This document shows, one piece after another, positions 1-64,000 of a stretch of 64,000 nucleotides of DNA. How positions within the stretch are numbered: position 1 is the stretch's first letter; each line of letters begins with the position of its first letter. The notes beneath the pieces were generated by a model, which saw only the letters and a list, made by a program, of their open reading frames with translations, had not been told where the DNA came from and searched no databases. The stretch comes from Salegentibacter sp. 24 (GTDB lineage Bacteria > Bacteroidota > Bacteroidia > Flavobacteriales > Flavobacteriaceae): assembly GCF_004362395.1 (NCBI RefSeq), contig NZ_SNWE01000006.1:124001-188000 (forward strand). Direction: 5' to 3'. The translations under genes and the position numbers were made by a program.

Positions 1-167
1 AGAGGCACCGCGATGAGCTTTAATGCATTGATGAAGATATTCCCGAAAGGTTTTATCCAGTCGCCAATAAACTCCGCTCCCCAGGTAAAATTGGTTAGAA
101 TTAGTGCAAAAATAACACCAGCAGCCATTCCTAATAAAATCTGCCAGTGAAGTGCAAGTTTTTTCAT
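1..167 (-). CDS. Dicarboxylate/amino acid:cation symporter (DAACS), N-terminal fragment
   Basis: Only the first 55 codons are in the window; the gene runs off the left edge. The start is the ATG ending at 167. The translated piece begins MKKLALHWQILLGMAAG and continues through a hydrophobic helix to ...NIFINALKLIAVPL. That pattern (amphipathic start, LLGM-AG-IFALI helix, then an INALK-I-VPL segment) is typical of sodium- or proton-coupled glutamate/C4-dicarboxylate symporters of the inner membrane. The family call rests on this short stretch, and the substrate cannot be told. It lies 27 nt downstream of aroC on the same strand and could be read through from it. Confidence 0.6.
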   Translation of the reverse strand, partial: MKKLALHWQILLGMAAGVIFALILTNFTWGAEFIGDWIKPFGNIFINALKLIAVP

Positions 168-194
168 GCTAAGTAAATTTCAGGATTATATCAA

Positions 195-1259
195 TTAAAT
201 TTTTGAACTTTTATTCTGAAGAAAATAATCGGCGATCACAAGTGCTGCCATTGCTTCAACGATCGGTACCGCACGGGGCACCACACAGGGGTCATGTCTC
301 CCTTTCCCCTGCATTTCAACATTTTCACCCTGTTTATTTATCGTATCCTGCTTTTGCATAATGGTGGCAACAGGTTTAAAAGCTACGTTAAAATAAATAT
401 CCATACCATTGGAAATTCCGCCTTGTATACCTCCACTTAAATTCGTTTTAGTACTGCCATCCTCATTAAATAGGTCATTATGTTGACTACCTTTCATTTT
501 GGTGCCTTCAAAACCGCTACCGTATTCAAATCCTTTCACAGCATTAATAGAAAGCATTGCTTTACCTAATTCCGCATGAAGTTTATCAAAAACAGGTTCT
601 CCCAGACCTTTGGGCATATTTTTAATCACACATTGAACGGTGCCTCCCACCGTATCTCCTTCCTTCCTTATTTGCTTAATATAATTTTCCATTTTTTCAG
701 CGGAAGCAGGATCAGGACAACGTACGTCGTTGGTTTCAATCAGACTGAAATCAAGGTTTTCAATAGTTTTGTCAATTTCAATGTCCCCCACAGAAGCCGT
801 ATAGGCGTTAAACTGAATATCCTTTAAAAATTGTTTGGCTACCGCACCGGCCACTACCCTACAAGCGGTTTCTCTAGCAGAGGATCTTCCACCACCGCGA
901 TAATCCCGTACCCCATATTTTTCATCATATGTATAATCTGCGTGACTTGGACGGTAAGTATCCTTTATATGTGAATAATCCTTAGACTTCTGGTTGGCAT
1001 TTCTAATAACAAAACCAATAGGGGTTCCGGTGGTTTCTCCTTCAAAAATTCCTGAATAAAATTCAACGGTGTCCGGTTCTTTTCTTTGAGTTACAATTGC
1101 CGATTGACCAGGTTTTCTTCGGTTAAGCTCGGTTTGGATGCTTTCGAGATTTAATTTTATTCCGGCCGGGCACCCGTCTATAATTCCTCCAATTGCCTGC
1201 CCATGGGATTCTCCAAAAGTGGTGAGTTTAAATAATTTTCCAAAGGAATTTCCTGCCAT
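195..1259 (-). CDS. aroC: Chorismate synthase
   Basis: Converts 5-enolpyruvylshikimate-3-phosphate to chorismate using reduced FMN, the last step of the shikimate pathway, in the cytoplasm. All family landmarks are visible: GESHG near the N-terminus, the [10 protein letters not shown] block in the middle and GRHDPC near the C-terminus. With the start chosen here (ATG at 1259, MAGNSFG...) the protein is 354 residues, normal for the family. An in-frame ATG at 1292 would add 11 residues, but a perfect Bacteroidota -7 element (TACATTTG, minus strand, 1282-1275) sits inside that extension, so the downstream start is preferred. Chorismate feeds tyrosine synthesis, and tyrosine is the expected starter precursor of the pigment cluster at the far end of the window; that link is only metabolic. 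Confidence 0.96.
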
Positions 1260-1274
1260 TTTAGTGATTTTGAA

Positions 1275-1282
1275 CAAATGTA
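1275..1282 (-). promoter_or_regulatory. Candidate -7 promoter element of aroC
   Basis: The minus strand reads TACATTTG, a perfect match to the Bacteroidota -7 consensus TAnnTTTG. It is 16 nt from the ATG at 1259. No well-spaced TTG -33 element is seen, so the call rests on the -7 box alone. Confidence 0.45.
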
Positions 1283-1328
1283 ATTTTTTCATTCAATATT
1301 TGAAAATGTAAGTTGATTTAATATTACG

Positions 1329-1351
1329 TTAACAAATCACTGTGATGTTAA
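1329..1351. repeat. Imperfect dyad symmetry between aroC and the lpxH-like gene
   Basis: The core ATCACTGTGAT (1336-1346) is a perfect odd-length palindrome. It is flanked by TTAAC (1329-1333) on the left and GTTAA (1347-1351) on the right, with two extra A bases in the left arm. The position between two divergent genes suits an operator, but no regulator can be assigned. Confidence 0.4.
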
Positions 1352-1434
1352 TGATTTAGTAAATATTCTTTAAAAGGAATTAAAGGAGGTAAAGCTTTGT
1401 TTTGCTGTAATTTGTAATTAAGAACCACATTACA

Positions 1435-2229
1435 TTGGTCAGAAAAAGAAAACCCGAAATAGTAGTCATATCAGACGTTCACCTTGGAACCTATGGATCT
1501 CATGCCACGGAATTATGCGAATACCTGGAAAGCATTCAGCCGGAAAAACTGATATTAAACGGAGATTTTATCGATATCTGGCAATTCAGAAAAAGTTTTT
1601 TTCCAAAAGCGCACCTTGAAGTAATAAAAAAAATAATTGACCTTAGCACCAAAGGTACAAAGGTCATATATATTACAGGAAATCACGATGAATTCCTGAG
1701 AAAGTTCAGCGATACCCAAATTGGGGATCTACTCATTACCGATAAGTATGTTCTCAATTTAGACGGGAAAAAAGCCTGGTTTTTTCACGGTGACGTGTTT
1801 GATGTAGGTATACAGAAGGCAAAATGGATCGCTAAACTTGGGGGTTGGGGCTATGATTTATTGATTATACTAAATCGCTTACTGAATTGGATTTTAATAA
1901 AAATGGGGAAAAAGAAATATTCCCTTTCGAAAAAAATTAAAGACAGTGTTAAAAATGCCGGAAAATTTATAGCCAGTTTTGAAAAAACAGTTTCAGATCT
2001 TGCCATTGAAAAGGGCTATAAATATGTGATCTGTGGTCACATTCACCAACCCATAATAGTGCGAAAAACTAACAGGAAAGGTACCTGTCTCTATTTAAAT
2101 TCGGGTGATTGGGTAGAAAATCTAAGCGCTTTAGAATATGAAAATAAAAAATGGAATCTTTCTTATTACCATCAGCTTAAAAAACAATCTGAAAAAAACC
2201 TGTTGGCGGCCATTGCAGTAATTAAGTAA
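1435..2229 (+). CDS. LpxH-like metallophosphoesterase (UDP-2,3-diacylglucosamine diphosphatase type)
   Basis: A calcineurin-like phosphoesterase of 264 residues. Metal-binding motifs occur in the expected order: SDVHLG (13-18), GDFID (43-47), GNHDEF (82-87), HGD (118-120) and GHIH (201-204). Bacterial proteins with this set and length are usually annotated as UDP-2,3-diacylglucosamine hydrolase, the lipid A step that releases UMP at the inner membrane. Other substrates are possible, so no symbol is given. The reading frame opens after a stop at 1408-1410 and has no ATG near its start; TTG at 1435 is the best start and ATT at 1429 is the alternative. A GGAGG at about 1385 is too far upstream to act as a ribosome site. 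Transcribed divergently from aroC. Confidence 0.8.
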   Translation: MVRKRKPEIVVISDVHLGTYGSHATELCEYLESIQPEKLILNGDFIDIWQFRKSFFPKAHLEVIKKIIDLSTKGTKVIYITGNHDEFLRKFSDTQIGDLLITDKYVLNLDGKKAWFFHGDVFDVGIQKAKWIAKLGGWGYDLLIILNRLLNWILIKMGKKKYSLSKKIKDSVKNAGKFIASFEKTVSDLAIEKGYKYVICGHIHQPIIVRKTNRKGTCLYLNSGDWVENLSALEYENKKWNLSYYHQLKKQSEKNLLAAIAVIK

Positions 2230-2292
2230 TTATTTAGCGGGCAGTTATTCTCCAAATTATAAAAGTAGAAGAGCATATTAGTTTATAAGGTG

Positions 2293-2901
2293 TCACTCCT
2301 TTTCAGGAAAGCCCTCTGAAGCTTTGATATCTTCTATCTGAAGCGTATGCCTTGCACTATGTCCTGCAATAAATAACATGCTTTGATAAGCATCAACAGG
2401 CCCGAAAGGGGAATCGGTTATATGATTCCTGAAAGTTTCAAGCGGCGTTTGCTGTATATAATTCAACACCATTCGCCGTTGTTCTTGAAATTCGGTTAAA
2501 GCCTCTAAGGGATGATTATATTTACCTTTTCCTATTAAACTTTCATCCGCTTTGAATTTCTTACTTCGGTCTTCCATCACTTCCAGTATTTCTTTATCCA
2601 TAATCTTTACCTCCCCTTTTCGTTCTGGATTGTTTGTTTTTTTCATTTCGGAAAAATTCATTTCAAATAACATTTTCTCCGTTAGTACAATATGCTCTAT
2701 ACATTGGCTAATCGACCATTTTTCAGGTGAAGACTTAAAATGCATCTGTTCAGATGAAAGTCCGGAGATTTCATTTTCAAGGTTTTGAGAGGTTTCTTCA
2801 AAATGATCCAGTAAGAAATTTTTGTCATTGCTATTTTGTTGAGCTATAACAGGCAGTCCTGCTATAAAAAGCAGAAACAGGTGATAAATTGAAATTCTCA
2901 T
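2293..2901 (-). CDS. DinB-family protein with signal peptide
   Basis: 202 residues. An N-terminal hydrophobic segment ending in a VIAQQ-type site (about residue 20) looks like a signal peptide. The rest is a DinB/YfiT-like four-helix bundle: a first helix with LLDHFEETSQNL, then WSISQCIEHIVLTE with a metal-ligand-type His, and near the C-terminus AGHSARHTLQIE, which carries the second His pair. DinB proteins often bind a divalent metal and some act as thiol-dependent transferases; the substrate here is unknown. The gene follows the DUF1801 gene by 3 nt and closes a run of small detoxification-type genes. A secreted DinB protein is somewhat unusual but common in Bacteroidota. Confidence 0.8.
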   Translation of the reverse strand: MRISIYHLFLLFIAGLPVIAQQNSNDKNFLLDHFEETSQNLENEISGLSSEQMHFKSSPEKWSISQCIEHIVLTEKMLFEMNFSEMKKTNNPERKGEVKIMDKEILEVMEDRSKKFKADESLIGKGKYNHPLEALTEFQEQRRMVLNYIQQTPLETFRNHITDSPFGPVDAYQSMLFIAGHSARHTLQIEDIKASEGFPEKE

Positions 2902-2904
2902 AGT

Positions 2905-3276
2905 TTAATTTTTTGTTTTATGTAAATTTTCATTCTTTCTAAAAATGACGATTTCTCCAATTAAATCAAGGGGTAATTCCTGATCTAGTGGAAATTGAAC
3001 CGAACCTTTTCCCTGTTTATATTTTTTCAATTTAGTTGAAAATTTTTGGTGTCCTGTGGGGGTGGCATAAAAGCCTATATGGTTTTTATAACCGGCAAAA
3101 TAAACCAATGCTTTGCCATTTAATCTATATGAAGGCATTCCATAGCTAATCCCCTCCTCTACTTCAGGAACTTTTTCCTTTATTAGGTCTCGCAATTTGA
3201 TTAGCCGGGATTTTACCTCACCGGAAAAATCTTCAATATAAGCGTCAACCTTCAGCGCCAAAGATGTCTCTTTCAT
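2905..3276 (-). CDS. DUF1801 (YdhG-like) domain protein
   Basis: With the ATG at 3276 (MKETSLALKVDAYIEDF...) the protein is 123 residues and starts 8 nt after the stop of the upstream VOC gene. A longer frame from 3315 would overlap that gene by 31 nt and is less likely. The sequence shows the DUF1801 pattern: an N-terminal helix (VDAYIEDFSGEVKSRLIKLR), then EEGISYGMPSYRLNGKALVYFAGYKNHIGFY, which is the conserved GMP.Y...-FA.-K.HIG.Y core. The family resembles the iron chaperone Fra/frataxin fold in fold databases. Its role is not established, and it often sits next to VOC and SRPBCC genes as here. Function in this operon is inferred only from company. Confidence 0.82.
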   Translation of the reverse strand: MKETSLALKVDAYIEDFSGEVKSRLIKLRDLIKEKVPEVEEGISYGMPSYRLNGKALVYFAGYKNHIGFYATPTGHQKFSTKLKKYKQGKGSVQFPLDQELPLDLIGEIVIFRKNENLHKTKN

Positions 3277-3284
3277 TAGATCAA

Positions 3285-3719
3285 TTATTTTCCAAGTGCA
3301 TAATTTAACATCCATTTTATTCCGAATTTATCGGTGAAACTGGCAAAGAGATCTCCCCAGAACATTTCTTCCAACGGCATTTCAACATCTCCCCCATCGG
3401 AAAGTTCTTTAAAAATTCGGCGGGTCTCCTTTTCATTCTCTGGAGTTACTGAAATATAATTGCTGCTGCCAAAAATTGCTTTTTGTCCAAAAGATTCAAT
3501 ACAATCGGAACCCATTAAAACACTGTCTCCTAGGGGGAGGGAAACATGCAAAATAAACTCTTTATTTTCCTGAGGAACTTTTGCGCTATTTTCCCCAGAT
3601 GGCGGCATATCTTTAAAACGCATTAAACTGGAAAACTCACCTCCAAAAACAGATTTATAGAAGTTAAAAGCTTTTTCGGTGTTGCCGTTAAAATTTAAAT
3701 AAGGATTTAATGTTGCCAT
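3285..3719 (-). CDS. PhnB-like VOC-family protein
   Basis: 144 residues forming one glyoxalase/bleomycin-resistance (VOC) unit of the PhnB type. It opens with LNPYLNFNGNTEKAFNFYKSVFGGEF, the usual first beta-alpha-beta of the fold, has MGSD in the middle and ends in WGDLFASFTDKFGIKW, the PhnB C-terminal strand pair. VOC proteins are metal-dependent isomerases, dioxygenases or binding proteins, and this subfamily has no firm substrate. A 127-nt gap separates it from the four-domain gene upstream, so it may have its own promoter, although I found only a near-match -7 box there. Confidence 0.85.
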   Translation of the reverse strand: MATLNPYLNFNGNTEKAFNFYKSVFGGEFSSLMRFKDMPPSGENSAKVPQENKEFILHVSLPLGDSVLMGSDCIESFGQKAIFGSSNYISVTPENEKETRRIFKELSDGGDVEMPLEEMFWGDLFASFTDKFGIKWMLNYALGK

Positions 3720-3846
3720 AATTATTTAGTTTTAAATACCTCTAATGCTTATTTAAAAACTTAAGACCCGTCATCCTGTTTTCATTTGTTCAATTCTGAA
3801 ATCAGGTGGGTAAAAATTAGTCGTATTGCAAATTAAGGTTGTTTAA

Positions 3847-5655
3847 TTATTTTATCTTTTCTGTATATATTTTGAAATTATTCAAGATCGCCTGCCATCC
3901 TTGTTGTTGCATTTCACGGCTGTTTGCACTTTCAGGTTCAAAACTTTCCCGTACTAAGGTGCTATTATTGTTTTCTTTAAAATCTATAACCACTTTTCTG
4001 CCATCAGCAAGTGTGTAGACCAGGAGTTTTTTAGGTTTTACTTCATCATAAACACCTTCAAAATCAAAACCGGAACTTCCATCTTTAGCTTCCATTCTAC
4101 TGGATATTTTTCCGCCCTTTCTTAAATCATTACTTGCCGAGGTGGTATGCCAATCTGATGAAGCTGCATTCCAGTTTTCAATATGTTTGGGATCGTTCCA
4201 AACTTCCCACACCTTATCAATTGGTGCATGAATGCTAGTAGAAATAGTTATCGGGTGTAGCATCGAGTGGTCGTTTTCAGCTAATTCCTTTAATTTCTCT
4301 AATGCCTCTGGCCAGGTTTTTAGAAAATAATCTTTGTATTCATCGTCCATATCCATATCTACAATAAGGCGGGTTGCCCTATTTTTTTCCTCTAAACGAT
4401 AATTTTCCATTGCACCTGCCCAGGATTTCACCTTTTCACTTTCCAGGTCTTCATTGCCATTTTTATCGATCATCCCAAGGTGTTTAAAATTCATAATCTC
4501 GGGATCTTTGCGTTTATCGATTAAAGCCACCATTCCTTCTCCTTCCGCATTTAAAAAATACACTTTACTCCCTTCTTTCCAGTCAGATTTCGCGCGGGAG
4601 CCTTCGCTAAATGGTGCTGTCCATTTTGGGTAGGTTTCCTCGCTCCATAAAACCTCCCACACTTTTTCACGGGGCGCATTAATTGTAGCCCTAAATTCTT
4701 TTCTTTCCATAATTTTATTTTTTTCCTGTTTTTGCCCCTCAAAATCAGCCCTTAATTGATGAAGGTTGAATTTCTTCATTTGCATAAATGAAGCGATAGC
4801 GCGATCCTTTTTCTCGCTGTCTGGATCCTGCAACATTTTATTGAGTAACGTTGAAGGCACTACCTGCCAGCTAACCCCAAATTTATCTTTTAACCATCCA
4901 CATTGCTCAGCGTCGGGAACCGCTGAGAGTTTATTCCAGTAGTAATCGATTTCATCTTGGGTTTGGCAATCGATAATAAAGGAAATCGCCTCGTTAAACG
5001 GGAAATTGTTTTCCACACCACTATCCATTGCCATAAAAGTTTGATTTTCCAATTGAAATTGCGCGTGTTTAACTGATCCCAGGGCATAATTGTTTTTATC
5101 CTCTTCGGTATACTTTAGAATGCCTTCCAGCTTTGAATTTCTGAAAACCGAAGTATAAAATTGTACTGCCTCTTCGGCATTTCCATGGCTTTTACCTGTA
5201 AAGAATAAAGCAGGAACTATTTTTTCCAAAGTAGAAGATGACTCCTCCAACATTAATTGCCAGTGTATCCCGAACTTATCCTGCACCCAGGCATATTTAG
5301 GGCTCCAGTCGTATTTAGCTAAAGGCATCAAAACCTGCCCCTTTTCCTTTAATTTTCTCCATACCCTATCAATTTCTTTATCGGATTTACAGAGCATAAA
5401 AAAGGAAACAGACGCATTAAACTGAAAATAAGGTGGACCATTTAAACCAACAAATTCATGACCTTCCATAGAAAATTTGACGGTCATTACACTACCGGGT
5501 TTTTGATGATGTAATTCCTGTCCGGATTTACCATAACGGGTAATGCTTTGAATTTTCACATTTTTAAAAATTGATTTATAAAACCGAACAGCTTTTTCAG
5601 CAGAAAATTTTCCAGAATCAAACCATAGGTTGGGAATTATTTTTTGCGTTTTCAT
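3847..5655 (-). CDS. Four-domain fusion: VOC-VOC-SRPBCC-SRPBCC
   Basis: From the ATG at 5655 (MKTQKIIPNLWFDSG) the protein is 602 residues. Domain order is clear. A first PhnB-like VOC unit (about 1-135) has FYKSIFKN and ends YAWVQDKFGIHWQ. A second VOC unit (about 145-270) has FYTSVFRNS and ends CGWLKDKFGVSWQ. A short linker follows. Then come an AHSA1/SRPBCC unit (about 315-460) with PREKVWEVLW, and a second SRPBCC unit (about 465-602) with APIDKVWEVWNDP and ending GWQAILNNFKIY. In most genomes these are separate small genes. A frameshift or join error is unlikely because one uninterrupted frame spans all four with plausible linkers. The molecular role is unknown; ligand binding or detoxification is inferred from the folds. 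77 nt separate it from the NTF2-like gene upstream. Confidence 0.88.
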   Translation of the reverse strand: MKTQKIIPNLWFDSGKFSAEKAVRFYKSIFKNVKIQSITRYGKSGQELHHQKPGSVMTVKFSMEGHEFVGLNGPPYFQFNASVSFFMLCKSDKEIDRVWRKLKEKGQVLMPLAKYDWSPKYAWVQDKFGIHWQLMLEESSSTLEKIVPALFFTGKSHGNAEEAVQFYTSVFRNSKLEGILKYTEEDKNNYALGSVKHAQFQLENQTFMAMDSGVENNFPFNEAISFIIDCQTQDEIDYYWNKLSAVPDAEQCGWLKDKFGVSWQVVPSTLLNKMLQDPDSEKKDRAIASFMQMKKFNLHQLRADFEGQKQEKNKIMERKEFRATINAPREKVWEVLWSEETYPKWTAPFSEGSRAKSDWKEGSKVYFLNAEGEGMVALIDKRKDPEIMNFKHLGMIDKNGNEDLESEKVKSWAGAMENYRLEEKNRATRLIVDMDMDDEYKDYFLKTWPEALEKLKELAENDHSMLHPITISTSIHAPIDKVWEVWNDPKHIENWNAASSDWHTTSASNDLRKGGKISSRMEAKDGSSGFDFEGVYDEVKPKKLLVYTLADGRKVVIDFKENNNSTLVRESFEPESANSREMQQQGWQAILNNFKIYTEKIK

Positions 5656-5732
5656 AATTGATAGTTTTAATTCAGTTGATTCTCTGCAATTGGTAAATAC
5701 TGGGAAAGCAATCAATAAAACTGAAGGAGGAA

Positions 5733-6095
5733 TTATTTCTCATTTAGAAGGATTACATATGAGGTGATATTTTTGATTTTTAAGCCTTTAAAACTATCAA
5801 ATTCATAAACATCACAAAAACCATAAGTTTCCTCCTGCTCTTTTTCATTGATTTTGAAACGACCATTTGCCGAGGCAAACTTACCGTGGGTTATCACTTT
5901 ATCTATCTTCATTTCCATCATTTCAAAATCTTTCATCTTAGACATTTCCATCTCAAAGGCGGCCTTACCCCTGTGGGTATTGCCTCCGATCATTACCCAT
6001 TCAATACTTTCGGTCAAACAATCCAGAATAAAAGGAATATCTCCATTTGCAAAAGCCTGATTGAATTCTTTTATAAAATTTTCTTTAGCTGCCAT
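5733..6095 (-). CDS. SnoaL/NTF2-like domain protein
   Basis: 120 residues of the NTF2-like cone fold. The start FIKEFNQAFANGDIPFILDCLTESIEWVMIGG shows the typical helix followed by the D-I-W strand, then KAAFEMEMSKMKDFEMMEMKIDKVITHGKFASANGRF, and it closes with a YEFDSFKGLKIKNITSYV strand. Members include isomerases, cyclases and limonene-epoxide-hydrolase-like enzymes, and many are uncharacterised. No catalytic set can be assigned with confidence. The gene lies 11 nt downstream of a VOC gene in the same operon, so a shared small-molecule substrate is plausible. Confidence 0.8.
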   Translation of the reverse strand: MAAKENFIKEFNQAFANGDIPFILDCLTESIEWVMIGGNTHRGKAAFEMEMSKMKDFEMMEMKIDKVITHGKFASANGRFKINEKEQEETYGFCDVYEFDSFKGLKIKNITSYVILLNEK

Positions 6096-6106
6096 TTTTT
6101 GATGAT

Positions 6107-6487
6107 TTATTCTTGTAAAATTGATAAAATATTACCTGCAGGATCTTTAAACCAGGCGACATTTGGCCCATTTCCATTACTATGAAAAATTCCTTTCTCG
6201 TCCGTGGCAATTTGGCCTTCATAGTCTTCAAATTGAATACCTTTGCTAGCCAGATTTTCAACAGTTTCATCTATGTTTTCAACTGGAATATTCAGCACAG
6301 TAAAAACGGCTGGTTGGTGATCTTGTCTTTGGTAAATAAAGATGTTGTTAGCGTTAGGGATTTCAAGCTCTAAAATTCCCATAGGATTATTTTTTACTGA
6401 AAATCCCAGCATATTTGTATAAAATTCCTGGGCTACTTGAACATCGTTTACCGAAAAGCTACTGAAGACTGTGGAGTATTTAAACAT
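6107..6487 (-). CDS. VOC-family (glyoxalase-like) protein, first gene of a putative operon
   Basis: The chosen ATG at 6487 gives 126 residues starting MFKYSTVFSSFSVNDVQVAQ. A longer frame from 6532 exists but would add a residue string without family similarity. The sequence has the VOC pattern: FSVNDVQVAQEFYTNMLGF, then GILELEIPNAN, a second repeat with VLNIPVENIDETVENLASKGI, and GPNVAWFKDPAGNILSI at the end. The WFKDPAGN motif is the typical last strand with its metal-ligand region. It heads the minus-strand run down to the DinB gene and faces the AraC-type regulator across a 176-nt gap that holds a direct repeat. Confidence 0.85.
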   Translation of the reverse strand: MFKYSTVFSSFSVNDVQVAQEFYTNMLGFSVKNNPMGILELEIPNANNIFIYQRQDHQPAVFTVLNIPVENIDETVENLASKGIQFEDYEGQIATDEKGIFHSNGNGPNVAWFKDPAGNILSILQE

Positions 6488-6541
6488 TTTACTTCTTTTA
6501 TTGGTTATCATAAAGTTACAGGCTTTTCTCAAAAAATTGTG

Positions 6542-6570
6542 GGTGAATTACGCCAAGTTTTAGGTGAATT
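6542..6570. promoter_or_regulatory. Candidate AraC-type operator: two direct GGTGAATT repeats, 21 bp apart
   Basis: GGTGAATT occurs at 6542-6549 and again at 6563-6570, exactly 21 bp apart, which is two helical turns. The next bases are also similar (ACGCCAAGTTT against GCGACAAATTT, allowing one base of offset). AraC-family proteins usually bind direct repeats with such spacing. The repeat lies between the AraC-type gene and the divergent VOC operon. Confidence 0.45.
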
Positions 6571-6663
6571 TGCGACAAATTTGCTTAGGATTTAGTAATT
6601 TAAACGACTGTATTCCAGAACAAAAGATTATTCAATCGGTGTTAATCTTAATTTGACAACTCT

Positions 6664-7650
6664 ATGAAAAAACATATTTCAATCCTGATTCCCAGAGGTC
6701 ATACAAGCTTGGTCAATATTGTTGGGACGCACCAGATTTTCAATCAGGTAAATGGTTTTTTGTCACAAGTTGGTAAAAAACCGATTTTTGAAGTTGAATT
6801 AGTTGGAGTTTCAAGTCCTACCGAGCAATCAAATGGACTTTTTTCTGTCAAGCCGGAGAAAATGATTGCTGACATTATTACAACCGATCTTATTATCATT
6901 CCTGCAATCCATGATGAACCTAAGCTTACGCTCGAACAGAATAAAGAATTTGTACCGTGGCTCAAGAAGCATTACAGAAATGGAACTGAAATTGCCAGTT
7001 TATGTGTTGCCGCATTCTTTCTTGCTGAAACAGGACTTTTAGATGGAAAGCAATGCTCAACCCATTGGATTCATGCCGATCATTTTAAATCACGTTACCC
7101 TAAAGTCAATCTGGTAGCCGATAAGATAATAACTGAAGATTCCTCTATTTATACCAGTGGCGGCGCCTATTCTTATCTTAACTTACTCCTCTATTTAATT
7201 GAAAAATATGCAGGCCGTGATATGGCAATCCTCACTTCCAAGACCTTTATGATTGATATAGACAAATCGGAACAATCTGCATTTCGAATTTTTGAAGGTC
7301 AAAAAAGTCACGATGATCCTACTATTAAAAGAGTGCAGGAATATATTGAAGCCCATTTCCAGGAAAAATTAGGTATAGACAACCTTTCCAACCGATTCGC
7401 CATGAGCCGCAGAAGCCTGGAACGCCGATTTAAAAAGGCTACCCATAATACTATTAGCCAATATACACAACGGGTTAAGGTAGAAGCTGCCAAACGTAGC
7501 CTTGAATCTTCACACGAAAATATAGTTGCCGTAATGTACAAAGTCGGGTATTCGGATGAAAAAACATTTCGCAATACTTTTAAGAAAATCACTGGCATAT
7601 CCCCAGGACAATACCGGAACAAATATAATCGCGTGAGAACCGCGGTTTAA
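6664..7650 (+). CDS. GlxA-family AraC transcriptional regulator (DJ-1/PfpI + AraC HTH)
   Basis: 328 residues with two parts. Residues about 1-190 form a DJ-1/PfpI-like amidotransferase fold: a start of ISILIPRGHTSLVNIVG, then GTEIASLCVAAFFLAETGLLDGKQCSTHW with the Cys at the nucleophile-elbow position. Residues about 220-320 form a double helix-turn-helix of the AraC/XylS type (KLGIDNLSNRFAMSRRSLERRF, then VMYKVGYSDEKTFRNTFKKITGISPGQYR). This is the GlxA arrangement, in which the first domain usually senses a small molecule rather than acting as an enzyme. Its divergent position and the upstream direct repeat suggest it controls the adjacent VOC/SRPBCC operon and itself. The effector is unknown. 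Confidence 0.9.
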   Translation: MKKHISILIPRGHTSLVNIVGTHQIFNQVNGFLSQVGKKPIFEVELVGVSSPTEQSNGLFSVKPEKMIADIITTDLIIIPAIHDEPKLTLEQNKEFVPWLKKHYRNGTEIASLCVAAFFLAETGLLDGKQCSTHWIHADHFKSRYPKVNLVADKIITEDSSIYTSGGAYSYLNLLLYLIEKYAGRDMAILTSKTFMIDIDKSEQSAFRIFEGQKSHDDPTIKRVQEYIEAHFQEKLGIDNLSNRFAMSRRSLERRFKKATHNTISQYTQRVKVEAAKRSLESSHENIVAVMYKVGYSDEKTFRNTFKKITGISPGQYRNKYNRVRTAV

Positions 7651-7651
7651 T

Positions 7652-10570
7652 TTAAACCAATGCGGCCCTTAAAATACTCACAGGGTGTTTAGCGCTGCGT
7701 TTTGTTCCATCAAAGATCTGGTGGCGACAACTTGTACCATTTGCTGAAATGAGAATCTCCTCGGCGGCTTTTCTAACTACCGGGAACAAAGTTTGTTCCC
7801 CAATATTCATACTCACCTTGTAATGTTCTTTTTCGTATCCAAATGATCCCGCCATACCACAACAACCCGATGGAATGATGCTAACTTTATAATTCTTAGG
7901 TAGGTTAAGAACATCAAAAGTCACTGCCGTATTGGAAAGAGCTTTCTGATGGCAATGACCATGGATTTTAATAGTTTTTTCCTCTGTAGAAAATTGTTCC
8001 GGTTTTATATTACCAAGGGCGATTTCCTTTTTTAAAAATTCTTCAATAATGAAACAATTTTTTGCCAGTTTTTCGGCATCTATTTTTTCATCTGCAAGCC
8101 TTACATATTCATCCCGAAAAGTCAAAATCGCCGAAGGTTCCAGGCCGATTAGGGGAGTTTCGTCGGAGATGATATCCTTAAAAATATTGATGTTTTTATT
8201 AGCAAATCGCTTTGCTTCTTCCAGGAAACCTTTTGAAATATGGCTTCTACCACTTTCTTCGTGTTTTACAAATTTTACCCCGTAGTTGAGTTTATATAAT
8301 AACTCTAAAGCATCAATTCCAATTTCTGAATCCAGGAAATTAGTAAATTCATCATTAAAAAAATAAATTGTTTTGATAGGATTCTCTGGTTGTAAACGCC
8401 TTTTATTCCTTTGATAGTAGTTTGCTAAAGTTTGTTTTGCTAAAATTGGTAAACTTCTTTGTGGTGCAACACCCATCATCTTTTTGGCAATGCCGGAGGT
8501 GATTCTGTTTTTAAAGAAAAAGTTCGCAACTCCAGGAGTTTTTGAGGCCAAACTATTCATTCTGGCGTTATGGGCAAAAGCTATGCTTCGTAAACTTTTG
8601 CCATTCTCTTTTTGATATTGATACTGGAATTCGGCCTTTAAAGCAGCCACATCTACACTAGAAGGACATTCGCTTTTACAACCTTTACAGCTAATACAAA
8701 GATCAAAAGCCTCTTTTATTTCCTCGTGATTAAATGGGTTCCTTTTATCTGAATTGGTTAAAAACTCTCTAAGTGTATTGGCGCGGGCGCGGGTGGTGTC
8801 TTTTTCATCCTTTGTAGCGCGATAACTGGGGCACATCGTACCGCCCGCTTCAGAAGATTTTCTACAATCGCCACTGCCATTGCATTTTTCGGACAGCTTT
8901 AGAATTCCTTCTGATTCCGAGAAATTCATCAAAGTTGAAATTTCCGGTTCTTTTCTATCTACTTCATAGCGAAGCGAGGTGTCCATTGGCGCCGAATCAG
9001 TGATCTTTCCAGGGTTAAAAATATTATGTGGATCAAAAGTGAATTTAATATCGCGGAGCATCTGATAATTTTTAGGCCCAATCATCATTTTAATAAACTC
9101 TGCTCTTACCCTACCGTCTCCGTGCTCTCCGCTTAAGGAACCATTGTATTTTTTCACTAGCTTAGCGACATCAGTGGTAATGCTCCTGAAGAGTTTTACA
9201 TCTTGAGATTTCTTTAAATTTAGAATTGGACGTAAATGAATTTCTCCGGCTCCGGCATGGGCATAATAAACTGCATCCTGCCCGTAGTTCTTCATGATTT
9301 CTGCAAACTCTGCAATATAATCAGCTAAATATGGAATGGCCACTGCCGTATCTTCAATACACGCCACAGCTTTTTTATCTCCGATGATATTGCCTAGCAA
9401 ACCAAGGCCGGCTTTGCGCAATTCCATCGCGAGTTCGATTTGGCCACCCATTAAAACTGGATAGGCATAACTTAAATTGGAGGCTTTTAATGTTTCCAGC
9501 ACACGCTGACTTTGCTCCTGGACTTCCCCGGTTGTATTAGCCCTTATTTCCAGCATTAAAATAGCTTTGGGATCACCTTCAATAAAAAAGCGGTTTTCCT
9601 TATACTTCAAGTTTTGTTTGGTACAATCCAGAATGGTTTTATCCATCATCTCACAGGTGTATAGGGAATGTTCCATTACCGGAACTACGGCTTGCATACA
9701 ACTTTCGATACTGTCAAAATGCGCAGCAATCATCGCTGCCTCGGGGGGCTGCAAATCATCCAGTTTCAAAGTAATTTCGGTGATGAAGGCTAAAGTACCT
9801 TCACTTCCACAAAGTAGCTTGCATAAATTTAAAGGCTCATTAGAACCTTCATAAAAAACTTCAGCATAAAGTAATTCATCTATAGCATAACCAGTATTTC
9901 TTCTATGTAAACTTTTAGGTGGATATTTCTCAATTAGCTCTTTTTTATTTTCTTCTGAGGATAAATGCTTATCAATGTTACGATAGATCTCGCCTTCTAA
10001 ATTATCCAATTTTAATTTTTCAAAAAATTCTTCCGCAGAAAGGTTCTTAAATTCTGCCTCACTTCCGTCACTGAGAATTGTTTTGAGAGAAATCAGTTTT
10101 TCACGGGTTGTACCATACTTAATAGAAGTGGTTCCACTGGAATTATTGCCCACCATTCCACCTATCATACAACGATTGGATGTTGACGTATTGGGACCAA
10201 AAAAAAGCCCGTATTTCTCTAAAACCCTGTTTAAATCATCCCGAATAACACCGGGTTGTACCAATACCGTTTTGGCACTTGTATCAATTTTTATGATTTT
10301 GGTAAAATGCTTAGAAACATCTACCACGATCCCATCGCCCACGCATTGGCCTGCCAATGAAGTTCCAGCTGTTCTAGGGATTAATGAAGTTTTATTATCT
10401 TTTGCAAATTTAATAAGCTTCTTTAAATCATTTTCGTTTTTTGGATAGCAAACAGCTAAAGGCATTTCGCGATATACAGATGCATCGGTAGCGTAGATTG
10501 AACGCCATAGGTTATCGTCAAATAACTGACCATCAATTTGCTGGGATAATTGGTTGAGTTTTTCTTTCAT
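7652..10570 (-). CDS. FAD-binding / Fe-S D-2-hydroxyacid dehydrogenase (YdiJ-like, D-lactate or similar)
   Basis: 972 residues. The N-terminal half is a PCMH-type FAD domain (PRTAGTSLAGQ near 65, then LLCGSEGTLAFITEI) with a C-terminal FAD-oxidase cap. A 4Fe-4S ferredoxin-like section follows, with CNGSGDC and MCP near 563-580 and CISCKGCKSECP near 625. The C-terminus carries CCG-type cysteines (GHCHQKAL, then SGCCGMAG near 902). This layout matches large single-chain dehydrogenases for D-lactate or D-2-hydroxyglutarate that pass electrons to the quinone pool; the exact substrate is not decided by sequence. It ends one base from the convergent AraC gene stop. The window also encodes methylglyoxal synthase, whose detoxified product would be D-lactate, a possible but unproven link. 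Confidence 0.88.
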   Translation of the reverse strand: MKEKLNQLSQQIDGQLFDDNLWRSIYATDASVYREMPLAVCYPKNENDLKKLIKFAKDNKTSLIPRTAGTSLAGQCVGDGIVVDVSKHFTKIIKIDTSAKTVLVQPGVIRDDLNRVLEKYGLFFGPNTSTSNRCMIGGMVGNNSSGTTSIKYGTTREKLISLKTILSDGSEAEFKNLSAEEFFEKLKLDNLEGEIYRNIDKHLSSEENKKELIEKYPPKSLHRRNTGYAIDELLYAEVFYEGSNEPLNLCKLLCGSEGTLAFITEITLKLDDLQPPEAAMIAAHFDSIESCMQAVVPVMEHSLYTCEMMDKTILDCTKQNLKYKENRFFIEGDPKAILMLEIRANTTGEVQEQSQRVLETLKASNLSYAYPVLMGGQIELAMELRKAGLGLLGNIIGDKKAVACIEDTAVAIPYLADYIAEFAEIMKNYGQDAVYYAHAGAGEIHLRPILNLKKSQDVKLFRSITTDVAKLVKKYNGSLSGEHGDGRVRAEFIKMMIGPKNYQMLRDIKFTFDPHNIFNPGKITDSAPMDTSLRYEVDRKEPEISTLMNFSESEGILKLSEKCNGSGDCRKSSEAGGTMCPSYRATKDEKDTTRARANTLREFLTNSDKRNPFNHEEIKEAFDLCISCKGCKSECPSSVDVAALKAEFQYQYQKENGKSLRSIAFAHNARMNSLASKTPGVANFFFKNRITSGIAKKMMGVAPQRSLPILAKQTLANYYQRNKRRLQPENPIKTIYFFNDEFTNFLDSEIGIDALELLYKLNYGVKFVKHEESGRSHISKGFLEEAKRFANKNINIFKDIISDETPLIGLEPSAILTFRDEYVRLADEKIDAEKLAKNCFIIEEFLKKEIALGNIKPEQFSTEEKTIKIHGHCHQKALSNTAVTFDVLNLPKNYKVSIIPSGCCGMAGSFGYEKEHYKVSMNIGEQTLFPVVRKAAEEILISANGTSCRHQIFDGTKRSAKHPVSILRAALV

Positions 10571-10656
10571 AATGCTGGGTTAAAAATAGAAAAATTCCCT
10601 AAAAGCGGTTAACAGATTCTTAAACAATATTAACAATACATTAGCTTCACTTGCGT

Positions 10657-10685
10657 TTTGGATGAGGTTTTAACATTTAAATTTG
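10657..10685 (+). promoter_or_regulatory. Promoter of the small outer-membrane protein gene
   Basis: TTTG at 10657-10660 and TAAATTTG at 10678-10685, with a 17-bp spacer, match the Bacteroidota promoter consensus. The ATG follows 25 nt after the -7 box, leaving a short leader. Confidence 0.65.
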
Positions 10686-10710
10686 CTAACAATTCTAAAA
10701 AACGCTAACA

Positions 10711-11211
10711 ATGAAAAAATTATTTTTACTTGCCGCTTTTGTTATCGGCGCCACATTCTATAATCAAGCTGAAGCCCAAACGATTTCAGATAATGCTTTA
10801 GGACTAAGATTTGGTGGCGGTGATGGAGTTGGAGTCGAAATTTCCTACCAAAGAGCTCTAGGAGACGATAACAACCGTCTGGAACTGGATCTTGGATGGC
10901 GTGATGATTCTGATTATGATGCCTTTAAATTTACCGGACTTTACCAGTGGGTCTGGAATATTGAAGGTGGATTTAACTGGTATGCTGGTGCAGGTGCCGG
11001 ACTTTTGGGAGTTGATGCAAATCCAGAATTTCGCGATGAAGATAGCGGAACTTATCTATTTCTTGCCGGTGATATTGGTATAGAATATAATTTTGATATC
11101 CCTTTAATGATTTCGCTAGATTTTAGACCTGAGTTTGGATTCTTTAGTGATAATGATGTCTTAAATGAATTCACACCGGATATCGCCCTTGGAGTTAGAT
11201 ACCAATTCTAA
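10711..11211 (+). CDS. Small outer-membrane beta-barrel protein
   Basis: 166 residues. Residues 1-22 are a signal peptide ending AEA before QTISD. The mature part alternates polar and hydrophobic residues with Gly and aromatic residues: LGLRFGGGDGVGVEISYQRAL, then FKFTGLYQWVWNIEGGFNWYAGAGAGL, and it ends with ALGVRYQF, a C-terminal aromatic residue as in many outer-membrane barrels. This looks like an eight-stranded OmpW/OmpX-size barrel, many of which carry generic names. It has its own promoter and a downstream hairpin terminator, so it is probably a single-gene unit. The specific function is not known. Confidence 0.85.
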   Translation: MKKLFLLAAFVIGATFYNQAEAQTISDNALGLRFGGGDGVGVEISYQRALGDDNNRLELDLGWRDDSDYDAFKFTGLYQWVWNIEGGFNWYAGAGAGLLGVDANPEFRDEDSGTYLFLAGDIGIEYNFDIPLMISLDFRPEFGFFSDNDVLNEFTPDIALGVRYQF

Positions 11212-11232
11212 GTTAAAAGAATATTAGATTGA

Positions 11233-11268
11233 AAAAAAAGAGGCTATTGAGAAACAGCCTCTTTTTTT
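11233..11268. terminator. Bidirectional intrinsic terminator
   Basis: A 13-bp perfect stem (11233-11245 with 11256-11268; core AGAGGCT/AGCCTCT) with a 10-nt loop is flanked by an A-run on one side and a T-run on the other. It can therefore end transcription of both the outer-membrane protein gene (plus) and bshA (minus, stop at 11267). The terminator overlaps the end of bshA. Confidence 0.85.
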
Positions 11269-12400
11269 ATACAGTAGTTTGTAATGCCTTTTCATAAACC
11301 TCTTCATAAAGCGGCATCACATTTTTTATATCAAATTTTTCTGCAATTTTTCTTGCGTTATTTTTAAATTTATTCAGGGTTTCCTCATTCTCAAGGATTT
11401 TTAAGGCGTTAGCAGCCATTCCCTGCACATCCCCAACATTGCTTAAATAACCGGAAATTCCTTCCTGATTAACCTCTGGCAAACCACCAGTGTTGGTTGA
11501 AATTACAGCCACGCCGTTAACCATAGCTTCCAAAGCCGAAAGCCCAAAACTTTCTTTTTCTGAAGGCAATAAAAATAAATCAGAAAAACATAAGATTTTG
11601 TCTATTTCGTGACTTTGCCCTAAAAACATAACTTTATCAGAAATATGAAGTTCATCTACGAGATCCTCAGCCATTTCTTTTTCAGGGCCTTCCCCCACCA
11701 TCATTAATTTAGCATCTATCTTCTTTTGAACTTCATAAAAGATCTTAATCACATCATCAATACGCTTAACCTTTCTAAAATTACTGATATGGGTAATGAT
11801 TTTTTCTTTTCTATCAGCCATCATTTCACGCTGACAATCGGTAAATTCTTTTTTATCGTATTTGCTGCAATCAATAAAATTAGGAATTACCTCAATTATA
11901 TTCCTAATCTTAAAAAATTTCAAAGTGTCATCTTTTAAACTCTTAGATACCGATGTCACCACATCGCTGTTATTTATACTAAAAGTTACTGCAGGTTTGT
12001 AAAAAGGGTGATTCCCTACTAAAGTAATGTCAGTGCCGTGTAGCGTTGTTACCATAGGTAACCTTATCCCTTCCTCTGCAAGCATTTTTTTAGCCATATA
12101 ACCAGCGTAGGCATGCGGAATTGCATAATGCACATGTAAAAGTTCAATGCCAAATTGTTTGACCACGTTTACCAATTTACTACTTAATGCAAGTTCATAT
12201 GGTTGATAATGAAAAAGTGGATATTCTGGCACATGTACTTCGTGGAACCGCACATTGGCAGAAAGTTGATCTAAACGAACAGGTTGGCTGTAGGTTACAA
12301 AATGTATTTCATGACCGCGTTTGGCAAGAGCTAGACCAAGCTCTGTCGCAACCACGCCGCTACCTCCAAAGGTAGGATAACAAACAATAGCTATTTTCAT
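11267..12400 (-). CDS. bshA: N-acetyl-alpha-D-glucosaminyl L-malate synthase
   Basis: A GT4-family glycosyltransferase that joins UDP-GlcNAc and L-malate, the first step of bacillithiol synthesis. The chosen ATG at 12400 (MKIAIVCYPTFGGSGVVATELG) gives 377 residues, the normal length; a GTG at 12418 would add six residues. BshA features include the GGSGVVATELG glycine loop, HVHYAIPHAYAGYMAK, TTLHGTDITLVG, and the donor-site stretch SEKESFGLSALEAMVNGVAVISTNTGG with its E-x7-E pattern. Bacillithiol is the low-molecular-weight thiol of many Bacteroidota. bshB and bshC are not in the window. It stands 100 nt downstream of the NagZ fusion on the same strand. Confidence 0.93.
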   Translation of the reverse strand: MKIAIVCYPTFGGSGVVATELGLALAKRGHEIHFVTYSQPVRLDQLSANVRFHEVHVPEYPLFHYQPYELALSSKLVNVVKQFGIELLHVHYAIPHAYAGYMAKKMLAEEGIRLPMVTTLHGTDITLVGNHPFYKPAVTFSINNSDVVTSVSKSLKDDTLKFFKIRNIIEVIPNFIDCSKYDKKEFTDCQREMMADRKEKIITHISNFRKVKRIDDVIKIFYEVQKKIDAKLMMVGEGPEKEMAEDLVDELHISDKVMFLGQSHEIDKILCFSDLFLLPSEKESFGLSALEAMVNGVAVISTNTGGLPEVNQEGISGYLSNVGDVQGMAANALKILENEETLNKFKNNARKIAEKFDIKNVMPLYEEVYEKALQTTV

Positions 12401-12500
12401 CAACTTTGATTTACTCACTAAATGAGGATATTTTCGGGGGTAAGTGCCCGGTTTTATTATTTTTTAATTTCTCTCTTGCAAATCGGCCAAAATTTAGCGG

Positions 12501-15428
12501 CTAATAATCTATAGAGTCATATATAATTTCCTGTATTTTTGATCTTACATCTTCTCTAATCAATTCTCTATTGGTAGCGTCCGGAAAAGTTCTGTTAGAC
12601 AAAAATACATAAACAATTTCTTCTTCAGGATCGGCCCAGGCGAAGGTGCCTGTAAAGCCACTATGCCCAAAACTTTCCATAGAAACACAATCACAGGTTG
12701 GACCCGAACTACCAAGCTGTGGTTTGTCGAAACCAACCCCTCGCCTTACATCTTGTTCGCAATAATAACAAGTGTTGAACTTGGAAATGGTTTCCTCCTT
12801 AAGATATCTTTTGCCTCCGTAGGTTCCACTATTAAGATAAACCTGCATTATTTTGGCTACGTCGTTGGCATTGCTAAAAAGACCAGCATGTCCACCAATT
12901 CCACCCTGCAAAGCCGCACCCTGGTCATGGACTTCCCCGTGCACAAGCTGTTTGCGCCAAAGCTTATCTATTTCTGTAGGAACAATTTGTTCTAAAGGAA
13001 ATCTTGAAGAAGGCAAATAACCTGTATGTGTAGCTCCCAAAGGCTTATATATTTTTTTTTGAGTTAGATTATGCAAGGTCTGACCATAGTAGCCTTCCAA
13101 GTAATATTTAAGGATATAAAAGGGCAAATCGCTGTACTTATACTCTAAAGAGCGTTCTAACTCACTCTCCTTAATAATATTTATGATTGAATCCTGCATA
13201 TCATTTCTGAGAAACATGTTGTCGGCCACCCGGGTATTGAATGAATCGGAAGCAACTTCCCTGAAATAATGTTTTGAAAGTGACCTTGTTTTTCTGTCAA
13301 TTGTATTAATATGAAAAGGAATCCAGGATTTTAACCGAGCATAATGCATCAGCATATCTTGCAACCGTATATTCGATTTGTTAGAATTCTGAAAAACAGG
13401 CATCATTTCCCCTAACTTTGTGTCAAAATTGATTATACCTTCTTCCTCTAACCCCATAATAAGGGGTAAGGTTGCTAAGATTTTTGTCAAGGAGGCCAAA
13501 TCATAAACAGAAGTATCTGAAACCGGAATTTGTTTTTCGTAGGTGTGATAACCAAAATTTTTATTATAAATAACTTTTCCTTTTCTAGCTATTAAGATTT
13601 GGGCACCGGGAGTCATTTCTTTTTCAATAGCTTCAGTAATTATACTGTCTATTCGACTTAATTTATAGGAATTCAAACCAACACTTTCAGGCGTACCATA
13701 GGCCAACCTATTTAAATTAGTTGTTTGATAACCTGTCCCTTCAGGAAAATTATTCCCTATGCTTACTGGAAGTTTACCCCTGGCTTCAATTGCACCAAAA
13801 ATTAATTGGGCCGCCTTTTGCTGTGCAATAGGATGATTTTGATAATTTATCAGAATCCCATCCAGCTCGTTTACACCGCGCAATTCTCTCAATGCATATG
13901 GACTTGAAAACAGACTTAAAACTGCATTGTTTTCTGTCGAAATTTGATTGATCCAATGCAATTCTGCTGTGGAAAATTTATAAGAAGCCCATGGATTGCT
14001 GTTTGATTTATGATAGCCTAAAATTACTAAATCATATTGCTTTAGTTTTTGCTGCAAATTATTAAGACTCGGCGCAGTAACCCAATCAACATTGGCGTAT
14101 TTCCTTAATTCTGTTAAAAATGGTTTTCCATCGGCATCTCCAAAATTTACATAAGCAATCTTAGTGTCAGCGAGATTTTCTATAGGTAAAACACCCTTAT
14201 TGTTCTTGATGAGGGTAAGTGCATTTTCATAAAGTTCTTCCAATAAAACTTCGTCACGTACGGTATTTAATTCCTCAATAAGAAAATTTTCTCGGAGCTT
14301 TTTTTGTTTATGCAAACCTGCTTTATATTTAGCCTGAAGAATCTTTTTTACAGAATGTGCCAGTCTTCCGGGAGAAATAATATTATTTTTAAACGCATTT
14401 ATTAACACTTCTGAAGCCACATCGATTTTTTCAGGCATTAAAAGCATATCGTTCCCAGCCAGAAAAGCTCTTAACTCTGCATCTCCGGGTTCGCTATTAT
14501 TGGTGAGACCTTTCATATTCAGGGCGTCAGTAAAAACCAGCCCTTTAAAATTCATTTTATCTTTTAAAAGATCAGTGATAATCGCTCTTGAAAGTGATGA
14601 TGGTGTTTTATTATTTTCCTGAAGTGCTGGAATATTTAAGTGGCCAGCCATAACACTGGTAAGCCCATGGACGATTAATGGATAATAGGGATACAATTCT
14701 ACACTATCCAGCCTTTCTTTAGTAAATGGAATAGTGGGTAAAGTTTTATGCGAGTCGGAATCTGTATCGCCATGACCAGGAAAATGTTTAGCACTGGAGA
14801 GCATGCCTTCCCGATGCATTCCATGCATAAAAGCCAGTGATTTTTCGGCTACGTTTACTTTATTCTCGCCAAAACTTCGATTTCCTATAATCGGGTTATT
14901 TGGATTGGTATTAATATCCACTACGGGTGCAAAATTAATATGCACCCCCAATCTTTCTGTATGACGTGAAATGGCCGCCCCGGCTGCTTCGATTAAATTA
15001 TTATCCTGGATAGCTCCAAGAGTCATATTCCAAGGAAGAGCAAAAGTAGAATCAAGACGCATAGCCAACCCCCATTCTGCATCCATTCCAATAAGCAGAG
15101 GTGTTGTGGAAAGTTCTTGAAACTCATTGGTTAATTTTGCCTGTCGAAGAGGCCCACCACTAGAGAAAATAACGCCCCCAACATGTTCTTCAGCTATTTG
15201 CTTTTTAGCCTCCTTGATATAAGATTGGCCGCTTTCAGAGGAAACACTTATCATAAACAATTGACCTATTTTTTCTTGAAGGCTCAATGAATTATAAATG
15301 CTATCTACCCATTCTTTCTGTGCTATAGGATCTTCGGCCAGTAAAGGATTGTTTTGAGCAGACAGCGCTAGGGAAGCAAGTAAAAAATAGGCTAAAAAAA
15401 AGACTTTCGGAGCGGAAGTAAATTTCAT
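12501..15428 (-). CDS. Beta-N-acetylglucosaminidase (GH3, NagZ-like) fused to a serine beta-lactamase-type hydrolase
   Basis: 975 residues with a signal peptide (to about residue 23, ALSAQ). The first part is a GH3 hexosaminidase: KHFPGHGDTDSDSHKTLP near 216 with the His/Asp acid-base loop typical of NagZ, and FTDALNM near 298 with the nucleophile Asp. The last 400 residues form a penicillin-binding-protein/class C-type hydrolase: SLTK near 646 (SxxK), YSD as the second motif and HSG near 921 in place of KTG. Such fusions are known in Bacteroidota and are thought to act on peptidoglycan fragments in the periplasm. The start overlaps the stop of the upstream gene by 1 nt, showing cotranscription. 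Confidence 0.9.
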   Translation of the reverse strand: MKFTSAPKVFFLAYFLLASLALSAQNNPLLAEDPIAQKEWVDSIYNSLSLQEKIGQLFMISVSSESGQSYIKEAKKQIAEEHVGGVIFSSGGPLRQAKLTNEFQELSTTPLLIGMDAEWGLAMRLDSTFALPWNMTLGAIQDNNLIEAAGAAISRHTERLGVHINFAPVVDINTNPNNPIIGNRSFGENKVNVAEKSLAFMHGMHREGMLSSAKHFPGHGDTDSDSHKTLPTIPFTKERLDSVELYPYYPLIVHGLTSVMAGHLNIPALQENNKTPSSLSRAIITDLLKDKMNFKGLVFTDALNMKGLTNNSEPGDAELRAFLAGNDMLLMPEKIDVASEVLINAFKNNIISPGRLAHSVKKILQAKYKAGLHKQKKLRENFLIEELNTVRDEVLLEELYENALTLIKNNKGVLPIENLADTKIAYVNFGDADGKPFLTELRKYANVDWVTAPSLNNLQQKLKQYDLVILGYHKSNSNPWASYKFSTAELHWINQISTENNAVLSLFSSPYALRELRGVNELDGILINYQNHPIAQQKAAQLIFGAIEARGKLPVSIGNNFPEGTGYQTTNLNRLAYGTPESVGLNSYKLSRIDSIITEAIEKEMTPGAQILIARKGKVIYNKNFGYHTYEKQIPVSDTSVYDLASLTKILATLPLIMGLEEEGIINFDTKLGEMMPVFQNSNKSNIRLQDMLMHYARLKSWIPFHINTIDRKTRSLSKHYFREVASDSFNTRVADNMFLRNDMQDSIINIIKESELERSLEYKYSDLPFYILKYYLEGYYGQTLHNLTQKKIYKPLGATHTGYLPSSRFPLEQIVPTEIDKLWRKQLVHGEVHDQGAALQGGIGGHAGLFSNANDVAKIMQVYLNSGTYGGKRYLKEETISKFNTCYYCEQDVRRGVGFDKPQLGSSGPTCDCVSMESFGHSGFTGTFAWADPEEEIVYVFLSNRTFPDATNRELIREDVRSKIQEIIYDSIDY

Positions 15429-15913
15429 TAATGAATAAAACGCTTATGCCAACTTTCAGACGCGGGTACCTCCCAGTCTGTAAGAAATTCAGCTTTGTTA
15501 TTTACAAGATTATTAAATACAATGGTTTTAGAGGAAACCGCTTTCTCTTTAGCCATTTTTCTAAAATCGGTTAGACTTTTATAGGCTATGAATTCTCCTT
15601 GTTTGTAGGATACATTCATTTTATCTAAAAGATCCACCCCAAATTCCTTCTCTAATTGCTGAATAAAATGAACGGAAGCATCTATAGAACAACCAGTGGC
15701 TGCATTGAGCTCCTGGTTTAATGATAGAATAATAAATCGTTTATATTTTATAAGATAACCAGCCTGCAAGTCGGCTCCGTGAGCAGTCCACTGTGTAATG
15801 AACTGGTCTAGACGGGATTGAATTTCTTCCAGCTCTTCAGCTGTAAAAGATCGATTTGCCTGATATATCCAAACCCTTGAAGAATCAGGTAGATTTTCGA
15901 ATGGTACTAACAT
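15428..15913 (-). CDS. Conserved hypothetical protein of Bacteroidota (often mislabelled ABC transporter ATPase)
   Basis: 161 residues with no transmembrane segment, no signal peptide and no Walker A or B motif, so an ATPase label would not be supported. Visible features are SSRVWIYQANRSFT, ELEEIQSRLDQFITQWTAHG and GCSIDASVHFIQQLEKEFGVDLLDKM, giving a soluble alpha/beta protein with a conserved-looking Cys in GCSID. It ends on the start codon of the NagZ fusion (TAATG), so the two are translationally coupled. That hints at a cell-wall-related role but does not prove it. Confidence 0.75.
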   Translation of the reverse strand: MLVPFENLPDSSRVWIYQANRSFTAEELEEIQSRLDQFITQWTAHGADLQAGYLIKYKRFIILSLNQELNAATGCSIDASVHFIQQLEKEFGVDLLDKMNVSYKQGEFIAYKSLTDFRKMAKEKAVSSKTIVFNNLVNNKAEFLTDWEVPASESWHKRFIH

Positions 15914-15974
15914 AAATAGCTAAAATTATATTTTTACAAAACTAATTGATTTAGCTCTTGTCTCAAGTATAGAT

Positions 15975-16032
15975 CGGGCTTTTAACGTTTGATTCTTTCC
16001 ATAAAAATGAAAGGTAAAATACTTAAAGCCCG
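15975..16032. repeat. Long-range inverted repeat with an inner hairpin
   Basis: CGGGCTTT (15975-15982) pairs with AAAGCCCG (16025-16032). Inside the loop, CTTTCCAT and ATGAAAG can form a second stem with one bulged base. On the minus strand this would be a branched leader about 60-115 nt upstream of the hypothetical gene. There is no T-run after it, so it is not a clear terminator. Confidence 0.35.
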
Positions 16033-16083
16033 AGCAGAAACCTCAAGCTTATTTAATATAATAAAATTAATTTCGAATATTTA

Positions 16084-16875
16084 TTAAAGATCGTGAGCGT
16101 TTGCAATAAGTTCAGCAACATCCATTACTGCTACATTAGCTTCCTGATTTTTCCCTTTTACTCCATCGGTCATCATGGTATTGCAAAAAGGACAACCAGC
16201 AGCAATAACTTCAGGTTTAACTTCCATTGCCTGCTCTGTACGTTCAATATTAACGTCCTTATTTCCAGGTTCTGGCTCTTTAAACATCTGCCCACCACCG
16301 GCACCGCAACAAAGTCCGTTGGATTTGCATTTGCGCATTTCAACCAGCTCTACTTCCAGTTTTCTTAACAAATCACGTGGAGCTTCATATTCCCCGTTGC
16401 CCCGGCCTAAATAGCAAGGATCGTGAAAAGTGATCCGTTTGCCTTTAAACTTTCCACCTTGAACTTTTAATTTACCTTCCTCTAGCAAGGCTTTCAAAAA
16501 TTGCGTGTGGTGCATAACTTCGTAATTCCCACCCAAAGCAGGATATTCGTTTTTTATAGTATTAAAACAGTGCGGACATGCCGTAACAACTTTTTCAATT
16601 TCATAAGCGTTAAGGACTTCGATATTAGCAGTTGCCTGCATTTGAAAAAGAAATTCGTTTCCAGCACGTTTTGCAGGATCACCTGTACAACTTTCCTCAG
16701 TACCTAGAACAGCAAAATCTACCCCGGCTTCGTGTAACAACTTTACAAAAGCCTTGGTTATTTTTTTTGCCCTGTCATCAAAACTACCGGCGCAACCAAC
16801 CCAAAATAAGACCTCGGGTTTTTTACCTTCAGCCATATATTCAGCCATTGTGGGTACTTTTAACGTTTCTGCCAT
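16084..16875 (-). CDS. CCG-domain (Fe-S) protein, HdrB/GlpC-like subunit
   Basis: 263 residues, soluble. It has two cysteine-rich CCG-type units: CAGSF, EESCTGDP and ACPHC in the first, and DPCYLGRG, LCCGAGGG and GCPFC in the second. These bind Fe-S clusters in heterodisulfide-reductase subunit B, GlpC and lactate-oxidation proteins. The gene directly follows a membrane Fe-S protein with a NarI-like part, and the pair looks like a quinone-linked electron-transfer module in which this subunit holds the catalytic or terminal cluster. The physiological donor and acceptor are not known. A small hairpin lies 25-40 nt upstream of the start. Confidence 0.85.
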   Translation of the reverse strand: MAETLKVPTMAEYMAEGKKPEVLFWVGCAGSFDDRAKKITKAFVKLLHEAGVDFAVLGTEESCTGDPAKRAGNEFLFQMQATANIEVLNAYEIEKVVTACPHCFNTIKNEYPALGGNYEVMHHTQFLKALLEEGKLKVQGGKFKGKRITFHDPCYLGRGNGEYEAPRDLLRKLEVELVEMRKCKSNGLCCGAGGGQMFKEPEPGNKDVNIERTEQAMEVKPEVIAAGCPFCNTMMTDGVKGKNQEANVAVMDVAELIANAHDL

Positions 16876-16896
16876 ATCTAATTCCTTTTAATTATT

Positions 16897-16915
16897 AAAA
16901 AGACTTTCCAGTCTT
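16897..16915 (-). terminator. Weak intrinsic terminator or attenuator between two Fe-S genes
   Basis: Read on the minus strand: AAGACT, loop GGAA, AGTCTT followed by TTT. This is a 6-bp stem (16900-16905 with 16910-16915), a GNRA-type tetraloop and a five-base T-run. It lies downstream of the membrane Fe-S gene and just upstream of its partner, where partial termination or RNA processing could set the subunit ratio. Confidence 0.4.
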
Positions 16916-16960
16916 GTAATTTCAAAAATGAGAAAATCCTCTATTAAATATCAGAGAAAA

Positions 16961-18298
16961 TCAATTTTCTTTTGCCCAGTTCAGTCTATCCTGCTGGTTG
17001 TAAGGCCAGGGAGCTCCATTGTTTTCAATATTGGTCATCGCAATGGCTAATTCATTTGGTGCGGCACTCTCTTCCATCACCAAATAGCGACGCATATCTA
17101 TAATTATAGAAAGTGGATCTATACCTACAGGACAAGCTTCCACACAAGCATTACAACTAGTGCAGGCCCAAAGTTCTTCCCTTAATATAAAATCATCCAA
17201 CAATTGTTTGCCATTGTCTTCGTATTTTCCTTTTGTATTAATGATTTCTCCTACTTCTTCCAGCCTATCCCTGGTATCCATCATAATTTTTCTTGGAGAA
17301 AGTTTTTTACCGGTTTGATTTGCTGGGCATTCTGCAGTACATCTTCCGCATTCGGTACAAGTATATGAATTCAATAGCTGAACTTGATTAAGGTCAAAAA
17401 CATCTGAAGCACCAAACTTATCGGGTTCTGCCTGGTCTTCTTCTGCAGGAGCAGCAAAAGGATCGGCATTGGGATCCATCATTAATTTAACTTCATCGGT
17501 AACCGATTGCAAGTTGTTTAACTCTCCCTGAGGCTTAAGTTTTGAAAAATAAACATTTGGAAAGGCTAGTAAGATGTGCAAATGCTTAGAGTAATAAAGG
17601 TAATTCAGGAAAAATAGGATTCCTAAAATATGTAACCACCAGGCTGCTCTTTCTATTAAAATTAGCGAAGAATTGCTCATCCCATCAAAAATAGGTAACA
17701 GAAACTGGCTGATTGGAAAGCTACCGGTTATTCCAGCTTCACTGGCATAATAAGAGGCTCCATTTAACTGAAGTTGATAATCTGTAGCATTCATTACCAA
17801 GAAAAGCAACATTAGTACCATTTCAAAATAAAGAATGTAATTGGCATCGTTCTTAGGCCAACCTTTCAATTCCCGGCTTAGAAAACGATAAATGTTTAAG
17901 ATATTTCTTCTTACCCAGAAAATGATAACTCCTATTAAAACAAGCAAGGCCAGAATTTCAAAGGAAGCAATTAGCACATTGTAAAAACCACCCATAAAGG
18001 AAAGGATGCGGTGAGTACCGAACAAACCATCAATTATAATTTCAAGAACTTCAATATTTATAATGATAAAACCTAGATAAACAATGACGTGAAGAAAACC
18101 TGAAACCGGCTTTTTTACCATTTTGCTTTGGCCAAAGGCAATCCTTGCCATTTTTTTAAAGCGCTCTCCCTTATTATCAGTTCTATCAATTGCCTTTCCT
18201 AATTTGATATTTCTTAATAATCGACGAATATTACGCGCAAAAAAGCTAATACCAGCAATTAAGGCTATTAAAAATAAGACCTGAAAAATAATTTGCAT
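16961..18298 (-). CDS. Membrane 4Fe-4S protein with NarI-like heme-b-type domain
   Basis: 445 residues. The N-terminal half has a first helix, then about four or five membrane spans of the nitrate-reductase gamma type (FLHVIVYLGFIIINIEVLEI with a His, then FEILALLVLIGVIIFWV). The C-terminal part has two classical cluster motifs: CTECGRCTAECP near 311-322 and CTSCNACVEACP near 379-390. This is the HdrC/DsrK-like layout of a quinone-interacting subunit. With the CCG protein downstream it would form a two-subunit oxidoreductase in the inner membrane. It starts 6 nt after the mlaD stop. No catalytic flavoprotein partner is next to it. Confidence 0.85.
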   Translation of the reverse strand: MQIIFQVLFLIALIAGISFFARNIRRLLRNIKLGKAIDRTDNKGERFKKMARIAFGQSKMVKKPVSGFLHVIVYLGFIIINIEVLEIIIDGLFGTHRILSFMGGFYNVLIASFEILALLVLIGVIIFWVRRNILNIYRFLSRELKGWPKNDANYILYFEMVLMLLFLVMNATDYQLQLNGASYYASEAGITGSFPISQFLLPIFDGMSNSSLILIERAAWWLHILGILFFLNYLYYSKHLHILLAFPNVYFSKLKPQGELNNLQSVTDEVKLMMDPNADPFAAPAEEDQAEPDKFGASDVFDLNQVQLLNSYTCTECGRCTAECPANQTGKKLSPRKIMMDTRDRLEEVGEIINTKGKYEDNGKQLLDDFILREELWACTSCNACVEACPVGIDPLSIIIDMRRYLVMEESAAPNELAIAMTNIENNGAPWPYNQQDRLNWAKEN

Positions 18299-18304
18299 AG
18301 TTGG

Positions 18305-19261
18305 CTATTTTAATGAATCCTCTACCTCTGGTTCCTGATATGGTTCGGGATTTTTGCCGAAGACTGAGAAATGTACGTATCGTTTTGGGTTTAGTTTTAC
18401 ATCTTGTAAAAGCTGCTCCAACTGTTTAGTGGCATTATCCAGGTTATTATATACACCATCATCATTAATTAACTTTCCTAGAGTACCTTCCTTATTATTC
18501 AATTTATCCGAAACATTTTCGAAATCTGCCACCACTTTTTCAAGGTTATTGGTAATTCTTCCGATATCCATTTGCGTTAGGGTATCTGAGAAATTATTGA
18601 AATTCGTAGTCATTTCATCTAGGTTGGTAAAGGTTCTATCTAATTCATCCGAATTTCTACCAACAATACCTTCCAGAGTATTCGCGGTAACTTTAAAAGA
18701 AGAAACAGTAGCATTCAGGTCTTCAAAGGTGTCTCTGATATTGTGCCTCGTACTGTCGTTTAGAATCTTATTGATGGCAGTAACAAGAGAATCAGCACTA
18801 ACAATAGTATTCTCCACTTTTTCCTGAAGTGGTGTTAATCGATCGTTTACTAATTCCATAATACCTTCCTCTGTATCACTTTTTAAAGTATCCCCTGATT
18901 TTGCTATATCACCCATTTGGTATTTAGGAAGAATAGCTAAGGATTTTCCACCAATTATATTACCACCATAAATTTGGGCAATACTATTTTCTGAAAACTT
19001 AAAATCATTTTCTACTGTAAATTTTACTAAAAGTGTGCCTTGAGAATCAAGAAAGCTTATTTTCGTTACCTGCCCTACTTTTAATCCGTTTATAGTAACG
19101 GCTGAAGAAGGGGAAAGCCCTGCGACATCATTATAGACTGCATAAAAAACCCTACTGGATTCCAACAGGTTTTTACCTTTTAAGAAGCTATAACCAAAAA
19201 TAAGTAAGAGGATAGCAATAATTGCTAATAATGCAGTTTTTACTTCACGTGTAAATTTCAA
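18305..19261 (-). CDS. MCE/MlaD-family lipid-transport substrate-binding protein
   Basis: 318 residues. One N-terminal membrane anchor (LLAIIAILLLIFGYSFLKG) is followed by an MCE domain (about 37-115: YAVYNDVAGLSPSSAVTINGLKVGQV, then IAQIYGGNIIGGKSLAI). The long C-terminal region is rich in Asn, Asp, Thr and Ser with heptad-like hydrophobics (TFTNLDEMTTNFNNFSDTL), suggesting an extended helical tail across the periplasm. MCE proteins form hexameric rings that pass phospholipids between the membranes. The permease and ATPase genes (mlaE, mlaF) are not nearby, which is usual in Bacteroidota. It sits between the amidase and the Fe-S membrane gene in a likely envelope operon. Confidence 0.88.
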   Translation of the reverse strand: MKFTREVKTALLAIIAILLLIFGYSFLKGKNLLESSRVFYAVYNDVAGLSPSSAVTINGLKVGQVTKISFLDSQGTLLVKFTVENDFKFSENSIAQIYGGNIIGGKSLAILPKYQMGDIAKSGDTLKSDTEEGIMELVNDRLTPLQEKVENTIVSADSLVTAINKILNDSTRHNIRDTFEDLNATVSSFKVTANTLEGIVGRNSDELDRTFTNLDEMTTNFNNFSDTLTQMDIGRITNNLEKVVADFENVSDKLNNKEGTLGKLINDDGVYNNLDNATKQLEQLLQDVKLNPKRYVHFSVFGKNPEPYQEPEVEDSLK

Positions 19262-19320
19262 AAGCTATTTTTTTAAGATAAACACAAATTTAGAAATAAA
19301 AATACAAAGGTAGGGCGAAT

Positions 19321-20421
19321 TTACTTTGATTTTAACGCCTCATTAACTGTAATCTTGGAGCCATCCTTAAAGGCAACAATGTAGCTGGAAGGATAACCAT
19401 TTTGTTTAGCCTGGTGGTGAAGTTTGTTTATTTCAAGATAATCTGAAGTCTCACCATAATAATACTTATACATACCATCCTCTCTGGCTCGCTCCACATT
19501 TTGTAGACCTTTGAAATTATAAGACTTAGTTTCCAGACGTTTAGAACCTGCGGCAAGTTGAATTTTAAAAATAATGTCCTTATAAATCTCACTTTCTGAA
19601 TTAACATTATTTGAGGAAACATTCCCAATATTTTCCAGACTGGATAGATTTATACTATTAGCGTATTTCTCTATAGCAGCAACAATTGCAGCCGCCATTT
19701 TATTTTGCCCGGTATTACTATTTAAATAAGGGCCTTCGTGATCGTTTGTTAAAAAGCCAGTTTCTATAAGCACACTGGGCATCACTGCATTTTTAAGAAC
19801 TAAAAATCCAGCTTGTTTTACTCCCCTGTTTTTTCTATTTAATTCATTAGTGAAATTTTTCTGCACATAATCAGCTAAAAGGATACTTTGATTCAAATAT
19901 TCTTCCTGCATCAAAGCCATTCCTATATAAGATTCAGGAGAATTAGGATTAAAGCCCCCATAAGTTACTTCGTAATCCTCCTCAAGAAATATTACCGAGT
20001 TCTCCTTTTTGGCCACTTCAAAATTTTCTTGGGTTTTATGAAGTCCTAACACAAAAGTTTCGGTACCATAGGCCTGAGAATTATGCGAGTTACAATGAAC
20101 AGATACAAACAAATCAGCATTGGCGTCATTGGCTATTTTCGCCCTTTTATCCAAAGGGATAAAAACATCAGAATCCCGGGTATAAATCACTTCAATACCC
20201 TCTTTTTTCTCTAAAGCTTCCCCAATTTTTAAAATAATATTCAGGGCAATTTCCTTTTCCTTAAAACCATTACCCATATTCCCTGGGTCTTTACCTCCAT
20301 GGCCGGCATCCAAAACCACTACAAAACGGTCTCGCGGTTTTTCGCAAGCAGCAGACAAACTTGATAAGCTTACAAGAAAAATAAGGAAAAATACGAAAAG
20401 TTTAAGTAGGTTCGTTCTCAT
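19321..20421 (-). CDS. N-acetylmuramoyl-L-alanine amidase (Amidase_3)
   Basis: 366 residues with a signal peptide (to about residue 25). Zinc-amidase motifs are complete: VVLDAGHGGKDPG (first His), KEKEIALNI (Glu ligand), FVSVHCNSH (second His) and VLIETGFLTN (catalytic Glu). The last 75 residues (FKIQLAAGSKRLETKSYNFKGLQNV... through YIVAFKDG) look like a SPOR-type repeat, which would bind denuded septal peptidoglycan. It cuts the bond between muramic acid and the stem peptide and probably acts at cell separation. It is divergent from lptD, with a -7 box TAGTTTTG at 20485-20478. Confidence 0.9.
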   Translation of the reverse strand: MRTNLLKLFVFFLIFLVSLSSLSAACEKPRDRFVVVLDAGHGGKDPGNMGNGFKEKEIALNIILKIGEALEKKEGIEVIYTRDSDVFIPLDKRAKIANDANADLFVSVHCNSHNSQAYGTETFVLGLHKTQENFEVAKKENSVIFLEEDYEVTYGGFNPNSPESYIGMALMQEEYLNQSILLADYVQKNFTNELNRKNRGVKQAGFLVLKNAVMPSVLIETGFLTNDHEGPYLNSNTGQNKMAAAIVAAIEKYANSINLSSLENIGNVSSNNVNSESEIYKDIIFKIQLAAGSKRLETKSYNFKGLQNVERAREDGMYKYYYGETSDYLEINKLHHQAKQNGYPSSYIVAFKDGSKITVNEALKSK

Positions 20422-20477
20422 AAAAAGGTAACGCTAGTTTAGGCTTATTATTTTAATTACTTTTTTTCAGGAAATCT

Positions 20478-20485
20478 CAAAACTA
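20478..20485 (-). promoter_or_regulatory. Candidate -7 element of the amidase operon
   Basis: The minus strand reads TAGTTTTG, a perfect TAnnTTTG, 57 nt from the amidase start. No correctly spaced -33 TTG is visible, so this is tentative. Confidence 0.35.
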
Positions 20486-20502
20486 AGCTGAAAAAATATA
20501 TG

Positions 20503-20510
20503 TAATTTTG
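20503..20510 (+). promoter_or_regulatory. Candidate -7 element of lptD
   Basis: TAATTTTG on the plus strand is a perfect TAnnTTTG, 48 nt before the TTG start of lptD. A -33 TTG at the expected distance is missing. Confidence 0.35.
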
Positions 20511-20557
20511 AATTTGCAAAAAGCAAGCCATTCTTTACAAAAATAGCACTTAGAGCA

Positions 20558-23284
20558 TTGCAAACAAACATATCCAATATACTTTTTTGCTGTATTTTAA
20601 TACTGCTTCCTATCGTTTTATTAAACGCTCAGGAAATAGGAAATAACAAAGAATTAAATCTAGACGCCAAAGATAGAGACACTCTCGTTACCGTTGGCGA
20701 CTCCTTACCTCTTGCTGAAACAATAAAGGCAACCGATAGTATACTAGGGGATTCATTGCAAGTTCCCCAGCAGGGAAATCAACTCATTACCGATGCGATA
20801 AAATACGAGGCAAAAGATTATATGCGGATTAGTCAGAAAGAAGACCGTATGTATCTATATAATGAAGCCCAAATTATTTATGGTGATATGCAGATAAATG
20901 CCGGCTTAATTATAATAGATAATAATAAAAATGAAGTTTATGCCTATGGAATTCCTGATTCTACAGGTGCATATTCCCAAAAACCGATCTTTGTACAGGG
21001 TAGTCAAACAGTAGAACCTGATTCTATTCGTTTTAATTTTGATACGGAAAGAGCCCTGGTGTATAATTCCAGAACACAACAGGCCAATTTTAATGTAAAA
21101 GGTGAGGTCACCAAACGCGAGAATGATTCCGTTTATTTTATGCAAAATGTACGCTTTACAACCGATACAGATTTAGAAAATCCTGATTATTATTTTTACG
21201 CCAGAAGAATAAAATTTGTTCCGGACAAAAAGATAGTAGCCGGGCTTGTTAATATGTACATAGCCGATGTACCTACTCCCTTAGGGCTTCCTTTTGGATA
21301 CTTCCCCTTAACTGAAGAAGAAACCTCGGGATTTATAATACCAAGTTTCGGCGATAGCCAACGCGGGTATTTTCTACAAAACGGGGGCTATTATTTTGCG
21401 ATAAGCGATTATGTAGATTTACTTGCACTTGGAGATTATTATACCAACGGGAGTTATGGTCTGAGACTTGAAAGCAATTACGCCAAGCGTTATCGTTATC
21501 GGGGAAATGTAAGATTGAGGTATGAAAACCAGTATCAAAGCGAACGTGGCTTTCCCGATTATTCTGAACGGACTGAATATAACATTCAATGGTCTCATAA
21601 TCAAGATGCCAAAGCAAACCCCAATTCCAGGTTTAATGCTTCTGTAAATTTAGGAAGTAGTACTTATTATCAGAATTCTGTAAATCAAATGAATACGGGT
21701 AATTTCTTAACAAATACTTTAAACTCATCTGTATCCTACAGCAAAACTTTTCCTGGCGAACCTCAGGTTAATTTAAGTGTAGCAGCCAGACATAGCCAGA
21801 ATACTCGAACTCAAATCATAAATATGAGTTTGCCTACTTTACAAGCTAGTATGACCCGTATTTACCCTTTTGCACCACGAACAGGTGTGAAACAAGGAAT
21901 TATAGAGAATATTAATTTTCAGTACAGTGTTAGAGCTGAAAATCAAATCACCACTACGGATTCATTGTTCTTTAAACCAGAAATGTTCCAAGATGCCAAT
22001 TACGGGGCGCAACATTCTATTCCTATAAGCACCAATTTTAAGTTGTTTAATTATTTAAGTGTAAGTGCTAATGCCAATTATGAAGAAAATTGGGTTTTTA
22101 AAACCTACGAACAATCTTTTGATGAATTTAATAATGAAGTAGTCATTGACACTGTAAATGGGTTCGATTCTTATAGAACATATGGTTTTGGTGCTAGTAT
22201 TGGTACAACTTTATATGGGCTAAAGAACTTTGGAGATGATAAAAAAATACAGGCTATAAGACACGTTATAAGACCCAATATAAGTTATAATGTAAACCCT
22301 GCATTCGATGAATATTACGATACTTATGAGCGTATAAATCCGGCAAATCCTATTGAAACTAATATGGAAACTTATTCGAGGTTTGAAAGGTCCTTATATG
22401 GAGCTCCCGGTAATAGGTTCTCCAGTTCACTTGGACTAAGCATAAGTAACACCCTGGAGGCTAAAGTTCGTTCTAAAGATAGTACGGCCACAGAGCCTGA
22501 GAAAATTACTCTTTTAAACAATTTTAGTATGAGTACAGCTTATAATCTGGCCGGGGAACCTGGAGAACCCAAGCTTTCTCCAATTGCCCTTAGAGGAAGT
22601 ATTCCTATTATACGCGATAAAGTTGATATTAACGTAGCAGGAAATTTAGACATCTATGCACTAAACAATAATAACCAAAGAACTGATGAACTCAATATAA
22701 ATAATGGCGGAAGTCTTTTTAGGTTCACCAATGCTAATGTAAGTTTTGGATATTCTTTTTCGAGTAAAGATTTTGAAGAGGATAACGAAGAAGAAGAGGA
22801 TGAGGACATAGATAATGACACCTATCGCGGAGGGGGAAGAAGAGACGACCTTTTTGGGAAAGGAACCAATCTTGAAGGTGAATTTTACGAAGAAGAAGAT
22901 CCATTTGCCGATGAAGAGGGAGAAGAGAGAACCGATAATTGGTACAATTACAAAATCCCCTGGGATTTGAGAATGTCTTATACGATGACTTATAATAATT
23001 CGGCCAGGCAAAATGAAATCACCTCCCACTCTATTATGTTTTCCGGGGATGTCGAACTTTCTCCAAAATGGGTAGTAGGTGCCTCCTCTGGGTACGATTT
23101 AAAAGAGTTAGGATTTACTTATACGCAATTAAGGTTTCAGCGGGATCTCAATACTTGGAGATTAAGTTTCAACTGGGTACCATTTAGTGAGCGAAGATCC
23201 TGGTATTTCTTTATCGGAATAAAATCATCTATATTAAGCGACATCAAATACGATAAACGTAGAGAACCGGACCGTAGATTATAA
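20558..23284 (+). CDS. lptD: LPS-assembly outer-membrane protein LptD
   Basis: 908 residues. A signal peptide (FCCILILLPIVLLNAQ) leads into an N-terminal OstA/LptA-like jellyroll (about 90-220: DYMRISQKEDRMYLYNEAQIIYGDMQI...). A large barrel follows (FPLTEEETSGFIIPSFGDSQRGYFLQNGGYYF, the typical LptD insert) and runs to the end. It places lipopolysaccharide in the outer leaflet together with LptE. Bacteroidota LptD proteins are longer than the roughly 780 residues of Escherichia, as here. An acidic, Gly/Arg-containing low-complexity stretch lies at about 737-795. The start is TTG at 20558; no ATG occurs in frame back to a stop at 20489. RidA follows after 17 nt. Confidence 0.9.
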   Translation: MQTNISNILFCCILILLPIVLLNAQEIGNNKELNLDAKDRDTLVTVGDSLPLAETIKATDSILGDSLQVPQQGNQLITDAIKYEAKDYMRISQKEDRMYLYNEAQIIYGDMQINAGLIIIDNNKNEVYAYGIPDSTGAYSQKPIFVQGSQTVEPDSIRFNFDTERALVYNSRTQQANFNVKGEVTKRENDSVYFMQNVRFTTDTDLENPDYYFYARRIKFVPDKKIVAGLVNMYIADVPTPLGLPFGYFPLTEEETSGFIIPSFGDSQRGYFLQNGGYYFAISDYVDLLALGDYYTNGSYGLRLESNYAKRYRYRGNVRLRYENQYQSERGFPDYSERTEYNIQWSHNQDAKANPNSRFNASVNLGSSTYYQNSVNQMNTGNFLTNTLNSSVSYSKTFPGEPQVNLSVAARHSQNTRTQIINMSLPTLQASMTRIYPFAPRTGVKQGIIENINFQYSVRAENQITTTDSLFFKPEMFQDANYGAQHSIPISTNFKLFNYLSVSANANYEENWVFKTYEQSFDEFNNEVVIDTVNGFDSYRTYGFGASIGTTLYGLKNFGDDKKIQAIRHVIRPNISYNVNPAFDEYYDTYERINPANPIETNMETYSRFERSLYGAPGNRFSSSLGLSISNTLEAKVRSKDSTATEPEKITLLNNFSMSTAYNLAGEPGEPKLSPIALRGSIPIIRDKVDINVAGNLDIYALNNNNQRTDELNINNGGSLFRFTNANVSFGYSFSSKDFEEDNEEEEDEDIDNDTYRGGGRRDDLFGKGTNLEGEFYEEEDPFADEEGEERTDNWYNYKIPWDLRMSYTMTYNNSARQNEITSHSIMFSGDVELSPKWVVGASSGYDLKELGFTYTQLRFQRDLNTWRLSFNWVPFSERRSWYFFIGIKSSILSDIKYDKRREPDRRL

Positions 23285-23301
23285 ATAAAAATAAAGCATT
23301 T

Positions 23302-23685
23302 ATGAAAAAAATCATCAAGACTGACAAAGCACCGGCACCAATTGGCCCTTATAACCAAGCTATCTTAATCGATAACACCCTTTATGTTTCAGGGCAAATA
23401 GCACTTAACCCTGAAACCAATGAACTGGAAACAAAGGAATTAAAACTGGAAACCGTAAGGGTTATGGAAAATCTAAAAGCAATTCTTACCGAAGCAGGAA
23501 TGGATTTTGAGAATGTAATCAAAACTTCAATTTTTATAAGTGATATGAATAATTTCGCCAAAATAAATGAAGTTTATGGCACCTATTTTAACAAGGAGAC
23601 CGCACCCGCCCGAGAAACCGTAGAAGTGGCTAATTTACCGAAGTTTGTCAATGTAGAGATTAGTGCTATAGCAGTAAAATCTTAA
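23302..23685 (+). CDS. ridA: RidA-family reactive intermediate deaminase
   Basis: 127 residues, the standard length. Family landmarks are APAPIGPYNQAI, LYVSGQIALNP and TAPARETVEV with the active-site Arg. RidA hydrolyses reactive enamine/imine intermediates from PLP enzymes such as threonine dehydratase, and works as a cytoplasmic trimer. It is likely cotranscribed with lptD (17-nt gap), a coincidental pairing in function. Its stop overlaps the convergent gene by 4 nt. Confidence 0.93.
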   Translation: MKKIIKTDKAPAPIGPYNQAILIDNTLYVSGQIALNPETNELETKELKLETVRVMENLKAILTEAGMDFENVIKTSIFISDMNNFAKINEVYGTYFNKETAPARETVEVANLPKFVNVEISAIAVKS

Positions 23686-24563
23686 TACTCACTAAATAAA
23701 TAAGCTTCTTTCTCAAAATAATTGGAATAATAACCTTCGAAGGTTTTCTGGTTTTTTTTGAAATGTTCCATTTTATATAAACCTGCAAAAATAAACACAT
23801 TAAAATCATAATGGAATAATCTATCCATTTGCTGGAAAAAGCTGGAACCTTCTTTAAATTGTTCTATTGGTGTATTTAAGTAAGTATTTAAAACATTGAA
23901 ATCATGGTACTGAAAAACGTGCACCATTTCATGAGCAACAGTTCCATAATTAAAACCTCCAGTTTCAGGGTTCAATAATATTGATGTACCTATTGCAGAT
24001 CCTAGAAAAGAATTTTTATCACTCCGGTAATAAGTATTACCCGAAAATACAAACTCGCCTACTCTGAGACTCAAAGTAGGTTCAAATTTATTCTGAAGAG
24101 CAATATAAGTTGTTAGAAGAAAAGCGACAGGTTGTATTCTATATTTTACCTGGAGACGATCTTTCGTATGGAATTCAATCCTGTTAAAACCTATATTTAA
24201 ATTCCATTGTTCCCAGAAATCACGGTTCGAAGCTGCATTTTCTATAATGGATGTTCCAGCGGAATTTATAATTTTAGCAGGCCAGCCATACATGAGATTT
24301 TTTTCTTTGGCAATCAGACCTGCAATTACTTTACTTTCATAGACAAGATACCCCCCCAATGCACCTTGAGCCATGCCCTTAAAAATAACCCTTTCCAATT
24401 TTTGCTGAGGTTTCTTATTTATTAAAGCCCCAACTCCGCTAAAAATTGAACCGATGCCAATATTAAAGATAGCAGCTTCTGTCTGATTGGCTTGCGCACT
24501 TAATGATGAGGAGGAAAGTATCAGGCAGACCAGAACAATGAAAAAAGTTTTTGGGAATTTCAA
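23682..24563 (-). CDS. Secreted hypothetical protein with HExxH-like zincin motif
   Basis: 293 residues with a signal peptide (to about residue 25, LSAQA), starting from TTG at 24563. The body has several Gly-rich hydrophobic stretches (GIGSIFSGVGALINKK, GALGGYLVYESKVIAGLIA). A clear AHEMVHVFQYHD lies near 210, matching the HExxH zinc-protease helix with a further His after three residues. There is no recognised family in my knowledge beyond Bacteroidota hypothetical proteins. The motif could be functional (a Zn peptidase) or structural. It is 17 nt upstream of no other gene on its strand except a link to mgsA, which is 17 nt on the 5' side. Confidence 0.65.
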   Translation of the reverse strand: MKFPKTFFIVLVCLILSSSSLSAQANQTEAAIFNIGIGSIFSGVGALINKKPQQKLERVIFKGMAQGALGGYLVYESKVIAGLIAKEKNLMYGWPAKIINSAGTSIIENAASNRDFWEQWNLNIGFNRIEFHTKDRLQVKYRIQPVAFLLTTYIALQNKFEPTLSLRVGEFVFSGNTYYRSDKNSFLGSAIGTSILLNPETGGFNYGTVAHEMVHVFQYHDFNVLNTYLNTPIEQFKEGSSFFQQMDRLFHYDFNVFIFAGLYKMEHFKKNQKTFEGYYSNYFEKEAYLFSEY

Positions 24564-24580
24564 TTAAAAAAATTAAAAAT

Positions 24581-24946
24581 TTAAAACGCCTTCATTAATA
24601 ATTTAGCCGAAGCAGGATTAGTTGCCAGCGGGATATCATGAACATCACATAAACGCATTAACATAAAAATATCAGGTTCATGCGGGTGCTTATCCAATGG
24701 ATCTCTAAAGAAAATCACCATATCTACCTTCCCTTCAGCAATCCGGGATGCTATTTGCGCATCTCCGCCAATAGGACCAGAAAGCAACTTTTCTACCTCA
24801 AAACCGGCAGATTCTGTTTTGGCTCCTGTGGTTCCTGTTGCTATTAATTTAATATTCTTAGCCTGAAGAGCCTCCTTATGATTATTTAAAAACTGAACCA
24901 TTTCAGCCTTTTTTCCGTTATGAGCAATAATTGCAACTGTTTTCAT
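24581..24946 (-). CDS. mgsA: Methylglyoxal synthase
   Basis: 121 residues. It converts dihydroxyacetone phosphate to methylglyoxal and phosphate, a bypass of lower glycolysis. Conserved parts are IAHNGKKAEM, ATGTTG (phosphate loop), SGPIGGDAQIAS with the catalytic Asp, FFRDPLDKHPHEPDI and a final CDVHDIPLATNPASA. The set is complete, so the enzyme should be active. It is 3 nt downstream of pfkA, so both ends of triose-phosphate supply are made from one transcript. Dedicated glyoxalase I and II are not seen next to it. Confidence 0.94.
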   Translation of the reverse strand: MKTVAIIAHNGKKAEMVQFLNNHKEALQAKNIKLIATGTTGAKTESAGFEVEKLLSGPIGGDAQIASRIAEGKVDMVIFFRDPLDKHPHEPDIFMLMRLCDVHDIPLATNPASAKLLMKAF

Positions 24947-24949
24947 TTT

Positions 24950-25936
24950 CTATACAGATAAAATATCAGAAATGCGAATCAAATCTTTATTAATACTTGG
25001 TTTTACTTTTAAAGCTTTTTCTAATTCTATGGCTTGTACTTCATTATTCATCATTCCCACCATTATATCACGTTGGCCATCAAGTGCAAGTTCAACCGCT
25101 TTTACACATAACCTACTGGCTAAAACACGATCAAAGCAAGTAGGACTTCCTCCACGCTGAATATGTCCCAAGACAGAAACTTTAGCATCATAATAGGGTA
25201 GGTTTTCTTTAACGTAAGCTGCAAGTTCAAAAACATTCTTTCCAATTTTATCTCCTTCAGAAACAATCACAATGCTGGAAGTTTTTCCGGATCGACGACT
25301 GCGTTCAAGGGAGTTTAATAAGCGGTCTAACCCCAGGTCTTCTTCGGGAATTAAAATCTCTTCCGCTCCTGCTCCAATTCCGCTATTCAAAGCTATAAAC
25401 CCGGCATCTCTTCCCATTACCTCAACAAAGAATAATCTATTATGGGAACTTGCGGTATCCCTTATTTTATCTACAGCTTCAATTACCGTGTTTAAAGCAG
25501 TATCATAGCCAATGGTATAATGCGTTCCGAAAATATCATTATCGATTGTTCCGGGTACTCCAATTACAGGAATATTATGTTCTTCACTAAAGATTTGCCC
25601 GCCTCTAAAAGTACCGTCGCCACCAATGAGAATCATGGCATCTACATTGACCTTTTTCAAATGTGTGGCAGCTTTTTCTCTGCCTTCCTTGGTTAAAAAT
25701 TCTTTAGAACGAGCCGATTTAAGAAAAGTTCCACCTAAATTAATGATATTACGTACACTACGTGCGTCAAGATCTATATAGTCGCCTTCTATCATGCCTT
25801 GAAAACCTCTCATAAAACCAATACATTCCACTCGGTAATAGGCACTGGCCCTAACCACAGCTCTAATTGCAGCATTCATACCGGGAGAATCTCCTCCGGA
25901 AGTCATAACTCCAATTCGTTTTATTCTTTTTGTCAT
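24950..25936 (-). CDS. pfkA: ATP-dependent 6-phosphofructokinase
   Basis: 328 residues, the typical bacterial length. It phosphorylates fructose-6-phosphate with ATP. Motifs are GVMTSGGDSPGMNAAIRAVVR near the N-terminus, GGDGTFRGG (ATP site), PGTIDNDI with the catalytic Asp, EVMGRDAGFIAL, and HIQRGGSPTCFDR near the C-terminus. The Gly in GGDGT is the ATP-type rather than the PPi-type signature. It is the first gene of a pair with mgsA and lies 78 nt from the tamB stop. Confidence 0.95.
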   Translation of the reverse strand: MTKRIKRIGVMTSGGDSPGMNAAIRAVVRASAYYRVECIGFMRGFQGMIEGDYIDLDARSVRNIINLGGTFLKSARSKEFLTKEGREKAATHLKKVNVDAMILIGGDGTFRGGQIFSEEHNIPVIGVPGTIDNDIFGTHYTIGYDTALNTVIEAVDKIRDTASSHNRLFFVEVMGRDAGFIALNSGIGAGAEEILIPEEDLGLDRLLNSLERSRRSGKTSSIVIVSEGDKIGKNVFELAAYVKENLPYYDAKVSVLGHIQRGGSPTCFDRVLASRLCVKAVELALDGQRDIMVGMMNNEVQAIELEKALKVKPSINKDLIRISDILSV

Positions 25937-26014
25937 AATTTTAATTTCTCGTCTAAAATTACAAACTCAGTCGCTACCTTAAAAGAAAAAAGAACAAGTT
26001 TTAGTCGTTTGTAA

Positions 26015-29000
26015 TTAATCGGAATCCTCATCAGGAAAACTTATATAATCAGGTGCTACCGGGCGAGTTACGGCCTTCGACTCGGTTTCTTGGTTCAAAG
26101 ATTTAATTTCGGTACTTGCAATTTTTCTAATCAATTCCTTAAAAGTGTCGAAATCTACGGAATAAGACAAACCGATACCTTGGGTAAAGCCTATTTCTTC
26201 ACCGATAAACTGAATGTTGTTTTCTCTATTAAAAACCTTAGCTCTAAGGGTTCCGTCCTCATTCAATAAAAAGTCAATTTCAAGGTCACCTACAATGATC
26301 GATTCTGTTACTCCTCCAATTGGAACCCCCACTTGACCATTGATAATAACTCTGTCGCTAATTTGAGTTGAAAGTGTTAATCCAAAACGATCGACGGTTT
26401 GCTGATCTGGTGTACGATCTCCCTGAACATAATTCACACCCACCTGAAACTTACCATCTTCTCCTGCAAAAATATCGTTGACAATGCTGGAGGCTCTTTC
26501 AGCAAGTGTTCCAGTAATGGCATTTTGTCTTAACCCGAATTCACTATAAAAAGCTCCTTGAGTTACAAGGAATAATGCCTGAAGTTCCTTGCTGGCACGA
26601 TCATCCATTCTATATTCCAGTTCGGAACGTACAACAGAGCTTGCATTGGGAAAAGCAATATCAAAGGTAATATCAGGTTGTTCTATTTCTCCCTGAAGAT
26701 TAATAATCACATTTACAGGAATTTTTCTGTTGATCGTGGGGTTTTCCAATAACACTGCCGGATTAGCGTTTAATGAATAGACGGCACTTACATCTAATTG
26801 TGCATCAGTTGGATCTCCGTTCCAATTGATGCTTCCTCCTGATTTCACATTGAAAACTTTTTGAACAAGGCCTGCGTATTTAAAATTATAAACCCCTTCA
26901 TATACCACAAAATCTCCCCACATATTAAATTTACCATTTGTATTGATTTCCAACAGGAGATTTCCGGATCCCCTACCTCTTAAAGTACTTCCACTGGTTT
27001 GGTCTACCACAACTTCCACCTCGGCATCATTAGTAACGTTAAGATCAAAAATAAGTTCAAGACCGGTTACCTCGGGCAATTCAATCGTTTTTCCGGCTTT
27101 ACGGGCAGCTTTTTCCTCTGGACTTAAAAAATGAATATAAGAATTATCTCCCACTGATTCGGTATCATCCAATGGAATTTTAAAAACAGTTCCGCGTTCG
27201 GTAGTAGCGGTTACATCTATGACTAACTGATCAGTCGGGCCAATGATATCTGCATCTCCGCTTATGAATGCTGTACCATAATAAAGTGCATCCTCATCAC
27301 CATCAGTATCTAAAACCAGAAAGCGATCAGTATCAATATCCAGGTCCAGGAACCACTCACTGAAATTTTTATGACCAATACTACCATTAAGCATTGCGGT
27401 TGTTTGATATTTTGTATCTATAAGCTGAACATCATCAAAAACAAACTCCTGGTCATCCAAATTTACAACGGCATCATCACCAAAATTATAATCTACATTT
27501 AGGTATGGTATTTTTAAACCTGCATCTTCCAGGCTAATTGCACCGGTAAAATCAGGATTTTTATAATTGCCGGTAACCCGGGCATTTCCCGATGCTGCAC
27601 CTCTAATATCACTAATTACTTCTCCTCCCAGGGGACTAAAGGCCGCCAGATTTAAATCGTTTAAATCAACATCCATATCGATAGTGGGCTCCTTCTCGCT
27701 TACATCAATGGTACCAACGGCATTTAAAGACTCATTGCCATTCTTACTTAAATTAGCATTTATCGTGTAATTGGTAAGGGTTTCATTTCCTTCAACATCA
27801 AGAACTAAATTCCCAAGAAGTTTGTCATTGATATTGAGAGAATCTACGTTCAGGTTTGTATTGGGATAATAGGCCCCGTTTTCTTGTAGTAAATCCAATT
27901 TTCCATTAAGGGTTCCCGCAAAACGAAGACTATCAATATCTGGCGTAATCTTGCCAATATCAACCTGATCGAATTCCATTTTGAAATTTTTGTAGGTAGA
28001 ATCTCGCATAACACCACTGAGTCTTATTTCTTCATTCTTATGACTCATCACCAGGGAATCAATGGTGATGTCTTCCAAATCCAGACTAAAAATTATCTTA
28101 TTACTTTTGTTTTCTTCTTCATTTAAGTACCAAGTATTATCTTTAAAAGTGAGATCCGATCGTTGGATACCGATTACTGATTTATTTTCTTCATTTATCG
28201 TATGAAAAAGGTTCAAGTTGAAAAAATCTTCATTGTGTTCCCCTCCCTGAAATTCAGATCTTATAAAAAGAGTATCTCTTTGAGTTACGTTAATAAAACT
28301 GAATTCAGAAAAATTATAAAAATCAGTTGAAACACTGTCTGCTTCAAAATAAGTGTTATAAATGGGATTGGTATTATCGATATTAAGATTAACTGTCTCC
28401 ATCAGATTCCCGAAGAGATCTATCTTTGGGGAACGAAAATTCATCTTAAATTCAGATTCATCTGAAGCCAAACGGCCTCGAATAAATGTATTGGGAGCCA
28501 AATTAATTTTGGGATAAAAAACTTCTACAATTTTGTTATAAATATCAAAATCGAATTCCAGATACTGGTCGTTTGTAATTGTTCTTGGTTGGTAATTGGT
28601 GTAAATACTGCCCAGAGAATTCTCAATTAAGGGCCTTATTTCTGAAAGATTGAAATCTCCCTTAATTTCCCCGCTTATAACATCGGGTGAGTTTATACTT
28701 AAGGTTCGCACGGGTCCTTCAAAAGTTGAAGTAATACTAAAATCGTCAAAATAATAAAGGTCATTCTGATTTTGATAAGAAGTATTCAACAATAAAACCT
28801 CTCCGAAAGCATCATCAATACTGGTACCCTTCATATTCATAATAATATCCCCCTTGAAAATAGAAAGGCTGTCTCGCGAAACAAAATTAAGCGCATTTAA
28901 ATTTGCGTATCCTACGGAAGCTTCAAAATCGTAGTTATTTATATCTTCAGAGAGATCGGCCAACCCATTAAATTCCATTTTTAAATTTGGGTCATTAGCC

Positions 29001-30421
29001 ATAAGTAACCCATTAAAAACGGGATTTCTAAGGTTGCCTATCACACGAATTCCCTGATAATCGTACCCGTTAAATTCCAGTTTAGAAATTTGACCTTTTA
29101 ATTCCGCGTCTAAGGATTCAGCATTAAACCCTGCACCATCAATATCGAGATTGAAACTGGTTTTTCCTAAATTTTGATTATTGGTAAGTTTTCCAATATT
29201 CACTTCTTCAAAAATCAGCTTTCCCTGGTAGGTTACATCTTTCGAATTATTAAAACCTCTTAAAACTACATCAGCTTCAGCCGATCCCAATTGGGTGTTA
29301 ATAAGTATATCGGCATCTAAATTGGAACTAGTCACAATCGCATTTCCTTGCATCATCAAACTGCCAAACTCACGCAGGCTTTCAGGAAGTTTACCCTGGA
29401 GATCACCAGGTAATAAATTTACGAGATCGTAGTAGTTAGTTGTAAAATCACTAAAATTTCCTGTAAGCCGAAAATCATCGCCTTCAGAAGTAAAAGCACC
29501 TTCTATCTTCACATTTCCAGCCACCCTAGTTCGATCTAAACCAGTTAGCTCAAGATTAGGAAGGATAAAATCATTTAGAGTGCCTTTAAAATCAGTGTCC
29601 AACCGCATAATCTGATCCTCTCCAAATTCAGGGTAAAAAGCTTGAAGATCCGAGCTGGAAATAATACTTTCGTTAAAAGTTCCTGTAATTTCAACTTTAT
29701 TTTCAAAATCAGAAAAATCTGTAGTATTGTAGTTAAACTCCAGATCAGCTTTCACTAAAGACTGTGGGGTTTGCAAGATAAGATCTTCAAAAACCATCAA
29801 TTCTGGATTGTAATAAAACTTAGTACTTAAATTATCAATCTTTATTCCACGTTTTTCTATTCCCTTTAAGCCTTCAATATTGACAGCGATTTCAGGACCA
29901 TTAATTTTAAGATCTCTTGCATGAATATTTAAACTATCCAGTATCAGGAGTTCTGGATTGGTGCTGTCTTCATTTATAAAACTATAAGTTCCATCATTAA
30001 TTTCCACCCTATCAACCAGTAATTCAACTTGTGTTGAATCTCCTGTAGGAGTGCCGCTTAATTTCTCAATGAACAGGCCTAGGTTATCCCTTTCTTCACC
30101 TTTATATTTTCGCATATTTAATTTCAAACCATCCAGATAAGTATTTCCAAAATGTGGTTTGTTATTAAGAAGATTCGAAAATCCTAAAAGAGAAGTACGT
30201 AATTCTTCTGAATAAATTAGAGTGTCATTATGATGGTCTTTAATCAAAATACCATTAAATCTCAATCTACCGAAATAAGTTAAACTTACTTCATCTATAG
30301 ATATATTAATGTTATTCTTTTCGTTAATTGAAGTTGCAATACGGTTAGCCATACCTGTCTGCACTACAGGTATGGAGAAAACGATCAAAATAATGACAAA
30401 AAGTAAAACCAGCGCAACCAC
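26015..30421 (-). CDS. tamB: Translocation/assembly module TamB
   Basis: 1468 residues, an AsmA-like giant with one N-terminal membrane helix (VALVLLFVIILIVFSIPVVQ), a long beta-helical groove of repeated strands and the C-terminal DUF490/TamB domain (about 1030-1400: GSGNLLLEINTNGKFNMWGDFVVYEGVYNFKY, then QALFLVTQGAFYSEFGL). TamB proteins bridge inner and outer membranes and take part in phospholipid transfer or barrel assembly. The annotated start is GTG at 30421. The frame stays open upstream to a stop at 30461-30463 and encodes a basic KRIKKFWKILTRT that fits the usual TamB N-terminus, but it has no ATG, GTG or TTG. The true start is therefore uncertain. TamA is not adjacent. Confidence 0.9.
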   Translation of the reverse strand: MVALVLLFVIILIVFSIPVVQTGMANRIATSINEKNNINISIDEVSLTYFGRLRFNGILIKDHHNDTLIYSEELRTSLLGFSNLLNNKPHFGNTYLDGLKLNMRKYKGEERDNLGLFIEKLSGTPTGDSTQVELLVDRVEINDGTYSFINEDSTNPELLILDSLNIHARDLKINGPEIAVNIEGLKGIEKRGIKIDNLSTKFYYNPELMVFEDLILQTPQSLVKADLEFNYNTTDFSDFENKVEITGTFNESIISSSDLQAFYPEFGEDQIMRLDTDFKGTLNDFILPNLELTGLDRTRVAGNVKIEGAFTSEGDDFRLTGNFSDFTTNYYDLVNLLPGDLQGKLPESLREFGSLMMQGNAIVTSSNLDADILINTQLGSAEADVVLRGFNNSKDVTYQGKLIFEEVNIGKLTNNQNLGKTSFNLDIDGAGFNAESLDAELKGQISKLEFNGYDYQGIRVIGNLRNPVFNGLLMANDPNLKMEFNGLADLSEDINNYDFEASVGYANLNALNFVSRDSLSIFKGDIIMNMKGTSIDDAFGEVLLLNTSYQNQNDLYYFDDFSITSTFEGPVRTLSINSPDVISGEIKGDFNLSEIRPLIENSLGSIYTNYQPRTITNDQYLEFDFDIYNKIVEVFYPKINLAPNTFIRGRLASDESEFKMNFRSPKIDLFGNLMETVNLNIDNTNPIYNTYFEADSVSTDFYNFSEFSFINVTQRDTLFIRSEFQGGEHNEDFFNLNLFHTINEENKSVIGIQRSDLTFKDNTWYLNEEENKSNKIIFSLDLEDITIDSLVMSHKNEEIRLSGVMRDSTYKNFKMEFDQVDIGKITPDIDSLRFAGTLNGKLDLLQENGAYYPNTNLNVDSLNINDKLLGNLVLDVEGNETLTNYTINANLSKNGNESLNAVGTIDVSEKEPTIDMDVDLNDLNLAAFSPLGGEVISDIRGAASGNARVTGNYKNPDFTGAISLEDAGLKIPYLNVDYNFGDDAVVNLDDQEFVFDDVQLIDTKYQTTAMLNGSIGHKNFSEWFLDLDIDTDRFLVLDTDGDEDALYYGTAFISGDADIIGPTDQLVIDVTATTERGTVFKIPLDDTESVGDNSYIHFLSPEEKAARKAGKTIELPEVTGLELIFDLNVTNDAEVEVVVDQTSGSTLRGRGSGNLLLEINTNGKFNMWGDFVVYEGVYNFKYAGLVQKVFNVKSGGSINWNGDPTDAQLDVSAVYSLNANPAVLLENPTINRKIPVNVIINLQGEIEQPDITFDIAFPNASSVVRSELEYRMDDRASKELQALFLVTQGAFYSEFGLRQNAITGTLAERASSIVNDIFAGEDGKFQVGVNYVQGDRTPDQQTVDRFGLTLSTQISDRVIINGQVGVPIGGVTESIIVGDLEIDFLLNEDGTLRAKVFNRENNIQFIGEEIGFTQGIGLSYSVDFDTFKELIRKIASTEIKSLNQETESKAVTRPVAPDYISFPDEDSD

Positions 30422-30448
30422 TGTCCTAGTTAATATTTTCCAGAATTT

Positions 30449-30476
30449 TTTGATACGCTTTTATATTTTAACTTTG
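30449..30476 (+). promoter_or_regulatory. Promoter of the tsaD operon
   Basis: TTTG at 30449-30452 and TAACTTTG at 30469-30476 with a 16-bp spacer, 39 nt before the tsaD ATG. The -7 box is a perfect match; the spacer is at the short end. Confidence 0.5.
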
Positions 30477-30514
30477 TATACAATATTAACAATTTCTATG
30501 CCCCATACAACGCA

Positions 30515-31537
30515 ATGGCTTCAAAAAATATTTACATCTTAGGAATTGAATCTTCCTGTGACGATACCGCAGCTGCTATACTGCATAACGGAAAAATATT
30601 GTCTAACATTGTAGCAACTCAAGAAGTTCATCAACAATACGGAGGTGTAGTTCCGGAACTTGCCTCTAGAGCACATCAGCAAAATATTGTGCCTGTGGTT
30701 CACCAGGCGATAGCTATGGCTAATATCGATAAAAAAGATATATCCGCAATTGCATTTACCAGGGGGCCAGGTCTTATGGGTTCTTTACTAGTAGGTACCT
30801 CATTCGCTAAATCTTTGTCGCTGGGGTTAAGAGTTCCCCTTATAGAAGTAAATCATATGCAAGCACATATTTTAGCCCATTTTATTGAGGAAGAAAATTC
30901 AAAAAAACCAAGCTTCCCATTTTTGGCTTTAACAATTAGTGGTGGACATACTCAAATCGTAAAAGTCTCCAATTATTTTGAAATGGAAGTGATTGGAGAA
31001 ACCACAGATGATGCCGTTGGGGAAGCCTTTGACAAAAGTGCTAAGATTTTAGGCTTGCCTTATCCTGGGGGACCTTTAATCGACAGATATGCCCAGGAAG
31101 GAAATCCTAAAAGCTTTCCCTTTCCAAATCCAAAAGTTCCTGATTTAAATTTTAGTTTTAGCGGGTTTAAAACTTCCGTACTTTATTTTATTCAAAAAAA
31201 AACTAAAGAGAATCCTGATTTTATTGCTGAAAATTTAAAAGATATTTGTGCTTCTATTCAGTTTTCTCTGGTAAGAATTCTAATGGATAAATTGAGAAAG
31301 GCAGTAAAACAAACCGGAATCAATCAAATTGCCATCGCTGGTGGCGTTTCAGCCAACAGTGGAATTAGAGTTGCACTGATGGAAGCTGAAAAACTTTACA
31401 ATTGGAAATGCTTTATTCCTAAATTTGAGTATACTACGGATAATGCTGCGATGATTGCTATTGCAGGTCATTATAAATTCCTGAATCAAGATTTTTCAAA
31501 CTTTTCAATCACCGCAGAAGCCAGATATAAATTTTAA
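30515..31537 (+). CDS. tsaD: tRNA N6-adenosine threonylcarbamoyltransferase
   Basis: 340 residues. With TsaB, TsaC and TsaE it makes t6A37 on ANN-decoding tRNAs. The ASKHA-type fold is visible: ILGIESSCDDTAAAI at the start, HMQAHILAHF with the metal-binding His pair, TISGGHTQIV, the FDKSAKILGLPYPGG block and AGGVSANSGIR near the C-terminus. This essential gene heads a compact plus-strand operon: rsmE follows after 3 nt. The ATG at 30515 gives MASKNIYILGIE, the normal beginning. Confidence 0.96.
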   Translation: MASKNIYILGIESSCDDTAAAILHNGKILSNIVATQEVHQQYGGVVPELASRAHQQNIVPVVHQAIAMANIDKKDISAIAFTRGPGLMGSLLVGTSFAKSLSLGLRVPLIEVNHMQAHILAHFIEEENSKKPSFPFLALTISGGHTQIVKVSNYFEMEVIGETTDDAVGEAFDKSAKILGLPYPGGPLIDRYAQEGNPKSFPFPNPKVPDLNFSFSGFKTSVLYFIQKKTKENPDFIAENLKDICASIQFSLVRILMDKLRKAVKQTGINQIAIAGGVSANSGIRVALMEAEKLYNWKCFIPKFEYTTDNAAMIAIAGHYKFLNQDFSNFSITAEARYKF

Positions 31538-31540
31538 TCA

Positions 31541-32251
31541 ATGCAACTTTTTTATAATCCCGATATTCAAAGAACAGATAAACAAATTTATTTTTCCAAA
31601 GATGAAAGCCGCCATATTGCGAAAGTTTTGAGAAAAAATGCTGGAGAAACCTTGAGTGTCACCAATGGAAAAGGTTTTCTATTCAAAGCCAAAATTATAT
31701 CAGCTGATCCTAAACAATGCGCAGCCAGTATATTTGAAGTTGAAATTGATAAGGAAAAAAAATATCATCTTCATATGGTTGTAGCACCCACTAAAATGAA
31801 CGATCGATATGAATGGTTCCTTGAAAAAGCAACTGAAATTGGAATTCAGGAAATCACTCCCATAATTTGTCATCATAGTGAAAGAAAAACAATTAAGCTC
31901 AATCGCTATGAAAGAGTTCTTCAAAGTGCAATGAAACAATCGCTACATTATACCCTGCCAATTATAAATAAGGAGATTAGCTTTTTAGAATTTATTGAGA
32001 CGGAAACTAGTGGGCAAAAATTTATAGCCCACTGTGAAGCTGGAATGCCTAGAATATCTTTAAAAAATCAGGTTATCCCAAAAGAAAAAATCACGATCCT
32101 TATTGGTCCTGAAGGGGATTTCTCCGCTGATGAAATAAAACTAGCGGTGGCAAAAGGATGGCAACCCGTTAGTTTAGGTGATAGTAGATTGAGAACCGAA
32201 ACAGCTGCATTGGTAGCATGCCACACTGTGGCTCTTATAAATCAGGATTAA
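31541..32251 (+). CDS. rsmE: 16S rRNA m3U1498 methyltransferase
   Basis: 236 residues. An N-terminal PUA-like domain (QLFYNPDIQ, DESRHIAKVLRKNAGE) is followed by a SPOUT knot domain (EWFLEKATEIGIQEITPIICHHSERK, ILIGPEGDFSADEIKLA, SLGDSRLRTETAAL). The knot residues IGPEGG/D, and LG..-LR.ETA are diagnostic of RsmE. The gene is between tsaD and a DUF4159 gene with 3 and 15 nt gaps, so they share a transcript. Confidence 0.93.
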   Translation: MQLFYNPDIQRTDKQIYFSKDESRHIAKVLRKNAGETLSVTNGKGFLFKAKIISADPKQCAASIFEVEIDKEKKYHLHMVVAPTKMNDRYEWFLEKATEIGIQEITPIICHHSERKTIKLNRYERVLQSAMKQSLHYTLPIINKEISFLEFIETETSGQKFIAHCEAGMPRISLKNQVIPKEKITILIGPEGDFSADEIKLAVAKGWQPVSLGDSRLRTETAALVACHTVALINQD

Positions 32252-32266
32252 TTCATATTTTACACA

Positions 32267-32920
32267 ATGCCTAATTTGAAAATATATTTCCTGCCATTTC
32301 TTTTTTTTAGTTTTATACAGTTTTCAATGGCGCAAGAAATTGCACTTTTAAAATATAATGGTGGTGGGGATTGGTATGCGAACCCTACTTCTTTACCTAA
32401 TCTTATTACTTTTACGAATAATAACCTAGGGACAAAATTAGTTGCCGAGCCTGTTACCGTAACCCCAGGGGATTCAGATATTTTTAAATATCCCTTTGTT
32501 CATATGACCGGTCATGGTAACGTGATTTTTAATGAAAAAGAAGTAGAAAATCTAAGGAATTACTTACTAAGTGGTGGTTTTCTTCATATTGATGACAACT
32601 ACGGAATGCAGCAATATCTAATGAAAGAGTTGAAAAAGCTCTTTCCAGATAAAACACTAGAAGAATTACCTGAAAATCATCCTATTTTTAATGCTGCTTT
32701 TGAATTTCCAAATGGATTACCTAAAATCCATGTGCACGATAATAAACCGCCGCAGGCTTTGGGTATTTTTGATAAAAACAGACTTATGATTCTGTTCACT
32801 GTAGAAAGCGATCTTGGCGATGGTTGGGAAAGCCCTGCCGTTCATAATGATCCCGAAGAGATCCGACTAAAAGCTTTACAAATGGGTGCTAATATCATAA
32901 AATACGTATTTGAAAATTAA
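32267..32920 (+). CDS. Secreted DUF4159 protein
   Basis: 217 residues with a signal peptide (LPFLFFSFIQFSMAQ, cut near residue 22). The mature part matches DUF4159: LLKYNGGGDWYANPTSLPNLI, YPFVHMTGHGNV, GGFLHIDDNYG, NHPIF, and a final TVESDLGDGWESPAV. The fold is glutamine-amidotransferase-like. It is widespread in Bacteroidota, often next to tsaD/rsmE, but no function is proven. Its stop overlaps the start of the TrmH-like gene by 1 nt (TAATG). Confidence 0.85.
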   Translation: MPNLKIYFLPFLFFSFIQFSMAQEIALLKYNGGGDWYANPTSLPNLITFTNNNLGTKLVAEPVTVTPGDSDIFKYPFVHMTGHGNVIFNEKEVENLRNYLLSGGFLHIDDNYGMQQYLMKELKKLFPDKTLEELPENHPIFNAAFEFPNGLPKIHVHDNKPPQALGIFDKNRLMILFTVESDLGDGWESPAVHNDPEEIRLKALQMGANIIKYVFEN

Positions 32921-33441
32921 TGAAACAGCTTTCACATTTTGACGAAAAATTCACAAAGAAAAAATTTCCCGTTATACTCCTTTTAGATAATATTATAGGG
33001 GAAGCAAATATTGGCAGTATTTTTCGGCTGTCGGACGCCTTTAATGTAGAAAAGATTGTTTTTTCAGGAATTGAACCAAACTTTAATAGCAGAAGACTTC
33101 AAAAAACATCCAGAAGCACCCATAAAATTGTGAAACATGAATATGCTAAAGATGCGATTGATTTTATTGGTAAGTCAAAAGCGTCCGCTGATATTTTTGC
33201 CCTGGAGATCACTTCAACTAGTACTGCTGTGGAGCATTTTCATTTTTTCCAAAAGAAAAAAGAGATGATCTTAATTTTGGGAAATGAAGCTGTAGGAATA
33301 AATAGTGATTTGTTAAAAATAGCAGATAAGCATTTGCATATCAATATGTTTGGAAATAATAGTAGCATGAATGTTGCACAAGCTACTGGAATTGCCTTAT
33401 ACGAAATATCAAAAACAATATTTGATTTCGCTAAGAAATAA
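32920..33441 (+). CDS. TrmH/SpoU-family RNA 2'-O-methyltransferase
   Basis: 173 residues containing only the SPOUT catalytic domain. The three SpoU motifs are visible: LLDNIIGEANIGSIFRLSDAF (motif 1, with the N..N/SI.R pattern), ILGNEAVGI (motif 2) and MFGNNSSMNVAQATGIALYE (motif 3). It transfers methyl groups to ribose 2'-OH, and the target (tRNA or rRNA) cannot be told. Lacking an N-terminal RNA-binding domain, it resembles TrmL-size enzymes. It is translationally coupled to the gene before it and is followed after 12 nt by the AI-2E protein. Confidence 0.88.
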   Translation: MKQLSHFDEKFTKKKFPVILLLDNIIGEANIGSIFRLSDAFNVEKIVFSGIEPNFNSRRLQKTSRSTHKIVKHEYAKDAIDFIGKSKASADIFALEITSTSTAVEHFHFFQKKKEMILILGNEAVGINSDLLKIADKHLHINMFGNNSSMNVAQATGIALYEISKTIFDFAKK

Positions 33442-33453
33442 TATATTTACCAC

Positions 33454-34542
33454 GTGAATTCAAAATCAATTACTTTAGGGATTATTAGGGCTGTAGGAAT
33501 AATTATTGGAATTATCCTCTTGCTCTATTTTTTATACGAAATCCAATCTGTACTGGTTTATATCGCCATTGCGGCAGTGATTTCCCTTGTTGGACGACCA
33601 GTTGTAATCTTTCTAAGGCAACACTTAAAAATTCCCAATCAGTTATCAGTAGTTATTGTCCTTGTACTGGTCCTCTCTATTTTCGCAGGAATCATCTTTG
33701 TTTTCGTTCCTATCGTAATTGAACAAAGTCAGTATCTTAGCCGAATAGATATGGAAGCTTTTCGAAGTGACCTCAATGAACTAAACAATCAAATAAATAA
33801 TTATTTAGGTATTGAGGAAATTAATATAATAGAAGGGCTTAAGCAGAGTGAATTTGTACGAAACTTTGATATTACAGCCGTTCCAAGACTTTTAAATAAT
33901 GTCTTTAGCATTTTGGGGGCTACTTTAATTGCCATTTTTTCTATACTTTTCATTTCATTTTTTTTATTAAAAGACAGCAAATTAATGTTAAATAGTATTT
34001 TGGTTTTTGCAAATCGCGGAGATGAAAAGAAATTTCAACGCGTTTTTAACAAGATCAAGATCCTCCTTTCTCGTTACTTTGTAGGTCTAACTTTACAAAT
34101 TACAGTTCTATTCGTGCTTTACGCCGTTTTACTGAGCGTTTTTGAAATTAACAATCCAATTGCTATTGCCTTTATTTGTGCTTTTCTAAACCTGGTCCCT
34201 TATTTAGGGCCTCTTTTTGCAGGTATATTAATGGCGCTTTTTGTAATTTCTAGTAATTTAGGTGCTGATTTTCAAATGATTATTTTACCAAAATTAGGTT
34301 ATATCATGTTGGGATATGCCATTTGCCAACTTATAGATAATATGATCTCCCAACCAATGATCTTTGGTGCCAGCGTTAAATCACACCCTTTAGAAATTTT
34401 TCTGATTATCCTTATTGCTGGAATCATTTTTGGAATTACCGGGATGGTGGTGGCGGTTCCTTTTTACACGGCTTTAAAAGTAATCGCCAAGGAATCTTTA
34501 AGCGAATACAAAATCGTTAAGAGACTTACACGTGACCTTTAA
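33454..34542 (+). CDS. AI-2E-family membrane transporter
   Basis: 362 residues starting from GTG at 33454. About eight membrane helices are visible: two at the N-terminus (LGIIRAVGIIIGIILLLYFLYE; VLVYIAIAAVISLVG), then IFAGIIFVFVPIVIEQSQYL, an extended middle loop, and a C-terminal set (IAIAFICAFLNLVPYLGPLFAGILMALF; IISGIIFG-type end). The NLVPYLGP motif is the AI-2E/PerM signature. Substrates in the family include autoinducer-2 and sodium-proton exchange, and none can be chosen here. It is part of the tsaD operon by spacing. Confidence 0.88.
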   Translation: MNSKSITLGIIRAVGIIIGIILLLYFLYEIQSVLVYIAIAAVISLVGRPVVIFLRQHLKIPNQLSVVIVLVLVLSIFAGIIFVFVPIVIEQSQYLSRIDMEAFRSDLNELNNQINNYLGIEEINIIEGLKQSEFVRNFDITAVPRLLNNVFSILGATLIAIFSILFISFFLLKDSKLMLNSILVFANRGDEKKFQRVFNKIKILLSRYFVGLTLQITVLFVLYAVLLSVFEINNPIAIAFICAFLNLVPYLGPLFAGILMALFVISSNLGADFQMIILPKLGYIMLGYAICQLIDNMISQPMIFGASVKSHPLEIFLIILIAGIIFGITGMVVAVPFYTALKVIAKESLSEYKIVKRLTRDL

Positions 34543-34551
34543 ATTTTAATT

Positions 34552-35730
34552 TTGAATAAAGCTTTATTACAAACCAAAGTTCAGGAGTATCTAAGAAAAA
34601 ATCTAAAAAAGTCTCCTGCCGATTTGGTACTTAGCGGAAGTCCTTTTGCCAATATTTCCTCCTCAGAACTCGGACAACAATTAACGGGTTTACAAAAGGC
34701 CGAGAAAAAATTACCAAGCTGGTTTGAAAACTTCCAAATTTACTATCCGCCCAAAATTAATCTAGAGCAAACTTCATCAGAACATACCGCAAAATACAAA
34801 TCTTCATTAATCAAGGGTGAATCCCTAATCGATTTAACTGGTGGATTGGGAATAGATGATTCTTATTTTTGTGAAAATTTCAAAAGCGTCCTACATTGTG
34901 AATTAAATGCAGAATTATCGTCAATTGCTGCGCATAATTTAAAATGCTTGGGCAAGGATAATATTTTCTTTAAAAATATTGATAGTATTGATTTTTTAAG
35001 GAACTCAGAACAAAAATTCGACTACATTTATGTAGATCCTTCAAGACGGGACCATACAGGTGAAAAAGTCTTTAGACTAGCAGAGTGTTCACCGAATGTT
35101 CCTGGGAATTTAGAATTATTATTTAGTAAGAGCAATAATATTTTTATAAAAACATCCCCACTGCTCGATCTACAAGCTGGGATTTCAGAATTAAAATTTG
35201 TAACTGAAATTCATATTATTGCCATAAATAATGAAGTAAAGGAATTGTTGTGGCAATTGAAAAAAGATAAGATTCTCGAACCGGCAATTAAAACTTTAAA
35301 TTTCACAAAAACCGGTTGGGAAAAATTTGAAGGAAGACTAAATAGAACAAAGGGTGAAAAAAGTTTTTCTTTACCACAAAACTTTCTTTATGAACCCAAT
35401 TCTGCAATTATGAAAAGCGGACTTTTTGAAGAGGTAGCTTATCAAACACAAACAATAAAGCTACACCAAAATTCTCATTTATATACATCTGAAAATGAAG
35501 TCAACTTTCCTGGAAGGAAATTTAAAATACTTGATTTAGAATATTATAAACCGAGTTTACTAAAGAAAAAATTTAAAGATTTAAAAGCAAATATAGCTGT
35601 AAGGAACTTTCCTGAAAGGGTTGAAGTATTAAAGAAAAAATTTAAAATTAAAGATGGTGGTAAAAAATATCTATTTTTTACCACCAATTTAAATAATAAA
35701 AAGATTGTGTTATTTTGTGAAAAATGCTAA
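34552..35730 (+). CDS. SAM-dependent methyltransferase with THUMP-like C-terminal domain
   Basis: 392 residues, beginning at TTG 34552. An N-terminal helical segment is followed by a class I methyltransferase core (about 90-200): LIDLTGGLGIDDSYF as motif I, LHCELNAELSSIAAHN as the acidic motif, and FDYIYVDPSRR, which resembles the DPPY-like motif of RNA or DNA methylases. The C-terminal third is the THUMP-like domain found in this Bacteroidota/Firmicutes family, with KIKDGGKKYLFFTTN at the end. An RNA target is likely given the context (tsaD, rsmE, trmH), but this is inference. The stop overlaps the convergent thioesterase by 4 nt, and no terminator is seen. Confidence 0.82.
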   Translation: MNKALLQTKVQEYLRKNLKKSPADLVLSGSPFANISSSELGQQLTGLQKAEKKLPSWFENFQIYYPPKINLEQTSSEHTAKYKSSLIKGESLIDLTGGLGIDDSYFCENFKSVLHCELNAELSSIAAHNLKCLGKDNIFFKNIDSIDFLRNSEQKFDYIYVDPSRRDHTGEKVFRLAECSPNVPGNLELLFSKSNNIFIKTSPLLDLQAGISELKFVTEIHIIAINNEVKELLWQLKKDKILEPAIKTLNFTKTGWEKFEGRLNRTKGEKSFSLPQNFLYEPNSAIMKSGLFEEVAYQTQTIKLHQNSHLYTSENEVNFPGRKFKILDLEYYKPSLLKKKFKDLKANIAVRNFPERVEVLKKKFKIKDGGKKYLFFTTNLNNKKIVLFCEKC

Positions 35731-36122
35731 GCACGCTCTTGCAATCTATCTTTCACGAACTCTACCTTGGTTTTTCCGTGAGGTGTGGGTTTACCATTTT
35801 CATCTAAGGTCACCATAATCACCTTGTCTATGGTAATAATTGTATGACGTGTCATTTTATTTCTAACTTCGCATTTTAGAGTTAGTGAACTGGTACCGAA
35901 CTTCAATACTTCAATTCCAATTTCAACAATATCGCCTTGTTTTGCAGAATGTTGAAAATTTATCTCACTCATATACTTAGTAACGCATTTAGAATTTTCT
36001 AACTGAATGATACTGTATAGAGCACATTCTTCATCTATCCAGGCCAGCAAATTCCCGCCAAATAAAGTTCCGTTGGGATTTAAATCTTCTGGTTTAATCC
36101 ATTTTCTAGTATGAAATCTCAT
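35727..36122 (-). CDS. Acyl-CoA thioesterase (YciA/BACH-type hotdog)
   Basis: 131 residues in a single hotdog domain. The motif GTLFGGNLLAWIDEECALYSI carries the Asn and Asp/Glu of the YciA family, and SEINFQHSAKQGDIVEI follows with the conserved second strand. It hydrolyses fatty acyl-CoA, but chain length is not predictable. It is convergent with the methyltransferase gene and lies 125 nt downstream of the NUDIX gene. Confidence 0.85.
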   Translation of the reverse strand: MRFHTRKWIKPEDLNPNGTLFGGNLLAWIDEECALYSIIQLENSKCVTKYMSEINFQHSAKQGDIVEIGIEVLKFGTSSLTLKCEVRNKMTRHTIITIDKVIMVTLDENGKPTPHGKTKVEFVKDRLQERA

Positions 36123-36247
36123 ATTTTTATTTTAAAAATAAGCATAAAATATAGCCTGATAAAGGCTTTTATAATTTTTACCAGCGCTTTAAAATCAATT
36201 GGATTATTTTAAATTTTGATAAAAAAAGCCATCATATTTTATAAAAT

Positions 36248-36661
36248 CTACAAATAATTTTTTGCGGCTTCAATAATCTCAGCATGGTCAAAGGCAAGAT
36301 TGGGTAAATTTTCTATACTTACCCAAGCAGCTTCTGCTGCATCGTCACCTGCCCTAAGACTTTCTTCACAAAATATTCGACTGACAAAAGCAATCGAAAT
36401 CGTTCTACACCTGGGATCACGACCTGGAGCACCGAAGGCCCTTACCTGTTCCATAGTTTTTACCACGACCCCTGTTTCCTCTTTAAGTTCACGCTTTGCG
36501 GCTGTTTCCAAATCTTCAGATTCATTTATAAATCCACCCGGTAAAGCCCAATGATCCTTAAAGGGATCCTTTTTTCTTTTTATCAGCAAAACTTTGAATT
36601 CACTATTGGCATTACAAAAAACTACACTATCTACGGTTATTGCTACTTCTTGTTGTTTCAT
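36248..36661 (-). CDS. NUDIX hydrolase
   Basis: 137 residues. The Nudix box is complete: GGFINESEDLETAAKRELKE followed by ETGV, giving the G-x5-E-x7-RE-U-xEExGU pattern. It begins VDSVVFCNANSEFKVLLIKRKKDPFKDHWALPGG. That opening is typical of the ADP-ribose/NAD-related group and of the NrtR sensors, but no winged helix follows. The likely substrate is a nucleoside diphosphate derivative. It begins 1 nt from the DUF72 stop on the same strand and is coupled to it. Confidence 0.88.
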   Translation of the reverse strand: MKQQEVAITVDSVVFCNANSEFKVLLIKRKKDPFKDHWALPGGFINESEDLETAAKRELKEETGVVVKTMEQVRAFGAPGRDPRCRTISIAFVSRIFCEESLRAGDDAAEAAWVSIENLPNLAFDHAEIIEAAKNYL

Positions 36662-36662
36662 T

Positions 36663-37538
36663 TTACTTTAAAGTTTTTGGTATTTTAATATCTGTTTTAA
36701 ATCTTTTATTGAATTTTTCTATAAAATAGGCTGAGAGTAACGGCGATGCTTCCTCTACATTCTGATGCAAAAAAAAATAAATATTCTCTAGCCCTTCTTC
36801 CTGCCATTCTTCCAATCTATCTAACCACCCATCTAATCTCGAATAATCTGAGCTATGATTGGTGCCATTATATCTAATAAAAGCAGTAGTATTGCTCAAA
36901 CGCATATGGAGGAGATCCCGTCTTCCCGCTGTATCTGTTATTACGTGTGTTACATTCTTGCTTTTAAGAACTTCGTATAGTTCATTCGCTGCTTTTTTAT
37001 CTGCGTACCACTCCTTATGTCTTAATTCTGCAGAAAGTGGCACTTCATCAGGCCAATGTTGAAAAAACTCATATAGCCTATCCATAGTCTTGGGCGTAAA
37101 ATCGTTACGCATTTGTAGGAAAACCATTCCCAACTTTTCTTTCAATTGGAGTAGGTTTTTTATGAAGTCATCGGTCAACTCGTCTGTTCCGTTTAGTCTT
37201 TTTATATGACTTATCAGTCTTGGAATCTTGGGAAAAAATTTGAAATCAGCATCTGCCTTTCCATACCATTTCCTAAACTGTTCTTCTGGATACATTCTGT
37301 AAAACGAACCATTGAATTCAATACTGTTAAACTGAGATGAATAATATGAAAGTTCGTTTTTAGTACCCCTTGGATAAAAATTCTTCAGATCCTTTCTGCT
37401 CCATTTTGCACATCCAATGCGCACATCTTTAAATCCATCTCTGTTTCCTTCTTTATTAAGCACTTTAATAGTATCAGGATGCGTTTTAGGCAGGCTGAAA
37501 TCTATATTTTCAGGGCATTGTACTTTTCCAAATTTCAC
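36663..37538 (-). CDS. DUF72 (YecE-like) protein
   Basis: 291 residues, a TIM-barrel-like family. It has RIGCAKWSRKDLKNFYPRGT near residue 40, YYSSQFNSIEFNGSFY, DFKFFPKIPRLISH, AELRHKEWY, and FIRYNGTNH. All are recognisable DUF72 blocks; the conserved region starts at about residue 35 after a short extension. The catalytic role is unknown. The gene lies 9 nt downstream of the aldehyde dehydrogenase and 1 nt upstream of the NUDIX gene, so the three form an operon. Confidence 0.88.
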   Translation of the reverse strand: MKFGKVQCPENIDFSLPKTHPDTIKVLNKEGNRDGFKDVRIGCAKWSRKDLKNFYPRGTKNELSYYSSQFNSIEFNGSFYRMYPEEQFRKWYGKADADFKFFPKIPRLISHIKRLNGTDELTDDFIKNLLQLKEKLGMVFLQMRNDFTPKTMDRLYEFFQHWPDEVPLSAELRHKEWYADKKAANELYEVLKSKNVTHVITDTAGRRDLLHMRLSNTTAFIRYNGTNHSSDYSRLDGWLDRLEEWQEEGLENIYFFLHQNVEEASPLLSAYFIEKFNKRFKTDIKIPKTLK

Positions 37539-37547
37539 TATATCCTA

Positions 37548-38906
37548 CTAATATTTGTTAATGTAAACCGTTTTTCTGTTAGTGAATTCTTTGATTCCGT
37601 GATGCGATAATTCCCTACCGTACCCGGAAATTTTCGTTCCTCCAAAAGGAAGTCTAGGATCACTTTTAACCAGTTCATTAACAAATACAGCCCCATCCTC
37701 AAATCGGGGAATTAATTTAGTTGCAAAATCTTCATCTTCAGTAAAAATGGAAACTCCAAGACCAAAACTTGACGAATTAACCAGGTTTATCGCTTCTTCT
37801 TCATCTTTAAATTCGGTTACAGAAATTGCAGGACCAAAGGTTTCTTCATCGAAAATAGCCATGCCTTCTCTGGCACCTGTAATAATCGTTGGTTCGAAGT
37901 ATGTACCATCCCTTTCTCCACCTAAAATTATTTTAGCGCCTTTTTTCACTGAATCTTTAACCTGATCTTCTAAATCTTCCGCAAGGCTCTCCTTAGCCAT
38001 TACTCCAATAAAAGTCTCCTCGTCCATTGGATCACCACTTTTCAATTTTCGAACCTGTTTGGTAAATTCATTTAAAAATTTCTCAGCTATATCTTTATGG
38101 AGTAGTAAACGTTTTCCTGCAATACAACTTTGCCCGGTATTTTGAAAACGGGCCTGGACACAAGTTTGGATGCTTTTTGCAATATTGGCGTCTTTAAATA
38201 CAACCAATGCATTGCTTCCTCCAAGTTCTAAAACCGATTTCTTGATTTCTTCCCCAGCAATGGAAGCCACGCTACTTCCTGCCCTACCGCTACCAGTTAA
38301 GGTTACGGCCTTTACTTTTCTATTACGAATTACATTTTCTACTTTTTTACTACCGATGATCAGGTTTTGAAAACAATCTTCTGGAAATCCTGCTTTTTCA
38401 AATACTTTCTGGATATTATTTGCCGAAAGCATCACGTTACTGGAGTGCTTTAAAATGGCGATATTACCTGCCATCAGCGCAGGAGCAGCAAATCTAAATA
38501 CCTGCCAAAAAGGGTAATTCCATGGCATAACAGCCAAAACTACTCCCAAGGGTTCATAAGCAACATAAGAGCTTTTCGCGTCAGTTTCTATCTTTTCGTT
38601 TTGTAATTGTAATTCAGCATTCTGAGCATAATATTCACAAACCCAGGCGCATTTTTCAACCTCTGCAACAGCCTGTGTGATCGGCTTCCCCATCTCCTTT
38701 GTAATCACTTCCGCGTATTCACGGGAATTATCTTTAAGTTCCTTTGCGGCTTTCATCATTAACTTACTGCGTTCGGAAAAAGAAGTTTGACGCCAGGATT
38801 TGAATCTGGTATGTGCTCTTTTTATTGATTTTTCAATTTCGGCATCATTTAATTCGTGATGACTGGAGATTTCTTCCCCCGTATATGGATTTTTGGAAAT
38901 TATCAT
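37548..38906 (-). CDS. NAD(P)-dependent succinate-semialdehyde (aldehyde) dehydrogenase
   Basis: 452 residues, a full-length ALDH. Diagnostic elements are VLAVMPWNYPFWQ in the coenzyme domain, TGSGRAGSSVA (the G-x-T-G equivalent), LELGGSNALVVFKD with the general-base Glu, and FQNTGQSCIAGKRLL with the catalytic Cys. The short N-terminus and GxxxFQNTGQSC pattern fit the NAD-dependent succinate-semialdehyde group, but substrate choice is uncertain. It is the first gene of a three-gene operon. Confidence 0.85.
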   Translation of the reverse strand: MIISKNPYTGEEISSHHELNDAEIEKSIKRAHTRFKSWRQTSFSERSKLMMKAAKELKDNSREYAEVITKEMGKPITQAVAEVEKCAWVCEYYAQNAELQLQNEKIETDAKSSYVAYEPLGVVLAVMPWNYPFWQVFRFAAPALMAGNIAILKHSSNVMLSANNIQKVFEKAGFPEDCFQNLIIGSKKVENVIRNRKVKAVTLTGSGRAGSSVASIAGEEIKKSVLELGGSNALVVFKDANIAKSIQTCVQARFQNTGQSCIAGKRLLLHKDIAEKFLNEFTKQVRKLKSGDPMDEETFIGVMAKESLAEDLEDQVKDSVKKGAKIILGGERDGTYFEPTIITGAREGMAIFDEETFGPAISVTEFKDEEEAINLVNSSSFGLGVSIFTEDEDFATKLIPRFEDGAVFVNELVKSDPRLPFGGTKISGYGRELSHHGIKEFTNRKTVYINKY

Positions 38907-39063
38907 TTTTTAAATAGGATTTTAATATTTTGCTTATTTGGGCTTCTATTTAAAGATAAAAAGAAGAATAGGCTTAGACAGGCCGATTAAGATGATTTTA
39001 ACGTCACAATGTTTATAAGTAGTTTACAAATCTTTAAAGAGGCTCGAATTTTGAGGTTTAAAG

Positions 39064-39081
39064 TTTCTTAAATTTAAGAAA
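39064..39081. repeat. 18-bp perfect palindrome before the 39092 gene
   Basis: TTTCTTAAATTTAAGAAA is perfectly self-complementary and ends 10 nt before the ATG at 39092. It is AT-rich, so chance cannot be excluded, but the position suits a repressor site or a leader hairpin covering the ribosome-binding region. Confidence 0.5.
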
Positions 39082-39091
39082 ATTAGTTTTT

Positions 39092-39499
39092 ATGATACTT
39101 CGTGACCTTCAATTAATAGAACTTAGGCCCGAAATTCCTTCAGCCAGAGTTTCAGAAAACATGAGTTTAGACGAACAATTTCAAAATAAAACTTTACGGC
39201 CTATCGCTAAACTTCAGGATGAATTGCTGCTGGAAGTTTTTAGAAATTATACTAAAAAGCACAAGAACAAGTTTTATGAATTAAAACTCGATCAGCGCTT
39301 GGCTTATATTGAAAATGCAATCCAGAAGGATATTAAATTCAGGAATAGTTTAAAGGGCATAATCATAGGACAATTTACTTTAGACGAGTATGCCACTTAC
39401 ATCAAGAATTCTTCAGCATTAAATAAGCGTATGATGAATATTGTAAAAGAGCGTTTACAGAGCAATATTCAACTTTTAGAAGAGGAAGTAGCGTACTAA
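39092..39499 (+). CDS. Small helical conserved hypothetical protein
   Basis: 135 residues, no signal peptide or membrane segment, and highly charged. It has a leading ILRDLQLIELRPEIPSARVS and a helical body (FQNKTLRPIAKLQDELLLEVFRNYTKKHKN, then KLDQRLAYIENAIQKDIKF). Similar proteins in Flavobacteria are sometimes labelled glyoxalase, but no VOC motif is present, so that label is not supported. A perfect 18-bp palindrome sits right before the start. The 3' end overlaps the convergent DUF3307 gene by 24 nt. The function is unknown. Confidence 0.75.
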   Translation: MILRDLQLIELRPEIPSARVSENMSLDEQFQNKTLRPIAKLQDELLLEVFRNYTKKHKNKFYELKLDQRLAYIENAIQKDIKFRNSLKGIIIGQFTLDEYATYIKNSSALNKRMMNIVKERLQSNIQLLEEEVAY

Positions 39500-40210
39500 A
39501 AGACCAATAAGTATAGTGATCGCAAAACTCATTAAGGTTCCTATTAGTACGTATTCCGTTTGTTTTCTTGCGCTTGCATCAGATTTATCGCTAAAGCGTA
39601 AAATAGATTTTGCTGCAATAAGAAATCCTATGGCTGAAAAATTTTGAGTAAGAATAAAGGTTAATACCAGGATTCTTTCAAAAACACCTATATATCTACC
39701 CGCAGCTTCAAGGCTTTGACTTCTTTCACCATTTGATTCAAGTTCATTATGCCAGCGTTGCGTCGCTTTTCCAATTAAAAATCCTGCAGGGAAAATTACC
39801 ATCAAATAACCAGTGATAACAGCTAAGACTTGCAGATTGGAAAATGTTTCGGAAATAAACGGAATCAAATTTGAGAAACCTTCAATAAGATAAATCCATA
39901 CGAAGATTATAATTAAAATATGCCAGAACTGATCTAGTAAAAACAGTTTCAAACTATCGTTTTTATGCCGAAGTTTCCATAAATCGATAAAAAAATGACT
40001 TACACTAATTACAATGGGTATATACCATAGATACCAGTCCTGCAACAAAAGATAAGTAAACAATCCAGCTAAAAAAGAGTGAAAGTATAAAAACCACGAT
40101 CCTTCCTTTTTTTCTCTTTTGTGGTTTATCAGTTTAGCAGGTTGCAGCACAAAGTCGGTTAAAATGTGCGCAAGAATTAGTTGAAGTAAGATTTGGATGT
40201 TTTCTTCCAT
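39476..40210 (-). CDS. DUF3307 membrane protein, partner of SatD
   Basis: From the ATG at 40210 (MEENIQILLQLILAHILTDF) the protein is 244 residues, 2 nt after the satD stop. It has about six membrane helices: LLQLILAHILTDFVLQPAKLINHK is the DUF3307 signature, then LYFHSFLAGLFTYLLL, IPIVISVSHFFIDLWKLRH with a His, LFLLDQFWHILIIIFVWIYLIEG, and later spans. The recurrent H..-D in membrane helices (AHILTDF, SHFFIDL, DQFWHIL) suggests a buried metal- or substrate-binding site, possibly enzymatic. It always travels with SatD in Bacteroidota in my knowledge. A longer start at 40279 would overlap satD by 67 nt and is rejected. Confidence 0.85.
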   Translation of the reverse strand: MEENIQILLQLILAHILTDFVLQPAKLINHKREKKEGSWFLYFHSFLAGLFTYLLLQDWYLWYIPIVISVSHFFIDLWKLRHKNDSLKLFLLDQFWHILIIIFVWIYLIEGFSNLIPFISETFSNLQVLAVITGYLMVIFPAGFLIGKATQRWHNELESNGERSQSLEAAGRYIGVFERILVLTFILTQNFSAIGFLIAAKSILRFSDKSDASARKQTEYVLIGTLMSFAITILIGLLVRYFLF

Positions 40211-40212
40211 AA

Positions 40213-40866
40213 TTAAAAACTCTGGGAGGTCACATTTTCGAAACGTTTTAATAAAACCGAGATTGCCTCCCAGCCACAAGCTTTTTTTCTCTGATTAACT
40301 GCTGATTGGCTAATTTTTAAAATTTCTGCAATTTCGGTTTCTTTCAAACCTTCTAAAAGGTAATAAACCACTTCTGCAGAAGCCTGGCTCCATTTATCCA
40401 TAACGACGTCCAGCAGAAATAAACTCGCTTCAAATTCAGAATTTAAACTCTCTAAAGGGGTTTTCAACCGGATTCTTCTAGATCCATTTTTCATCTCATC
40501 CAAGGTCCTGCCCGAAAATTGAAATGCCTGCCCATTTGATTCGGCTATTGTATCTCCCTTATAATCAAAACTGCCAATACCGATGGCTAATTTTACATCG
40601 CCAAAAGTACTGGAAGATTTTTGCTTCTCTAACCTTACCTTATTAATAAGGCTCTTTAACTTTAGAGCGATTTTTAAAGAATCTTTGTAGCTTGAAATAA
40701 TTCCCTGAAAACTATCGCCTCTGTAGATTTTGAAATCAGTTTCTCCTTTAGCATAGTCCTGCTGTAATTTTTTGAATTCTGAGTTCAAATCTTTAAGAAT
40801 ATTATCTAGAAATACTTCAGTATAATTTGAAGAATTTATTAAATCGGCTGTAATAACGGCTATCAT
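40213..40866 (-). CDS. SatD-family regulator: cyclase/GGDEF-like domain plus HTH
   Basis: 217 residues. The C-terminus (about 174-200: LKETEIAEILKISQSAVNQRKK) is a clear helix-turn-helix. The N-terminal part looks to me like a nucleotide-cyclase/GGDEF palm fold: AVITADLINSS with Asp8 on the first strand, YRGDSFQ with Asp51 on a beta hairpin, LAIGIGSFDYKGD as the next strand pair, and NGQAFQFSGRTL, which resembles the G-A-N-A-A-R-L helix of class III cyclases. That reading is a pattern comparison, not a known annotation. The protein is known only as SatD family. It would regulate its own operon with the DUF3307 partner through the repeats upstream. The -7 box is very close to the ATG, so the transcript may be leaderless. 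Confidence 0.8.
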   Translation of the reverse strand: MIAVITADLINSSNYTEVFLDNILKDLNSEFKKLQQDYAKGETDFKIYRGDSFQGIISSYKDSLKIALKLKSLINKVRLEKQKSSSTFGDVKLAIGIGSFDYKGDTIAESNGQAFQFSGRTLDEMKNGSRRIRLKTPLESLNSEFEASLFLLDVVMDKWSQASAEVVYYLLEGLKETEIAEILKISQSAVNQRKKACGWEAISVLLKRFENVTSQSF

Positions 40867-40870
40867 ATTT

Positions 40871-40896
40871 CAAATATAATGAAAATATTAGTTCAA
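40871..40896 (-). promoter_or_regulatory. Promoter of the satD-DUF3307 operon
   Basis: The minus strand has TTG (40896-40894), a 15-bp spacer and a perfect -7 box TATATTTG (40878-40871). The ATG is at 40866, only 5 nt on, so transcription would begin at or near the start codon. Confidence 0.45.
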
Positions 40897-40898
40897 TG

Positions 40899-40935
40899 AC
40901 TTATATATGCCTTTTATAAGTCTGAAAACTTATAA
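40899..40935. repeat. Three ACTTATA/TATAAGT half-sites upstream of satD
   Basis: ACTTATA at 40899-40905, TATAAGT at 40915-40921 and ACTTATA at 40928-40934. The last two are part of a perfect 8-bp inverted repeat (TTATAAGT, 40914-40921, and ACTTATAA, 40928-40935) with a 6-bp spacer. The set lies just upstream of the -33 region of satD, as an autoregulatory operator would. Confidence 0.55.
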
Positions 40936-41053
40936 TAGGTGATTATAAATCTATAGGCTTATTAAATCAAAATTGCACCGATATTAAATTTTTGCTAAAT
41001 ATTCTTTTAGGCTTAAAAGGTTATTTAAATTTAAAAAAATCAAAAAATATACT

Positions 41054-41503
41054 ATGGTAAGTAATAAAAAAGAACTTTATTTAAATTGCATAAACACTGT
41101 AAATAAAAAAATAGAAAGATATCAAAAGGAAATGGATCTTATAAAGGAATCCATGGAAGCCAACGATGTAAAAACAGATTATGACGAAGATAATAAGGGA
41201 GAACTTTTGGGAGATTTTGAAAAAAATGCCGGCCGGTTGAGCGATGCCCAAGAAATGAAAGAAAGTTTAAGCCGAATAGATCCAGACCATTACAGTGAAG
41301 TCATAGGTTTTGGTAGCGTAGTGGAAACCAGTGGAAACTATTACTTTGTATCAGTACCTATAGGTGAAATTTCTATGGAGGATGGAAGCAGCGTTTATGC
41401 AATTTCTACTGAAGCTCCCATTTATAAGGAAATGGAAGGGAAAAAAGAAGGTGATACTTTTAGTTTTAATAATAAAGAGGTTAAAATTACTGCAATAGGC
41501 TAA
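41054..41503 (+). CDS. GreA/GreB-like protein (C-terminal FKBP-like domain)
   Basis: 149 residues. An N-terminal helical segment (KKELYLNCINTVNKKIERYQKEMDLIKESMEANDVKTDYDEDNKG) is followed by SEVIGFGSVVETSGNYYFVSVPIGEISMEDGSSVYAIST and APIYKEMEGKKEGDTFSFNNKEVKIT. The end (APIYKEM-GKKEGDTF-FN) matches the Gre-factor C-terminal domain, where GK..GD is conserved. The first part replaces the usual coiled-coil finger with a shorter charged helix pair holding DYDED acidic residues. It may bind RNA polymerase, as Rnk and GreB-like proteins do, but no effect is proven. It ends 2 nt from the convergent 7TM-HD stop. Confidence 0.75.
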   Translation: MVSNKKELYLNCINTVNKKIERYQKEMDLIKESMEANDVKTDYDEDNKGELLGDFEKNAGRLSDAQEMKESLSRIDPDHYSEVIGFGSVVETSGNYYFVSVPIGEISMEDGSSVYAISTEAPIYKEMEGKKEGDTFSFNNKEVKITAIG

Positions 41504-41505
41504 AC

Positions 41506-43551
41506 CTATTCCGGATATTCTACTCTAAGGTGAAAAATATTCTTAAGCTTACGTTTAAGGATTTTTTTCACCACTTGTATTTCCTTAAAAGTAATGTTGG
41601 AATTCAAGAACTGTTCTTCCTTCATTTGCTTATTAATTATTTTTTCAACAAAACCATCTATTACGCCAGCGGTAGGTTCTTTTAAGCTTTTGCTGGCCGC
41701 CTCAACACTATCACACATCATTAAAATGGCGGTTTCTTTACTAAAAGGAATAGGCCCGGGATATTTAAAATCATCAGCAACCGCATTATCGTTGTTTTCC
41801 TTTTCTTTCATAAAAAAGAAATACACTGTGGTGGTACCATGATGGGTCCTTATAAAATCGATCACCCGGTCTGGTAGGTTATGTTTTTTGGCAATTTCAA
41901 TCCCGTTAATCACATGATCTGTAATAATCTGAGCACTTTCCTTTGGCGACAATTCATCATGAGAGTTGACAGCAGAAGTTTGATTTTCCGAAAAATAAGT
42001 CGGATTTTTCATTTTACCAATATCATGATAAAGCGCTCCTACCCTAACCAACATTGCATTTGCATTAATTTCATTAGCAGCAGCTTCGGCTAAGTTTGCA
42101 ACATTTAACGAATGATGAAAAGTTCCTGGTGCCTTTTCTGAAAGTTCTTTCAATAATTTCGAATTGGTATCTGAAAGTTCCAGTAGGGACATATCTGATA
42201 CCATTCCAAAAATTTTTTCATAAATGTAAATTAGAGGCTGAACAAATAGGGTTGCCAGACCCCCAAGTAAAAAAGTGAGCAATACTTCCGCTTCCACATC
42301 GGCTATATTTCCTTCCTGGATAACCGTAAAAGCAAAATAAGAAATAATATATACCAAGGTAATTTGCCCTACCGAAATAAAAAGATTTGCCCTCTTATAA
42401 AGTTCTGAAACCGTTAGAATAGTTACTATTCCGGCAATAATTTGCAGAAACATATATTCGTAACTATTAGGCACTATAAAACCTAAAAGTAAAACTGTAA
42501 TGACGTGGGTAAACATTCCTAGCCGGGCATCAAAAAACGCCTTTAAGGTAAGGGGGAGAATACAAAGCGGCACCACATAAACATAATCTATATTAAAATT
42601 TACCACCATTTTGGTAAGCAAGAGCATAAAAAGGATATTAAAGAAAATAAAAGTGACCTTTACATTATTATCAAAAATTTCCTGCCTATATTTTCGAATG
42701 AATAAGAGTAGCATTAATAGTGCAAGCGCAACAAGTACGCTATATCCTACAATAATCCACTTGTAATTGCCTTCACTCCAGACCTGGGATTCATATTCAT
42801 TTTTAAGTGATCTGAGAATATTATATTTATTGCCTTCAACAACTTCTCCGCGAGCAATTACTCTACTACCCTGCTCAATACTTCCACGAGTATAAGAGAT
42901 ATTGTCCAGTTTGCTTTGTAGCTCCTTTTGAGTTAAGCTACTATCAAAACTTACATTTGGTTTTATGAGATTAAAAAAAACTTCTAATAACCGGTTCTCA
43001 AATTCAGATACATTGGATTCTTCAATTTCAGTATTTAAGAAATCCCGTACCTGGTCCTGTTTTAAAATATTTTTATAAGCAATTTCAAATGCTTCATTTC
43101 CTTTTCGTAAATAAACAAGCTGGTTATCCTCTATTCGATTATTGGCCTGTAAAAGACCAAACTCATATACATCTTCTAAAGTTTCTTTAACAAAATCAAT
43201 AATTTGATTTTCTTTATTTTTTAGAATACTATCGGGAAAAACTTCTTGAACTTTTTGAGGAACTTCAGATATTACCTGCTTTGGAATTTTCTCGTCAAAT
43301 TGAAAATAGGGAATGTGATTACTAATAATTTGTTGACGTTCTTCTTGTATTTCTTCCTCCGATTTCAAAATTGCGAAATCAAAAGGGGCATATAGATTTT
43401 CATACTGCCAGGGCTGTCCTTTAGGAATTTCATATTTAAAATTTCCTCCTTTGGGAAGTAGGTAAACAATTAGCACCGCAGTTAGGGCAAATAAAAATAC
43501 CTTGTAAAATAATGCCTGGTTTTTATACAGGTTATTTACGAATTTCTTCAT
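41506..43551 (-). CDS. 7TM-HD phosphohydrolase (PgpH-like, likely c-di-AMP phosphodiesterase)
   Basis: Using the ATG at 43551 (MKKFVNNLYKNQ) the protein is 681 residues. It has one N-terminal helix, a large extracytoplasmic 7TMR-HDED domain (about 35-260), seven membrane spans (about 265-460) and a C-terminal HD domain with GTFHHSLNVANLAEAAA, GALYHDIGKM and RTHHGTTTVYFF. This matches PgpH, which degrades cyclic-di-AMP in Firmicutes; the role in Bacteroidota is inferred. The alternative start at 43572 falls inside a perfect -7 promoter box and is therefore rejected. Confidence 0.9.
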   Translation of the reverse strand: MKKFVNNLYKNQALFYKVFLFALTAVLIVYLLPKGGNFKYEIPKGQPWQYENLYAPFDFAILKSEEEIQEERQQIISNHIPYFQFDEKIPKQVISEVPQKVQEVFPDSILKNKENQIIDFVKETLEDVYEFGLLQANNRIEDNQLVYLRKGNEAFEIAYKNILKQDQVRDFLNTEIEESNVSEFENRLLEVFFNLIKPNVSFDSSLTQKELQSKLDNISYTRGSIEQGSRVIARGEVVEGNKYNILRSLKNEYESQVWSEGNYKWIIVGYSVLVALALLMLLLFIRKYRQEIFDNNVKVTFIFFNILFMLLLTKMVVNFNIDYVYVVPLCILPLTLKAFFDARLGMFTHVITVLLLGFIVPNSYEYMFLQIIAGIVTILTVSELYKRANLFISVGQITLVYIISYFAFTVIQEGNIADVEAEVLLTFLLGGLATLFVQPLIYIYEKIFGMVSDMSLLELSDTNSKLLKELSEKAPGTFHHSLNVANLAEAAANEINANAMLVRVGALYHDIGKMKNPTYFSENQTSAVNSHDELSPKESAQIITDHVINGIEIAKKHNLPDRVIDFIRTHHGTTTVYFFFMKEKENNDNAVADDFKYPGPIPFSKETAILMMCDSVEAASKSLKEPTAGVIDGFVEKIINKQMKEEQFLNSNITFKEIQVVKKILKRKLKNIFHLRVEYPE

Positions 43552-43569
43552 ACAAATCGTGCTATTGCT

Positions 43570-43596
43570 CAAATGTACTAAAAAATACCCTCCAAA
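43570..43596 (-). promoter_or_regulatory. Promoter of the 7TM-HD gene
   Basis: The minus strand reads TTTG (43596-43593), a 15-bp spacer and TACATTTG (43577-43570), a perfect -7 consensus. The ATG at 43551 follows 18 nt after the box. Confidence 0.45.
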
Positions 43597-43605
43597 TCAG
43601 CGCTC

Positions 43606-43637
43606 TTGCTAAGTTCCTTATAAAATCACTAAATTCG
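43606..43637 (+). promoter_or_regulatory. Candidate promoter of the thiolase gene
   Basis: TTG at 43606-43608, a 21-bp spacer and TAAATTCG at 43630-43637, which has one mismatch to TAnnTTTG. The ATG is at 43664. Confidence 0.35.
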
Positions 43638-43663
43638 CGAAAGAAGAATTAACTAAAACATAC

Positions 43664-44848
43664 ATGATGAATAACGAAGTAGTAATTGTAAGCGCCGCAA
43701 GAACTCCGATTGGGAGTTTTTTAGGCAGCTTATCTACAGTAGAAGCTACGGACCTTGGTGCTGTAGCCATCAAAGGAGCTTTAAATAAAATTAATTTGAA
43801 ACCTGAGCTTGTTCAGGAAGTCTTGATGGGTAATGTTGTGCAAGCTGGGGTAGGTCAGGCTCCGGCAAGACAAGCAGCTTTAAAAGCAGGAATACCAAAT
43901 ACAGTTCCATGTACTACGGTAAATAAAGTGTGCGCAAGCGGTATGAAAGCCGTTATGCAGGGTGCACAATCTATTATGCTTGGACAAACTTCTATAGTTG
44001 TTGCTGGCGGAATGGAAAATATGAGTTTAATTCCACATTATTTATATCATAGAAAAGGCCAGAAATTTGGTCCGGCAAAGATGGAAGATGGCATGCAGAA
44101 AGACGGATTGGTAGATGCTTACGACCACAATGCAATGGGGGTTTGTGCTGATCTTTGTGCTACCGAGTATAATTTTTCCAGGGAAGATCAGGATGCTTTT
44201 GCCATTAAATCTTATGAGCGCTCTGCACAAGCCTGGGCAGATGGTAAATTTGATAATGAAGTTGTGCCGGTAGAGGTTCCCCAGCGAAAAGGAGAACCTT
44301 TGGTGATAAAAGAAGACGAAGAATTTAAGAATGTAAGAATGGATAAAATCACTTCACTTCGTCCCGCATTTAGCAAAGACGGTACCGTAACTGCAGCAAA
44401 TGCCTCAACCATTAACGATGGAGCCGGTGCTATGGTTTTAATGAGTCGTAAAAAAGCAGAAGAATTAGGTTTAGAGATTTTAGCAAGCATTAAGGGTTTT
44501 GCGGATGCCGCCCAGGAACCAAAATGGTTCACTACGGCTCCTGCCAAAGCTTTACCTTTAGCACTTAAAAATGCAGGTGTTGCTCAGGATGATATAGATT
44601 TCTTTGAATTTAATGAAGCTTTTTCTGTGGTTGGTCTGGCTAATATGAAGATTCTAGGTATTAGTGATAAAATCACCAATATCCACGGGGGTGCTGTCTC
44701 TCTTGGTCATCCACTGGGTTGCAGCGGGGTAAGAATTCTAATTACTTTATTAAATGTACTGCAGCAAAATAATGCTAAATTAGGAGCGGCCGCAATTTGT
44801 AATGGTGGTGGTGGTGCATCTGCAATGGTCATAGAGAGAAACTCTTAA
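43664..44848 (+). CDS. Acetyl-CoA C-acetyltransferase (thiolase)
   Basis: 394 residues, the usual length. The active-site Cys near 90 is in NKVCASGMKAVM, the His is in GGAVSLGHPLGCSG, and the second Cys is in CNGGGGASAMV. It condenses two acetyl-CoA or cleaves acetoacetyl-CoA. The NALGHP-type motif here reads SLGHPLGCSG, typical of the biosynthetic thiolase group. It is divergent from the 7TM-HD gene and followed after 18 nt by the NlpC/P60 gene. Confidence 0.93.
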   Translation: MMNNEVVIVSAARTPIGSFLGSLSTVEATDLGAVAIKGALNKINLKPELVQEVLMGNVVQAGVGQAPARQAALKAGIPNTVPCTTVNKVCASGMKAVMQGAQSIMLGQTSIVVAGGMENMSLIPHYLYHRKGQKFGPAKMEDGMQKDGLVDAYDHNAMGVCADLCATEYNFSREDQDAFAIKSYERSAQAWADGKFDNEVVPVEVPQRKGEPLVIKEDEEFKNVRMDKITSLRPAFSKDGTVTAANASTINDGAGAMVLMSRKKAEELGLEILASIKGFADAAQEPKWFTTAPAKALPLALKNAGVAQDDIDFFEFNEAFSVVGLANMKILGISDKITNIHGGAVSLGHPLGCSGVRILITLLNVLQQNNAKLGAAAICNGGGGASAMVIERNS

Positions 44849-44866
44849 TTTTATATTTTTTATTGA

Positions 44867-45616
44867 ATGCAATACGGAATTTGCCCCTTAAGCATTATAC
44901 CACTTCGTGAAAGCACATCTAATAATTGCGAAATGGTATCCCAGGTCCTTTATGGTGAACATTTTAAGATACTTGAAGAAAGAGCTCAATGGAGCAAGAT
45001 TCGTGTTGCATTCGATAATTTTGAGGCATGGATCTCAAATAAACAATTGCTGAAAATTTCTGAAGAAACCTACTTCCAGTTAGAAAACAACATCCCCTAT
45101 TATTCCGCCGATTTATTCGATTTTGTAACTGATCAAAATGGTCACCTTATCACTATCCCCATCGGATCAGCCTTAAATACTAGAAGTTTGTTAAATCATC
45201 AATTTGAAGGAAATTCGGTGTCCGGTGAAAAATTGAAAATAGAAATTGTAAAAACCGCCCTGTTATACTTGAATAGTCCATATTGCTGGGGTGGGAAATC
45301 ACCTTTGGGGATTGATTGCAGCGGACTTACGCAAATGGTCTATAAAATAAATGGCTATCGATTAAACCGGAATTCAGTGGATCAGGCTAAACAAGGTGAG
45401 GCCCTTAGCTTCATTGAAGAAAGTGAAGCCGGCGACCTTGCTTTTTTTGATGATAAAGATGGGGTAATAGACCATGTGGGAATTATGATGAAGGATAATT
45501 ATATTATCCACGTGGATGGAAAAGTTCGTATTGACCGTATTGACCATTCCGGTATATTTAATACAGAATTAAAACGACACACTCATAAATTACGTGTAAT
45601 TAAGAAAATTATTTAG
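44867..45616 (+). CDS. NlpC/P60 (C40) peptidase with SH3-like N-terminus
   Basis: 249 residues with no signal peptide, though a cytoplasmic or unconventional location is uncertain. The first half has SH3-like blocks (GICPLSIIPLRESTSNNCEMVSQVLYGEHFKILEE). The NlpC/P60 part holds SPYCWGGKSPLGIDCSGL with the catalytic Cys near 151, a His in IDHVGIMM and another in YIIHVDGKV. It cuts gamma-D-glutamyl-diamino-acid bonds in peptidoglycan. It is cotranscribed with the thiolase, which is a common but unexplained pairing. Confidence 0.88.
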   Translation: MQYGICPLSIIPLRESTSNNCEMVSQVLYGEHFKILEERAQWSKIRVAFDNFEAWISNKQLLKISEETYFQLENNIPYYSADLFDFVTDQNGHLITIPIGSALNTRSLLNHQFEGNSVSGEKLKIEIVKTALLYLNSPYCWGGKSPLGIDCSGLTQMVYKINGYRLNRNSVDQAKQGEALSFIEESEAGDLAFFDDKDGVIDHVGIMMKDNYIIHVDGKVRIDRIDHSGIFNTELKRHTHKLRVIKKII

Positions 45617-45660
45617 TAGTTAATTGTCAATTAACCTGATGAAAGTGTGAAGAATTGAAG

Positions 45661-46917
45661 CTACCGGTAATCATGAAACAGTTTCGGTTTTCGGCCTTCT
45701 TTTGAGAATTTCATTTCCTCAATTTTTTTTGTGGAAGTCTTTTTTAGTTTCACTTTTACTTTTAACCCTGATTGCAAATGCTCTTGAAGCGCTGATATTT
45801 CAATTAGGTCATCCGGAATTCTAATCAAGATTTCATCATTCTTAGTTTCATTGAGCCGAGCCTCAATCACAAAAATTTTTAAAGATTGGAAAGCAGTCAG
45901 TAAATTAATTATTTGTTGAGGATACAGGCTTGTACCTTTCAACTTAATCATTTGTTTTTTACGACCTACTGGTGTACTAATTCGCAGGGAATTTCTACCA
46001 CATTCACAATTTTCCCCATAGAATTTCACCATATCTCCGGTAGCAAATCTTACCAGAGGAATGGTTTGAACTTGTAAGGGGGTGACCACCAACTCTCCAA
46101 TCCCACCAACCGCTACCGGTTGGTGATTTTCATCTAAAACTTCAGCGAAAATAAGTTCCGTAAGACTATGATTGCCGGTGTGAAATTTACATTCGGTAAA
46201 AGCGGTTCCCATTTCTGTACTCGCATATGTGGAAAATAGTTCTATATTCCATAATTCTTTAATTCTATTACCTAAAGAATTGAGGCTGAAATCAGAATTT
46301 CGTAACGGTTCACCGATACAAACTACAGTTTTAACCGAAGATTTCTTATAGTCTATTCCGTTTTGGATTGCATAATCAACCATCTTTAATAAAAATGATG
46401 GGACCGCTACCAGATATTCGGGTTTGAACCTAGCGATAGATTCCCATTGCAAACCAGGCAAACCACTACCGGTTCTTATTATCCCTGCTCCGAGTTTTCT
46501 TAAGCCTAAAAAATAGGCCATTCCGGCCATAAACCTTCGGTCCAAAGTTGTGGTGATTTGAACCACACTGGATTTCTTGATTCCAAGCATTTCAAAAGAT
46601 TGACGTTCATTCTCTGCTAATCGGTTCAGATCGGCTTCATTTAATGCGAAACTTACGGGGTTTCCAAGTGTGCCCGAAGTGGTTACGTAATCTATGATTT
46701 CGTCCTGTGGAACTGCAAAAAGCTCTTTATTATGATGTTGCAAATCTTCTTTACTGGTAATAGGGATGTTTCGGAACTCCTTATAAGAAGTTATTTCTTG
46801 AATGTTTATTTTATTATCGTAAAAATGCTTTTTATAGAAGGGAGAATTTAAGGCAACGTAATTCAATTGTTGTCTTAGCAATTCCTTATTTCCATTTATT
46901 TCGTAAAAATTTGTCAT
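45661..46917 (-). CDS. AMP-binding / phenylacetate-CoA-ligase-like enzyme of the pigment cluster
   Basis: 418 residues of the PaaK-like adenylate-forming group. Visible motifs are YVTTSGTLGNPVSFALNEADL (P-loop-like TSGT-G-P), SSVVQITTTLDRRFMAG, FSTYASTEMGTAF (the Y-STE motif), RFATGDMVKF with the A8 Asp and Arg, and a final GRKKQMIKLKGTSLYPQ (C-domain hinge Lys). It could activate 4-coumarate or a fatty acid for the pigment line, which would fit the ammonia-lyase in the cluster, but a role in acyl transfer is also possible. Its start directly abuts the C45 gene stop. It is the last gene of the cluster in this direction. Confidence 0.82.
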   Translation of the reverse strand: MTNFYEINGNKELLRQQLNYVALNSPFYKKHFYDNKINIQEITSYKEFRNIPITSKEDLQHHNKELFAVPQDEIIDYVTTSGTLGNPVSFALNEADLNRLAENERQSFEMLGIKKSSVVQITTTLDRRFMAGMAYFLGLRKLGAGIIRTGSGLPGLQWESIARFKPEYLVAVPSFLLKMVDYAIQNGIDYKKSSVKTVVCIGEPLRNSDFSLNSLGNRIKELWNIELFSTYASTEMGTAFTECKFHTGNHSLTELIFAEVLDENHQPVAVGGIGELVVTPLQVQTIPLVRFATGDMVKFYGENCECGRNSLRISTPVGRKKQMIKLKGTSLYPQQIINLLTAFQSLKIFVIEARLNETKNDEILIRIPDDLIEISALQEHLQSGLKVKVKLKKTSTKKIEEMKFSKEGRKPKLFHDYR

Positions 46918-48585
46918 TTAGAGTTTGCGGTAAGATCTTTTTATCATTTTTTCTAGATATATTTCATCGGGAACAGTGGTCACCTCCCTCCTTTTGGCCT
47001 GTTTATAATTAATTACTGCTTTTTTATAATTTTCCTGTTGAAAATAATAATCGCCAGCAATTTTATAAACTTCCCAGAAATAGGGATTCAAAACCTTAAG
47101 TTCCCTGATATTGGCTTCAGAAACCTTTCTTTCTGCCAAAATCGCTCTGCTAATTTCCCGACTTAATTTTCGATATTTTTCGTAATCCTGGTAAGCATCC
47201 GAATTAACAAATGGATCTTCAGGGATACTTTCCTCTGTCATTACACTTCCTGAAAAATTTTCATTTTCGAAATTCGTAAAAGCCTTAACCAAATCGTAGG
47301 ATACAAAAAGTCCTAGCTGATAGGGATTTGTAGAAACCCATACTTTTCGCTCTTCAGGTTTAAAAATAATGCCGTGATGAGCTAGCAATTGGTTTATTGC
47401 CATTTCATTGCCTAATCCTAAATTTGAACCTTCTAATCCTTTTTTATTTCTTAAAATTTGAGCTGCTTTTCGTGGATTTAATTGTTCTTCTTTAGCAAGC
47501 AATTCCTGCATTTTTTCAAACCTATATTGTGTGTGACCATTCCTTATCGTTTTTAAATTCCTGTTATCCTCTTTGAAAGCATCACTCTGAAAATGATTGC
47601 TACAAACGAGTTTATTAGAATTTTTAGCATTGAAAACGCCAAAATTTCCAGGTGCTACTTCAATTAGGATAGCCTTACGCTCACTCGCGCTTCCAATCAT
47701 AATTGCTTCTGAAACAAAAACCTCACGTTTTTTAGCAATTTCTATGGCTTCTTTTGTAGAAGAAGCGTATTGCAAAATTTCTCTGGCAACTAAACTAATA
47801 GGGGTTTTGGCCAAAAAAGGAATTTTACTTTTACCTGCATTTATAGTTACACTAATCCCTTTTTCATTCAAACCACTTACTGAACCAACCATTCCGGCCC
47901 AGGTGTACATCATAAACTTATATCCTTTTTCAGGATTTATAAAGGCAGCAATTTTCTCCTGAGCAAATTCATCTCCGGCATAAAAATCAAAATTTCTTCC
48001 AAGCAGTAATTGTCCGTCTTCAGTTTTATTATCCCAAGCTGCAAAGGAGGTACAACCCACCAGCATTAAATCTTGCAGGGCATGACCAATATCGTGAGCT
48101 CCATGAAAATAGAGCATTCTGATATAGGCCGGGGCAAAATCATTGTACTTCTCAAGGCCAAAGAGAGAAATTCCGTAAATTTCTTGTTTGTATTCCTCGG
48201 GAACGTGCAAATACATTTTGCGGTTAAACCAAGCGACAGTCGTTTTTAAAAAATTACGATAACCGGTTTTGGGGACCAACTCATAAATCTTGTCCATAAA
48301 TGCATCCTCCTGTTTATGCATCAATTCACGGGTAAGGCTTCCCATTACTACACCTCGTTCCAGTGCATCACCTTCAACATAAAGTTCCCATATTCCATAT
48401 TCATTTTTGAAAAGAGAATTTTTCCCAATGCTATAGTGTGTTTCGCTGTGTTTGGTCCTATTATGGACAATTGTATCAATTCCTGAAATATCAGGACGTT
48501 GATTCATAGATCGCTTTATGCCACAGGAACTAAGGAGCAATACAACTCCAAGGAAGATCCATATTTTTAGAAAAAACATTTTCAA
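46918..48585 (-). CDS. C45 autoproteolytic acyltransferase/hydrolase (lipoprotein)
   Basis: 555 residues with a lipoprotein signal: FLGVVLLLSSC, lipobox Cys near 21. The Ntn-type block is LMLVGCTSFAAWDNKTEDGQLLLGRNFDFYAG. The Cys near 177 in VGCTS is the expected self-processing nucleophile of the acyl-CoA:6-aminopenicillanic-acid-acyltransferase family. Members of this family occur in Bacteroidota pigment clusters. It may attach or remove an acyl or polyene group at the outer membrane, which is inference. The C-terminal part has a TPR-like end (YFQQENYKKAVINYKQAKRR). It abuts the exporter gene without a gap. Confidence 0.85.
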   Translation of the reverse strand: MKMFFLKIWIFLGVVLLLSSCGIKRSMNQRPDISGIDTIVHNRTKHSETHYSIGKNSLFKNEYGIWELYVEGDALERGVVMGSLTRELMHKQEDAFMDKIYELVPKTGYRNFLKTTVAWFNRKMYLHVPEEYKQEIYGISLFGLEKYNDFAPAYIRMLYFHGAHDIGHALQDLMLVGCTSFAAWDNKTEDGQLLLGRNFDFYAGDEFAQEKIAAFINPEKGYKFMMYTWAGMVGSVSGLNEKGISVTINAGKSKIPFLAKTPISLVAREILQYASSTKEAIEIAKKREVFVSEAIMIGSASERKAILIEVAPGNFGVFNAKNSNKLVCSNHFQSDAFKEDNRNLKTIRNGHTQYRFEKMQELLAKEEQLNPRKAAQILRNKKGLEGSNLGLGNEMAINQLLAHHGIIFKPEERKVWVSTNPYQLGLFVSYDLVKAFTNFENENFSGSVMTEESIPEDPFVNSDAYQDYEKYRKLSREISRAILAERKVSEANIRELKVLNPYFWEVYKIAGDYYFQQENYKKAVINYKQAKRREVTTVPDEIYLEKMIKRSYRKL

Positions 48586-51561
48586 TTAATCCATTTTTTT
48601 AAAAATCAAAATATTATTCTGACGGTATATAATCTCAAAATTCAAATCGATGAGCCATCTATTTTCAAATTTTACATTTAAAATAATCACCTTCTCAGCA
48701 TTTTGTGAAATATTTTCTTTTAAATAAGAAGCGATTTCTTGGGAAGGACGATCACCTATAATAAATACTGAATATTGCTTCAAATCACCTGGCCAGTCTT
48801 TACTGAAAAGTAGATGGTTAACATTGCTTTGAGAAGTATTATTGGAGATATTTAAATTTTTTCTATTAGTATCTAAAACAAAGAATTCATTGTCAGGATT
48901 CTTTAGACTTAGAAATACAGGCAGTAAGCCATATGGTGAATTCAACATAAATATTTTATCATCCTTCCCTATATATTCGGAAACCTTTAAAAAACGTTCC
49001 CTGTTTTTTATAAATTCCTTTTTTGCTTTTGAAAAAACTGATTTGTACCTATAATTACCCAAAACTGCTTTATTAAAATAAAGTTGTTCTTTACTGCCGG
49101 GGCGATCAAATAAAGCAGAGATACTAAAAGGAGCCTTCTTTCTTAATTTCCTTCGAAAAAAAAGCAAATCAAATATTTTGGTCTGAATTACCAGAGCAAC
49201 TATCATTGAAGTTAAAACCCCGATCACTGATACTACAGAAACTGACTGAAGCGCAGGATGTTTGGCGAAAACCAATGCTCCAATTCCCAGTAAAGTAGTT
49301 AATACCGAAAGCATAATAGAAGCCTGATATGTTTTTAAAGCCGGCTCACCTGTTTCATATTCCTTAAGACACGCATTGGTAATAAAAATACTGTAATCTA
49401 ACCCGAGTCCAAAAATAAAAGTAGAAATAATAATATTGAGAATATTAAATTCAATGCCTAAAATTGACATAATACCTAATGCTATAATCCAGGTAATTGC
49501 AATGGGCAACAATGTGAGGACACTGAGAAGGAAATTCCCGTAGAAAATCAATAAAACTATAAATACGGCAAATAAAGAGAATAAAATTAGTTGGTTGAAT
49601 TCACTCTTTAAATCACCAAGAAAATCTTCATTCATTTGTTTCCGATCTATCGCGATAATTCCTTCCTTCTCTTCAAGATCATGTAGAATTTCAGGATTTG
49701 CTTTATTAAAACTAACCGTACTGGTGACCGTAGAAAAGCCAGGACTTATATTTATAAAATCATCTAAATACAGTGATGAAACATTGCGATAATCGTCCAG
49801 GAATATTTCATTGAAATCTTTGTTTAATTGGTCATAGAACTGATTAAAACTCTCTGATTTAAAACCTAATTCAGCAGACTCGGAAATTAAAGTAGTTTTA
49901 AGAGATTTTTTTTTAGAATCAGTCCAAAATTCCTCCCAGGCATCTATTCTTTGCGTTTGTTTACTGGTAGAAAGCACTACACCACCAATACTGCTGAAAC
50001 TTTGAATCTCACCGCTTTCCTTCAGGTTTCTTAATTCCTGGTAGAGTTCATTGTTCCGAGATAGTGCTTGATCAATATCGTTTCCGTAGGCGACTAAATA
50101 AGTTGAATTCGCAGCTTTTCCGGAAATCTGCTTCATCCTTTCCTCTTTCTGTTTTATTACCTCAGGTTCGTAATTTAACTTGGATATATCAACGTTGAAA
50201 CCCACCTTATTAAAGAAAAATATCCCTATGATAAAGAACAAGAGCACTGAAGCTACTAAACCTTTATAATTATAATATCGCTTATCTGCCAGTTTATCTA
50301 TCCAATTAGAATTTTTCTTATCAGTATTCAGAGTAGGTACATAAAACTGAGGAATAAGAATTAAAGCAAATATTGAAGATGAAACAACACTGACAGCTGC
50401 GAAAATTGCTAAGTCGTTCAATGCTTCACTTTTAAGAAAAAGTAAACATATAAAAGCAATAGCCGTGGTAAGGCTACTCATTAAAATAGGTTTACAAAGT
50501 TCACTATAAAGAATTTTCACATTCGCATTATTTCTAAAATGCGTAAGAATATGAAGAGCATAATCCAGGCTTATACCTAATAAAATAGCGCCGATTCCTA
50601 AAGAAATAGCCGAAACACTTCCTTTTATGAAATATAATAAAGTAATTGCACTTAGTGCACCTAGCAAACTTGGAAGAAAAAGTAAAAGCGGCACGTAAAA
50701 TCTACGATAAAATAAAATTAATAGGATCAACAAAATTGAAAAAGCAATGCTAAGTGTTAGCTGAATATCGCTCTTTATCTGCTTGGCATTAGCAATCGCG
50801 TATAATACTCCACCGAAATATTCGGCTTTAACTTCCGATTTCTCATTTAATTCAGATATAATCTGTTCTAACCGATTAATAAAGACTTCATTATTTTTGG
50901 TCTCAGACGCTGGATATTCAGGGGTGATAAAAAGTAATAAATGTTTTTCGTCCTTAGTGACCAGGTAATTATCATAGATCTTGAAATCATCATCAACCTG
51001 AAGTTCCCGCAATTTCTTTAACCCCAGGTTTGTTATAGAGATCGGGTCTTTAAAAAGAAATTGTTTAGTTACAAATCCGGTTGGGGAAATCAAATCTTTA
51101 TAAGAGCTTTCTAATCTTTTCTTAATGCTGTCCTGATGCAATCGAGTTTTAATTTCATCATAATTCTGTGCATTAAGGAATATAGGTAAATTTTGGTAAA
51201 CAAAATTATATACCTCCAGGATGCCCTCCTCGGAAATTTCTCCCTGAATTTCGGAAATATATTGAGGAAGTTTTTTGTTTAATGAATCTGTGAATTGACT
51301 GGCATATTGAATAAGTGCATTCGAATTTTTTTCTTCCGAAGAAATCGCCACAATCAGTTTATCTGAAAAATCGGTATTATTCAGAACTTTCTTTAAAGTA
51401 TTTTGCTTATCTCCTGATGGGATTAGCTTTGTAATATCTTCTTCCAACTGGATATTGGAAGCAAAATATCCGCCAAAAAGTACAAAGAGTAGTAAAAACA
51501 AGAAACCAATCGCTTTTTGTCTTCGGAGAAAATAGTAAAGCTTTAGAAAAATTGTGTGCAT
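48586..51561 (-). CDS. MMPL/RND-type exporter with a short degenerate SAM-methyltransferase-like tail
   Basis: 991 residues. Two six-helix RND halves are visible: FLFLLLFVLFGGYFASNIQLEEDITKLIPSG at the start, then ILLILLILFYRRFYVPLLLFLPSLLGALSAITLLYF, and a second half with SLFAVFIVLLIFYGNFLLSVLTLLPIAITWIIALGIMSILG and LNIIISTFIFGLGLDYSIF. A tail from about 825 (IGKDDKIFMLNSPYGLLPVFLSL, then EFFVLDTNRKNLNISN) looks like a reduced class I methyltransferase fold. In many Bacteroidota this exporter has an acyltransferase domain between the RND part and the methyltransferase; that domain is missing here. It is probably the ApeM-like pump moving the polyene lipid to the outer membrane. Confidence 0.85.
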   Translation of the reverse strand: MHTIFLKLYYFLRRQKAIGFLFLLLFVLFGGYFASNIQLEEDITKLIPSGDKQNTLKKVLNNTDFSDKLIVAISSEEKNSNALIQYASQFTDSLNKKLPQYISEIQGEISEEGILEVYNFVYQNLPIFLNAQNYDEIKTRLHQDSIKKRLESSYKDLISPTGFVTKQFLFKDPISITNLGLKKLRELQVDDDFKIYDNYLVTKDEKHLLLFITPEYPASETKNNEVFINRLEQIISELNEKSEVKAEYFGGVLYAIANAKQIKSDIQLTLSIAFSILLILLILFYRRFYVPLLLFLPSLLGALSAITLLYFIKGSVSAISLGIGAILLGISLDYALHILTHFRNNANVKILYSELCKPILMSSLTTAIAFICLLFLKSEALNDLAIFAAVSVVSSSIFALILIPQFYVPTLNTDKKNSNWIDKLADKRYYNYKGLVASVLLFFIIGIFFFNKVGFNVDISKLNYEPEVIKQKEERMKQISGKAANSTYLVAYGNDIDQALSRNNELYQELRNLKESGEIQSFSSIGGVVLSTSKQTQRIDAWEEFWTDSKKKSLKTTLISESAELGFKSESFNQFYDQLNKDFNEIFLDDYRNVSSLYLDDFINISPGFSTVTSTVSFNKANPEILHDLEEKEGIIAIDRKQMNEDFLGDLKSEFNQLILFSLFAVFIVLLIFYGNFLLSVLTLLPIAITWIIALGIMSILGIEFNILNIIISTFIFGLGLDYSIFITNACLKEYETGEPALKTYQASIMLSVLTTLLGIGALVFAKHPALQSVSVVSVIGVLTSMIVALVIQTKIFDLLFFRRKLRKKAPFSISALFDRPGSKEQLYFNKAVLGNYRYKSVFSKAKKEFIKNRERFLKVSEYIGKDDKIFMLNSPYGLLPVFLSLKNPDNEFFVLDTNRKNLNISNNTSQSNVNHLLFSKDWPGDLKQYSVFIIGDRPSQEIASYLKENISQNAEKVIILNVKFENRWLIDLNFEIIYRQNNILIFKKMD

Positions 51562-52761
51562 TTAAGGTTTTACCACCTGTTTTTGGTTTGTTACCGAAAA
51601 TAAGAAATAAAACACAATCCACAACAGTAGTGAGGCAATTCCTGCCAGGGCGAAACTACCAATGATATATTGCCATAAACCGAGGAAAATTTCAGCAGTT
51701 GAATCAAAATCTTCCGGTCTTAATTCCCAGGCAAACCCTCTACCGGTAAGAAAAGATCCAGCTTGATAACTCGAATAGACTATAAATGGGATAAGCGGTG
51801 GGATACTGATATTGCTAAATAAAAAAGCCACGACCTTATTGAGTTTAAACAGTGCAGCCAAACTAAAAACAAGCAAGGAATGAAGTCCCCAGAATGGTAG
51901 AATTCCTACAAAAACGCCCAGTGCGATCGCTGCAGCCTTCTTATGTGCCGGCTCCTGGCTTTTAATAATATTTTCTTTCCAAAAACGTTTAAAGCCCTTC
52001 CTTCTGAAATCCTGATATGTGTCTCGTGGATGGATATAAAAAAAACTTACCAAGACAAACCATATATAAAGTAAGGTGATTCTGGTGATATCTAAAAAGG
52101 GCCTGAAATGTGTAACCCGGTTTTCTTCGTAGAATACCTTTATTGGAACATTTCGCACCTTAACCTTATGCCAGGCCGCTTTCACAATAATTTCAATTTC
52201 TAACTCAAACTTATGGGTATAAAGTTTAATTTGATTTACCACTTTCAATGGATAAAGTCTGTACCCACTCTGTGTATCGCTGAGCTGGGTACCTGTTACC
52301 ACCAAAAACCAGAAATTTGAAAATTTATTACCAGTAGTACTTTTTCCTGGAATTCCGTCCTGACCCATATTTCGGTCCCCTACAAGCAAGATTTCAGTAT
52401 CAGGGCTTTTTCCTTCCAAATGAGTAAGAAAAACTTCAAGATCATCAGGATAATGCTGTCCATCAGAATCTATGGTTATCGCATATTCGTATCCTAAATC
52501 TTCAGCAATTTTAAAACCTTTTTTTAATGCCTGGCCCTTTCCTCTATTTTCATCAAAATGATGAATATTTATTTCGTGAAAATCATTGAGAATCTCTCGT
52601 GTAGCATCTGTAGAACCGTCATTTACCACCAAAAGATTGGAGGTGTATAACATTAAATCCTGTAAAACGCTGCCCAGAGTTTTCTCATTGTTGTAGGTTG
52701 GAATTAGAATACAACAATTCAAAGCTTCAAATCTGGACTGATGTATAGGTTTTTGGTTCAA
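51562..52761 (-). CDS. Family 2 glycosyltransferase fused to DUF2062
   Basis: 399 residues starting from TTG at 52761; there is no ATG in frame before the stop at 52774. The GT2 part has CILIPTYNNEKTLGSVLQDLM, LLVVNDGSTDATREI and AITIDSDGQHYPDDLEVFL with the DxD-type metal site. A hydrophobic C-terminal part from about 270 is DUF2062 (ALGVFVGILPFWGLHSLLVF, then LFSNISIPPLIPFIVY). Such dolichyl-phosphate-mannose-synthase-like enzymes commonly occur in aryl-polyene clusters. The substrate is unknown. A separate promoter lies just upstream, so this and the next genes can be expressed apart from the synthase genes. Confidence 0.87.
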   Translation of the reverse strand: MNQKPIHQSRFEALNCCILIPTYNNEKTLGSVLQDLMLYTSNLLVVNDGSTDATREILNDFHEINIHHFDENRGKGQALKKGFKIAEDLGYEYAITIDSDGQHYPDDLEVFLTHLEGKSPDTEILLVGDRNMGQDGIPGKSTTGNKFSNFWFLVVTGTQLSDTQSGYRLYPLKVVNQIKLYTHKFELEIEIIVKAAWHKVKVRNVPIKVFYEENRVTHFRPFLDITRITLLYIWFVLVSFFYIHPRDTYQDFRRKGFKRFWKENIIKSQEPAHKKAAAIALGVFVGILPFWGLHSLLVFSLAALFKLNKVVAFLFSNISIPPLIPFIVYSSYQAGSFLTGRGFAWELRPEDFDSTAEIFLGLWQYIIGSFALAGIASLLLWIVFYFLFSVTNQKQVVKP

Positions 52762-52780
52762 ATCAACAAGGCTTTATTTG

Positions 52781-52810
52781 CAAAAATAAAATTAAAAGGC
52801 AAAGCACAAA
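52781..52810 (-). promoter_or_regulatory. Internal promoter within the pigment cluster
   Basis: Minus strand: TTTG (52810-52807), an 18-bp spacer and TATTTTTG (52788-52781), a full match to the Bacteroidota consensus, 20 nt before the TTG start of the glycosyltransferase. Confidence 0.6.
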
Positions 52811-52821
52811 CTACTAATGGC

Positions 52822-53193
52822 TTAAGATTCTAACTTCTTATAAAAAGAGTTGATTTTCAATGAAATACCACCTGAATTCCGAGCTATTCCTTGAAGTTTG
52901 ATTTCTTGATCTTCTTGGGTTATTTCGGTTTCAAGATTTAAAATCGCATCGGTATTGGGATCTACCACAGCCATAAATTTCACATTGTTTCCTTTGATTA
53001 ACTGAAGTTTACATCCATAGCGACGCTCTGCTTCTTCTTTAAATAAATTCATTAAAATAACGCCCGGAGTTACCGGTCTACCAGGAAAATGACCGAGGTA
53101 AATCTCGTGATTTTTGTTGATTTCTATTTGGGTAAAATATTTGCCATTCTCCTGCGAAGAATTCAAAATAGAATAAAAATTCTTTAATAACAT
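52822..53193 (-). CDS. ApeI/FabZ-like 3-hydroxyacyl-ACP dehydratase
   Basis: 123 residues in a single hotdog unit. The motif YLGHFPGRPVTPGVILMNLF has the catalytic His and the PGV-loop of FabZ-type enzymes, and NLFKEEAERRY has an acidic residue at the usual place of the catalytic Asp/Glu. It would remove water from 3-hydroxyacyl-ACP during polyene extension. Its length is below that of FabZ (about 145) but like the small aryl-polyene ApeI proteins. It is 67 nt downstream of the LolA-like gene. Confidence 0.8.
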   Translation of the reverse strand: MLLKNFYSILNSSQENGKYFTQIEINKNHEIYLGHFPGRPVTPGVILMNLFKEEAERRYGCKLQLIKGNNVKFMAVVDPNTDAILNLETEITQEDQEIKLQGIARNSGGISLKINSFYKKLES

Positions 53194-53260
53194 GTATCTA
53201 CGGGTTGGTTAAATACTAAAATACTCAGAAAATTCAGAAATTTTAAGCATTTATAAATAA

Positions 53261-53881
53261 TTATGGCTTAAATATAGTATCAGGAATATTTTGATTAATC
53301 TTAATATTACTAAATTCAATAATTGTTGCATCACCAGATTCTTCCTTTAGACTTACCTTCTCTACAATGTTGCTTTCATTATATAGCAAATAAATTTCTG
53401 AGAATATCGCTTTTAAACTTTTATCTTTAGGAACTATTAAAGCAGAAATCAGATTATTTTCTTGAGTATAAGAGATTTCAAAATCCTGATTATTTTGAAG
53501 CAATTTACCATTCACACTTCCGGTAATTAATTTGGCGATTTTATCGAAAAGTTTATTGGAACTGGTATTTCTGACAATTTTATCACCAGAATCATTGATA
53601 TGAAGATCTCCTTCCAAGTACAATATAATATACTCTAAGGGTTCGGTATACTCCCATTTTAATTTTTCTGGATTTTGGTAATAAAGTTTTCCCCGACTTA
53701 CTGATTCTTCCTTCATCATTTCAATTTGCTTAATTTGAATGAAATCAGTTTCCAAAGTTTCGAGATTATTGGTACTGGTAATCATTTCTTCTTGAAATTT
53801 TAAAACCTCCTCTTTAGATAGCTTTTTCTGAGCAGCCAAATTCAGGCTTAGTAACAAAAGAAAAATATTAAGAATACGCAT
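53261..53881 (-). CDS. LolA-like outer-membrane lipoprotein carrier
   Basis: 206 residues with a signal peptide (LLLSLNLAAQ). It has the LolA blocks: LETDFIQIKQIEMMKEESVSRGKLYYQNPEKLKWEYTEPLEY, then a final IIEFSNIKINQNIPDTIF. Members in aryl-polyene/flexirubin clusters (ApeL-like) carry a lipid or polyene conjugate across the periplasm rather than classic lipoproteins. The gene overlaps the deacetylase start by 14 nt, so it is translationally coupled. Confidence 0.87.
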   Translation of the reverse strand: MRILNIFLLLLSLNLAAQKKLSKEEVLKFQEEMITSTNNLETLETDFIQIKQIEMMKEESVSRGKLYYQNPEKLKWEYTEPLEYIILYLEGDLHINDSGDKIVRNTSSNKLFDKIAKLITGSVNGKLLQNNQDFEISYTQENNLISALIVPKDKSLKAIFSEIYLLYNESNIVEKVSLKEESGDATIIEFSNIKINQNIPDTIFKP

Positions 53882-54638
53882 TGATTTTCAGTAATTTATC
53901 AGGTCTTACAACCTCATATTGATTATTTTTCAAAAATAACAACAACTGTTCCAGTATATTGACGGTTTTAGCATTATTATCGTGCAAAAGAATAACTGCT
54001 CCTGGCTTGAGCCTTTTTATGACCCTGTTTAAAATAATTGTTTCAGAAGGAAGTACCGCATCAAAGGACCTAATACTCCATCCAATGGATTTCATTCCTG
54101 TTTTTTGAAGCGCACTCTGAATTTTGGGATTAACAACTCCAAAAGGCGGCCTGAAAAGTTCCATTTTTATTCCTGTCGTTTCTTCAGCAATTTTATTGCA
54201 CATTTCAATTTCACAAATAATTCTCGAAACACTTAAAGCGCCCATTTTTCTTGTATGACTATAAGTATGGTTACCAACAAGATGATTTTCTTCTATAATT
54301 CTCTTGAAAATATCCGGGTGGTCTTTGATATTTTTTCCAATACAAAAAAAACCAGCCTTAACCTTATACTTCTCTAAAACCTTCAAAATTTCCAAAGTAT
54401 TTTCTACTGGTCCGTCATCAAAACTAATAGCTACTTTTTTTTGTTTAATTTTTTGGTTTTCACTTATAGAGTTAACGAAGAAATTAAACCGAACGTTGGT
54501 AGAGACAATCAGCAAAAAAAGCAGGTAAAAAACAATAAAAGTCAATACATACCAAAATGAAGTAACACTGAAAAATGCCAATACTAGGCCTACAGAAAGT
54601 AGGAGAATGATAACCGTGTTTATAAATTTAAACTGCAC
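53868..54638 (-). CDS. Polysaccharide-deacetylase-family protein
   Basis: 256 residues with two or three N-terminal hydrophobic spans (VIILLLSVGLVLAFFSVTSFWYVLTFIVFYLLFLLIVS), then a NodB domain: VAISFDDGPVENTLEIL (Asp-Asp motif), VGNHTYSHTRKMGALS (the H-x3-H metal pair in HTYSH), ELFRPPFGVVNPK and VILLHDNN with a His. The metal site is intact, so a hydrolase is likely. The substrate is unknown; it overlaps the chain-length-factor gene by 11 nt and the LolA gene by 14 nt. Confidence 0.85.
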   Translation of the reverse strand: MQFKFINTVIILLLSVGLVLAFFSVTSFWYVLTFIVFYLLFLLIVSTNVRFNFFVNSISENQKIKQKKVAISFDDGPVENTLEILKVLEKYKVKAGFFCIGKNIKDHPDIFKRIIEENHLVGNHTYSHTRKMGALSVSRIICEIEMCNKIAEETTGIKMELFRPPFGVVNPKIQSALQKTGMKSIGWSIRSFDAVLPSETIILNRVIKRLKPGAVILLHDNNAKTVNILEQLLLFLKNNQYEVVRPDKLLKINAYS

Positions 54639-55692
54639 TAAGTAAAATTAAACTATGATCTCTGCCAAGATACTGATTGTAAATAAGAATAGTCCGTGGA
54701 TTTCTACATTCCACCTGGTTTAACCGAAGGACCTCCAATACTTTCCCTGATTTTAATATATTAGCTCCAAGATAAACAGCAAAACCCGAAGCTGTATCAA
54801 AATCACCGACCAAATGTTTATAGGCTAGTTGTGGTGTATTTTTAAAGAGATCTAGTTGAATATCTTTATAATAATGGTCATATCGATTATCTCCATTAAC
54901 TCCTAAAATAACAGCATCTATACTTAATAGATTTACATTTTGGATTTTTAAAAAAGCAGTTATTTCTTCGGTAACTTCTTCCGGTTGAATACTATTTTTT
55001 ATAGAAACACTTTGAAATTCTGCATAAGTTTTTTGATTTTTTTCCTTTGAAAGTGCGAAAAAGTGTGCTCCTTCTGAAGTAATTGTACCCTGGGAATCTA
55101 CCTTCAATAAATCAATATTTTTGATGGGGTTTTGTTTTAACTGTCCATCAAGCTTTCGAAAAGAAGTGATCCTCGCTGAAACTTCATCAACGCCCCCCAC
55201 TAGAATCACTTTCATTTCAGGATCCTCCCTAAGCTGTATTTGAGCATCTAAAAAAGCCGTTTCCAGAGAGACGGAATTTTGGGTGTAGGTTATATTATAT
55301 TGTTTACAACCTAAATTTAATGCGATTTGTCCTCCAATGGTATTGTGTGTTGACTGGATAAACGCAGTTGGGGACAATAATTTTTCATTCTGATCCAATA
55401 AGTTTTCCAGAAATTTTTCGGTGTCCAGTTTACAACCTTCCCCGGTTCCGGTAATTATCGAATCAGGCATATCTATTTCAGCTTCTTTTAGAGCGATCTG
55501 TGCTGCAGTAATGCCCATTTTAATCCCTTTAGACATTCGCCTAAAAGCCTTAAGATTAATATATTTCTTATAATTAGGAGAAATTGCTGAAAAGATATTC
55601 TCATCATATACCCTAATAGCTTCCCCAGAAATTAAATCCTCTGGCTGGGCTGAAATACTACCCAGTCCATTGATATATATTTTATTCTGCAT
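54628..55692 (-). CDS. Chain-length-factor-like ketosynthase (catalytically inactive)
   Basis: 354 residues of the ketosynthase fold without its catalytic triad. At the Cys position (about 140) the sequence is YTQNSVSLETAF, where Ser stands for Cys. The first His region reads ILGVNGDNRYD, where Asn replaces His, and the second reads HLVGDFDTASG, where Asp replaces His. Such subunits pair with an active KS and set chain length, as in type II polyketide and aryl-polyene systems (ApeC/CLF-like). It overlaps the active KS gene by 11 nt, consistent with a heterodimer. Confidence 0.82.
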   Translation of the reverse strand: MQNKIYINGLGSISAQPEDLISGEAIRVYDENIFSAISPNYKKYINLKAFRRMSKGIKMGITAAQIALKEAEIDMPDSIITGTGEGCKLDTEKFLENLLDQNEKLLSPTAFIQSTHNTIGGQIALNLGCKQYNITYTQNSVSLETAFLDAQIQLREDPEMKVILVGGVDEVSARITSFRKLDGQLKQNPIKNIDLLKVDSQGTITSEGAHFFALSKEKNQKTYAEFQSVSIKNSIQPEEVTEEITAFLKIQNVNLLSIDAVILGVNGDNRYDHYYKDIQLDLFKNTPQLAYKHLVGDFDTASGFAVYLGANILKSGKVLEVLRLNQVECRNPRTILIYNQYLGRDHSLILLSAV

Positions 55693-56872
55693 TTTTGGTG
55701 AAAATTAAAGAAGTACAATTCCCCCCAAACCCAAAGGAATTAGAAAGGATATGATTCATAGGCTTTGCTTTAAGTTTTGTTATTGGCATGAAGCCGGAGT
55801 TTAACATTACATTGGAAAAATTAAGGTTTGGTAGGACCTGTTGGTTTTGTAAAGCTAATAGACTAAAAACCGCTTCCAGCGCTCCCGAAGCAGCTAAAGT
55901 ATGACCTGTGAAAGCTTTTGTAGAACTGAAATCGGGTATATTTTTTGAAAAAATTCGTTTTAAAGCTTCAGTTTCTGAACTGTCATTGTTTAAGGTAGCA
56001 GTACCATGGGCATTTATATAATCTATTTTTTCAGCAGAAATCCCCGCATTTTTCAAAGCCTTTTGCATGGCTAAAAATGCACCTTCCCCATTCTCTGAAG
56101 AGGCAGTTTGATGAAATGCATCATTCGCATTGCCATATCCTGAAATCCAACCTAAAACCGATTTTCCTAAAAGCTCTTCTTCAGCTTCTAAAACTAAATA
56201 AGCGGCCCCTTCACCTAAGTTCAATCCTTTTCGGTTTTCATCAAAAGGTTTGCAATGCTCATCAGACAAAATCATTAAAGAATGAAATCCGTTGAGTGTA
56301 AATTTGGTAAGGCAATCCGTACCACCTACTATCACACGTTTTAACATTCCTGCTTTAATCATTCTGGCTCCAAGCATGATCGCGTTAGCACCTGAAGAAC
56401 AGGCTGTACTTATAGTGCTTACAAATCCGGTAATCCCGAAGTGTTCGGCTATTCTTTCTGTGGTAAATCCCGGATGCTGCGCCCGAATAAATTCCTTATT
56501 TTCAGTTTTTCCTTCCGAAAAATCTTTAAAATAAGCTTCGGTTGCGTCCATCCCTCCCACGCTGGTTCCTGAGATAAACCCGGTATTTCGGTCTATTTTC
56601 TGGTCAGAATGCTTTAGAGCTTCTGTTACTGCATATGCGCCCAATAATGAAGCTCGAGTGAAGCCGTTGTTTTCTGGAAGGTTTAAAGCTGTAGCAAGAC
56701 TTTTGTTGGAAGTTTTAATTTCACCAACCGGTAAATTCCGATGGATTGTTTTTAGAATTTCAGGAGAAGAAATTCCATGTTTTCCATAAATTAAAGAACG
56801 ATAGTTCTCCTTGGTGTTGTTGCCTATGGCAGAAATAATACCCATTCCAGTAACAGCAACCCCTTTATTCAT
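55682..56872 (-). CDS. 3-oxoacyl-ACP synthase (KAS II/FabF-like), active
   Basis: 396 residues. All three catalytic positions are intact: Cys near 157 in STACSSGANAI, His near 290 in NAHGTATLNND, and His near 326 in FTGHTLAASGALEAV. It elongates acyl chains on ACP and is the likely elongation partner of the CLF-like protein. It stands 3 nt after the ACP gene. In the aryl-polyene naming it corresponds to the ApeO/ApeR type; which of the two is not decided. Confidence 0.87.
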   Translation of the reverse strand: MNKGVAVTGMGIISAIGNNTKENYRSLIYGKHGISSPEILKTIHRNLPVGEIKTSNKSLATALNLPENNGFTRASLLGAYAVTEALKHSDQKIDRNTGFISGTSVGGMDATEAYFKDFSEGKTENKEFIRAQHPGFTTERIAEHFGITGFVSTISTACSSGANAIMLGARMIKAGMLKRVIVGGTDCLTKFTLNGFHSLMILSDEHCKPFDENRKGLNLGEGAAYLVLEAEEELLGKSVLGWISGYGNANDAFHQTASSENGEGAFLAMQKALKNAGISAEKIDYINAHGTATLNNDSSETEALKRIFSKNIPDFSSTKAFTGHTLAASGALEAVFSLLALQNQQVLPNLNFSNVMLNSGFMPITKLKAKPMNHILSNSFGFGGNCTSLIFTKNAE

Positions 56873-56875
56873 ACA

Positions 56876-57133
56876 TTATTTAGTTCGATTTTCTTCTATA
56901 TAGCTTGCCATTTGTTCTATAGATACAAAAATTTCCTTACTCTGAGCGGGATCAGTAAGTTTTATCCCGTAATCTTTTTCCAAAAGCACAATAAGTTCCA
57001 GCGCATCTATAGAATCTAGGCCAAGGCCATCTCCAAAAAGTGGTTCCTCGTTGCTAATATCCTCAGGTTCCATATCCTCCAAGTTGAGCTCTTTAATAAT
57101 ACTTTCTTTAAGTTCAGTGCGTAGGTTTTTCAT
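56876..57133 (-). CDS. Acyl carrier protein of the pigment cluster
   Basis: 85 residues from the ATG at 57133 (MKNLRTELKESI). The phosphopantetheine Ser is at residue 41 in GLGLDSIDALEL, with an acidic helix II (LIVLLEKDYGIKL). A longer reading from 57226 would add a cationic segment without ACP similarity and overlap the upstream gene heavily, so the shorter start is preferred. It overlaps the KS-like gene by 20 nt. It is the only ACP I see in the cluster part that is in view. Confidence 0.88.
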   Translation of the reverse strand: MKNLRTELKESIIKELNLEDMEPEDISNEEPLFGDGLGLDSIDALELIVLLEKDYGIKLTDPAQSKEIFVSIEQMASYIEENRTK

Positions 57134-57743
57134 TTTCAGCGTAATATAAATTTTTAAGGTTTTCTTCAGAAAATAAAATATTTTTCTCCTTTGAAACCAG
57201 GCACAAAAATACATCATATTCGCCATTTTGCAAGTCTAACCAACCACAAAGCACATCTGGAGCTTTTCCTAAATTCAATAAAGATTCTGTATAATCCTTA
57301 AGCAAATCAGCCTGAAAACATTCTGAAATAAAAAAAGCATTTTCACTTTGCAATTTATATTTAATACTTATCTCTCCCAATACAATATTTGGTAAAGTAT
57401 AAATGAAAAGCGATGGTGATGAAAAAGTATTGGTAGTTTTTTGAAATTGTAAGTCGGTTTCCAAACTGGAAGCATTATTGGAAAAAACAAGGGCAGTTTC
57501 TTTTGTCAGTTCATACTTATTAAAAATAGGTTCGGATGCTAAAATCCCCAATTTTGAAAGTCCATCCATTTTATGGAATTTGGGATATTTTATATCTAAA
57601 AAATCATAACAAGCTTTTAGAAAACAAGTGAGGTTTTTCTCCGTAGATTCAAAAATCAATTTTTCGCCAGTGAAAATTCTTCCATTTTTAATACGAATCC
57701 AATCCTGAATGTAAAACTGATCTGGCATATTATTGCTTTTCAT
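57114..57743 (-). CDS. Degenerate ketosynthase-like protein
   Basis: 209 residues from the ATG at 57743 (MKSNNMPDQFYI); an alternative start is 57728. It resembles the N-terminal half of a KS: KMDGLSKLGILASEPIF, TALVFSNNASSLETD, and FSSPSLFIYTLPNIVLGEISIKYKL, where the KS would have its nucleophile block soon after. Only ISECFQAD follows, so no TACSS-type active Cys is present, and the C-terminal half with both His residues is absent. It may be a docking or ACP-binding partner. It starts inside the upstream KS gene and ends inside the ACP gene, so the three are tightly coupled. Confidence 0.7.
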   Translation of the reverse strand: MKSNNMPDQFYIQDWIRIKNGRIFTGEKLIFESTEKNLTCFLKACYDFLDIKYPKFHKMDGLSKLGILASEPIFNKYELTKETALVFSNNASSLETDLQFQKTTNTFSSPSLFIYTLPNIVLGEISIKYKLQSENAFFISECFQADLLKDYTESLLNLGKAPDVLCGWLDLQNGEYDVFLCLVSKEKNILFSEENLKNLYYAENEKPTH

Positions 57744-58872
57744 TTTTAAAAACCAAAGCCAGGTTGCAACCGCCAAAACCAGATGCGGTTTTTAATGCAT
57801 AATTGATTATCTTTTTTTGATTTTCCCTTATAACATTTATAGGCTTTGAAACGCCTAATTCCTCGAAATTTTTAGATAGAAGGAGTTCACTATTGAGCAT
57901 AGAATGTTTAGTAATAATACATTCTAATAAAGCTGAAGCACCTAGCGTATGCCCATAATATGCTTTTAAGCTATGAAGTGGCGTTTCTTGTAATCCGGAG
58001 CGGTAAAAAGCCATACTCTCCATTTCATCATTATAAACCGTAGCCGTCCCGTGTGCCGATAAAAAATCGATCTTGTCTGCGGAAATGGATGCTTCTTTTA
58101 GTCCTTTTTGAATACTTTTATACAAACCTTCCCCAGACCTAGAGGGTCCCGAAATATGATTAGCATCGTTAGTTGAAGCTTCGCCAATTAAACTAATATT
58201 TTCAGATTTCTGAGGTTTTTCCATACTTACTAAAACTGCGGCTGCAGCTTCACCCAGACTAATACCATCACGATTTTTTGAAAAAGGCTTACAGGCTTGA
58301 GAGCTTAATGCCTGTAAGGAATTAAAACCTGTGATCACAAAGTCACTAACTAAATCGGCTCCTACTACTATTGCATTTTTTATTTTTTTTGAAATACCTA
58401 ACCTTCTAGCAACTACGAGTCCCAGACCACCTGAGATACAGGCATTGGAGATAATTATTGGAGTCTGGGTAAAACCGAAAAAATCAGAAACCAATTTCCC
58501 TAAGTCTCCTAATTTTAAGCGGTTTTCGGAAAAACCGCTGGATTCTTTTAAAAGGTTAATATTTCCTTTGGTTGTAGCGATTATAAGAGCTGTTCCAGTT
58601 AAATCCAGGTTTTTATTTTTATCCAAAACTTGATGTACCGCAAGCAAAATCATTTTTTCAAGTTTAGTAAAATTCCCATTAACCGCAATTTTTGAAAAAG
58701 CTTTATTTAAAAGTAATTCATCAATAATTCCAGCGTAAAAGCAATTTTTAAAAATTTCAGGTCTTTGCTGAATTTTTAAACCGGATTTTCCTTTACGAAT
58801 AGCCTTAAGGTTATCTTCGGAAGAAAATCCCAAAGGAGAAATAATCGCATCATCCAACAGGTAGAGTTTCAT
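57730..58872 (-). CDS. 3-oxoacyl-ACP synthase (second active KS)
   Basis: From the ATG at 58872 (MKLYLLDDAIISPLGF) the protein is 380 residues. The triad is Cys near 145 in SNACISGGLGLV, His in LSAHGTATVYNDE, and His in YYGHTLGASALLE. It is a priming or elongation KS like ApeR/ApeO. The start is 2 nt after the thioesterase stop. The start at 58902 would overlap that gene by 28 nt and is rejected. Only about a third of its residues match the KS at 55682 by eye, so it is not a recent duplicate. Confidence 0.85.
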   Translation of the reverse strand: MKLYLLDDAIISPLGFSSEDNLKAIRKGKSGLKIQQRPEIFKNCFYAGIIDELLLNKAFSKIAVNGNFTKLEKMILLAVHQVLDKNKNLDLTGTALIIATTKGNINLLKESSGFSENRLKLGDLGKLVSDFFGFTQTPIIISNACISGGLGLVVARRLGISKKIKNAIVVGADLVSDFVITGFNSLQALSSQACKPFSKNRDGISLGEAAAAVLVSMEKPQKSENISLIGEASTNDANHISGPSRSGEGLYKSIQKGLKEASISADKIDFLSAHGTATVYNDEMESMAFYRSGLQETPLHSLKAYYGHTLGASALLECIITKHSMLNSELLLSKNFEELGVSKPINVIRENQKKIINYALKTASGFGGCNLALVFKNEKQ

Positions 58873-58874
58873 TA

Positions 58875-59294
58875 TTAAAGCAAGTTCATTTTCTTTTTCC
58901 AATCTAAGTAAAACGGCGGATTATTTAACATCATATTCCGATTTTCATCTAAAAAAACCTGCAATGTTTCCCCTGTACAAATCAAATTTTCCCCCTTGAA
59001 AATTTTATACTTAAAATTCAATTTAGCCGCATCAGAATTTATGAAAGTCGTTTCCACCTGAAAGGCATCGCTGTATCTGAGTGGTAATTTATGTTCGCAA
59101 TTCGATTTCACAATGGGGGTGGAATATCCTTTAGCTTGAGCATCGAGGTATGAAATACCATGTTCGCGACCAAAACACTCGCGGCCTTCTTCAAAATATT
59201 TAAAGTAGTTACCGTGCCATACGATTTGCAGTGGGTCACATTCATGAAAACGTACCCTTAATTTTATAATTGTGGTTAAGGATTTCTCCAACAT
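58875..59294 (-). CDS. 4HBT-type acyl-CoA/ACP thioesterase
   Basis: 139 residues from the ATG at 59294. The hotdog core is RVRFHECDPLQIVWHGNYFKYFEEGREC, with the conserved Asp in ECDPLQIVWHGNY as in the 4-hydroxybenzoyl-CoA thioesterase group. It could release or edit the polyene acyl chain. It lies 1 nt after the dehydratase stop and 2 nt before the KS start. A TTG at 59303 is an alternative beginning. Confidence 0.83.
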   Translation of the reverse strand: MLEKSLTTIIKLRVRFHECDPLQIVWHGNYFKYFEEGRECFGREHGISYLDAQAKGYSTPIVKSNCEHKLPLRYSDAFQVETTFINSDAAKLNFKYKIFKGENLICTGETLQVFLDENRNMMLNNPPFYLDWKKKMNLL

Positions 59295-59295
59295 A

Positions 59296-59745
59296 TTAAT
59301 CAACAGTAACGGTTTTCATTTCGGAAGTGGCCAGAAGGTTGCCTCCTTCATCAAAAGTACGAGCTCCTACAGAAGTAACATTCATAAACTCTTGCAGTAT
59401 TTTCACATACGTCACTACCCTACTCGTCGCTTTTGGGAGTTTTATAATTTCAACAGCTTTAATGGCTCCAATAAAACCTGTTTTCGGTTTATCCAGTCCG
59501 CTTATATAACCCTGGTAACCACGCCATAGCGACATACTTTGTGCCATATGTTCAATAAGTCCCGGTTCAGAAAATATAGCATCTTTTACTAAAATATTAT
59601 CTGCAGGAATAGTAAAACCGGTAGTTCCCGAATTTTCAGAATATTCCAGTAAACTATCCACCATTACAAAGGGAGGCTTTTGTGGAATTAACTGTAAAAT
59701 TTGGTCCAAATCAAAAATCGGCTCATTAAGTAAGTTTTCTGCCAT
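59296..59745 (-). CDS. ApeP-like hotdog dehydratase
   Basis: 149 residues in one hotdog unit. QKPPFVMVDSLLEYSENSG fits the first strand-helix of FabA/FabZ-like proteins, and EPGLIEHMAQSMSLWRGYQ replaces the GHFPG active loop with an E-H pair typical of the ApeP family of aryl-polyene clusters. It would work with the smaller ApeI-like dehydratase as a heteromer. It lies 9 nt downstream of the acyltransferase. Confidence 0.82.
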   Translation of the reverse strand: MAENLLNEPIFDLDQILQLIPQKPPFVMVDSLLEYSENSGTTGFTIPADNILVKDAIFSEPGLIEHMAQSMSLWRGYQGYISGLDKPKTGFIGAIKAVEIIKLPKATSRVVTYVKILQEFMNVTSVGARTFDEGGNLLATSEMKTVTVD

Positions 59746-59754
59746 AATCTGTTT

Positions 59755-60633
59755 TTAACTGTAATCATTCCAGTAATCATAATAATTATACCACTGATGC
59801 GGATACTTTTTTAGCATTATTTCTAGGTTTTCAAGATAAGCTTTTAATAGATTTTTTGCATCATTTTTCTCAGGATTATAAGGCTTAGCATAGAAATGAT
59901 AGTGAAATTTTTTTTCACGCATAATGTGTACAAATAATACGGGAATTGAATTACGGGCTGCCAGTTTAAAAGGCCCCTGCGGAAACTTAACCGGATCTCC
60001 CATAAAGTTTATAGTAAAAGTTTTGGCATCTGCGGTATACCGATCAGCGGCAAAAACCAGAAGTTCATTGTTTTTAAGCGCCCGGTGCATTTCAAAAATA
60101 TGGGAAAGATCGTCTTTTAAAATGATCAGTTTTACAGCTGATTTTCCGGTCACTGAATCAAGGTAATTTTTAATTTCCTGGTGTTCTAAGTCTGTTACAA
60201 CAAGGTTCACAATTTGGTGATTGCTTTTATGATCAAAAAAATGTTTGGCTAGATTGAAATTGCCTATATGTGCGGTAAGTAAAATGCCGCCTTTCTTCTG
60301 TTCCAGTAAGTTTTCAATATGACCAATACCGTCAAACTCAAAACTGTATTTATGTTTTAAGCCAGAGGCGATTGCTACACGGTCCAGTTGAATTTTACCG
60401 AAGGTGAAATAACTTATATAAACATTCAAGACTGCTCTAAATTTAGAATATCCAAGGCGTTTTCTAAAGAAATAATAAACACTTTTCGTAGAATTGAAGG
60501 CAAAAAATAAAAAATAAAATGCCACAAAGAATAGGACAAAATAAGAAGCGTAGAGTCCAAAAAAATTAATGATAAAAACGTAAACTCTCAGTCCCAAAAC
60601 AGTACCTCGTGATTGTCCCTTCCAATTCCCCAT
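59755..60633 (-). CDS. LpxL/HtrB-like acyltransferase with altered HX4 motif
   Basis: 292 residues with an N-terminal membrane span (FIINFFGLYASYFVLFFVAFYFLFF). The usual catalytic motif is H-x4-D/E. Here the corresponding loop is TAHIGNFNLAKHFF, with Asn in place of the acidic residue. Other blocks are typical: LLVFAADRY, then PVKFPQGPFKLAARNSIPVLFV, and the C-terminal HQWYNYYDYW. Such proteins in flexirubin/aryl-polyene clusters acylate the product. The Asn suggests a changed or lost chemistry, or an acid elsewhere. It is 3 nt downstream of fabG. Confidence 0.8.
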   Translation of the reverse strand: MGNWKGQSRGTVLGLRVYVFIINFFGLYASYFVLFFVAFYFLFFAFNSTKSVYYFFRKRLGYSKFRAVLNVYISYFTFGKIQLDRVAIASGLKHKYSFEFDGIGHIENLLEQKKGGILLTAHIGNFNLAKHFFDHKSNHQIVNLVVTDLEHQEIKNYLDSVTGKSAVKLIILKDDLSHIFEMHRALKNNELLVFAADRYTADAKTFTINFMGDPVKFPQGPFKLAARNSIPVLFVHIMREKKFHYHFYAKPYNPEKNDAKNLLKAYLENLEIMLKKYPHQWYNYYDYWNDYS

Positions 60634-60636
60634 AAG

Positions 60637-61368
60637 CTAAGAATAGAGCCCGCCGTTGATATTTATTGTCTCACCGGTAATATAAGAAGCTTTTTCGGAA
60701 GCCAGGAAACTAACTAAATCGGCCACTTCTTCAACTTGGCCAAAGCGGTTTAAAGGAATTAATTTTTTAAGTTCATTTTCATCAAAATCGGCTGTCATAT
60801 CTGAAGTAATAAAACCCGGCGCCACAGCGTTAACTGTGACCTTTCTTTTCCCAATCTCCTGTGCTAATGCTTTAGTTGCAGCTACCATTGCTCCTTTTGC
60901 TGCCGAATAATTTACCTGTCCAGCATTGCCTTTTAATCCAGACACCGAAACAATATTAATTATTCGGCCATAATGACGTTTCAACATATTTTTTATCAAG
61001 GGCTGCGTTACATTGTAAAATCCATTCAAACTAGTATTTACTACAGAATGCCAATCTTCCGGTTTCATCCACATAAATAAGCCGTCACGGGTTATTCCCG
61101 CATTGTTCACAATTACTTCAATTTCTGCATCGGGTCTATTTTTAATGAAATTTTCCAAGGTCCTTTTCGTTGTTTCAGCATCAACCACATCGAACTGGAG
61201 CAATTTGCAATCTACACCTTCAATTTCTATAAGTCTTTTAGTAGCAGAAGCTGCCTCAATATTGCAATGGAAATTCAATAAAATATTATAGCCCAGTTCC
61301 CTTGCAAGTTTAATAGCAATTGCTTTTCCAATTCCTCTGGAACCACCGGTGACTAAAGCGTATTTCAT
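60637..61368 (-). CDS. 3-oxoacyl-ACP reductase (FabG/ApeQ-like)
   Basis: 243 residues, a classical SDR. NAD(P)-binding GGSRGIGKAIA at the N-terminus, NNAGITRDG in the middle, catalytic Ser in IVSVSG, and Tyr-Lys in NYSAAKGAMVAAT. It reduces the 3-keto intermediate during chain extension. It is the second gene of the minus-strand cluster, 44 nt after the ammonia-lyase stop. Confidence 0.88.
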   Translation of the reverse strand: MKYALVTGGSRGIGKAIAIKLARELGYNILLNFHCNIEAASATKRLIEIEGVDCKLLQFDVVDAETTKRTLENFIKNRPDAEIEVIVNNAGITRDGLFMWMKPEDWHSVVNTSLNGFYNVTQPLIKNMLKRHYGRIINIVSVSGLKGNAGQVNYSAAKGAMVAATKALAQEIGKRKVTVNAVAPGFITSDMTADFDENELKKLIPLNRFGQVEEVADLVSFLASEKASYITGETININGGLYS

Positions 61369-61412
61369 TGATATTCAATTTTAACCAAGTTAAGCCTGCC
61401 TTGACTGAACTT

Positions 61413-62945
61413 TTAATAAACTTCTTTATTTCTAAGATAATCTTTTACTTTAGCATTAATTTTATATAATGGAATATCTTCTTTTATTTTTGGTATAATT
61501 TTATTTAATTCATCTAAAATCTCACGAGTTTTTTGCGAAAGCTTATTATCGAAATCCAAATAATGTAAAGCTTGAACAATAGTAATTACCTCTATCGAAA
61601 GTACTTCAAAAGCATTATCGATTACAGTTTTTGTCATACTTGCAGCATTAGTGCCCATACTGACAATATCCTGGTTATCGTTATTATTAGGAATACTATG
61701 AACATACATAGGATTGGAAAGCGTCTGGTTTTCAGCTGTAGTAGAAACCGCTGTGAATTGCGCACCTTGTAACCCGAAATTTAAGCCCAATTTCCCTAAA
61801 TTCACAAAAGGTGGTAAAATATCGTTGAGTTTATTATTTAACAAATAATTCAATTGACGCTCTGCAAGCATAGATAATTTGGTAACCACGAGCTTCAACT
61901 TATCCATTTCCAAAGCTACATAGTCTCCATGAAAATTTCCCCCATGGTATACGTGTTTGTTTTCCACATCTATGATGGGGTTATCGTTAGCAGAATTGAC
62001 TTCTTCAATTAGAATTTTAGCGGTATGCTCAAGAGTATCGTAAACTGGACCAAGTATTTGCGGAACGCATCGTAAGCTGTAATATTCCTGTACTTTTTCC
62101 TTAAAATATGTGTTCTTATCGGCTATATCATTATATAAATGTTCATTACGATCTCGAGTAAGTTTACTATCTTTTAAATGGTTTCGCATTATTTCAGCGA
62201 TCTTTTGCTGACCTAAATGTTTCTTAGCGCTGTTAAGTTCTTCAGATAAATGATCGTCGTAAGCCTGAACAATTTCATTGATCACCGAAGAACAAAAAAC
62301 CGACCAGTTTAGCATGCGTTTTGCAAATATAATATTGACGATCCCAATCCCTGTCATGGCCGAAGTTCCATTCATTAAAGCCAAGCCTTCTCTTATCTTA
62401 ATTTTTATGGGATTAATATTCTCTTCAGCAAAAACAGCTTTTGTATTTTTACGTTGACCTTTATAAAACACTTCCCCCTCACCTATTAAAACTAAAGCCA
62501 GATGAGCGAGCTGTACTAAATCTCCCGAGGCTCCCACCCCACCGTGATCAAAAATCAAAGGTGTAATGTTTTTATTAATAAGTTGCTCCATAACTTCGGC
62601 AACCGATATGTGTACCCCAGATTTTCCTAATGAAAGGGTATTTAAACGAGCAAGCATAAGTGCTTTTACATACAGGGGTTCCATCGCTTTTCCCGAACCT
62701 GAGGAATGACTTCTAATTAAATTATACTGAAGCTCAATACGATCTTTTTCCTTAATCTTGTATTGGGCCATTGGGCCAAAACCAGTGTTAACACCATAAA
62801 TAACTTTATTCTTAGAAAATTCTTTTAAAAATTTAAAACTGGCATCAAGTTTTTCAATGCTTTGTGAAGAAGTCTGAACCTCAGTATTTTCAAACAAAAC
62901 TTTATAAAAATCATCTAGGTTAAGGGCATCATTAATTTGGAGCAT
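61413..62945 (-). CDS. Tyrosine ammonia-lyase (aromatic amino acid lyase)
   Basis: 510 residues from the ATG at 62945. The MIO prosthetic group forms from Ala-Ser-Gly in GGVGASGDLVQL (about 139-141 from this start). Other family blocks are YGVNTGFGPMAQY, IRSHSSGSG, FNSANDNPIID-type (here VNSANDNPII), and NPMYVHSIPNNNDNQDIVSMG. The sequence closely follows my memory of Flavobacterium johnsoniae TAL, an enzyme known to make 4-coumarate from tyrosine. In flexirubin synthesis this is the aryl starter. It is the first gene of the long minus-strand cluster. Histidine ammonia-lyase is the main alternative, but the genomic context favours tyrosine. Confidence 0.88.
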   Translation of the reverse strand: MLQINDALNLDDFYKVLFENTEVQTSSQSIEKLDASFKFLKEFSKNKVIYGVNTGFGPMAQYKIKEKDRIELQYNLIRSHSSGSGKAMEPLYVKALMLARLNTLSLGKSGVHISVAEVMEQLINKNITPLIFDHGGVGASGDLVQLAHLALVLIGEGEVFYKGQRKNTKAVFAEENINPIKIKIREGLALMNGTSAMTGIGIVNIIFAKRMLNWSVFCSSVINEIVQAYDDHLSEELNSAKKHLGQQKIAEIMRNHLKDSKLTRDRNEHLYNDIADKNTYFKEKVQEYYSLRCVPQILGPVYDTLEHTAKILIEEVNSANDNPIIDVENKHVYHGGNFHGDYVALEMDKLKLVVTKLSMLAERQLNYLLNNKLNDILPPFVNLGKLGLNFGLQGAQFTAVSTTAENQTLSNPMYVHSIPNNNDNQDIVSMGTNAASMTKTVIDNAFEVLSIEVITIVQALHYLDFDNKLSQKTREILDELNKIIPKIKEDIPLYKINAKVKDYLRNKEVY

Positions 62946-62972
62946 AGACCGCATTATTCAAAGGAATCTTAA

Positions 62973-62980
62973 CAAATGTA
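62973..62980 (-). promoter_or_regulatory. Candidate -7 element of the pigment operon
   Basis: Minus strand TACATTTG (62980-62973), a perfect TAnnTTTG, 27 nt before the ATG of the ammonia-lyase gene. A -33 TTG in the expected place is missing, so the cluster may rely on an activator or an alternative sigma factor. Confidence 0.4.
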
Positions 62981-63048
62981 CTATATTTAGCTCATATTTA
63001 AAATTACCGATTTAGGAATTATAATCCGCAATTAGTGAAACCTTTAAA

Positions 63049-64000
63049 ATGGAACAACTTAACACCAAAATTTTAATTATTGGTGCCGGACCTTCTGGAA
63101 TGGTCGCTGCAGGCTATCTACACAAATGCGGGGTTGATTGTTTAGTTGTGGAGAAAAGTACCTTTCCACGCTTTAGTATTGGGGAGAGTTTACTGCCAAG
63201 CAGTATGGAGAACTTTAAGGAAGCCGAACTACTGGAAGCTATTAAGTCAGCGGGTTTTCAGAAAAAATATGGGGCTAGGTTTTTAAAAAACGGTAAAATT
63301 GGCGAGTTTGACTTTAGTCAGAAATATGGGGAAGGATGGGATTGGACCTGGCAGGTTCCGAGAGCTGATTTTGATTTAGTCCTGGCCAATGAAATTCAAC
63401 GCAAGGGAATTGAAATCCTTTTTAATACTGAAGTTACTAAGGTGATTTTCAATGGTAAAAAGTCTACTATAGATATTATAATTAATTCCCAGGAAAAAAA
63501 AGAGATAAAAGCTGATTTTATAATTGATGCCAGCGGAAACGGAAGGGTTTTAGCTAATCAATTAAAATTAAATGCAGCCCCGAAAATAACAGGGAATTCT
63601 TCCATATTCACCCACATTAAAGAAAAAAACCGACCAAAAGGAAAAGAAGGTGAATTGATAACTTTTGAAGTATTGAATAATAAAACCTGGTTCTGGTATT
63701 TTCCATTTTCAAACGGAAATTCCAGTCTTGGTTTCGTTAGTACCAATAACTGGTTTAAAGGTTTCAGCAATGATAATTCAATAGCCTTTAGCGAAATGAT
63801 GAATTGTTTAAAATATTATCAAAAAAGATTTGAGGATGAGGTACCTCTATTCACACCAGTTAAATTGACTAATATTTCCAGAAACGTAAACAAAATCTAT
63901 GGAAAAGGATTTGCCTTAACGGGAAATAGCGGAGAATTTCTTGATCCTGTTTTTTCCTCAGGAGTTGCTATTGCGACCGAATCCGGTTTAAAGGCAGCGA
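63049..64000 (+). CDS. Flavin-dependent halogenase-like FAD oxidoreductase (3' end beyond the window)
   Basis: The gene begins at ATG 63049 and runs off the right edge after 317 codons. The FAD loop is IIGAGPSGMVAAGYL (about 10-24). GESLLPSS (45-52) and GFQKKYGARF (69-78, Lys73) resemble the halogenase substrate-channel block with its catalytic Lys. WFWYFP (214-219) stands for the WxWxIP motif, with Phe for Ile. A second FAD block, FALTGNSGEFLDPVFSSG, is near the end. Flexirubins may carry chlorine, so a halogenase or related flavin enzyme fits. It is divergent from the ammonia-lyase gene and faces the same regulatory gap. A related monooxygenase or reductase is the alternative. Confidence 0.75.
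   Translation, partial: MEQLNTKILIIGAGPSGMVAAGYLHKCGVDCLVVEKSTFPRFSIGESLLPSSMENFKEAELLEAIKSAGFQKKYGARFLKNGKIGEFDFSQKYGEGWDWTWQVPRADFDLVLANEIQRKGIEILFNTEVTKVIFNGKKSTIDIIINSQEKKEIKADFIIDASGNGRVLANQLKLNAAPKITGNSSIFTHIKEKNRPKGKEGELITFEVLNNKTWFWYFPFSNGNSSLGFVSTNNWFKGFSNDNSIAFSEMMNCLKYYQKRFEDEVPLFTPVKLTNISRNVNKIYGKGFALTGNSGEFLDPVFSSGVAIATESGLKAA

Follow-up and report, generated by a model that had tools for sequence, protein, structure and literature searches.

SatD of Salegentibacter sp. 24 is very probably an autoregulator, in which a class III cyclase-like palm domain is fused to a helix-turn-helix (HTH). The protein is encoded next to a membrane protein and downstream of a periodic array of operator-like palindromes, whose letters vary with the recognition helix of the HTH. 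In the window, which is the whole analysed stretch of 64,000 nucleotides, satD occupies positions 40,213 to 40,866 of the minus strand (217 amino acids, ATG at 40,866). Fold, sites and pairing together point to a nucleotide-responsive protein, and we consider it probable that SatD is a one-component autoregulator of this kind, most likely repressing an operon whose output is the membrane partner. According to this proposal, the minimal palm would bind a nucleotide with metal via D8 and D51, the C-terminal HTH would bind palindromes spaced by 28-29 bp across the promoter of its own operon, and SatD would most likely repress the two genes, the second being a co-translated membrane protein that would serve as output, until the nucleotide state changes. 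From the fold, the conserved residues, the pairing, the array and its co-variation with the helix, all obtained by computation, we infer that SatD binds DNA and a nucleotide, that it represses its operon instead of activating it and that the partner acts as effector, and likewise a ligand for SatD, the direction of control and the function of the partner.

The satD gene and its surroundings

The initial annotation had given the interval 40,213-40,935. Its plus-strand frame contains stops throughout, and on the minus strand an in-frame TGA two codons 5' of the satD ATG places 40,935 beyond the limit of the gene; that position coincides with the outer edge of palindrome 2 of the array described below. 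The motifs named along with the interval are present in the open reading frame, namely D8 in ITADLINSS, D51 in YRGDSFQ, the strand LAIGIGSFDYKGD, the helix NGQAFQFSGR and the HTH.

The nearest named relatives of SatD belong to Salegentibacter (67-82% identity), and the gene was found in all 15 genomes of the genus that were searched. With a threshold of E <= 0.1, the Pfam family SatD (PF16264) was recognised in 68 of 75 relatives, and 45 of 247 genomes contain a match that exceeds its curated cut-off. Passages of the literature expand the name as 'secretion and acid tolerance' (PMC11323703), link SatD to acid tolerance (PMC11323703; PMC10326533) and label it a DNA-binding protein (PMC12005413). 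Full-text searches, with subscription papers mostly outside their scope, returned no description of a cyclase-like palm, an operator array or a core partner of SatD. Among the matches listed for the streptococcal operon there were only unrelated uses of abbreviations, and DUF3307 was found in one phage paper, the pertinent passages of which do not describe a SatD mechanism. For the SatD family, so far known mainly by name, these results provide a predicted fold, a mechanism open to testing and a candidate binding site.

The divergent neighbour of satD (41,054-41,503, plus strand, 149 amino acids) shows a weak match to the C-terminal domain of GreA/GreB (E 8.3e-4, under the cut-off), and its relatives lie upstream of satD in 2 of 31 other neighbourhoods. 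At 41,506-43,572 on the minus strand, 640 bp upstream of satD, a 7TM-HD phosphodiesterase-like protein is encoded (7TM-7TMR_HD, 149.6 bits); such proteins degrade c-di-AMP in other systems. Neither a tRNA nor a tmRNA was detected by ARAGORN within the window (1-64,000).

Fold of SatD

The AlphaFold model of SatD, built with 75 sequences (pLDDT 94.0, pTM 0.92), displays a beta-alpha-beta-beta-alpha-beta palm followed by helices at residues 139-216. The palm is composed of strands at residues 2-9, 44-48, 52-57, 91-98 and 132-135 and helices at 17-37, 60-75 and 113-125. As delimited by the model and by conservation, the palm domain comprises residues about 1-137 (40,456-40,866, minus strand) and contains the invariant residues D8, D51 and G112. 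A Foldseek search of the PDB gave 795 matches at E <= 10, and the best 50 of these all belong to the nucleotide-cyclase superfamily with a probability of 1.00 each, namely class III cyclases, domains of the GGDEF type and a single GTP cyclohydrolase III. The best E-value was 3.2e-4, and 7 matches reached E <= 0.001. TM-scores to cyclases by query length were about 0.3-0.44, so that the fold of SatD is related to that of cyclases, yet not close.

In profile alignments with hhalign, the palm scored 43.1 (P 1.5e-6) with class III cyclases, D8 and D51 being aligned with the metal-binding aspartates of these enzymes, and 25.6 (P 0.0012) with GGDEF domains. None of twelve column-shuffled controls exceeded 17.8, and the highest score of an unrelated pair, the N-terminal half of the partner against GGDEF, was 19.6. 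This comparison favours class III cyclases over GGDEF domains as relatives of the palm. The GG[DE]EF hairpin was not found in SatD, which has YRGDSFQ here and TLGDEFQ in the other branch of the family. The palm fold proposed in the initial annotation is thus supported by the predicted structure, its Foldseek matches and the controlled profile alignments, with both metal-binding aspartates of class III cyclases in place, and the GGDEF likeness drawn there proved the weaker of the two.

By sequence alone, the link to cyclases is weak. A single SatD query gave no match among PDB sequences. With hmmsearch, profile A1 matched a sigma-factor HTH first (E 0.01) and the cyclase Ma1120 second, with both aspartates in register at an E-value of 0.064 that is not significant alone. 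Profile A3, built from the other SatD branch, gave 44 weak matches to the PDB, mostly 14-3-3 proteins and no cyclase. At E <= 0.001, just one class III cyclase domain was found in the genome of the window, and GGDEF domains were absent.

Conserved residues and cyclase chemistry

Relatives of SatD (n = 141, with 133 distinct sequences, of which 62 are nonredundant at 65% identity) retain D8, D51 and G112 without exception, and S12, G50, Q54, G98 and W159 are each kept in 140 of 141. Both aspartates are also present in all 62 nonredundant relatives. Neither an unrelated fold nor a loss of D8 or D51, the two outcomes that would have contradicted the initial annotation, was therefore seen. An arginine changes place within the family: R49/G119 occurs in 113 of the 141 relatives, L49/R119 in 27 and K49/S119 in one. 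We posit that an arginine near the nucleotide site may be held at either of two places, 49 or 119.

The N.AAR helix of class III cyclases supplies the transition-state Asn and Arg. The corresponding pattern N.A[ASG]R is present in 24 of 30 true cyclases and in none of the 141 SatDs. Counted from G112, because the profile alignment stops short of the helix, N116 occurs in 0 of 62 and R120 in 18 of 62 nonredundant relatives. The absence of this pattern makes ordinary class III cyclase chemistry doubtful for SatD, and the earlier suggestion that it makes a nucleotide signal, albeit possible, is not the default reading.

Pycsar and CBASS provide the model of a cyclase-effector pair. SatD could by analogy be an active nucleotide cyclase or another NTP-converting enzyme, whose signal acts on the partner while the HTH sets expression. 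Both metal aspartates and the S12 loop are kept, the fold matches those of active cyclases, including the uridylate cyclase 8jsz (rank 50 among the Foldseek matches), and the arginine swap resembles an active-site Arg supplied from either place. We nonetheless regard such an enzyme as unlikely, given the missing Asn/Arg pattern. The defence families of PADLOC, moreover, matched SatD only with two CARF3 models over residues 155-196, that is, the HTH stretch (best E 0.0035), and did not match the partner. Nor was a sign of phage linkage seen: a phage origin was considered and rejected, as no phage record was found with one relative as query and two scans of viral contigs gave one locus and none.

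The membrane partner and its pairing with SatD

The partner gene (39,476-40,210, minus strand, 244 amino acids) starts with an ATG at 40,210, 2 nt past the satD stop. A gene for such a protein follows satD on the same strand in 57 of 60 loci of one set, which includes the locus of the window and counts one gene twice (L019 and L060), and in 81 of 81 loci from scans. Two of the three loci lacking a partner end within 130 bases past satD, and the third (L055) has none in 1,368 bases. In 40 of 81 relatives, the partner gene begins within satD, with 4 nt in common. Across 247 Bacteroidota genomes, SatD occurs in 87, the core domain of the partner in 86 and both in 84 (Fisher 1.2e-59). The pairing with a membrane protein, which had been suggested from this locus, is therefore near-obligate. 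Genomes with only SatD (3) or only the partner (2) are about equally rare, so that no toxin-antitoxin asymmetry is apparent from these counts. At the level of loci, the core lies downstream within 1,500 bases at 90 of 96 SatD places, and SatD is missing upstream at 7 of 98 core places.

Beyond Bacteroidota, the range of the pair includes archaea, Fusobacterium and Alphaproteobacteria. Pairs were found in Methanomethylovorans, Ca. Loosdrechtia, Ca. Omnitrophus and Fusobacterium, and on plasmids of the haloarchaea Halorientalis and Natronosalvus and of Sphingomonas; on Agrobacterium plasmids, an 81-residue core match lies 3' of the annotated satD. No further neighbour of SatD or the partner is conserved beyond close synteny, the next family being present in 6 of 32 neighbourhoods. 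Mangrovimonas spongiae (L087:4603-5306) has an intact satD, while its partner gene is divided between two reading frames, by sequencing error or loss.

The initial annotation had described the partner as a DUF3307 membrane protein with His/Asp residues in its helices. This domain (PF11750, 81 bits against a cut-off of 23) is present and contains the His/Asp residues, yet it is confined to the N-terminal half (residues about 7-121; 39,848-40,192, minus strand), and among ten partners scanned from other loci Pfam detected it in three and not in seven. The shared part is the C-terminal core domain (residues about 166-244; 39,479-39,715, minus strand; GRYIGVFER, AAKSILRF, EYVLIGT), which is common to all 33 partners aligned (alignment A6), with G, E, K, L and G invariant and four more residues conserved in at least 90%. 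Partners carry the DUF3307 half, another N-terminal half (L031, L034, L036) or little beyond the core, the last form measuring 111-149 amino acids in four scanned. No Pfam family covers the core, the only matches being weak ones to DUF4153 (3 of 33) and Kei1 (1 of 33). The model of the partner (pLDDT 92.6) gave no Foldseek match in the PDB below E 1.4, and its profile matched no PDB sequence. A reading of DUF3307 as a metal hydrolase similar to YdjM/DUF457 was rejected; the motifs look alike, but hhalign gave a probability of 1.2% (P 0.043). The 3' end of the partner gene overlaps a convergent ORF of 135 amino acids (39,092-39,499, plus strand) by 24 bp (39,476-39,499); its family occurs in 6 of 32 neighbourhoods, that of the window included.

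Such a partner might also act on SatD directly. The palm would then be a degenerate, ligand-free dimerisation scaffold, and the partner would control a plain HTH autorepressor by sequestering it at the membrane. The charged residues of the core (E, R, K, R), found in all or nearly all 33 partners and persisting even in those little larger than the core, resemble a docking surface, and the partner adjoins 90 of the 96 SatD places. However, D8, D51, G50, G112 and S12 are each missing from no more than one of the 141 relatives from bacteria and archaea, and a mere scaffold would need none of them, which makes this explanation quite improbable. With SatD as a nucleotide-responsive autoregulator, a partner that escapes control might do harm, although the similar rarity of genomes with only one of the two genes gives no sign of it. 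In passages of a study on Streptococcus pyogenes, satD is described as essential for the strains tested, yet only 178 of 249 genomes contain it (PMC11323703). An accessory gene that is nonetheless essential would fit the restraint of a harmful partner, and suggests that the membrane protein could run unrestrained once SatD is lost.

An operator-like array upstream of satD

Three palindromes, which are not assigned to a strand, lie upstream of satD. Palindrome 1 (40,944-40,963) reads AATAAG-N8-TTTATA, with one departure per half, palindrome 2 (40,915-40,934) is a perfect TATAAG-N8-CTTATA with longer arms, TTATAAGT-N6-ACTTATAA, at 40,914-40,935, and palindrome 3 (40,886-40,905), located 29 bp from palindrome 2, reads TATAAG-N8-CTAATA with one mismatch. 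A TATATTTG box follows on the minus strand (40,871-40,878), identical in the genome of the window and 14 genomes of the same genus. It resembles the -7 element of Bacteroidota, for which the consensus is TAnnTTTG. In the same 15 genomes, the TATAAG/CTTATA halves are constant, while the intervening letters vary. The position of the array near the start codon and its adjoining box favour repression; the array could serve activation instead.

The geometry of 6-8-6 bp palindromes with a spacing of 28 or 29 bp is common across the family. The 141 upstream regions contain 165 perfect palindromes with 6-bp arms and an 8-bp spacer, where 20 shuffles gave 20.6 (sd 5.2), and such palindromes occur in 30 of 63 nonredundant regions versus 8 of 126 control regions (6.3%). 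Pairs of like palindromes are spaced by 28 or 29 bp in 63 of 91 cases and by 56 or 58 bp in 21 more. Three-site arrays, taking the better of 28 and 29 bp, were detected at 41 of 62 nonredundant loci, in none of the 126 control regions and in a single one of 310 shuffles; 21 of the 62 loci lack such an array at a consistency of 0.8, and 13 of 62 remain under 0.8 in a looser test. When periods of 20-40 bp were scanned, arrays appeared at 28 bp (23 loci), at 29 bp (18) and at one locus at 36 bp, and the control regions yielded a single array, at 33 bp. Perfect palindromes with the 8-bp spacer are also present at 3 of 4 plasmid loci, two of them haloarchaeal, with the repeat of Natronosalvus 29 bp apart; the Agrobacterium plasmid locus (L063) contained no perfect palindrome. 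The half-sites alternate about every 14 bp, possibly allowing a SatD filament on the DNA.

A wider SatD regulon in the genome was considered and rejected, as the palindrome with at most one mismatch occurs at 20 places versus 62 for a backward control. Among these 20 places, two palindromes lie 29 bp apart only at satD.

Co-variation of the array with the recognition helix

The HTH of SatD was located at residues 174-200 (40,267-40,347, minus strand), in accordance with the initial annotation. Its recognition helix comprises residues 187-196 (40,279-40,308, minus strand), with 189 and 192 as the likely specificity residues. The operator letters differ among lineages (for example, TATTCC, TATCAC, TATCGG, TATAAC and TGTTTC elsewhere), and the positions of SatD tested, up to 204, carried most information on them at residue 192 (z 9.8). 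Palm positions 71 (z 7.6) and 117 (z 7.0) were also informative, which shared ancestry can explain. After correction for palm distance, the distances of operators and recognition helices remained correlated (r 0.485, 0 of 2000 permutations), whereas another helix of this HTH, taken as control, gave a weaker correlation (r 0.256, also 0 of 2000 permutations).

When changes were placed on a tree built from the palm alone, residues 192 and 189 came first and second among 150 positions for changing together with the operator. In 11 of 17 (p 4.5e-5) and 9 of 12 cases (p 5.4e-5), respectively, the residue changed along a branch on which the operator changed too, with p values that are uncorrected for the 150 positions tested. 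No coincidence was seen for 6 of the 17 changes of residue 192 and for 11 of the 22 changes of the operator. Particular pairings recur: E192 with CG at operator places 4-5 (7 of 7), Q192 with a final AG (12 of 13), W191-K192 with TTC (5 of 5), S191-K192 with TCC (5 of 7) and H191-K192 with AAC (3 of 4). The layout of the array is therefore constant across lineages and its letters are lineage-specific, tracking the recognition helix mainly at residues 192 and 189. Direct binding by SatD would predict such co-variation, and the earlier, general proposal that SatD regulates the pair can be sharpened to a putative one-component autoregulator with an HTH and an operator upstream of its own gene.

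We consider it very unlikely that SatD is uninvolved and that the array serves a different regulator or the divergent gene at 41,054. The array does lie between two divergent genes in the window, but around it only SatD and the partner are conserved, and its letters co-change best with residues of the SatD recognition helix. Constant geometry and helix-tracking letters also offer natural material for studies of how proteins recognise DNA and of orthogonal switches. More speculatively, and with little confidence, we envisage an undescribed signalling module of bacteria and archaea, in which a cyclase-fold protein assembles on phased half-sites, senses or converts a nucleotide there through non-canonical chemistry and so determines how much of a membrane channel or enzyme is present, and in which co-diversification of helix and operator insulates the switches of different lineages.

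Comparison with known systems

The closest described family is PF16264 itself, which matches SatD over its full length with 27.9 bits, just under the cut-off of 29 bits that relatives pass. With class III nucleotide cyclases, SatD shares the fold, both metal aspartates and the GD hairpin; it differs in its short palm of about 137 residues, the absent Asn/Arg pattern and the attached HTH. GGDEF diguanylate cyclases have the palm fold in common with SatD, one branch of which carries LGDEFQ at the hairpin, yet the profile match is weaker and GG[DE]EF is lacking.

Pycsar consists of a cyclase and a transmembrane effector. It resembles the SatD pair in that a class III-like fold is found beside a membrane protein, whereas SatD has an HTH and an operator array and is present in each of the 15 genus genomes searched. 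The N-terminal half of the partner is similar to phage DUF3307 membrane proteins, such as that of Ralstonia phage RP12 (TMt 0.72, E 4.5e-3); with 119-131 amino acids each, the best four matches could be aligned to the 244-residue partner over 108-129 columns.

The CHD+LuxR regulators of Actinobacteria are larger than SatD. They demonstrate that the combination of a cyclase homology domain and an HTH in one protein is already known, for example from Rv0386, and, unlike SatD, they carry an HTH of the LuxR type, with no membrane partner or periodic operator array mentioned in the passages that describe them (PMC3466318).
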